From the IMG/VR virus record IMGVR_UViG_3300009059_000052, positions 1-26,379 of that record: a stretch of DNA of 26,379 nt; one strand, 5' to 3'. The position numbers and the translations under genes were made by a program. This document shows, one piece after another, positions 1 to 26,379 of the stretch (position 1 is the first letter of the stretch; each line of letters opens with the position of its first letter). Source of the stretch: a virus. The notes under the pieces are model-generated. The model had not been told where the DNA came from, did no database searches, and was given only the letters and a program-made list of their open reading frames with translations.

Positions 1-545
1 AGTGGGTCTAAATCTAAACCATTATCCATCATAAACATTGTAAGGGATACTAATTTATCTCTAAATTCTTTATTATGTTCTAATCCTTTTTTAGTGATGT
101 TAGATACTACAATTTTATCTTTATGTTTATCAACTTTAAAATCAGATGGTACTACATTTTTGATATGATCCTTATAGTAATCAACCCTATTAGAATCGGA
201 TGAAATGTTTAAATCTATATCCTGGTTTTGTAGTGGTTCAAAAAAATCATTAGAAGAAGGTTGTTGAGGAGTATTATCATGTCCACATTTGTGGCACATA
301 TATAAGTCACTTCCTCCATCTTTAATTTTCCAAGTCCAACCACATTCATCACAAACGATAGAATCACCTTGAATTTCCTCATCAACAAATGAAGTTATTT
401 CGTCACCTTCATACACATATGATTCTTCAGTTGAAGGTTTAACTTTAGATAAATCTAGTTTTTCTAAAATTGGGCGAATTAAATCAATAGACTTTTTAGA
501 GTATTTTTCTTCAAAATATTGTATCACATCAGATTTTTGAGGCAT
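1..545 (-). CDS. Zinc-ribbon protein, 3' end beyond the window
   Basis: The frame is open from an ATG at 545 to the left edge, giving 181 codons without a stop, so the C-terminus is missing. The first 60 residues are charged and helical (start MPQKSDVIQYFEEKY). A four-cysteine zinc ribbon follows, with C65-x2-C68 in CDECGW and C84-x2-C87 in CHKCGHDN. After an acidic linker comes a more compact region ending near the edge with a hydrophobic helix containing LVSLTMFMMDNG. The ribbon spacing and the CHKCGHDN ending are seen directly. I recall similar ribbons in other large aquatic phages ahead of a possible metallopeptidase domain, but that part would lie outside this window and is inference only. 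A copy of the ATATTTAT motif ends 15 nt before the ATG and overlaps the stop codon of the upstream nuclease gene. The function is unknown. Confidence 0.75.
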   Translation of the reverse strand, partial: MPQKSDVIQYFEEKYSKKSIDLIRPILEKLDLSKVKPSTEESYVYEGDEITSFVDEEIQGDSIVCDECGWTWKIKDGGSDLYMCHKCGHDNTPQQPSSNDFFEPLQNQDIDLNISSDSNRVDYYKDHIKNVVPSDFKVDKHKDKIVVSNITKKGLEHNKEFRDKLVSLTMFMMDNGLDLDP

Positions 546-560
546 AGCATACGTTTAGCT

Positions 561-568
561 ATAAATAT
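561..568 (-). promoter_or_regulatory. ATATTTAT motif, candidate late promoter of the zinc-ribbon gene
   Basis: The coding strand reads AATATTTATAGC. The 8-mer ends 15 nt before the ATG at 545 and its first base lies in the stop codon of the nuclease gene (568-570). It is one of nine copies in the window. No TTTG box lies about 20 bp upstream, so it does not look like a host-type promoter. Confidence 0.4.
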
Positions 569-1338
569 TAAATGTCTTCCCGTTTTGCTGTTGTTCTAAA
601 TGATTCAAATGAAGGAGATGATGTTGGGTTTTCTAAATCAAATAACTTACGTATTGTTTTAAAAATATCTAAGTTTTCTTCTTGTGTACGTTCTGATTCT
701 ACTACTTCCCAGCCCTTACCTTGCATTTTATCTTTTTTAGGACCACGTTTAGATGACTTTAGCCATAGTATTCCTTGGCGTTGAGCATCCTTCCCGTAAC
801 ATTCTTTATAACACTGCGTATAAACTGCGGTTTGCAATTCATATGTTGGTTGAATGTGGTTAGAAGTTTTAACGTCTAATACCCACAATTCATCATTAAT
901 TTCACAAATTAAGTCACAAGTACCTGCTACTTTTAATTCATCTGAAAATAAGTGTACTTCGGTTTCAATAAGTTTAGGTTTATGGGTTTCCCAAAATTCT
1001 ACAAAATGTAAAAACATCTGCCACACATCTGGGTTATGTTGTGGGTAACCATTTTTGTCTAAAAATTTTAATTCAGCCCCATTTAAATATTCTTCTACCA
1101 TTTCATGGACTTGAGTACCTTCTTCAGCTGCTTTTTTAACAATGTACTCTGAAGCGTACCCTACTTTTTTAAGCCAGTCCTCAAAGTGTCGGCCTTTGGG
1201 GTAATATCCTAAAACATAAGTTACAGATGGATAATAATTACCATTTCGTCTATAAAATCGTGAATCAGGTAATGTAATTTGTTTATGATCGTCAGATATT
1301 TCTAAAATGCGATTATAAGAATGTTTGATTGTACTCAT
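568..1338 (-). CDS. PD-(D/E)XK nuclease (RecB/Cas4-like)
   Basis: This 256-residue protein carries the PD-(D/E)XK nuclease core. An early helix holds H78 in GTQVHEMVEEY. G139-T140-x-D142 comes from AGTCDLICE, and D155-x-K157 comes from VLDVKTS. A following helix contains Q169 in YELQTAVY. This order is the RecB/Cas4/lambda-exonuclease-type active site, expected to bind two metal ions and cleave DNA. Its start codon overlaps the primase stop codon as ATGA, so the two are probably translationally coupled and work together in phage DNA replication or recombination. The C-terminal 40 residues are polar and look disordered. T4 uses unrelated proteins (gp46/47) for DNA ends, so the exact role, processing exonuclease or structure-specific nuclease, cannot be fixed from sequence. 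The fold is a confident call and the biological role is inference. Confidence 0.85.
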   Translation of the reverse strand: MSTIKHSYNRILEISDDHKQITLPDSRFYRRNGNYYPSVTYVLGYYPKGRHFEDWLKKVGYASEYIVKKAAEEGTQVHEMVEEYLNGAELKFLDKNGYPQHNPDVWQMFLHFVEFWETHKPKLIETEVHLFSDELKVAGTCDLICEINDELWVLDVKTSNHIQPTYELQTAVYTQCYKECYGKDAQRQGILWLKSSKRGPKKDKMQGKGWEVVESERTQEENLDIFKTIRKLFDLENPTSSPSFESFRTTAKREDI

Positions 1339-2267
1339 ACTAGTTCTAGTTTTTTCTCAAATAAGTTTGAGAAGGTTAATGGTTGAGTGGTTTGAATTAA
1401 TTTAGTAAAGTTTTCAAAACCCATTTCACTTGGGTCTTTATCTTTTAATTCTACTAAATATACTTCTTTACCCTCGTTTAATAGTTCTTCACAAAATGTT
1501 AAAGCTTGTTTAATAGCATCTTTATCCAATGCTATGTATATTTTTTGTACCTGTGAGGTAACTAGTTTTTTCTTTAATTTATCCTGGATGTTTTTACCTA
1601 ATAAAGGTATTACATTACGTTTAATGGCCATCATATCAAATGGTCCTTCACATAAAATAATAGGTACATTCCAGTTTATAAAAAATTCAAATGGAACAAT
1701 GTTTCTTGATACATTTGGATTCTTATATTTGGATCTAGAAAATTCTTCAAATCCTCTAGAAGTAAAATAATTTAAATTACCTTTTTCATCATATGAAGGT
1801 ATAACAATCATATTGCTATATGGGCCATGTTCGCAGTAACCAATTTGGTACTTAAGTATATCATACTTGGTGATACCACGGCGTTTTAGGTAAGCTAACG
1901 CGCGTCTACCAATGAGGTTATTGGCAGTCACATCAGTTAGCGGAATAAATTCTTCAGGCAATTTAACGCGCTCTAAATCGGTTTCTGTGTGTTCGGATTT
2001 AGAAGTACCTACTAAAGAATACAGGGATTGAAGTTTATCAGGTGTAACTTCTAGATGTTTAAATAAACGAGTTAATTTTTTACCTTTAGCATTACATACC
2101 CAACAATGCCAAGGATTGTCACCTTTAGCATTTGTATCCATATTAACCTCAAGTTTAGGTTTATGATGTTTACAAAATGGACAGTGATATGCTCTGTTAT
2201 TTTTAGAGGTATTTTTACCTGCTCCTAAGACAGAATCCACCAATGTTACTAACAGTTGATTTACCAT
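1335..2267 (-). CDS. DNA primase (zinc-binding plus TOPRIM, DnaG/gp61-like)
   Basis: The 310-residue protein has the two parts of a DnaG-type primase. An N-terminal zinc-binding domain uses C29-x2-C32 (CPFC) and C55-x2-C58 (CWVC). A catalytic core contains a TOPRIM fold, with the conserved glutamate at E207 in ILCEGPFD, D211 just after it, and the DxD pair D248/D250 in ALDKDA. A helix with GRRALAYLKRRGI before the core is typical of this family. The length is close to T4 gp61 (342 residues). The enzyme should lay down RNA primers for lagging-strand synthesis at the phage replisome. No helicase domain is fused to it. Its stop codon overlaps the start of the nuclease gene. The upstream GIY-YIG gene ends 23 nt away, and I see no promoter in that gap. 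The ATG at 2267 is the natural start. Confidence 0.9.
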   Translation of the reverse strand: MVNQLLVTLVDSVLGAGKNTSKNNRAYHCPFCKHHKPKLEVNMDTNAKGDNPWHCWVCNAKGKKLTRLFKHLEVTPDKLQSLYSLVGTSKSEHTETDLERVKLPEEFIPLTDVTANNLIGRRALAYLKRRGITKYDILKYQIGYCEHGPYSNMIVIPSYDEKGNLNYFTSRGFEEFSRSKYKNPNVSRNIVPFEFFINWNVPIILCEGPFDMMAIKRNVIPLLGKNIQDKLKKKLVTSQVQKIYIALDKDAIKQALTFCEELLNEGKEVYLVELKDKDPSEMGFENFTKLIQTTQPLTFSNLFEKKLELV

Positions 2268-2290
2268 ATTGTGGAATATATGGAAGAGAC

Positions 2291-2746
2291 TTAAGAAACA
2301 AAATCTCTTTTAAAAAACTTTCCTAATATATTGTCATTGTAACTGTCTACAAGTAAGACATTATACTGGCATTGGTAATGTAGTTCCCAATAAGTTAATT
2401 CTTTCTTGGTATTAACTATTTTAATGATATCTCTTTGGAATGCTAAGTTGCCTTTAGATTTTATTTCGGCAAGTATTTCTTTATTAGAACCCCAATATGT
2501 AGCCCAATCAGATTCTTTTTGTATTCTTTTTGTTGTTGCTTTACGACCAGGACCAGATTGTTCAGCTAATTCAGATTTGGTTAATTTTTTCTTTATATTA
2601 TGATAAAGACTTTTTTTACCAATATAAAATTTACCTGTTATCGCATTAGTAATTCTATAAATGAATCCAAAACTATTTTCCGGGAAGTCTTCTAAAGTAA
2701 TGAATTCTTTAATTTGAGTGTTTTCATATCGAAACCAGTTATTCAT
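2291..2746 (-). CDS. GIY-YIG family endonuclease
   Basis: The 151-residue protein has a GIY-YIG nuclease signature: G27-F-I-Y30 in the first strand, then K39-F-Y41-I42-G43 in the second. A basic helix around R73-R74 and a candidate catalytic glutamate at E121 (TYWELHYQC) follow. These enzymes cut one or both DNA strands. In phages they are often mobile homing endonucleases, but some are DNA-degrading or repair enzymes. There is no obvious separate DNA-binding domain at the C-terminus, as Seg-type homing enzymes usually have. The stretch WATYWGSNKEI resembles a sequence I recall from other phage GIY-YIG proteins. The gene sits exactly between the tail gene block and the primase, 2 nt after the last paralogue, a position compatible with a mobile insertion. 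Whether it is mobile cannot be decided here. Confidence 0.8.
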   Translation of the reverse strand: MNNWFRYENTQIKEFITLEDFPENSFGFIYRITNAITGKFYIGKKSLYHNIKKKLTKSELAEQSGPGRKATTKRIQKESDWATYWGSNKEILAEIKSKGNLAFQRDIIKIVNTKKELTYWELHYQCQYNVLLVDSYNDNILGKFFKRDFVS

Positions 2747-2748
2747 GT

Positions 2749-3603
2749 TTAAAAATTTAGATTTACTTGAAATAAAGCTTCGTTATTAAAATTTTTATTA
2801 TATGGTCTAGGGAGTTTAGCAGTTGCTAATAGCTCATTATTATCATTGTATAAACCAATTGTGGTGATATATGCTTGTGGATTTTCATACCACTCAGGGT
2901 GTATTATAATACCTGAACTACCTGAAATAAAGCTTGGGTTAGATGGGTAATTATATTCTAGGTTTCGAGTTCTAATAAAGACTGAATTAAGGGGAGTAAA
3001 GTCTTCGTTTTTAAGAATAAGGGTTGAAGATGCAGGGGTAGACAAGTTTTGGGAGCTTATGATAACTCCTATATCTGGGAATATATAGCCATATTCTCCT
3101 GTACCTACTCCATAAGAAAATTTTCCTGCTCCTGCTACAGTTCCAAGAACTAATTTATATGCTCTTCCACAATTGAATAATTGAGGAGATTCCATATTAC
3201 TATTATCAGTATAATTCCCAATTCTTAAACTACCAGGTAATAAAGCACTTTTATATTTGTCTCTAGCAATTGATATAATATTAAAAGTAGGTTGAGATGA
3301 TCCGTTCCAAAAAAATTCAGCATTATTATCCCCAAAAACTATATTGCGTAATTTACCATATACGGCTCTTGGAGTGCCAGAGCCATTTTTATTAGCAGAT
3401 GTTACACTATACTGTACATTAGATCTGTTACCTATAAAAATATTACTTATAGATCCTGGGTATATAATTTCAGTGCCTATTCCAGGAGTAGTAAATGTGG
3501 GGATATTATCAATAAAATTACCACTAGCATCCCTCCAACATGATGTTGAGGTAGAAACAATTTCTGAAGTAAAGTCTAAAGGATCTATTCTAGTTAAAGT
3601 CAT
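2749..3603 (-). CDS. Virion protein, paralogue 3 of 3 (tail periphery)
   Basis: This 284-residue protein shares its C-terminal half with the products of 3608-4591 and 4596-5597. The shared module includes FNY/YNYPSNPSF, ISGSSGIII, NPQAYITTIGLYNDN and ELLATAKL, and ends with an aromatic-terminated strand (VNLNF). The N-terminal part also matches the 333-residue paralogue (RIDPLDF at the start, RNIVFGDNNAEF, then LPGSLRIG). The composition is beta-strand rich, with Ser, Asn and Thr abundant. There is no signal peptide or membrane segment. I recall the YITT-GLYND-ELLAVAKL ending from virion proteins of T4-like marine phages. The place at the end of the baseplate block suggests a peripheral baseplate or receptor-contact protein, but that is inference. 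It is the shortest of the three copies. Confidence 0.7.
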   Translation of the reverse strand: MTLTRIDPLDFTSEIVSTSTSCWRDASGNFIDNIPTFTTPGIGTEIIYPGSISNIFIGNRSNVQYSVTSANKNGSGTPRAVYGKLRNIVFGDNNAEFFWNGSSQPTFNIISIARDKYKSALLPGSLRIGNYTDNSNMESPQLFNCGRAYKLVLGTVAGAGKFSYGVGTGEYGYIFPDIGVIISSQNLSTPASSTLILKNEDFTPLNSVFIRTRNLEYNYPSNPSFISGSSGIIIHPEWYENPQAYITTIGLYNDNNELLATAKLPRPYNKNFNNEALFQVNLNF

Positions 3604-3607
3604 AATT

Positions 3608-4591
3608 TTATCTATCTAAGTTTACAACTATTGTCATGTCTGTGGTTCTGCTAGTTGGTATAGGTTGTGATAATTTAGCTACTGCTAGTAGCTGTTGATC
3701 ATCATCATACAAACCAACAGATGTTATGTAAGGGGAAAATGAAGATCCAGTTACAAAATCCCATGCTTTTCCACTAGTATCTACAGTACTACTATTCATT
3801 GGACTAATATACTCTTTAGTAGAAAATATAGATGAGTTTAATGAGTAATTAAATTCACTTTCTCTAAGAGTACATTTATATTGGGTTTCATATATAACTT
3901 TAGAGCTTTGAAAACTTAAATTCATATTCATAAAAAACCAGCCAAATACAGATTCATCAAAAACAAGATCAGGGAATACTATTATTCCATGAGCGTAATT
4001 AATAATGCCTATTATCTGTCCGGCAAAGGCTCCATTAGTAATTACTAATCCTCCTTCTCCATTATCTTGTACTGTAATGGTTCCATAACTATCAACGGTG
4101 GCAATATCAGCACAAGAAAAACTAGTAGGATTTATGTAATCACCATATAAGGTACTAGGAATAGAGATTACATATAGACTTGTTGGGTCAGCATTAGGAA
4201 ACGATCCGGAGCGAATAAATCGAGGTTGATATAAAGTCGTATCTAAAAAATTATCAAATCTACTATGCACATTTAAAGTAGCTCCTCCGGCAATAATGTT
4301 ACCATTCATATCAGTTTGAATGGTTTCTCCTTCAGGGTTAGGGACTTGATTAGAATAATATAACTGTCTTATAGTACGATATACTTGTGTAAGTGTTACA
4401 TCTTGATAATCTGCAACAGTAATTCCATCAAATTCTATGTTTTGTTCATCATCATATGGAATGTTTGCCCCAACATATTTTTTTATATCAACAGCATCCC
4501 ATTGGGAATTCCCATTAAAAGTAAAACTTTTATGTGTAACTAAAGGTGTTATTATAACATCTTGTGAAGTAAGAGATTTGAAAGCACCCAT
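3608..4591 (-). CDS. Virion protein, paralogue 2 of 3 (most divergent)
   Basis: This 327-residue protein keeps the shared C-terminal module (SEFNYSLNSS, YITSVGLYDDD, QLLAVAKLSQP, then a final strand ending NLDR). Its N-terminal two thirds look unlike the neighbours: the start is MGAFKSLTSQDVIITPLVTH and it includes a long LTQVYRTIRQLYYSNQVPNP helix. It is therefore a mosaic, with a common tail joined to a different body. The body is Ser/Asn/Thr-rich and probably beta-structured, with no lysozyme or peptidase motif. It lies 4 nt after the 333-residue gene and 4 nt before the 284-residue gene, so the three are one transcription unit. A role in tail fibre attachment or host recognition is a guess from position and from the changing N-terminus. 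Confidence 0.7.
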   Translation of the reverse strand: MGAFKSLTSQDVIITPLVTHKSFTFNGNSQWDAVDIKKYVGANIPYDDEQNIEFDGITVADYQDVTLTQVYRTIRQLYYSNQVPNPEGETIQTDMNGNIIAGGATLNVHSRFDNFLDTTLYQPRFIRSGSFPNADPTSLYVISIPSTLYGDYINPTSFSCADIATVDSYGTITVQDNGEGGLVITNGAFAGQIIGIINYAHGIIVFPDLVFDESVFGWFFMNMNLSFQSSKVIYETQYKCTLRESEFNYSLNSSIFSTKEYISPMNSSTVDTSGKAWDFVTGSSFSPYITSVGLYDDDQQLLAVAKLSQPIPTSRTTDMTIVVNLDR

Positions 4592-4595
4592 TCAT

Positions 4596-5597
4596 TTAGA
4601 AATCTAATTTAACACGTATTAAAGCTTCTTTGGTAAAATCTTTTTTAAGTGGTTTTGATAATTTAGCTACTGCCAATAACTCATTATTATCATTGTACAT
4701 TCCTACAGATGTAATATAGGTTTGAGGATTTTGTATGAATGCATCATATATAATAACCCCTGAACTTCCAGAAATAAAGCTTGGGTTTTCAGAGTAATTA
4801 AATTCAGCATTTCTAGCTCTAACAAAAGCAAAATCTGATGTTACTGTTTCTTGGCTAAGGATACTAAAATCACAATCTCCAGCATTACTTAAGCAAGTAT
4901 TAGCAAAATCAAATGCATTATTTTCATCAGTACCTGCAGTTCTTGGGGTACTAAATCCTACCCATTCATTTATAGCTGCTGGGTTAAATAATATAACTCC
5001 TATGTCTGGGAGGAGATATCCAAATGCTCCTTGGGTGCCGCCTCTAGCTGCATTAGTAACTCCACTTCCATTACTACCTGATACTAGCTCAAATGCTCTA
5101 CCACAGTCTAAGTAAGTAACTGTAGTTACATCTCGGCTATTATCAGTTAGCCCCTGGCTTGCGTTGTTTTCAAGTAATATATTTAAACTCCCAGGGAAGA
5201 TAGCTTGTTTATAGCGAGCACGAGCTAAAGACACAACATAAAAATTAGGTTGTTCTACTCCTCCAAAATTAAAAGTAGCATTTTCATCACCATAAATTAA
5301 ATTTCTAAATTGTCCATAAATAGTACGGGAAGGAGTATTACCAGGAACAGAAGCATAATATGGTACAGTGCTGTCTCCATCTACATCCCCATATGCTACA
5401 TAAAATTGAGGGGCAGCAGTTGCGGATGTAGCGGTAGTTTGGTAAGCAGTAATATAATAATCACCGCTAGGACCAGATTGTTGAGCAGTAGAAAAATATA
5501 TGTTGCCAAGAGAAGCACTATTAGTAGACCAGGCAGGTCCCACAACTGAGTCAGCACTGACTATAAAATCTTCAGGGTCAAATCTTTTAAATGACAT
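4596..5597 (-). CDS. Virion protein, paralogue 1 of 3 (tail periphery)
   Basis: The 333-residue product starts MSFKRFDPEDFIVSADS, parallel to MTLTRIDPLDFTSEIVS of the 284-residue copy. It shares with that copy RNLIYGDENATF, LPDIGVILF and the C-terminal block FNYSENPSFISGSSGVII, NPQTYITSVGMYNDN and ELLAVAKLSKPL, ending VKLDF. The extra 50 residues compared with the 284-residue copy lie in loops (for example NASQGLTDNSRDVT and the stretch around CLSNAGDCDFS). Loop-length differences of this kind fit surface-exposed, variable parts. No enzyme motif is visible. It lies 18 nt downstream of the 219-residue structural gene. A structural role is likely, and the exact place in the virion is unknown. 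Confidence 0.72.
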   Translation of the reverse strand: MSFKRFDPEDFIVSADSVVGPAWSTNSASLGNIYFSTAQQSGPSGDYYITAYQTTATSATAAPQFYVAYGDVDGDSTVPYYASVPGNTPSRTIYGQFRNLIYGDENATFNFGGVEQPNFYVVSLARARYKQAIFPGSLNILLENNASQGLTDNSRDVTTVTYLDCGRAFELVSGSNGSGVTNAARGGTQGAFGYLLPDIGVILFNPAAINEWVGFSTPRTAGTDENNAFDFANTCLSNAGDCDFSILSQETVTSDFAFVRARNAEFNYSENPSFISGSSGVIIYDAFIQNPQTYITSVGMYNDNNELLAVAKLSKPLKKDFTKEALIRVKLDF

Positions 5598-5615
5598 TGG
5601 TTATTAATTTTTTAA

Positions 5616-6275
5616 TTAAGAATTTTTGTTAATTTGAACCGGAACTGTAATTCTGGCTCCACTGTCTCTACCTACTACGGTTAGGGTGGTTGAAATTTGG
5701 TTTACTCCTGTTGGGAATAAAATATTAATTGTAGTAGCGGCTAGATTAATGGTAGTACCAACTACGGTTTTAGACACGTTAGTTCCAAGAGTAGTTGTTG
5801 AATTTAACGCATTAGCTTGAGTTGTATTGATACCTACACCATTAAACGAACTCATTAATCTTACATCGGATATAGTTGCGCTATAACCAGAAGATTCACG
5901 AGTTTGAGTTCCACCTAAATAATTTAATGTTTGGGGGCTAATAGAAAGTGTAGCACCTTGGTTCAAAGTAATAGTAGTATAACCAAGATCCAAAATAGGT
6001 AATTTAGAAGTACCTCTAGGGAGAGTAGTAAGCAAATATTTCATTGCTTGTGTCTCATCAGGAAATGCTTCTAATAAAGGCATACCATCAATTGCTTGTC
6101 CGTAAAATGCAGAACCTTCAGGGTGGTTAGGATTATACATTGTGTAATCAACTTCATCATCTGCTAAGGCAAATTGTGTAATTCTAAAAGAACCATCATT
6201 TTTGGCTAACAATTCTCTACCTTTTCTTGTTAAGATAGCGTCTACTGTAACTATTGAATTATTAAGAAATCCCAT
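5616..6275 (-). CDS. Conserved phage structural protein (219 residues)
   Basis: The N-terminal 110 residues look strongly conserved in character: MGFLNNSIVTVDAILTRKG, ELLAKNDGSFRITQFALADD and LLEAFPDETQAMKYLL, then LPRGTSKLP. I recall this opening from proteins of many large phages, where it is usually labelled structural protein without a defined role. The C-terminal half (residues 120-219) is Thr/Ser-rich and looks like a beta-sandwich, ending in VVGRDSGARITVPVQ. There is no signal peptide and no catalytic motif. A copy of the ATATTTAT motif precedes the start with a 21-nt A-rich gap, so this gene may open a new late transcript covering the three paralogues. The gene lies between the 576-residue tail protein and the paralogues. 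Confidence 0.75.
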   Translation of the reverse strand: MGFLNNSIVTVDAILTRKGRELLAKNDGSFRITQFALADDEVDYTMYNPNHPEGSAFYGQAIDGMPLLEAFPDETQAMKYLLTTLPRGTSKLPILDLGYTTITLNQGATLSISPQTLNYLGGTQTRESSGYSATISDVRLMSSFNGVGINTTQANALNSTTTLGTNVSKTVVGTTINLAATTINILFPTGVNQISTTLTVVGRDSGARITVPVQINKNS

Positions 6276-6296
6276 TTTTTATATTATTTTTTTATT

Positions 6297-6304
6297 ATAA
6301 ATAT
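6297..6304 (-). promoter_or_regulatory. ATATTTAT motif, candidate late promoter of the 219-residue gene
   Basis: The coding strand reads AATATTTATAA followed by an A-rich leader. The motif ends 21 nt before the ATG at 6275 and shares one base with the stop codon of the upstream gene (6304-6306). It is the longest leader among the eight start-proximal copies. Confidence 0.4.
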
Positions 6305-8034
6305 TATGATATTAAATCTTGTTGACTTAATTTCGCTATTGTACTGTCATAACTATTAGCTAATTCTTGGCTAATAAATTTAGGTTGAACTATACCTGTA
6401 TATGCGTTTCCAGTGCTACTAGCTAGTTGGGCATATGTAAAACCTATATCAGAATTTACTTTTAGGTTAATAAAGGTTCCATCATTTACTAATCTATATA
6501 AAACAAAATGATCTAGCATTGATCCTGTAGGTACAGGAGGGTAAACTGTCAGAAATAATGTATCAGATTCTTCTACCTGTGTTACAGTATGTAAGTTATT
6601 TGGATTGTACTCAAATCTAATTTTGTCTCCTACTTGAACTTGGAAAGGAGTATTTACAGGATATGAAAGAAGATTAAATTTGTTTTCTGGGCTAAAAGCT
6701 GAGGTAAAGGTAAGGCCAGCTTGATCAATAACTGATTGTAAATCTTGTTTAAATACTGGAGAATAGCAATCATATAAGCCTGCTGAGGCAGTTAATACAC
6801 TGAAGTTGCTGCCCGTTAAATAGGCTCCTATGGTCCAGTATGGAGCATCAATAACACGAGGTCCATTGGTGTATTGAGGAATTCCAAGAAAACTGGTGTT
6901 GGCTGAGGTTAGAGTAAGTTTAGAGGTAGAGTTGGCTAAAGAGTATCCGGCAGGGACACGAGGTGAAACTTGTAATGAAAGTACATCACCTGCGTTAAAT
7001 TCTCGGAAGGGTGTTGTAAAACTAAATTGTTTTGCAACAGTTAAAATACCTTGAGTAGAAGAAGCAGGGAAATCAAACAATTTAGATTGACCAAATACTC
7101 CACCCCCAATTAGTGGAGATCCATTTAACATAACTTGTACAGACACTGGTATAGAACCCGGGTATCCAGCGGGGGCTGTGGCTTTTCTAATAGTAATGGC
7201 AAAATCAAAAATTACTCTAATTTGAACACTATTATTATATTCGTTTGTTGAAGTAGCAAAAGTATAAGTAGATTCAGTACTATCATAATCACCTAATGGA
7301 TTTGATACATCATCAGGAGCAAGTATTTTAAAAGGTATAAATGAGGCAGAAGGAGGAACAGATCCAGTAGTATATGATATATTTCTTCCAGAAGCTCTAA
7401 AATTATAATCTGGGGTGGTGTTGTATAGTTGGGTATTATCAACATTAGCAAAGCTCATAGTAGGGAGATATGCTCCTGTGGATGAGCCTGTTTCTGTAAC
7501 TATAATTTTTTCTAATCTTCCTATTCCAGTTATATCATATGTTCCGGCTAAGGCAGAATCAGTAGAATTAGTAGTACTTAATGGATCAGGACTAATCATT
7601 TTAACTACTGCTTGTTTACCTACTTCAAAATTACTTAACAAATTATTTAGTACTACCTGATCCTTAGCATCTCCAGTTTTAGGTAAATATGAATTTCCTT
7701 GAGAATCTACTAAATACTTAATCATGAATGCTGATTCACCTATAATTGTAGGGTCAAGGGTATTAGTAGCTTGAAAATATAAAAAATAGGTTTGATTTTG
7801 TTCTGCAGCAGGAAGAATATTGTATCCACTAGCATCTGTAGATGAGCCATTAAAATTTCCTTGGGCTGTTTCTAATATATCTAAAGAAGTAACTCCATCA
7901 TTATAATTATAATCTATATTTGTTCCTGGGAGAGTAAATGAGTTATATTGGGATCCTTCATATCTTATTCTAGACCAAGCAGTTGATGCATAATTAGAAT
8001 CTTCAACTGGGGCTGGGGTGCCTGATCCAGTCAT
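6304..8034 (-). CDS. Tail/baseplate-associated protein; true start uncertain
   Basis: From the first ATG (8034) the frame encodes 576 residues beginning MTGSGTPAPVEDSNYASTAW. The protein is rich in beta-prone, Ser/Thr/Asn segments and has no enzyme motif. The frame stays open upstream of 8034 to 8124 and the extra codons look protein-like (ELYVSPSYNTGILTPTNF). That stretch contains no ATG, GTG or TTG and runs into the end of the 1018-residue gene in the +1 frame. Either the real start is a rare codon such as CTG (8118), or the gene is read as an extension of the upstream protein by a frameshift, or the assembly has an indel. I recall the TPAPVEDSNY stretch from the middle, not the start, of larger phage proteins, which favours an N-terminal continuation. 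A structural role in the tail is inferred from position. Confidence 0.65.
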   Translation of the reverse strand: MTGSGTPAPVEDSNYASTAWSRIRYEGSQYNSFTLPGTNIDYNYNDGVTSLDILETAQGNFNGSSTDASGYNILPAAEQNQTYFLYFQATNTLDPTIIGESAFMIKYLVDSQGNSYLPKTGDAKDQVVLNNLLSNFEVGKQAVVKMISPDPLSTTNSTDSALAGTYDITGIGRLEKIIVTETGSSTGAYLPTMSFANVDNTQLYNTTPDYNFRASGRNISYTTGSVPPSASFIPFKILAPDDVSNPLGDYDSTESTYTFATSTNEYNNSVQIRVIFDFAITIRKATAPAGYPGSIPVSVQVMLNGSPLIGGGVFGQSKLFDFPASSTQGILTVAKQFSFTTPFREFNAGDVLSLQVSPRVPAGYSLANSTSKLTLTSANTSFLGIPQYTNGPRVIDAPYWTIGAYLTGSNFSVLTASAGLYDCYSPVFKQDLQSVIDQAGLTFTSAFSPENKFNLLSYPVNTPFQVQVGDKIRFEYNPNNLHTVTQVEESDTLFLTVYPPVPTGSMLDHFVLYRLVNDGTFINLKVNSDIGFTYAQLASSTGNAYTGIVQPKFISQELANSYDSTIAKLSQQDLIS

Positions 8035-8104
8035 TATGTCAGTAAAGTTAGTTGGGGTTAAAATTCCTGTGTTGTAGCTAGGGGATACATATAATTCAGA
8101 AGTT

Positions 8105-11100
8105 CTAAATGTCTTCAGAATTATTTAAAATTGCATTAGAATCATTATATTCAAATCCTACATAGTCTGGGGAGAATACTGCGGTGCGGTTAATGGAAAT
8201 AGAAATAGAGGCCAGATTGGATTGTTTAGGAGTAGGAAAAGTAAATAGATAATATCCTTGGTCTTCATAAGAGGTAACAGAAGCATTAAAAAAATCTAAT
8301 ACAGAAACATCACTTCCTTCTACTCCTCCAATTCCATAATTTATAGAAAGGCCAGTTGCTTGTTGTAAATAATCTACTACGTTTATACTACCAAGAGCAT
8401 TAATAGATACTTTAGCATATTTAAAACCTATACCTCTACTAACATTTTGTTCCCACCAAAGATTAATAAAACCTGTGCCTGGGGTATAGAATGCGTTGGT
8501 AAGGAATGAAGATTCATTAATTGTGCCAGCCGAATTAATAGGAGTATTATATTGTCTAACAGTATATGTAAATAAAGCAGTATTAGGATATTTAAATATA
8601 TTATTTTCATTTAGTTCTCCATCAGAAGCTATTATACTATTACTACTAGTTGGAGTATAGGGTAATTCACCATTATAAAACTCGGCTTGATCACTATGTG
8701 CTAGTTGAGTTATACCTAAAGGAGTTACAACTCTTTCATTCCATGATTGAGAATTAACTGTTATAGGAGTTAATGAGTTATAATCATTAAAAGTACCTCC
8801 TGTGCTTCCAGTAATAAATCCAGAAGTTATAGAACCGCTATAATAATTGTTACTGCTAGTAACTTGTGGTTGTATAACTTTACTTCGTTCTAATAAATGT
8901 TGTTTAATAACAATGCCTGATTTTAGGTTTGTTCTTGCAGGAACAAAATCCTTAATCATTTTAAATAGTGAGTTATCAAAATACTTAATTAAACGAATGT
9001 AATTTATTGGTTTAAAATAAGGTTGTTGTGCTACCCATTGGTTAGAAGGACTAAAATAGCTATCAGCATACGTCCATAAATCAGGATATGTTGGGTAAAA
9101 AGTTTGTCTAGGATCTCCTATGTATTCTCCTATGTCAAAATATCCTAAAGCACTCTTAATACGATTGTCTGTTTGAGTTTGGGGTGAAAAAGCAACCTCT
9201 AAAGAACTAATATCCGGAGATACACTAGCAGTAGATGGAGGGACTTGTTCTATACCTCTAAAAGGAGATAAAGTATATGCTTCTTGAGTGTATTGAGCAT
9301 TAATATCAGGTAAAGAAGCATCCATAGCACTTGATGAAAGAATTAAAATTCGATCATTTACAATATCTCGTATACCAGTTCGAGGAATAGTATTAGTATA
9401 ATTTCCTCCTAATTCATTTACATTTAATGTAGTAGTAACAGGTAAACCGTACATACTAATAATATTTTGCAAGCCAGCTACTGTTCCTTTAGATTTTAAT
9501 AAATAAGGTAAATTATGGTAAATACGCTTATACATTTCTTTATTAACATCATCTAAAGGAGTATAGTATGATTCTCTTGATGCTGTAACATATGTAGCGA
9601 TTTTTTCCCTATCTGAGCCGGGTGGGAGGGTATCAGAAGGGGTATTAACGGTTTTGGTTCTTAGGTAACTTCCAGAGTCAAATCCAGTAAAGGCATTAAA
9701 CAGGTCACTAGTAGAGAAATTGTTTTGGTAAATTTTTAAACCAAATGATCTAATAGCATCTGCTACTAAATCTTTAGAAATCCCATATTCTATGCGGTTA
9801 TCCCCACTATATCTATTAGTTACATCTTTATAATATACCCAAATATTATCATAATATTGGCCAATCATATCAATAAACACTTTATAAGGCTCATTTTGAG
9901 GATCATCTCTCAAATATGAAGGTATAGTATTTATTAAATAATCTTGATTATTTTGATCATAATCTAAAGCAGTACTTAATAATCCTTCATACCAAGTGGT
10001 AACAGAAGCATCACTGCTAGTTACTAGGGCGTATGGGGGAGTAACAGTACTTTTAGGGTAAGTAATTGAACCTGTTTCAAAATACAAATAATATTCAAAC
10101 CCATCAAAATTTTTAATTATATCTGTAATTTTATTACTGAAATATAGAACACTGGAAGTTATAGATGTGTTTGTGGTTTCATTAATGGTGTTTAAACTTG
10201 AATTGTATTGTTCAATAAGTTGAACTTTATAGAAAAAATTTCCAACTCTTGATACTGCAGAAGAAAAATGCACAAAGCTGGAAAAATCAGAGTAATTAAT
10301 TCCTATTTCTATGCTTTTTTCAGCTAAATATGAAAGAATTTGATCGTATGAGGATACAAGTCCTGTTGTTAATAACTGTTCATAATTGATATAATCAGTT
10401 GAATTATTAATTCTATCCTTTAAAGGGAGATTTAAATTTGGACCTTTAAGTGTAGGATTAGTTAATCTAGGAGTGACAGGTAAAAATTCAAATTCAACAT
10501 TAAATGCTAATGAATCTGCAACTTTAGTAACAATCCATAATGTATCTTTTAAATCAAATTGAGGAGGTAAAGGTTCATATAAGTTAATTAGTACCTCATA
10601 TTGTGTGCTTGTTTTATCAAGTAAAATATTATTAGCTATAACTAACTCATTATCTCCAAAATTTAAATAAAAATCTTGGAAATATGTTGAATCGTTTGAT
10701 CGTCTTTTAAATTGATTTACTAAATCTTCAATTTCAAAATTTACTAAGATATTTGAAGCTAATCTTACTTCTGTTCTATCTGGAGATATATTTTTTAGAT
10801 AATAGTTTTGGCCTTCAAAAGATGAACCAAGTTCATTACTAAAAAAGTTATATATAGTATTATAGGATCCTTGAAAAAAACCAGCATCAAGTAGATTTTT
10901 TTCAGGGTCTAAACTAATTTCATATGTTGTAGAAAAACCCGAAGCTCCATCAACCGTATTAGCTATGACTTGATAACCATTAAAATTATGGTTAGTAAGA
11001 GTATAAGATCTATCTAAAGATTGAATAGTATATTCTACATAATGTATTGAAGGATTAAATGTAGAAGGAGAAGGTTCAGTAGAAAGCAAGCCTAAGTCCT

Positions 11101-11161
11101 GGGGGGAGTAGGATTGGATTTCTAGGCTATTAGGGTCTAAAGAAGTTATTTCTGCTGCCAT
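8105..11161 (-). CDS. Very large tail/baseplate protein (1018 residues)
   Basis: The product is 1018 residues long, beta-rich in its first 450 residues. At about residues 425-500 is a helical part with DMIGQYYDNIWVYYKDVT and EYGISKDLVADAIRSFGLK. Residues 546-586 read RIYHNLPYLLKSKGT, ISMYGLP and VNELGG. This NLPYLLKSKGT...YGIP-type block is one I recall from large phage tail proteins of the tail-protein-I/baseplate kind. In size and position (downstream of gp25 and gp6) it matches T4 gp7 (1032 residues), but I see no direct sequence evidence for gp7 and do not use the name. Its ATG overlaps the stop of the coiled-coil gene as TAATG. Its stop (8105-8107) lies inside the open frame of the next gene, which raises a frameshift question. 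It probably forms part of the baseplate wedge. Confidence 0.75.
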   Translation of the reverse strand: MAAEITSLDPNSLEIQSYSPQDLGLLSTEPSPSTFNPSIHYVEYTIQSLDRSYTLTNHNFNGYQVIANTVDGASGFSTTYEISLDPEKNLLDAGFFQGSYNTIYNFFSNELGSSFEGQNYYLKNISPDRTEVRLASNILVNFEIEDLVNQFKRRSNDSTYFQDFYLNFGDNELVIANNILLDKTSTQYEVLINLYEPLPPQFDLKDTLWIVTKVADSLAFNVEFEFLPVTPRLTNPTLKGPNLNLPLKDRINNSTDYINYEQLLTTGLVSSYDQILSYLAEKSIEIGINYSDFSSFVHFSSAVSRVGNFFYKVQLIEQYNSSLNTINETTNTSITSSVLYFSNKITDIIKNFDGFEYYLYFETGSITYPKSTVTPPYALVTSSDASVTTWYEGLLSTALDYDQNNQDYLINTIPSYLRDDPQNEPYKVFIDMIGQYYDNIWVYYKDVTNRYSGDNRIEYGISKDLVADAIRSFGLKIYQNNFSTSDLFNAFTGFDSGSYLRTKTVNTPSDTLPPGSDREKIATYVTASRESYYTPLDDVNKEMYKRIYHNLPYLLKSKGTVAGLQNIISMYGLPVTTTLNVNELGGNYTNTIPRTGIRDIVNDRILILSSSAMDASLPDINAQYTQEAYTLSPFRGIEQVPPSTASVSPDISSLEVAFSPQTQTDNRIKSALGYFDIGEYIGDPRQTFYPTYPDLWTYADSYFSPSNQWVAQQPYFKPINYIRLIKYFDNSLFKMIKDFVPARTNLKSGIVIKQHLLERSKVIQPQVTSSNNYYSGSITSGFITGSTGGTFNDYNSLTPITVNSQSWNERVVTPLGITQLAHSDQAEFYNGELPYTPTSSNSIIASDGELNENNIFKYPNTALFTYTVRQYNTPINSAGTINESSFLTNAFYTPGTGFINLWWEQNVSRGIGFKYAKVSINALGSINVVDYLQQATGLSINYGIGGVEGSDVSVLDFFNASVTSYEDQGYYLFTFPTPKQSNLASISISINRTAVFSPDYVGFEYNDSNAILNNSEDI

Positions 11162-11523
11162 TATGAATTAATGTTGGGTTGGTTAGTGCTTGGTGAGGCT
11201 TGTAAAGAAATTAATTGTTGGTTGGCGGCAAGTAGATCTTGTCTTAGGGTAGTTATTTCGTCTAATAAAAGTTGAATTTCTTCATTAGTTTGTTCAAAAC
11301 CAATATAGTCACCACTAGTTTTAACTAGATATTCATGTGAATTAGTATTTCCATTAGTAGGAATATCATAAAACAAAGTATTATATAACTCAAAAAACTC
11401 CCCTACAGTTATAGTATCTGCTAAAGGGGGTGGCGGTACTGATACTTGTGAAAAAGAAGTATCAATAGTATTTTCATAGTTTTGTTTATTAAAAACTGTT
11501 TTATTTAACGGATAATTAGCCAT
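11161..11523 (-). CDS. Small coiled-coil protein in the baseplate block
   Basis: The 120-residue protein starts MANYPLNKTVFNKQNYENT and has a Pro-rich stretch near residue 31 (PPPPLAD). A predicted helix at about 78-105 (EEIQLLLDEITTLRQDLLAA) has the heptad pattern of a coiled coil, and the C-terminus is flexible. The start overlaps the preceding gene by 8 nt and its stop overlaps the next start as TAATG, so all three are translated together. Size and coiled coil would suit an assembly adaptor or trimeric connector next to the 1018-residue protein. I do not recognise a family. Confidence 0.65.
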   Translation of the reverse strand: MANYPLNKTVFNKQNYENTIDTSFSQVSVPPPPLADTITVGEFFELYNTLFYDIPTNGNTNSHEYLVKTSGDYIGFEQTNEEIQLLLDEITTLRQDLLAANQQLISLQASPSTNQPNINS

Positions 11524-12637
11524 TAACTACTTTAAAATAATAATTATTATCAAAAATTATTGTTGAACCATTTATGATACTTTTAATAAGTATCTTATAA
11601 TATCTTTCAGGTTCTAAACCATTCATATAAAGTGTAAAATAACTGCCTTGTTCATCAACACTTAATTGAGTATATTGATTATCGTAATCTACAACAACTT
11701 CATTAGTATCCAAGTCTTTTATTGAAAAATATGAAGAAGTTGGAAGATAATAGTTTTGTGTATAGTAAGAAGAAGTTTGGAAAGTTCTTGTTGGGTATGT
11801 TGGTCTGCTGTTAACCCTAAATATATTTACACTTTCAGGATAAAAAACACCAATGTTATTATCTACAGATACAGTAGCAATTGTTGTAGACAATTTAGTA
11901 ATAACAGAAGAACCAGTATTAAACGTGTAATCTCTCCATCTAAATTCTAATTGTGGTGGGTATATAGTATGAGTATCTGAGGAAAAGAATTGAATTTTAG
12001 ATTGATAATCTTCATTATTAATGAATTCAATAGCTTGTTTAGCTATAATTCCATTATTATCTATAGTACCACTATACCATGCTTTAACCATATTAGTAAC
12101 ATTAGTATCAATGTCACCTGAGTCTTTATAAGTAAAGCTTTGAGTTGAATAGATAGGTAAAATAGTAGAATTTGATGAACTTATATACCAAGTACCTCCT
12201 CCAATCTCATTCCCGTATGATGCTGTTACGAAAGCTGGGAAGCCGCTAGTGGTCCAGGCGTTACTTCCAGAATATGATCTCCAAGTCCAACTAACCCCAT
12301 TTTCAATTTCAGGACTATAATTGTATTTTCCGGTACCCATATTCCATGTAGTAGAGACAGGGTAAAATTCTAATGTTGTAGTAGTTGATAAACCTTCTAA
12401 ATTAGCAGCAAATCCTCTAAAATTAGCTTGCCATTGAGAACCACTAATTTTGTTAGTAACAATATCATTAATCTCATTTGAATCAAATTGGATTAAAAAT
12501 CTACTAGCTTGAGGGTAGGAAGATAAATTATTTACTAAAGTAGTAGTTTCTATTACTTCATCTAACCCTGTATTTTTGTTAGGGTAAAGGGAATAAATAG
12601 TAGCATCTTTAACAGGAAATAGTTTATAAACAGCCAT
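11516..12637 (-). CDS. DNRLRE-like domain tail protein
   Basis: The first 110 residues resemble a DNRLRE-type beta-sandwich: MAVYKLFPVKDATIYSLYPN, then NTGLDEVIE, then ASRFLIQFD, the usual order of ADATIY, N-x-G and RxLIxFD. Aromatic motifs follow (WNMGTGKYNYSPE, NGVSWTWRSY) and then a two-part beta-rich C-terminus (residues 240-373). DNRLRE domains are known mostly from extracellular proteins. In a phage baseplate block such a domain probably serves as a structural or host-surface-contacting module. A copy of the ATATTTAT motif ends 9 nt before its ATG, so a late transcript may begin here, separating this gene from gp6 just upstream (22-nt gap). Confidence 0.7.
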   Translation of the reverse strand: MAVYKLFPVKDATIYSLYPNKNTGLDEVIETTTLVNNLSSYPQASRFLIQFDSNEINDIVTNKISGSQWQANFRGFAANLEGLSTTTTLEFYPVSTTWNMGTGKYNYSPEIENGVSWTWRSYSGSNAWTTSGFPAFVTASYGNEIGGGTWYISSSNSTILPIYSTQSFTYKDSGDIDTNVTNMVKAWYSGTIDNNGIIAKQAIEFINNEDYQSKIQFFSSDTHTIYPPQLEFRWRDYTFNTGSSVITKLSTTIATVSVDNNIGVFYPESVNIFRVNSRPTYPTRTFQTSSYYTQNYYLPTSSYFSIKDLDTNEVVVDYDNQYTQLSVDEQGSYFTLYMNGLEPERYYKILIKSIINGSTIIFDNNYYFKVVNG

Positions 12638-12646
12638 TTTTTTATT

Positions 12647-12654
12647 ATAAATAT
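12647..12654 (-). promoter_or_regulatory. ATATTTAT motif, candidate late promoter of the DNRLRE-like gene
   Basis: The coding strand reads TATATTTATAATAAAAAAA directly before the ATG at 12637, with a 9-nt gap after the 8-mer. It lies in the 22-nt gap after the gp6-type gene. There is no TTTG box at the host spacing. Confidence 0.4.
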
Positions 12655-12659
12655 AAGAA

Positions 12660-14519
12660 TTACAAAGATACTATACGCCCTTTAATATCAGAATCAGGGT
12701 ATTTAACTTCAAAAATCATCGGATCTAATGAAGGATAAATAGTATTATTTTGAGTTGCCCCAGCAATATCATACGCAAAAGGAGAATACCCTGCAGAAAT
12801 ACCTACTTTATTAGTTACATTAATAGTTTTAACAGTTTGAACACCATCAAGTTTATCAAGCATAACATATAAATCTCTTAATGTGATAGGCTCATTCATT
12901 TGCCATTTGTCAATTTCAAAATAACTTTTTAAAACATTAATACAACTAATTAATACTTCACTGTTATTGTATTCCGGGAGAACTATAATATCAAAATCTA
13001 CTCCAATATTAATGGTATATCCATCTCTAATTCGGATAGTGTCATTAATCATTCTATATTGGGATAAATATGTTTTTAAATTTTGTTTTAAAGCATTTGA
13101 GGCTGGTTTAAGTTTTTTATTAGCATCATAAGCTAAAACATAAAGATCTAATGTGGAAGGAGTTTCTCCAGGAAGAATATTTTCTAGCTTTTCGGGTTCT
13201 AAATATATTTTGGCTATTGAACCATATTGTGAGGGTAAACTTAAAGCTCTAACTAAATAATCATCTTGGGTTACTGTTCTTAATTGAGTACCAAATGCTG
13301 CTAAAGAATTAAATCTTAATTCATCAGTAGTATCTCCATCTTTACCTCCAGTAGCTGCTAAAGGGTTAGTAATTGCTACTGATCCAAGAACTCTTTCTCG
13401 GAGAGTAGGGTCTAGACCAGCAGTAACAATGGTGATATTAGTAGTATTAGTAATTGAAGTAATTGAATTAGCAGGTACATTAGCTGCTACTCCCCCTCCA
13501 GTTAAATATCTTACTGTTAAAGTTGTATTACTTGGAGCAATACCATAAGTACCTGTATATAAAAAATTAGCAGGGTCATAAGCTGTAAATAAGCGTTGGT
13601 CGATTGGGATAGTAAGATTTAATCCTATAAGATTTGGTGTCGGTGTGATAGTAGCATCAAAGTTAGAAGTATTAGTTCCTGCACCAAATTGAATTTGAAG
13701 AGTTGTAGGGGAAGTAAATCTTGAAACAAATCTTCTTGAGACTTTTAATAGTTGTAACAAATATGGTACTTCACCTGAATCATTAGGATTAGTATTAGTT
13801 ATTGTGTCATATATAGTTTCTTGGGCTAGATATGGCACTTCATACCATTCATTATTATCACTATCTACTATATCTAATACTTGTATTATATTAGCGTCAT
13901 TAATTTCTATAGTTTGAAAACGTTCTGGGGATCCAAATGAAAAGTCAATAGAGGTTACATTAGCTGAAATTGCATTTCGGGTTTTTTTAAGTAAGAAGAA
14001 ATCAGGAACACCACCTACTGTACTATAAATTGTAATTTGAGTAGGGTCAGCTGAGCTAGAAAAGGTAAAATCTACAGGATCTTGCATAACAAAACCTGTA
14101 GCGCCATTTAAATTGGAGGCTAAAGTAGTGTTAGCTGCTATTTGTATAGCATAATCAAAATCAGGAACCCAAGTACTATCTGCAACATTTAGTTTAGCAG
14201 GAACCTGTTGGTAAATATCAACAGCAGCCAATGCTACACCAGTTACTTTAGGTCTGTAGCCTAACATATATGCTAAAGTATATAAATTATTCTGTTGGCG
14301 AGCAAACTGAACAAAGTTTTCTTGAATTTGGTTATCAAGATAAAATGACATCACATCACCAACATAAGCTGACATTTCCAAGAACAACATTCCTGGGGAT
14401 GAGGGTGAAAAGTCATTATATGTTGATGGAAAATAGGTTTTAGTGTATTCAATAAGGGCATTCCTTAATTCACCAAAATCTTTATTTATATATTTTATAT
14501 CTTTATTTTCAGTTGCCAT
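12660..14519 (-). CDS. 6: Baseplate wedge protein, T4 gp6 / baseplate J-like
   Basis: The 619-residue protein opens with the gp6-type N-terminus: YINKDFGELRNALIEYTKTY, then DFSPSSPGMLFLEMSAYVGD, then a helix with LDNQIQENF and QQNNLYTLAYMLGY. The middle carries a beta-rich baseplate-J-like region (around 300-400). The segment AFGTQLRTVTQDDYLVRALSLP near residues 405-425 is the most typical J-family sequence. The C-terminal 130 residues include NPDNLKSYF-like helices before a final beta domain. T4 gp6 has 660 residues and forms the wedge dimers that hold the baseplate ring together. The gene directly follows gp25 with a TAATG overlap, the same order as in many T4-like phages. This is among the most secure assignments in the window. 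Confidence 0.9.
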   Translation of the reverse strand: MATENKDIKYINKDFGELRNALIEYTKTYFPSTYNDFSPSSPGMLFLEMSAYVGDVMSFYLDNQIQENFVQFARQQNNLYTLAYMLGYRPKVTGVALAAVDIYQQVPAKLNVADSTWVPDFDYAIQIAANTTLASNLNGATGFVMQDPVDFTFSSSADPTQITIYSTVGGVPDFFLLKKTRNAISANVTSIDFSFGSPERFQTIEINDANIIQVLDIVDSDNNEWYEVPYLAQETIYDTITNTNPNDSGEVPYLLQLLKVSRRFVSRFTSPTTLQIQFGAGTNTSNFDATITPTPNLIGLNLTIPIDQRLFTAYDPANFLYTGTYGIAPSNTTLTVRYLTGGGVAANVPANSITSITNTTNITIVTAGLDPTLRERVLGSVAITNPLAATGGKDGDTTDELRFNSLAAFGTQLRTVTQDDYLVRALSLPSQYGSIAKIYLEPEKLENILPGETPSTLDLYVLAYDANKKLKPASNALKQNLKTYLSQYRMINDTIRIRDGYTINIGVDFDIIVLPEYNNSEVLISCINVLKSYFEIDKWQMNEPITLRDLYVMLDKLDGVQTVKTINVTNKVGISAGYSPFAYDIAGATQNNTIYPSLDPMIFEVKYPDSDIKGRIVSL

Positions 14520-14986
14520 TATAATGTAATTTGAAGATTTTCAGGAGTGTTTCCTAAATATGAATAATTTATAGATAATTGTATAGCATTTTCATCATAT
14601 ATTGGAGTTAAAGATACTCCATTTATCCTAACTGCAGGGAAATTTGTTGAGAGGTCATTACCTATTTTAATTTCTAAACCTTTTAAATATTCATCTGTTA
14701 TGTTTTCAAACAGTTGATTTTGTAAATTAGAACCAAATCCAGGATTAAGAACTCGTTCACCTTTATTAGTTAATAAAAAATTAATCATGTTTGATTTAAC
14801 TTGATCAATTGTTGTGTATGTTGAGGTAAATACTGAGGTTCCTGTGGCTAATGATGGATTAAACCCAGAACCCGTATATAATGGGGTACCAGTATTAGTA
14901 GCACCCCCATTAAAAGGAATAGATATCCCAACCGCAACTCGCTGGTTTAGGTCTAAAGGGTTTTGGTTTGCTATTCTAATTGCCAT
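14519..14986 (-). CDS. 25: Baseplate wedge protein, T4 gp25 family
   Basis: The 155-residue protein belongs to the GPW/gp25 family. The hallmark is VKSNMINFLLTNKGERVLNP, then GFGSNLQNQLFENIT, then a beta strand pair with FPAVRINGVSLTP. The sequence GERVLNPGFGSNL is the family core. gp25 joins the tail sheath start to the wedge in contractile tails. T4 gp25 is 132 residues; the extra length here is an N-terminal segment with a Gly/Thr-rich loop (residues 27-55). Its ATG overlaps the upstream stop as TAATG and its stop overlaps the gp6 start the same way. The family has no lysozyme activity despite an old database name. Confidence 0.92.
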   Translation of the reverse strand: MAIRIANQNPLDLNQRVAVGISIPFNGGATNTGTPLYTGSGFNPSLATGTSVFTSTYTTIDQVKSNMINFLLTNKGERVLNPGFGSNLQNQLFENITDEYLKGLEIKIGNDLSTNFPAVRINGVSLTPIYDENAIQLSINYSYLGNTPENLQITL

Positions 14987-15336
14987 TATTTAGTCATTAA
15001 TCCCATTATTTGATCTAAACTTACTTCACCACCAGGTAAACTTGAACCTTCACCTACTGTACTAACAGGAGGAGGAGTATAAGTGGGTTGAGCGTGTGAT
15101 GAATTAGCTGTAAGTACAGCATCAAACTCACCACCAATCATACTACGCAAGTTACGTTTAATATCTGGGTTGATACTGGTATGAGTTGGTTTTGTAGTGT
15201 AAGGGATAGGGTTAGCATTTTCATTAACTACAGTTTTAGGAGAGCGTACGGCCTCAAGAAGTATATCTTTAATTTCTTCTTGAATTGCTTCACGAACTGC
15301 TTCTTTAATTAACTTTTTTAAAAAATCTGTTTTCAT
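14986..15336 (-). CDS. Small protein with amphipathic N-terminal helix
   Basis: The 116-residue protein begins MKTDFLKKLIKEAVREAIQE, a strongly amphipathic Lys/Glu helix of about 30 residues. A Pro/Thr-rich flexible middle and a short conserved-looking C-terminus (SLDQIMGLMTK) follow. I do not recognise a family. The helix contains IKE at 10-12, which fits the I/L-x-E cleavage pattern of T4-type prohead proteases, but short patterns like this occur by chance. It is the first gene of a run with gp25 and gp6 (TAATG overlaps) and has an ATATTTAT motif only 4 nt before its ATG, so it may head a late transcript. A scaffold, chaperone or small virion protein are all possible. Confidence 0.7.
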   Translation of the reverse strand: MKTDFLKKLIKEAVREAIQEEIKDILLEAVRSPKTVVNENANPIPYTTKPTHTSINPDIKRNLRSMIGGEFDAVLTANSSHAQPTYTPPPVSTVGEGSSLPGGEVSLDQIMGLMTK

Positions 15337-15340
15337 AGTT

Positions 15341-15348
15341 ATAAATAT
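15341..15348 (-). promoter_or_regulatory. ATATTTAT motif 4 nt before the 116-residue gene
   Basis: The coding strand reads AAATATTTATAACTATG, so only AACT separates the 8-mer from the ATG at 15336. If this is a -10 element, the transcript would begin at or very near the start codon. It sits in a 16-nt gap after the 547-residue gene and has no TTTG box at the host spacing. Confidence 0.42.
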
Positions 15349-15352
15349 TTGA

Positions 15353-16996
15353 TTATTCAGCTGTTAATTGAGGATTTGAATCTATAATAAATTTTAGTTG
15401 ATCCAAAAGTACTTGTGGGTCTGATGCGAATGAGGAGTCGGTTTTTAGTACAGGTACTCCTTGTCTATTAACTGCTTGAGCAAAACGTCTAGGGTAAGAA
15501 GTATTAGAAGTAGTGTCTAGTTTTAATTCTAAAGTAAATCCTTTATAAATATTATTTTGTTGTTGAGTAGATTTAATCACATCACTATTGCTTAGTCCTG
15601 TAGATTCATTAATAAAACCATCTAATTCAGTATTAATTTCTTCAAAGGGTATAGGAAGTTTAATGTCTTCAGTAGCAACAGGTAAAGGCTCATTTGGTGG
15701 AGTATTATAATTAGGATCTTCAGCACATTGAAGCATTAATGCATCTAAAGATCTTAATATAACTAAAATTACTCCAAGTAATGTTCCTATAGTAGCCAAA
15801 GCTACAGTTGCAATATTGAGTACTACATTAAGTTTTTTGGCGGTTTCTTCAATTTTAGCTAAACCTACAGGCACAACTGGAGGGGCGGGGAGAGGTACAA
15901 ATGTTGCTGCTAAAATACCAATTCGTATGGCTGTAACTGCAGTGTTAAGTCCTATAGTTATTTTGGATAAAGTTGTTACTGTTTTATAAATAGCATTAAT
16001 TTGTCTTACTAATTTATTACGTTTTTCTATAAGTTGTAATAATTTAGCTCTATTAGGACAAGAAGCTAAATCTTTTAAAGTACTTAAAGGTAATTTAGCT
16101 AAAACACCTTGTACTACGGCTGCTCCAAAAGGTAATAACAATGTTATTAAAAAAGGAATAATTTTTCTTCTAATTTTATCTTTTTGGGCATTAAAAATAT
16201 TAACTAATCTTGCTTGGGGTGAAAGTTGTGATTTTAATGTCCTATCTAAAGTTTTATTATTTTCAGCTTTTGTTTCAGCATTAAGTTGAGATGTAGCAGT
16301 AGTAGTAGGATCAGGTTCAGGCGATAAAGTACCACGAGGTATTTCTGTTATTGTATTATCAGAAGGTAGATTAACTAGAGGTATTTGGCTTATTTGAGCA
16401 TCTGTAGGCCAATATCGTGAGGCACGACTTGTAGAACTGATGGTTAATGTTATAGTAGCAGGGTTACTATATGGTGAAAAATCACTATCAAGGAATCTAG
16501 CTACAGCAAAACTATTATAATCATTACTGTATTGGTTATAATTAGGGTTAGCTTCTAATACAGTTGATAATTCCCAATAATTAAGGGTTTTAGAAGTAGT
16601 TGCACCTGAGGCAAGAGCTGCTCTTCGAGCTGCTTCATTTTGAGCTCTAGATTCAGCAACATTTTTGTCAAGACTTTCACCTAAAATATCCCCAGCAGCG
16701 TCTCTAACTCTATATTTTCCATCAGCTTCTTGTACTGCATCTGAAACTTGGACTCCAGAAACTGTAGTTGTAGTATCAGTTACTTGGAGGTTAGCCTCTG
16801 TTAAATAGAGAGCAGTAACAATATACTTAAAGTCATTATCTGAATTAAGGAGTATATTACCATTTATATCAGCATGGGCTATATATACTATTGAATCGGG
16901 AGAGACACTATCAAAAGATTTAGCACCAAATATTGTAGCTCCAGGTAATGGATTTTGGGTAGATGCATCTTTTACAGTTAATATATATTGGGGCAT
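15353..16996 (-). CDS. Tail protein with carboxypeptidase-regulatory-like N-terminus and hydrophobic core
   Basis: The 547-residue protein starts with a carboxypeptidase-regulatory-like beta-sandwich (YILTVKDASTQNPLPGATI, then HADINGNILL, residues 1-75). An Ala/Arg-rich helix (112-135) and a beta-rich part with YWELSTVLEANPNYNQ follow. Three hydrophobic segments come next, at about 279-302 (PFLITLLLPFGAAVVQGV), 346-380 and 390-416. The C-terminal 60 residues (YKGFTLELKLD, PRRFAQAVNRQGVPVLK) look like a separate conserved module. There is no signal peptide. Hydrophobic helices in a baseplate-block protein suggest that it could enter the cell envelope during DNA ejection, or that the helices pack inside the virion. 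It follows the 479-residue gene by 13 nt. The family name is unknown to me. Confidence 0.68.
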   Translation of the reverse strand: MPQYILTVKDASTQNPLPGATIFGAKSFDSVSPDSIVYIAHADINGNILLNSDNDFKYIVTALYLTEANLQVTDTTTTVSGVQVSDAVQEADGKYRVRDAAGDILGESLDKNVAESRAQNEAARRAALASGATTSKTLNYWELSTVLEANPNYNQYSNDYNSFAVARFLDSDFSPYSNPATITLTISSTSRASRYWPTDAQISQIPLVNLPSDNTITEIPRGTLSPEPDPTTTATSQLNAETKAENNKTLDRTLKSQLSPQARLVNIFNAQKDKIRRKIIPFLITLLLPFGAAVVQGVLAKLPLSTLKDLASCPNRAKLLQLIEKRNKLVRQINAIYKTVTTLSKITIGLNTAVTAIRIGILAATFVPLPAPPVVPVGLAKIEETAKKLNVVLNIATVALATIGTLLGVILVILRSLDALMLQCAEDPNYNTPPNEPLPVATEDIKLPIPFEEINTELDGFINESTGLSNSDVIKSTQQQNNIYKGFTLELKLDTTSNTSYPRRFAQAVNRQGVPVLKTDSSFASDPQVLLDQLKFIIDSNPQLTAE

Positions 16997-17009
16997 ATTT
17001 TAAAATTAA

Positions 17010-18449
17010 TTATGGGCATAATCTATATTTCCAGAGTGACTTACCAGCAACGTTACCTGATATATATGATATGGAAAAGGGTCCATTGTCTGGTACGCCA
17101 CCGAGGTTATAAACTAAATCGGTTTTAGTAATTTTATATCCATACATCAAATTTTGAGATCCTTCAGCTCTGGGGGCATGGTTAAAACAAAAATCTATAT
17201 GGCTTTTATAATCAGTAAAAGGAGCATCAAATTGAATATCGTTTGCAGAAGCATAATTGAGATTCCATTGAATTATTTGGGTACCTATTATACCTTGTTT
17301 ATCAGGGTTAATGGTACCATCTGATTGGAGGAACCAATCATCTGTTAAACTTTTACGTAAATCATAAGAACCAGTTTCTATTTTACCTGTGTCACGGAAA
17401 AAAATTGGTATAAGGAGAGGAAATCGAGATCCTTGAGGGACTGGAGGGGAGGGGCGTGGGCCTATTCTAAGATATATAATAAATCCCCATGAAATAAAAC
17501 TACCAACAGTTTTAGAATTTTGATAAAAAGTATCAGTATATGTTACACCATTGGGGCCAGTACTGCTAAATCCGAATCTATCAGGAAATTCTAAAGCATC
17601 AAGAGTAATTTTAGTAGCGCCTGCAGGTTTAATAAAATCAACAGTACCTGCTTGAGAACCAGTAAAAGGTATATCAATACATGGGGGGCCAGTAAACGTT
17701 GCTGTTATATTTACAAATTGGTATTCCTTATAATCTTCAAGAACTTTTTTATATGCTGGGGTATCTCGCTCAGGGAAAGGGGATGGGGCTGGGGGGCCGC
17801 TTACAAATGGGTTTTTTTGGATGTTTGGGGCAGGTTGTCCATTATCTTTAAAATATTGTTTTATATAGGTTTCTAGATTAGTAGCTCGATATCCTGATAG
17901 GACTTTTTGTCCTAGTGATGCTCCAAAGTTAGGGTTAGCAGTACCATTAGACGCAGAGGGTTCTCTATCATAATTACCAATTTGGGATTCAGAAGCATCT
18001 ATTTTAATTACAGCTTTTTGTGTTGATTTATAATTATCCATAAACTGTAATGCTCCCGCTAGGTTATAATCTAGAAGACTTTGGTCATATGAATTTAAAG
18101 AAGATACTAAATATTTTCCACTATCATATGCTCCTTTTAAATTAAATCTACCTCCTGAGAGTGGGTTAATTGAAGGAGGGGGGAATTGGAATGTATCAGA
18201 GACTTTAGGATTTTTAATAGTAATAGAAGAAGAACCACTTTTTACATATGTTATTGTTACTGTTGAGAGATCGATTCCGTTCTCTATAGTGGCATTCCAA
18301 ACACCATCTTTTCCAGTTTTAGCAGTTTTTAAAATGCTTTGTCCTGAGGAGTTAGTGTATCTGAGTTTGACTTCCACCCCCTCTAAAGGAGCCCCAGTAT
18401 CTGAGCGTACAACTCCAGTGTATTTGTTACCTCCAGGATTATTAGCCAT
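17010..18449 (-). CDS. Baseplate-block protein with Ig-like and OmpA-like regions
   Basis: The 479-residue protein begins with a carboxypeptidase-regulatory/CNA-B-like sandwich (KYTGVVRSDTGAPLEGVEVK, then TGKDGVWNATI, residues 9-82). At about 133-200 comes a stretch resembling an OmpA-type peptidoglycan-binding fold: a strand AVIKIDASESQIGNYD, a loop, LSGYRATNLE, then TYIKQYF. In OmpA domains an equivalent strand precedes LSxxRAxxVxxYL. The C-terminal 280 residues are beta-rich and end in a Cys-Pro (YRLCP), with no recognised motif. It lies 2 nt after the gp5-like gene. A role in contacting the cell wall during infection is inferred from the OmpA-like stretch and the hub neighbour. The OmpA likeness is suggestive only. 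Confidence 0.66.
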   Translation of the reverse strand: MANNPGGNKYTGVVRSDTGAPLEGVEVKLRYTNSSGQSILKTAKTGKDGVWNATIENGIDLSTVTITYVKSGSSSITIKNPKVSDTFQFPPPSINPLSGGRFNLKGAYDSGKYLVSSLNSYDQSLLDYNLAGALQFMDNYKSTQKAVIKIDASESQIGNYDREPSASNGTANPNFGASLGQKVLSGYRATNLETYIKQYFKDNGQPAPNIQKNPFVSGPPAPSPFPERDTPAYKKVLEDYKEYQFVNITATFTGPPCIDIPFTGSQAGTVDFIKPAGATKITLDALEFPDRFGFSSTGPNGVTYTDTFYQNSKTVGSFISWGFIIYLRIGPRPSPPVPQGSRFPLLIPIFFRDTGKIETGSYDLRKSLTDDWFLQSDGTINPDKQGIIGTQIIQWNLNYASANDIQFDAPFTDYKSHIDFCFNHAPRAEGSQNLMYGYKITKTDLVYNLGGVPDNGPFSISYISGNVAGKSLWKYRLCP

Positions 18450-18451
18450 GA

Positions 18452-19735
18452 TTAAGAGATTTTAACATTTTTAGATAACAGTTTTTTACTTTGAACAAAA
18501 TTAGCAATTGATATTGATATATCTTCAGCATCACTAGAAACCGCATTTAATGATGCTATTGGTGCTCCAAATGAGTCAGCAGCATTTTTAAAAGCTATAT
18601 TTAAAGTATCCATAAAAACAGATAACTCTTGTAATAAAAGATTTAAATTATCTCCTAGTACTGGTGGTTGAATATTAATCCCATCAGTTCCATTTATAAT
18701 ACCTAAACGTACTAGAGGAGATGCTAAAACAATTTGAGTACCACCATCCATATTAATAGTAGTATCTGAGGATAAATGTATGGATTTTTCAGAACTTAAT
18801 ATAATGCTGTCTTTAGTAGCATTAAATACTAATCGTCCTGAGTTTAAAATTATTTGGTTTTTTGAGTATGCATTAACATCATCAGGGACATCTGTAGGTG
18901 ATAGTTTACCATATGAGTCAACTAAATTACTTGCTAAAGTAAATTTACTGATTTGTTGAGTAGAAGTTAAGTAAATAGATGACATGTCATTATTTACATT
19001 TTCAGTGGTTGGAACCCAAGGATCTGTAGGTAAGGGGCCTTGTCCGTTTCTGATAATAGTAATGGGGTCTCCATCCTTACCGGTACCATTAGACCAATTA
19101 TTTTTGATATTGGCATTGTTGACTGTAGAGCCTAGTCTGATGGAGTTTCCAAATCTACCCTCATATATGGTGTCTCCTTCATAGGGTAAAAGGGGGTGAA
19201 TGTTGTTTATATTTGATTCTTTAAATGTTTTTCCTAAATTTATTTCAGTAGACTGGTCTGTTACTCTTCGTACTGCCCCTGCTTCTATTTGTTGATAATC
19301 TCTTCTTTGTGGTTCAGGTAAAGTACTAGCAGCCGGGATAGCGTTATGTATTTGGCTATTCCAAATGTTAATAGGAGGTAAATAATATGGAGATACTGAA
19401 GTGGTATTATTAATAATATTTGTGTTAGGGAGGTATATTATTGGTACTAACTCATTAATTAATGGGTAATATTTAAGATTAGGGAAAAGAGGATATGCTG
19501 CTACTTTATTATTAGAATTAGACCCATTAAAGGTAGGATTTTTAACTGAGTCTATAAAAATGGTGCCAATTCCATTCCATTCACCATACTTTTTCCAGTC
19601 TTTGTGGGTGTCATCTAAAATAATGTCTACTACTCTATATGTAGATACAGCAGATGTAGTAGATACCCCAGATGAAGCACCAGCAGTAAAATTTGATCCA
19701 TTATTGGTTTGGTTACCATACAGCGGTGTGGGCAT
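18452..19735 (-). CDS. 5: gp5-like baseplate hub/spike protein without lysozyme domain
   Basis: The 427-residue protein has an OB-fold-like N-terminus (YRVVDIILDD, then WNGIGTIFID, then LINELVPIIYLP). A motif I recall from gp5-type hubs, YEGRFGNSIRLGS, follows at 191-203, with DGDPITIIRNGQG at 222-233. A repetitive strand region comes next (NQIILNSGRLVFNATKDSI, then SIHLSSDTTINMDGG), consistent with the spike beta-helix. The C-terminus is helical (LNLLLQELSVFMDTLN). No T4-lysozyme-like catalytic region is present between the OB part and the spike, so cell-wall cutting must lie elsewhere or be absent. The start overlaps the preceding stop as TAATG and a strong Shine-Dalgarno (AAGGAGGT) sits 5 nt upstream of the ATG, which fixes this start. 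Confidence 0.82.
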   Translation of the reverse strand: MPTPLYGNQTNNGSNFTAGASSGVSTTSAVSTYRVVDIILDDTHKDWKKYGEWNGIGTIFIDSVKNPTFNGSNSNNKVAAYPLFPNLKYYPLINELVPIIYLPNTNIINNTTSVSPYYLPPINIWNSQIHNAIPAASTLPEPQRRDYQQIEAGAVRRVTDQSTEINLGKTFKESNINNIHPLLPYEGDTIYEGRFGNSIRLGSTVNNANIKNNWSNGTGKDGDPITIIRNGQGPLPTDPWVPTTENVNNDMSSIYLTSTQQISKFTLASNLVDSYGKLSPTDVPDDVNAYSKNQIILNSGRLVFNATKDSIILSSEKSIHLSSDTTINMDGGTQIVLASPLVRLGIINGTDGINIQPPVLGDNLNLLLQELSVFMDTLNIAFKNAADSFGAPIASLNAVSSDAEDISISIANFVQSKKLLSKNVKIS

Positions 19736-20076
19736 TAGTTACCTCCTTCTTTAAATTTGTCTATTTCAGCCAATAATTGAGCTTTTTCTTCCTCAGAGAT
19801 ACCAAAACCGCCTTCGGCGGTTCCGTTATTACTCATAATACGTTGGATGATAGTAGCCATCTTAATTAATTGTTCATCATTTTTAACACTTATTTCTAAG
19901 TATTCTTTAATTAAAGGAACAATTAAAGTAGCATCTCCTATTTCGTTTACTAGTGGTTTTAATTCTGATATGAGGGCGGAGATTTGTTTGTCTTTTTTCT
20001 TTTGATTATTATATATCTCCTCTAATATGTCAGAAAATTTTTTACCACCAAATACAACATTGTCTAAACCATTCAT
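19735..20076 (-). CDS. Small helical protein upstream of the hub gene
   Basis: The 113-residue protein is almost entirely helical. It starts MNGLDNVVFGGKKFSDILEE, continues with a Lys-rich helix (IYNNQKKKDKQISALISELK) and ends with an acidic helix (SEEEKAQLLAEIDKFKEGG). There is no membrane segment or catalytic motif. It lies between the late sigma factor (25 nt upstream) and the gp5-like hub, with its stop overlapping the hub start as TAATG. An ATATTTAT motif ends 15 nt before its ATG, so it could be the first late gene of the baseplate block. The position would suit a tail assembly chaperone, but I do not recognise a family. Confidence 0.65.
   Translation of the reverse strand: MNGLDNVVFGGKKFSDILEEIYNNQKKKDKQISALISELKPLVNEIGDATLIVPLIKEYLEISVKNDEQLIKMATIIQRIMSNNGTAEGGFGISEEEKAQLLAEIDKFKEGGN
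19741..19748 (-). promoter_or_regulatory. Strong Shine-Dalgarno of the gp5-like gene
   Basis: The coding strand reads AAGGAGGTAACTAATG, a full anti-SD match 5 nt before the ATG at 19735, inside the last codons of the 113-residue gene. Bacteroidota and their phages usually lack such sites, so it stands out and suggests high translation. Confidence 0.7.
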
Positions 20077-20091
20077 GATACGTGTTTAATA

Positions 20092-20099
20092 ATAAATAT
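20092..20099 (-). promoter_or_regulatory. ATATTTAT motif, candidate late promoter of the baseplate block
   Basis: The coding strand reads TATATTTATTATT. The 8-mer ends 15 nt before the ATG at 20076, directly downstream of the gp55-type sigma factor gene, whose stop begins at 20104. The position makes it a natural start for the structural operon. Confidence 0.42.
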
Positions 20100-20101
20100 A
20101 A

Positions 20102-20821
20102 TTATGGGAAATTTGTATACCCATTTTCTAAATAAAAATAATAATGGTTTTTAAATATATCGTAAAGTTTATTTGCTATTTTAGTAATTTTTGGGGTTTT
20201 AGCATCAACAATTTCCCGAATGTAAATGTATAACGCCTTTTTATTAAATATATCTATATTTTCTCTTTTACGAAACAACTCTAAAATTGCATCTGCTATT
20301 TTAGCATCATCATTTTTTGGGAATAATTCATATATATTATCAGAACAGTATTCAACGTATTCATCTATAAATGCTGATAATTTTTGGTTGATGGGGGTTT
20401 CATCAATGTTGTAGCTATACTTCTCATCTGATTCAAGTTCTTCAATTGGGGCTTTGTCTACTCGTTTTTTATAGTTTTTAGTATTTGAAATAATCAAATA
20501 ACGTTTAGCTATAGTTCCAAAATACGAATATGCTTTAGCTCCTCTTTCTGGGTTGAATAGATGAATCTTAGAAAGTAAAAATGAAATTACTTCATGTTGT
20601 AAATCCTCAATATTACTTACTTCAGTATAATAAAACTTAAAAGTATGAATAATATTTTCTGTTAATTTAAAAAACGCATAATGAATACGATCACGATATA
20701 TTTTATTTTTTGTCTCGTAATCTAAAGTATTATTATACTCAACAATTGCATTCTCTGTTTCTTGAGTGAAATACATCCCACTAGTTTTTGGTTTTACTAC
20801 TACCGCTGCTACATCACTCAT
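20102..20821 (-). CDS. 55: Late transcription sigma factor, T4 gp55-like
   Basis: The 239-residue protein matches a small phage late sigma factor. The core is helical and sigma-region-2-like: TIIRDRIHYAFF-type sequence at about 40-55 (here NKIYRDRIHYAFFKLTENII), then DLQHEVISFLLSKI, then FNPERGAKAYSYFGTIAKRY. The FNPERG.KAYSYF...RY sequence is the hallmark of the sigma-70 core-binding and promoter-melting region in gp55 proteins. The C-terminal half is a set of helices without a region 4, as expected for gp55, which depends on a co-activator and the sliding clamp. It should direct host RNA polymerase to late promoters. The gene overlaps the upstream 91-residue gene as ATGA. T4 gp55 has 185 residues, so this one is longer, mainly at the C-terminus. 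Confidence 0.85.
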   Translation of the reverse strand: MSDVAAVVVKPKTSGMYFTQETENAIVEYNNTLDYETKNKIYRDRIHYAFFKLTENIIHTFKFYYTEVSNIEDLQHEVISFLLSKIHLFNPERGAKAYSYFGTIAKRYLIISNTKNYKKRVDKAPIEELESDEKYSYNIDETPINQKLSAFIDEYVEYCSDNIYELFPKNDDAKIADAILELFRKRENIDIFNKKALYIYIREIVDAKTPKITKIANKLYDIFKNHYYFYLENGYTNFP

Positions 20822-21093
20822 AAATTCTTAATATTGAACTGGTTTAAAATACTTTGGATTTGTTTAACTGATTCGAAGAAAAAACCAACCTCATCATCTG
20901 ATTTGAATGATTCTCTAGCGTCTACTTCTTTAAGTTTTTTATCTGACATTTCAATTATATCAGATACTTTATTTAAATAAGACATATATCCAATTAGGAT
21001 ATCTTCTTGTTTTTCATTTTTTCTAAGAAGATTAAAGGTTGTGTATCCTAGGATCACAACCATTAAACTTAATATAACAATTGCTATAATCAT
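20818..21093 (-). CDS. Single-pass membrane protein with conserved acidic motif
   Basis: The 91-residue protein has one N-terminal transmembrane helix (IIAIVILSLMVVILGYTTF, residues 2-20). A short basic stretch (LLRKNEK) follows, then a helical soluble part with a SDDEVGFFFESVKQIQSIL motif near the C-terminus. The positively charged flank predicts that the C-terminal part faces the cytoplasm. I recall small proteins of this form, with a DDE-GFFFE motif, from other large T4-like phages, but without a known function. It is coupled to both neighbours by ATGA overlaps, between the HD protein and the sigma factor. There is nothing to suggest a holin, which would normally have more than one helix or lie with a lysozyme. 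Confidence 0.72.
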   Translation of the reverse strand: MIIAIVILSLMVVILGYTTFNLLRKNEKQEDILIGYMSYLNKVSDIIEMSDKKLKEVDARESFKSDDEVGFFFESVKQIQSILNQFNIKNL

Positions 21094-21866
21094 ATATTAT
21101 CTAGTAAACTTTTTAATCCTTCACTTTTGATATTACTTAAAGCTTTAGTCTTAATAGGTGCTTTCTTGTTTTTTTCAATTGTGAAATTTGATGATTTATT
21201 TTGAGTTGTTCCATTTTTTAATTTCGCATTCCATTCTTGCTCAAATTCAATCCTAGCAGCCATTAAATCTGCCTGGTGAATGATATATACTAAAGCTGTG
21301 CGGGGTTTAGTTTCTGGGAGGTAGGATATTAAGTATGGCTTGTTAGCATCATCATATAAACCATCATGTAACTTAATTGCTAACATCTCATTTTTAGAAA
21401 ATACAATATCATGAGACATTAACAAATACAAACTGCGGTCTGGGACAGACATGTATTCAAGTTGATTGTTGAATTTGTAATCTTCACCTAGTTTATCTTT
21501 TCTCCATTGGTCGTCCTGGGGGAGGTATGATTCATTTTCTTCATCACCCATTTTACCCAAGTCATGATTTAAAGCAGCAAATACTAATTCATCAAAGGTA
21601 TATGCAGAAGTATCAACCCCCATTTCTTTCCACACTTGGTGGAGTTTAAGAGCACATTGTACTACTCGTAATACGTGATCTACATAACCGCCTGGGAATG
21701 CATTGTGATATTCTTTTTTATGAGAAGCAGGCATAAGCATAATACGCTCAGCATATAATTCATAAAATGATTTTAATTCAGAACATCTAGGCTCAGAGAT
21801 ATGCTCATCAATGATGGATAGAAATTTGTTCCAATTGTCTTGGATTTGTTCTGCTGTTAATTTCAT
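21090..21866 (-). CDS. HD-domain metal-dependent phosphohydrolase
   Basis: The 258-residue protein has an HD-family metal site: H64 in GGYVDHVLRVV, H101-D102 in ALNHDLGKMG, then further candidate ligands H152 (SHDIV), H167-D168 and D200 in IIHQADLMAAR. The H...HD...D order is the HD superfamily signature. Related enzymes hydrolyse nucleotides, oligonucleotides or cyclic nucleotides. Similar HD proteins are common in large phages and may adjust nucleotide pools or remove host signalling nucleotides, though the substrate cannot be read from sequence. The C-terminal 40 residues are Lys-rich and flexible. It shares ATGA overlaps with the 67-residue gene and the 91-residue gene, so it is made together with the late sigma factor. 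Confidence 0.85.
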   Translation of the reverse strand: MKLTAEQIQDNWNKFLSIIDEHISEPRCSELKSFYELYAERIMLMPASHKKEYHNAFPGGYVDHVLRVVQCALKLHQVWKEMGVDTSAYTFDELVFAALNHDLGKMGDEENESYLPQDDQWRKDKLGEDYKFNNQLEYMSVPDRSLYLLMSHDIVFSKNEMLAIKLHDGLYDDANKPYLISYLPETKPRTALVYIIHQADLMAARIEFEQEWNAKLKNGTTQNKSSNFTIEKNKKAPIKTKALSNIKSEGLKSLLDNI

Positions 21867-22066
21867 CGCGCAGCAACATTTAATTCATAACCATCAATTG
21901 GCTCGCTTTCAACATACATTTTAGCTTGTTCAATTGAAGCATTGATGTTTTCTAAAGCTTCTTTGTAAATCTCGATTGATAGTTGTTGGTTAACAATAAA
22001 ATTAAGTTGTTTAGTTAAACCTTCAATTTTATTAAGTTCACGTAAAATACTGTCTCTATGTTTCAT
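21863..22066 (-). CDS. Small helical protein at the head of the sigma-factor operon
   Basis: The 67-residue protein is helical (RDSILRELNKIEGLTKQLNF, then SIEIYKEALENINASIEQAK) with coiled-coil-like spacing. It has no cysteine cluster and no membrane segment. Its stop overlaps the HD gene start as ATGA. The coding strand has TATATTTA only 4 nt before the ATG and a clear copy of the ATATTTAT motif 102 nt upstream. I do not recognise a family. As the first gene of an operon that ends with the late sigma factor it may be a regulator or an assembly partner, but this is position-based only. Confidence 0.62.
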   Translation of the reverse strand: MKHRDSILRELNKIEGLTKQLNFIVNQQLSIEIYKEALENINASIEQAKMYVESEPIDGYELNVAAR

Positions 22067-22168
22067 AATTTAAATATATTTTTGTTAATTTGTTGTTACA
22101 CACATACACCCTTATTTTCTACACATCTTATTATCAAAACCCCTGTGATTCTAATATAACTGAAGAGA

Positions 22169-22176
22169 ATAAATAT
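22169..22176 (-). promoter_or_regulatory. ATATTTAT motif in the 116-nt gap before the sigma-factor operon
   Basis: The coding strand reads GTATATTTATTCTC, seven bases past the 139-residue gene. It is 102 nt from the next ATG (22066). This is the only copy not close to a start codon. The gap also holds a GT-rich stretch around 22099-22115 and a second AT-rich box just before the ATG. I see no hairpin terminator in it. Confidence 0.35.
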
Positions 22177-22182
22177 ACCAAG

Positions 22183-22602
22183 TTATTTTGAAGAAGAATT
22201 AATTATGTCTTGAATTTGTTTAAGATAAATACATTTTTCGTATTCTTCTAAAGATTCATAATAATTTAAGGCACTGGTTAGGGTTTGTTTAAAAATTTCA
22301 TCTGAGGATAACTTGAGGCAATCCAAATGAGTGGTATCTTGTAGGTCAAGTTTTGATAAGTTATCATACGCCCTGCTATAAACCATATAACTACTTGCCC
22401 TTTCAATCTCATCAGTATCCAGATCCGGACTAGTTTCCCCTAAAAATTTAATTATTTGCTTAGCAAATGTCTCATAATTTACAATTAGTTTTTTAAATAT
22501 CCCAATCCAGATTATAGGACTATCAGACAAGTCTATTTGTACAATAGCTTCTTCTGGTTCCTCAGAAGATTTAAATAGGTTAAATATTTTGTTGATATTC
22601 AT
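22183..22602 (-). CDS. Unknown acidic helical protein (139 residues)
   Basis: The protein starts MNINKIFNLFKSSEEPEEAI and contains helices with DSPIIWIGIFKKLIVNYETF, then DEIERASSYMVYSRAYDNLS, and a C-terminal helix ending IQDIINSSSK. It is acidic overall, cytoplasmic and without a metal or nucleotide-binding motif. An ATATTTAT motif lies 4 nt before its ATG, and just upstream is the terminator of the preceding gene, so it appears to be the first gene of its own transcript. I recognise no family. Confidence 0.62.
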   Translation of the reverse strand: MNINKIFNLFKSSEEPEEAIVQIDLSDSPIIWIGIFKKLIVNYETFAKQIIKFLGETSPDLDTDEIERASSYMVYSRAYDNLSKLDLQDTTHLDCLKLSSDEIFKQTLTSALNYYESLEEYEKCIYLKQIQDIINSSSK

Positions 22603-22606
22603 GTAT

Positions 22607-22614
22607 ATAAATAT
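22607..22614 (-). promoter_or_regulatory. ATATTTAT motif 4 nt before the 139-residue gene
   Basis: The coding strand reads ATATATTTATATACATG, leaving only ATAC between the 8-mer and the ATG at 22602. It follows a strong terminator directly, which supports a real transcription start here. It is one of three copies with exactly this 4-nt gap. Confidence 0.45.
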
Positions 22615-22616
22615 AT

Positions 22617-22650
22617 AAAGAAAAAAAGCGGCAAAAAGCCGCTTTAAAAA
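22617..22650 (-). terminator. Rho-independent terminator after the 105-residue gene
   Basis: The coding strand forms an 8-bp perfect stem (AAAGCGGC with GCCGCTTT) around a 5-nt T loop, followed by a run of T residues. It lies 18 nt after the stop of the gene at 22668-22985, and the next gene begins just downstream. Confidence 0.88.
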
Positions 22651-22667
22651 GTAAGTTTAATTATTTA

Positions 22668-22985
22668 TTATCCTTTAATTAATTGTTTAGTCCCAGTTGA
22701 TCCTGTTGCTTTATCAAATCGTGAGTCTGTATATGAGCGGCACTCAGCTATTTGGTTATAGACTCGTTCTAACTCATAAGATGTTTGACGATCTGTATCT
22801 TCAAATTTTTTATAAACTTGTTGAAAATTATAATCTCTCTCTCGAGTATTATTATCTATCCACTCATGAGTGGATTTTAACTCTGCTGTTAATTTGTTAA
22901 TCCTAACTATACCCCAAACAATTACAGCCATAAAAGCAACTGCAATAATCGAGAGCATACCTAAAACGAAAGATGTTGTTTCCAT
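22668..22985 (-). CDS. Membrane-anchored coiled-coil protein
   Basis: The 105-residue protein has one N-terminal transmembrane helix (LGMLSIIAVAFMAVIVWGIV, residues 8-27). A long soluble helix follows with heptad character, rich in charged residues (VRINKLTAELKSTHEWI and later KKFEDTDRQTSYELERV). The C-terminus is Gly/Thr-rich. The basic flank after the helix favours a cytoplasmic soluble part. A Shine-Dalgarno (AAAGGAG) lies about 10 nt before the ATG, which fixes the start. It is directly downstream of tRNA-Met and shares its promoter, and ends at the strong terminator. Holin or spanin roles are possible but not supported by any motif. Confidence 0.72.
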   Translation of the reverse strand: METTSFVLGMLSIIAVAFMAVIVWGIVRINKLTAELKSTHEWIDNNTRERDYNFQQVYKKFEDTDRQTSYELERVYNQIAECRSYTDSRFDKATGSTGTKQLIKG

Positions 22986-22996
22986 AATTTGTTTCT

Positions 22997-23003
22997 CCTT
23001 TAT
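22997..23003 (-). promoter_or_regulatory. Shine-Dalgarno of the 105-residue gene
   Basis: The coding strand reads AAAGGAGAAACAAATTATG, with the AGGAG core about 10 nt before the start at 22985. It is one of only two clear SD sites in the window. Confidence 0.6.
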
Positions 23004-23024
23004 TTTAAATAACTTACTTTTTAG

Positions 23025-23098
23025 TGCACCTTGCAGGAATCGAACCTGCGACCTACTGATTATGAGTCAGTTGCTCTAACCAATTGAGCTAAAGGTGC
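23025..23098 (-). tRNA. tRNA-Met (anticodon CAT)
   Basis: A complete 74-nt cloverleaf: acceptor GCACCTT/AAGGTGC, D-stem GCTC/GAGC, anticodon stem ACTGA/TCAGT around loop CTCATAA, and T-stem GCAGG/CCTGC with TTCGATT. The anticodon is at 23062-23064. CCA is not encoded. A CAT anticodon may also belong to the modified isoleucine tRNA that reads ATA, and sequence alone cannot separate the two. A host-type promoter ends 9 nt upstream. Confidence 0.93.
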
Positions 23099-23107
23099 TG
23101 ATTGGGA

Positions 23108-23139
23108 CAAATATAATAAATGAATTCTAAATTACCAAA
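23108..23139 (-). promoter_or_regulatory. Host-type promoter of tRNA-Met and the 105-residue gene
   Basis: The coding strand has TTTG (23139-23136), exactly 20 bp, then TATATTTG (23115-23108), a full match to the Bacteroidota -33/-7 consensus. Initiation about 6-9 nt further would place the start at the tRNA 5' end. The -33 box lies inside the end of the 129-residue gene. Confidence 0.75.
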
Positions 23140-23521
23140 CTTTATTTGGAGAATAAACTCTAAAGAAATGATATGAAGTACGAGCTAAAGGGAATTTAAT
23201 TACAAAGAAATTATAACTATCCCAAAATTTAATAGCATACTTACTATCAAGTTTTCCATCAAAATAAACTTCAGCTGTTCCTGTTCTAAGATCACAAACA
23301 AACTTTAAAGCATTATTTTGAATAATATAGATGTCTTCTTCCTCTATTAATTTGATCTTATAAAGTTGATCTGTTCTATAGAGTGAATCAACAACCATAC
23401 GACTATGACCTGGGATGAATAATCTATATTCTTCTTGGTCAAATCTTTTGTTTATGGGGACGTATTGAGAGTATAATGAAACCTTTATTAGTAGTGCTAG
23501 AAGCACAGTTAATATTTTCAT
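23132..23521 (-). CDS. Secreted or periplasmic protein of unknown function
   Basis: The 129-residue protein begins with a typical signal peptide: MKILTVLLALLIKVSLYSQ, with a likely cut after SQ at residue 19, the form common in Bacteroidota. The mature part has about 110 residues with beta-prone segments (YRLFIPGHSRMVVDSLY, then EDIYIIQNNALKFVCDL, then GTAEVYFDG) and one cysteine. There is no lipobox and no known enzyme motif. It sits between two tRNA genes. An ATATTTAT motif ends 15 nt before its ATG. A phage protein sent to the periplasm could act in superinfection exclusion, envelope change or lysis, but the sequence does not tell which. Confidence 0.75.
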   Translation of the reverse strand: MKILTVLLALLIKVSLYSQYVPINKRFDQEEYRLFIPGHSRMVVDSLYRTDQLYKIKLIEEEDIYIIQNNALKFVCDLRTGTAEVYFDGKLDSKYAIKFWDSYNFFVIKFPLARTSYHFFRVYSPNKVW

Positions 23522-23536
23522 TATGGTGTGTTTATA

Positions 23537-23544
23537 ATAAATAT
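23537..23544 (-). promoter_or_regulatory. ATATTTAT motif, candidate late promoter of the secreted protein gene
   Basis: The coding strand reads AATATTTATTATAAAC. The 8-mer ends 15 nt before the ATG at 23521, in the short gap after tRNA-Arg. It suggests late expression of the secreted protein, apart from the tRNAs. Confidence 0.4.
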
Positions 23545-23555
23545 TATAAACTAAG

Positions 23556-23629
23556 TACCCCTATCAGGGATCGAACCTGAAACCTACAGATTAGAAATCT
23601 GTTGCTCTATCCAGTTGAGCTATAGGAGC
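23556..23629 (-). tRNA. tRNA-Arg (anticodon TCT)
   Basis: A 74-nt cloverleaf: acceptor GCTCCTA/TAGGGGT with G-T wobbles at pairs 1 and 3, D-stem GCTC/GAGC, anticodon stem ACAGA/TCTGT around TTTCTAA, and T-stem TCAGG/CCTGA. The anticodon is at 23593-23595 and reads AGA codons, which are frequent in AT-rich genomes. CCA is not encoded. It lies 5 nt downstream of the tRNA-Leu-like gene and is probably processed from the same transcript. Confidence 0.92.
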
Positions 23630-23634
23630 ATATG

Positions 23635-23758
23635 TGGTCAAGGCAGGATTCGAACCTGCACGGGCTGCCAATATAGTAACCAGGATGTGTACACATACCA
23701 TTTTTTACCCACATTGCTATAACCATATGTCGCGTCTTACCAATTCCGCCACTTGACC
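23635..23758 (-). tRNA. tRNA-Leu-like gene with about 40 extra bases
   Basis: Both ends match a class II tRNA-Leu. The acceptor GGTCAAG/CTTGACC is perfect, the D-arm is leucine-like (GCGGAATTGGTAAGACGC) and the T-arm is perfect (GCAGG, TTCGAAT, CCTGC). The 71 nt between D-arm and T-arm is much longer than the usual 30 or so. No 5-bp stem with a 7-nt anticodon loop can be found in it. ACATA can pair with TATGT only across a loop of 28 nt. CCA is not encoded. It may be a tRNA with a small intron or insertion, a decayed gene, or a tRNA-like element. The anticodon cannot be assigned. Confidence 0.6.
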
Positions 23759-23759
23759 A

Positions 23760-23951
23760 TCAATCTTTTAGATTGTCATACTTACAACATGTCAAATAAT
23801 AATCAACTAGATTCTCTTTAGAAACGCTGATTCCTTTATGTAGTGTCCTTGTAACCACCACCCACAACTCATCTATGTGGGTGGTGATTGGTTCCAACTT
23901 CAGCTCTTCACTTATGAGCTGGTGTAATTCTTGTTTATTGTTAAGCTGCAT
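23760..23951 (-). CDS. Small unknown protein overlapping the DUF932 gene
   Basis: I choose the ATG at 23951 (63 residues, MQLNNKQELHQLISEELKLE) over an upstream in-frame ATG at 23981, because it overlaps the DUF932 stop by only 11 nt. The protein is helical with two adjacent cysteines near the C-terminus (YYLTCCKYDNLKD) and no known motif. Its stop lies 1 nt from the 5' end of the tRNA-Leu-like gene. A perfect 11-bp inverted repeat (23856-23886) is embedded in its coding sequence. The reading frame is plausible from tight packing, but I have no family evidence. Confidence 0.5.
   Translation of the reverse strand: MQLNNKQELHQLISEELKLEPITTHIDELWVVVTRTLHKGISVSKENLVDYYLTCCKYDNLKD
23856..23886. 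repeat. Perfect 11-bp inverted repeat inside a coding region
   Basis: CACCACCCACA (23856-23866) pairs with TGTGGGTGGTG (23876-23886) around a 9-nt loop. It is GC-rich in an AT-rich setting and sits about 100 nt upstream of the tRNA cluster on the transcribed strand. No T-run follows, so it is not a standard terminator. Confidence 0.8.
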
Positions 23952-24741
23952 ATTCAACTGCAAGTTCATATAGTTTAGCATTCAAATCAAGGTCTTGTTT
24001 AAAGTTCTTAATTTTTCTTGCTTTACGCAACTTGTTACCTGAGGTATATTCAAACATACCATGCACTAATTTTTCTTGAACTATATTAAACACACTCCAC
24101 AAATCATTACCCTGATCTTCAGGGCGAGTTGGCTCAATCAGTTTATCATAATCAATTGTAATGTTTTGAAGTTGTTCTACTCCGAATCGGATTACAGCTG
24201 CTTTCTTAGCAAATTCTTCGATTTGCTCTTTAACCAACTGTTTTCCTTTAAATCGATTCATTGATTCAACAGTCAATGGAAGTTTTTCTACCATTGAATT
24301 AATTACATTTGTCAATTCCTCAAAATTGTAACCATAGTGACGAATCTTAAGATTTTCAAACTCTTTAGAGCAAATAACCAAACCATTCTCGCACACCATA
24401 CGAAACAAACCAGCTGTAAAAGTAAATGCATTTTTACCATCATGGCTATTAGTAAGCAATACTTGTGGATAAGCACTGTCTCCGTCTGTACCTTCAATAA
24501 CAAGGTTATTATTGCGGAATACAACTAGGTGTTTTTGGTAACCCTCACCCTTACGGGCACGTACTTGTTTTGCATCAACTACTCCCCAACCTAGTTTCTC
24601 CATATCTTGAATAATTTGGTTGGTTGGAATGTGAGAATATTTTTCACTAGTACCTGGGGCACCTTTAGTAGTGAAGATTGAACTTGCTTGTTCACGAATT
24701 TGTGACTCGTTCAAAAAATTGTCGTTATTAATTTTTAACAT
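23941..24741 (-). CDS. DUF932 family phage/plasmid protein
   Basis: The 266-residue protein has the features of the DUF932 family: an N-terminal helix region, a strand-rich core with KHLVVFRNNNLVIEGTDGDS, then LLTNSHDGKNAFTFTAGLFR with MVCENGLVI after it, and a helical C-terminal half (EQIEEFAKKAAVIRFGVEQL, then DLWSVFNIVQEKLVHG). The TNSHDG...RMVCxNGLV sequence is the family core. The function is unknown; members are widespread in phages and plasmids. A host-type promoter lies 27 nt upstream, so it is probably expressed early by the host polymerase. The 5' leader before the ATG resembles that of the AT-hook-like gene. Confidence 0.82.
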   Translation of the reverse strand: MLKINNDNFLNESQIREQASSIFTTKGAPGTSEKYSHIPTNQIIQDMEKLGWGVVDAKQVRARKGEGYQKHLVVFRNNNLVIEGTDGDSAYPQVLLTNSHDGKNAFTFTAGLFRMVCENGLVICSKEFENLKIRHYGYNFEELTNVINSMVEKLPLTVESMNRFKGKQLVKEQIEEFAKKAAVIRFGVEQLQNITIDYDKLIEPTRPEDQGNDLWSVFNIVQEKLVHGMFEYTSGNKLRKARKIKNFKQDLDLNAKLYELAVEYAA

Positions 24742-24764
24742 AACCTTTATTGTTTTTAATTATA

Positions 24765-24802
24765 CTTTAAATATACAAACTTTATCCTGTGAAGCCAAAT
24801 TT
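24765..24802. repeat. Promoter-containing repeat, copy A
   Basis: About 38 bp that align with 25241-25280 with roughly nine differences. The shared words include CTTTAAA, ATACAA, TCCTG and AAGCCAAAT. The likeness extends beyond the two promoter boxes through the spacer, so it is more than a shared consensus and suggests duplication or a common regulatory site. Confidence 0.75.
24768..24799 (-). promoter_or_regulatory. Host-type promoter of the DUF932 gene
   Basis: The coding strand has TTTG (24799-24796), 20 bp, then TATATTTA (24775-24768). It lies in a roughly 40-bp block that is repeated at 25241-25281 in front of the small membrane protein gene. The last base of the -7 box is A instead of G. 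Confidence 0.72.
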
Positions 24803-24806
24803 CCTG

Positions 24807-25028
24807 TTAAATGCTTTTAACTAAAAAGCAGATTTGATCAATTAATTTTTGCTTATCAGCTCTAATGTCTACTCGATATGGGTTCCGAGCTAAGACTTTT
24901 TCTATTTCTTCTAATTTTTCCCCACAAATTTTCAATTGATCAATTGTTGTCCCTTCACCTGGTTCAACTTCTAAAATAACAGGTGCAGGTTTAATTTTGG
25001 CAGGACGCCCACGACGTTTTTGTTCCAT
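24807..25028 (-). CDS. AT-hook-like miniprotein
   Basis: The 73-residue protein starts MEQKRRGRPAKIKPAPVILE. KRRGRPAK at residues 4-11 is a good AT-hook: a GRP core flanked by basic residues, the element that binds the minor groove of AT-rich DNA. The rest is a helical domain (TTIDQLKICGEKLEEIEKVL, then DKQKLIDQICFLVKSI) that might dimerise. A leader very like that of the DUF932 gene precedes the ATG. It lies between two host-type promoters in an apparently early cluster. A DNA-binding regulator or a host-nucleoid-directed protein is a reasonable inference, but a single hook is not proof. Confidence 0.65.
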   Translation of the reverse strand: MEQKRRGRPAKIKPAPVILEVEPGEGTTIDQLKICGEKLEEIEKVLARNPYRVDIRADKQKLIDQICFLVKSI

Positions 25029-25048
25029 AACTTTTATTGTTGTTTTAA

Positions 25049-25219
25049 TTAAAAAAATATTGATGTAAAACCCCAGTACATGGCAATTTGAATACCGTAA
25101 AACAAACCTTGGGATTTAAAAGACAAGTCTTCATTATTTTTCTTGGCTTCAATACGAACGTGCGATACTGCACAAAAAGCCATCCAAGTGTAAACTGATG
25201 TTGTGATTGCTGTTTCCAT
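25049..25219 (-). CDS. Small membrane protein (56 residues)
   Basis: I choose the ATG at 25219 over an upstream in-frame ATG at 25258, because the upstream one lies inside the promoter (25244-25275) and could not be on the transcript. The product starts METAITTSVYTWMAFCAVSH, a first hydrophobic segment. A charged middle (RIEAKKNNEDLSFKSQG) and a second aromatic hydrophobic segment (LFYGIQIAMYWGFTSIFF) follow. Two short membrane passes with a charged loop are likely. Small early membrane proteins of phages often act on the host envelope, but no family is recognised here. Confidence 0.68.
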   Translation of the reverse strand: METAITTSVYTWMAFCAVSHVRIEAKKNNEDLSFKSQGLFYGIQIAMYWGFTSIFF

Positions 25220-25240
25220 GGTGTATTGGTTTTTTATTTG

Positions 25241-25280
25241 CTTTAAACATACAACCATTCTCCTGCAAAGCCAAATCTCC
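25241..25280. repeat. Promoter-containing repeat, copy B
   Basis: The second copy of the block described at 24765-24802. It shares CTTTAAA, ATACAA, TCCTG and AAGCCAAAT, with substitutions in between, and precedes the small membrane protein gene. Confidence 0.75.
25244..25275 (-). promoter_or_regulatory. Host-type promoter of the small membrane protein gene
   Basis: The coding strand has TTTG (25275-25272), 20 bp, then TATGTTTA (25251-25244). The same spacing and much of the same spacer occur in the promoter at 24768-24799. Transcription would begin around 25237, leaving a short leader before the ATG at 25219. Confidence 0.72.
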
Positions 25281-25293
25281 GGCGCAAGATCTT

Positions 25294-26196
25294 TTAAATG
25301 ATATTTACATTTAATTTTTTATTAATGACTTTAACTACACATACTGCGTTTGATGTTCTAACTACTAACGCACTTGGTCTATCATTAGCATTAAACATTG
25401 ATACTAATTCATAAGAGTCAATTACATCTAATAAATCATCAAGACCTTCTACAACATCTAAAAACGCATTAGTATCTCCTGGGTATTCATATACCCCAAA
25501 TTCTCCTTTAGATAATGATAAACCCTTAAGAGTATCTTTTAATTTGATCATTTCAGGTGAAGGATTTATACTAGCTACATAACTAAGAATTGCTGGGGAA
25601 CCAACCAAATCATCGTTCTGGGCATCTTCTAAAGTTAATGGTATATAAAAATCAAGTGCTTGAGCACCAAAAAAATCAGCAGCACTGTAAATTCTACTAA
25701 GCCATACTTTTCTGCTACCCTCATATAATATTTCATCTGAAAATAAGTTTTGGTAGTATACTAAAACCATATAGTACATTAAAGTACCAATTCCTTGTTT
25801 TCTATAAGGTTTACTAATATATGTTAAAACAACCTGCCCTCCTTTTAGTTTATAGGGCTTATTTTTCATCACCTCAATATCTATAGTTCCAATAATATAC
25901 TCTTTCCAGGTTTTACCAGATGTATTTACTAAATACTTAGTCATTCCAGTACGTGGAGCTAATAATTGATAATCATCAACCTCAAATAAAACCTTACCTC
26001 TTACTTCAGATTGATCAGCTTCACTATTAAAAATCATTTCCTGTTGCGCAGGACTTAAATCATATATCAACTCAGCATTCTCAAAATCAAAGCTATTAAA
26101 GAAACCACCATATAAATTAGTATCATTAATAAATGATCCTTCTAGTTCCCCAGAGCGCAAATCTAATTCTTTAAGTAAGTCAGTCAATTTTATCAT
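25294..26196 (-). CDS. GNAT-like acetyltransferase-fold protein
   Basis: I choose the ATG at 26196 (300 residues, MIKLTDLLKELDLRSGELEG). An upstream in-frame ATG at 26220 would translate through the ATATTTAT motif. Around residues 122-148 is a GNAT motif A: VVLTYISKPYRKQGIGTLMY, with the acetyl-CoA pyrophosphate-binding pattern Q134-G-I-G137 after a basic R132. The rest has no clear match; the C-terminal 60 residues look like a separate alpha/beta part. The N-terminal 10 residues (LTDLLKE) form an amphipathic helix with an L-x-E site. If active, the enzyme would acetylate an amine on a protein, drug or small molecule, and the target is unknown. A terminator precedes it and an ATATTTAT motif lies 4 nt before the ATG, so it seems to be transcribed on its own. 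Confidence 0.72.
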   Translation of the reverse strand: MIKLTDLLKELDLRSGELEGSFINDTNLYGGFFNSFDFENAELIYDLSPAQQEMIFNSEADQSEVRGKVLFEVDDYQLLAPRTGMTKYLVNTSGKTWKEYIIGTIDIEVMKNKPYKLKGGQVVLTYISKPYRKQGIGTLMYYMVLVYYQNLFSDEILYEGSRKVWLSRIYSAADFFGAQALDFYIPLTLEDAQNDDLVGSPAILSYVASINPSPEMIKLKDTLKGLSLSKGEFGVYEYPGDTNAFLDVVEGLDDLLDVIDSYELVSMFNANDRPSALVVRTSNAVCVVKVINKKLNVNII

Positions 26197-26200
26197 GGTT

Positions 26201-26208
26201 ATAAATAT
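26201..26208 (-). promoter_or_regulatory. ATATTTAT motif 4 nt before the GNAT-like gene
   Basis: The coding strand reads GAATATTTATAACCATG, with only AACC between the 8-mer and the ATG at 26196. It follows a strong terminator by 9 nt, so a separate start of transcription is needed here. Confidence 0.48.
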
Positions 26209-26216
26209 TCTAATAG

Positions 26217-26254
26217 ACAAAAAAGAACCCCGATGAGTAGCGAATTCATCGGGG
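26217..26254 (-). terminator. Rho-independent terminator of the right-edge gene
   Basis: A 9-bp perfect stem (CCCCGATGA with TCATCGGGG) around a 9-nt loop is followed on the coding strand by TTCTTTTTTG. It ends the transcript of the gene that enters from the right edge. Confidence 0.92.
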
Positions 26255-26259
26255 CCTAA

Positions 26260-26291
26260 GTAGCCTAAACTACAACGGTCCTAAGTCCGTT
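26260..26291 (-). other. Two small hairpins before the terminator
   Basis: On the coding strand AACGG/CCGTT (26274-26291) closes an 8-nt loop. It is directly followed by GTAG/CTAC (26260-26273) closing a 6-nt loop. Both loops contain TTAGG. The first hairpin overlaps the stop codon of the right-edge gene. With the terminator they form three consecutive stem-loops. Confidence 0.6.
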
Positions 26292-26379
26292 ATCCTTGGT
26301 TCTCTAAAAGTGCTTTAAGAACCCTATTGTTTTCTTGAATTCTCTTAAAGTTTTTCTTTAAGTTAATTTTGTTTTTATG
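26290..26379 (-). CDS. C-terminal end of an unknown gene entering from the right
   Basis: Of the three minus-strand frames at the edge, this one stays open for 29 codons and ends in TAA at 26290-26292. The other frames I checked meet stops early. The visible residues are basic and helical (NLKKNFKRIQENNRVLKALL), ending LENQG. A terminator follows the stop, as expected for a real gene end. Nothing can be said about its function. Confidence 0.5.
   Translation of the reverse strand, partial: HKNKINLKKNFKRIQENNRVLKALLENQG

Follow-up and report, generated by a model that had tools for sequence, protein, structure and literature searches.

A conserved phage RNA of 124 nt, encoded on the minus strand at positions 23635-23758 of the window (the whole 26,379-nucleotide stretch of viral DNA analysed, IMG/VR record IMGVR_UViG_3300009059_000052), is very probably a tRNA-like molecule that does not decode, and comparison with its relatives identifies it as a putative leucine-type tRNA mimic belonging to a large family. 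Across these RNAs A73, U8, A14, the A15:U48 pair, the G18G19 elbow and the acceptor core U3-C4-A5 are kept, and the anticodon branch is a structured domain that is swapped by lineage; in the window type it consists of an anticodon-like hairpin and a 49-nt variable domain. Rather than taking part in translation, such an RNA probably serves to engage an enzyme that handles tRNAs or to divert it. The explanation that we favour overall, with confidence a little better than even, is a non-decoding mimic that is processed like a tRNA and serves as decoy or ligand of a tRNA-binding protein.

Genomic context of the tRNA-like RNA

The Rfam tRNA model matches the window at 23635-23758 (-) with 39.4 bits (E 3.3e-5; cut-off 29), which confirms the place and strand that a first-pass annotation of the DNA had given for a tRNA-like gene with an insertion. 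Model R1, in which the window sequence itself is included, scores the RNA at 148.8 bits. ARAGORN in normal mode reports only a tRNA-Met and a tRNA-Arg in the window and leaves the tRNA-like RNA uncalled, and with introns allowed it forces a tRNA-Ser with a 45-nt "intron" and a mispaired anticodon stem. The RNA, numbered so that RNA position p corresponds to window coordinate 23759-p and with the discriminator A73 included in its 124 nt, has the layout GGTCAAG TG GCG GAATTGGTAAGA CGC G ... GT GCAGG TTCGAAT CCTGC CTTGACC A.

The neighbouring genes lie on the same strand. Downstream, an ordinary tRNA-Arg (TCT; 23555-23629 (-)) follows after 5 nt and an ordinary tRNA-Met (CAT; 23024-23098 (-)) is found further on, both called by ARAGORN. 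Upstream, a gap of 1 nt separates the RNA from the stop codon of a conserved 73-aa gene (23760-23981 (-)), for which neither Pfam nor PHROG gave a match; the gap measures 1-7 nt in relatives with the gene. This small gene overlaps the end of a DUF932 gene (266 aa; 23941-24741 (-); Pfam PF06067, E 5.4e-30), the syntenic anchor of the comparisons below. An assembly error, which the first-pass annotation had considered, was rejected: the independent contig IMGVR_UViG_3300008996_000079 carries the identical RNA despite 32 mismatches (and no gaps) elsewhere in an overlap of 16.5 kb.

Fold of the window-type RNA

The minimum free energy of the window RNA as a single sequence is not better than that of shuffles (z -0.61), and the evidence for its fold is therefore comparative. 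In alignment A4, with 20 RNAs (19 distinct) of the window type, standard pairs occupy 99.4% of the base-pair cells on one structure (29-50% in slid controls), with double-sided changes at 10 pairs (43 cells; shuffles mean 10.7). The same helices were obtained for one RNA, L032, by energy folding alone. That 20 homologues hold the fold with compensatory changes excludes a chance resemblance and agrees with the earlier reading of the gene as not decayed, and the covarying fold supports the idea, also put forward there, of a novel structured insert.

All stems of the tRNA body are perfect in the window RNA, with 7 bp in the acceptor, 3 bp in the D and 5 bp in the T arm, as had been described. The 5' strand of the acceptor, GGTCAAG (23752-23758 (-)), pairs with CTTGACC (23636-23642 (-)), with double-sided changes of pairs 1 and 2 in relatives, and is followed at 23635 by A73; the CCA end is not encoded. 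The D arm (23732-23749 (-)) has a GCG/CGC stem, A14, A15, G18 and G19, and is the site of extra hairpins in relatives. In the T arm (GCAGG TTCGAAT CCTGC; 23643-23659 (-)), which covaries, the second pair is represented by three pair types among relatives; the U48 equivalent is found at 23660. The tertiary contacts of the acceptor/D/T body are present as judged from the conserved bases, and all tRNA-Leu identity bases (A73, D-T loop contacts, A15:U48) are found in the window RNA.

Between the D and T stems we counted 72 nt, not the 71 nt given earlier; about 30 nt is usual. The first-pass annotation had found no normal anticodon arm in this segment. The covariance check did reveal an anticodon-like arm at RNA positions 29-48 (23711-23730 (-)), so that the statement holds for an ordinary arm only: positions 29-32, a bulged A33 and positions 34-35 are paired with positions 43-48, giving 4 bp, a bulge and 2 bp, closed by the 7-nt loop GUUAUAG (23717-23723). 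In A4 100% of the cells of this arm are paired, with double-sided changes in five of the six pairs.

The remainder of the insert is a giant variable domain (RNA positions 49-97; 23662-23710 (-)) supported by covariation and RNAalifold, in which two hairpins are enclosed by the stem GGGU/GCCC (23707-23710 with 23662-23665), whose closing pair changes from G-C to A-U in relatives. One hairpin (23683-23699 (-)) contains the perfect palindrome ATGTGTACACAT, correctly noted before and located at RNA positions 63-74. Its stem covaries in alignment A1; in relatives the hairpin is swapped for other stems, and the palindrome itself is not conserved. The other hairpin (23667-23680 (-)) has the loop CUAUAA/U (23671-23676), whose complement UUAUAG occurs in the loop of the anticodon-like arm. 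Pairing of CUAUAA with UUAUAG is possible in 99.1% of the A4 cells, and four distinct sequences share a double change of one G-C pair to A-U, which may go back to a single event; most of the pairs do not vary, and one of them is a U-U mismatch in the window RNA. On the grounds of this complementarity and the one compensatory change, we propose a kissing interaction that would sequester the 7-nt loop, less secure than the helices. The hairpin with kissing loop replaces a pseudoknot-only model of the insert. Neither the arm nor its pairing with the variable arm had been seen in the first-pass annotation.

Relatives with swapped anticodon branches

Two genes, the DUF932 gene and one of 427 aa, served as protein queries for gathering loci, and further loci came from a DNA pattern; most of the contigs compared are metagenomic fragments. 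Among 26 loci with a DUF932 identity of at least 81%, some of them nearly identical to each other, 24 encode a tRNA-like RNA with a related acceptor 185-191 nt downstream of the DUF932 gene. The RNA is absent from the other two (L012 and L065), and it is therefore dispensable. More distant relatives have other versions of the RNA at or near the same place. Of the 21 loci checked, 18 have a stop codon 1-8 nt before the RNA (in L028 and L037, which lack the 73-aa gene, the DUF932 gene itself ends 8 nt before it), and both the window and several relatives have a tRNA-Arg within about 5 nt after it. Because the RNA is placed between a stop codon and a tRNA in this way, 5 nt before the tRNA-Arg in the window, and has an intact acceptor/T helix, we infer excision of the tRNA type: it would be released from a polycistronic mRNA-tRNA transcript by RNase P together with the enzymes that form tRNA 3' ends, and the CCA end would be added at processing.

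The anticodon branch takes several forms in these orthologues. In L028, L035 and L037 (93 nt) it is ACCA-GUAA-UGGU or ACCA-GCAA-UGGU, both with GNRA tetraloops, the variable arm is capped by GAAA, and compensatory changes are found among the three. A long hairpin with a GAG triloop takes the place of the branch in L025 and L026, yet another design is seen in L092 and L024, and L091 has an apparent short cap. Since the orthologues differ in this branch, decoding is not the conserved property; the same designs rule out an intron and make a decoding role very unlikely.

Many members have extra D-loop hairpins, inserted in every case after A15 and before the G18G19 region, and in a few (e.g. L062, L091) G18G19 is altered. 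The apices of the D-loop hairpins (L018, L022, L091, L092, L024, L062, L028, L041) are often self-complementary, e.g. CCATGG, TCTAGA, GACGTC, GTCGAC and GTAGCTAC. As noticed post hoc, these apices, like the palindrome of the window (23685-23696), might possibly mediate kissing-loop dimerisation.

A large family of RNAs with the same scaffold

The first-pass annotation had treated the gene singly, and the family to which it belongs was missed. A pattern of T arm and acceptor, CAGGTTCGANTCCTGTCCTGACTA, matched at least 120 IMG/VR stretches; together with the other loci the matches amount to at least 193 distinct RNAs, at least 168 of them with a recognised AGTCAGGT 5' end, and their lengths are mostly 70-190 nt. 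When other acceptor variants are included the number is at least 231, and 226 of these, clustered by insert, fall into at least 178 clusters. The family (AGTCAGG acceptor) has a shared scaffold and hypervariable middles. Its members, up to seven in one contig, are interspersed among real tRNA genes, and an ordinary tRNA-Leu is also present in many of the loci and contigs. Anticodons called by ARAGORN are scattered over the family with no consistent anticodon.

Conservation of the T arm and acceptor in the pattern-collected set is partly owed to the pattern itself, and loci picked by protein only constitute the unbiased test of the acceptor. In these loci the ordinary tRNAs have 92 different acceptor 7-mers in 128 RNAs, whereas the acceptors of RNAs without an anticodon arm are almost exclusively of the form [AG][GC]TCA[AG]G (AGTCAGG 13, GGTCAAG 12, GCTCAAG 5, AGTCAAG 4, ACTCAAG 3, GGTCAGG 1, ACAGGAG 1), the stragglers being mostly ordinary tRNAs that the sorting rule missed. 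Acceptor positions U3, C4, A5 and G7 are nearly invariant in the RNAs without the arm. Outside the search pattern, A14 (89%), A15 (89%), GG (92%) and U48 (83%) are conserved over the family; A73 is present in 98%. The whole set of Leu-type positions used is found in 69% of the at least 178 insert clusters, and 31% miss one. Compared with shuffles, the inserts fold with slightly higher stability (mean z of -0.64 over 142) and are enriched in GNRA loops (4.4% compared with 1.8%).

A 32-nt query of the AGTCAGG class gave no clear member in named phages among the best 60 of 801 matching records (50,697 searched), and the circular phage genome MW202828 has a variant with the acceptor AGTGCAG. In GTDB species genomes eight stretches match, all in metagenome-assembled genomes (MAGs) and mostly in Bacteroidota, perhaps as misbinned phage contigs. 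These matches, together with the likeness of a tRNA-Arg to the crAss-like phage cr126_1, suggest Bacteroidota as hosts. No published description of the family was found in openly licensed PMC papers.

Other unusual arrangements were observed in the material. A 62-kb contig with few obvious genes (L117) has a tRNA array in which ordinary tRNAs are mixed with several RNAs of the AGTCAGG type, of which the contig has seven. In MW202828 (L236) the AGTGCAG-acceptor RNA without a normal anticodon arm (520-627) is adjoined by a second, short tRNA-like match (634-694). In the crAss-like phage cr4_1 (NC_055893; L237) a segment at 1300-1530 starts with GGGGCAUUAUGGUUUUGACAGC and has a possible tag frame ending in YTRLAA and a stop codon, after which comes AGTAAG...CTTACTA, resembling the 3' end of a tRNA. 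A tmRNA at 1300-1530 was called by neither ARAGORN nor Rfam, and Rfam assigns 430-681 of the same sequence to a group I intron. The cultured Tenacibaculum phage pT24 (L238) has odd tRNA-like genes at 1290-1368, 1453-1525 and 1657-1735, two "tRNA-Undet" whose anticodon stem is extended and one "tRNA-Pro" in which the acceptor is mismatched.

Proposed role and alternatives

The acceptor core is constrained beyond the needs of leucylation and a normal tRNA-Leu is often carried along, and we therefore favour a non-decoding mimic whose acceptor and elbow bind protein. The constant acceptor/elbow face would be bound by a host or phage tRNA-handling protein, and the capped, replaceable anticodon side would exclude the RNA from decoding and from anticodon nucleases. 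It would thus act as decoy or ligand and not as an adaptor, most plausibly in a conflict between phage and host over tRNAs, though a decoy in such a conflict is put forward tentatively, with confidence well short of even. Charging by leucyl-tRNA synthetase (LeuRS) is plausible from the bases present and is not required. A search for a partner gene among 16 contigs found none (TROVE protein in one of the 16, T4-type RNA ligase in three). The variability of the inserts suggests diversification in an arms race. In a wider picture, to which we give somewhat less than even credence, phages of probably Bacteroidota would carry a large, unnamed class of RNAs with a constant tRNA-Leu-like chassis and domains exchangeable at the anticodon branch and D loop. 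These RNAs would evolve fast and oppose host enzymes directed at tRNAs, either as antagonists or as decoys; some might act as kissing-loop dimers and might be aminoacylated with leucine while serving no codon.

A leucine carrier is an unlikely alternative that deserves consideration: LeuRS would charge the anticodon-free mimic, and the Leu-RNA would feed a non-ribosomal reaction or occupy LeuRS or EF-Tu. The Leu-type determinants in most insert clusters and the almost general A73 speak for it. Furthermore, leucylation of E. coli tRNA-Leu survives the loss of its anticodon and variable arms as long as A73 and the D-T contacts are kept (PMC9976931), and tmRNA charged by AlaRS uses the same trick (PMC3985003). 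However, LeuRS has no need of the strongly conserved U3-C4-A5 core, one Leu position is missing in nearly a third of the clusters, the D arms of some members are not Leu-like, and no Leu-using partner gene is known.

Similarly improbable is a display scaffold, in which the swapped domain would be the active part, e.g. by binding protein or RNA, possibly dimerising via self-complementary loops, and the tRNA body would ensure that the RNA is processed and stable. The many insert clusters on a single scaffold, the somewhat higher structure and GNRA content of the inserts, and the palindromic apices of several D-loop hairpins would fit, but a mere stabiliser would not need a scaffold conserved in sequence (acceptor core) beyond its fold. 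Nor was an antisense target above chance found: the longest match to phage genes within the window is 11 nt, compared with a mean of 10.5 in shuffles.

Mere punctuation, i.e. a cleavage signal separating the mRNA end of the 73-aa/DUF932 genes from tRNA-Arg, would account for the close spacing to the stop codon. It is quite improbable, since it leaves the 49-nt covarying domain, the D-loop hairpins and the many copies within tRNA arrays (L117) unexplained, and the tRNA-Arg itself already offers a cut.

An odd decoding tRNA is just as doubtful. All type-A RNAs have U33 and A37 in the 7-nt loop, and a tRNA that carries Leu or Ile, has a giant variable arm and reads AUA through the anticodon UAU is conceivable in principle; on the other hand, the stem is bulged, the loop is proposed to pair with the variable arm, orthologues capped by GNRA tetraloops or a triloop are unable to decode, and the ARAGORN anticodons scatter through the family. 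The 5-bp anticodon stem, open loop and conserved anticodon of a functional elongator tRNA were not found, and that candidate was rejected.

A decayed or intron-containing tRNA-Leu, of which the latter is what ARAGORN proposes when introns are allowed, is hardly credible given the compensatory evolution in the 20-RNA alignment, the 93-nt orthologues without a removable segment and the variable loop of 2 nt that excision of positions 49-97 would leave. A group I intron was rejected, with no RF00028 match in the window at the Rfam gathering cut-off. Thus, of the three options in the first-pass annotation, the mini-intron falls, as no segment could be removed from the orthologues found at this place and the insert is conserved in structure and not in splice-like ends, while the structured insert and the tRNA mimic retained for its processing or for some other purpose are both supported.

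Phage tRNA genes are usually attributed to codon usage or to replacement of cleaved host tRNAs. More than 190 distinct non-decoding tRNA-like RNAs in the same arrays would fall outside these explanations, and annotation hides them, as ARAGORN omits members or assigns arbitrary anticodons. The family raises a testable question, namely by which protein the elbow and the acceptor core U3-C4-A5 are recognised during infection, and offers a natural set of more than 170 insert clusters of foreign domains that one tRNA body tolerates.

Comparison with known RNAs

At the RNA itself Rfam matched tRNA only, and tmRNA, Y RNA and other classes gave no match. Bacterial Y RNAs (YrlA) are non-coding RNAs with a tRNA-like module and have Ro60/TROVE proteins as partner. 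The tRNA mimicry of YrlA, mentioned in PMC7824862, is the feature shared with the phage RNA; identity with a Y RNA was rejected on the lack of an Rfam Y-RNA match and the single TROVE protein in the 16 contigs tested.

With tmRNA (SsrA) the phage RNA shares a tRNA acceptor and T arm, the lack of a decoding anticodon and a pseudoknot-containing domain at the place of the anticodon arm. In contrast to tmRNA, it has no tag reading frame, the insert being too short for a tag, it has a D stem, which tmRNA lacks, and it is of leucine type with U3-A70 instead of the alanine type with G3-U70. The phage RNAs are moreover mostly 70-190 nt long, hypervariable and present in several copies per phage. A tmRNA was rejected on the tag, the G3-U70 pair, the D stem and the missing Rfam tmRNA match.

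The tRNA cluster of phage T4 holds the stable RNAs C and D, and Bacillus cereus has a pseudo-tRNA. In kind, these resemble the phage RNA as non-tRNA or pseudo-tRNA genes, those of T4 lying inside a tRNA cluster. Allo-tRNAs and other non-canonical tRNAs, as covered in a review (PMC7609411), are likewise natural RNAs with unusual arms and long variable arms, but they decode and keep an anticodon arm, whereas the phage RNA lacks a conserved anticodon and its acceptor/T branch is of the normal 7/5 type; the passages of the review that were searched hold nothing like it. Minimal or class II tRNA-Leu has A73, A14, A15:U48, G18G19 and a Leu-type D loop in common with the phage RNA. Unlike it, the phage RNA is a natural gene with a replaced anticodon branch and a constrained acceptor core, carried in many loci beside a normal tRNA-Leu.
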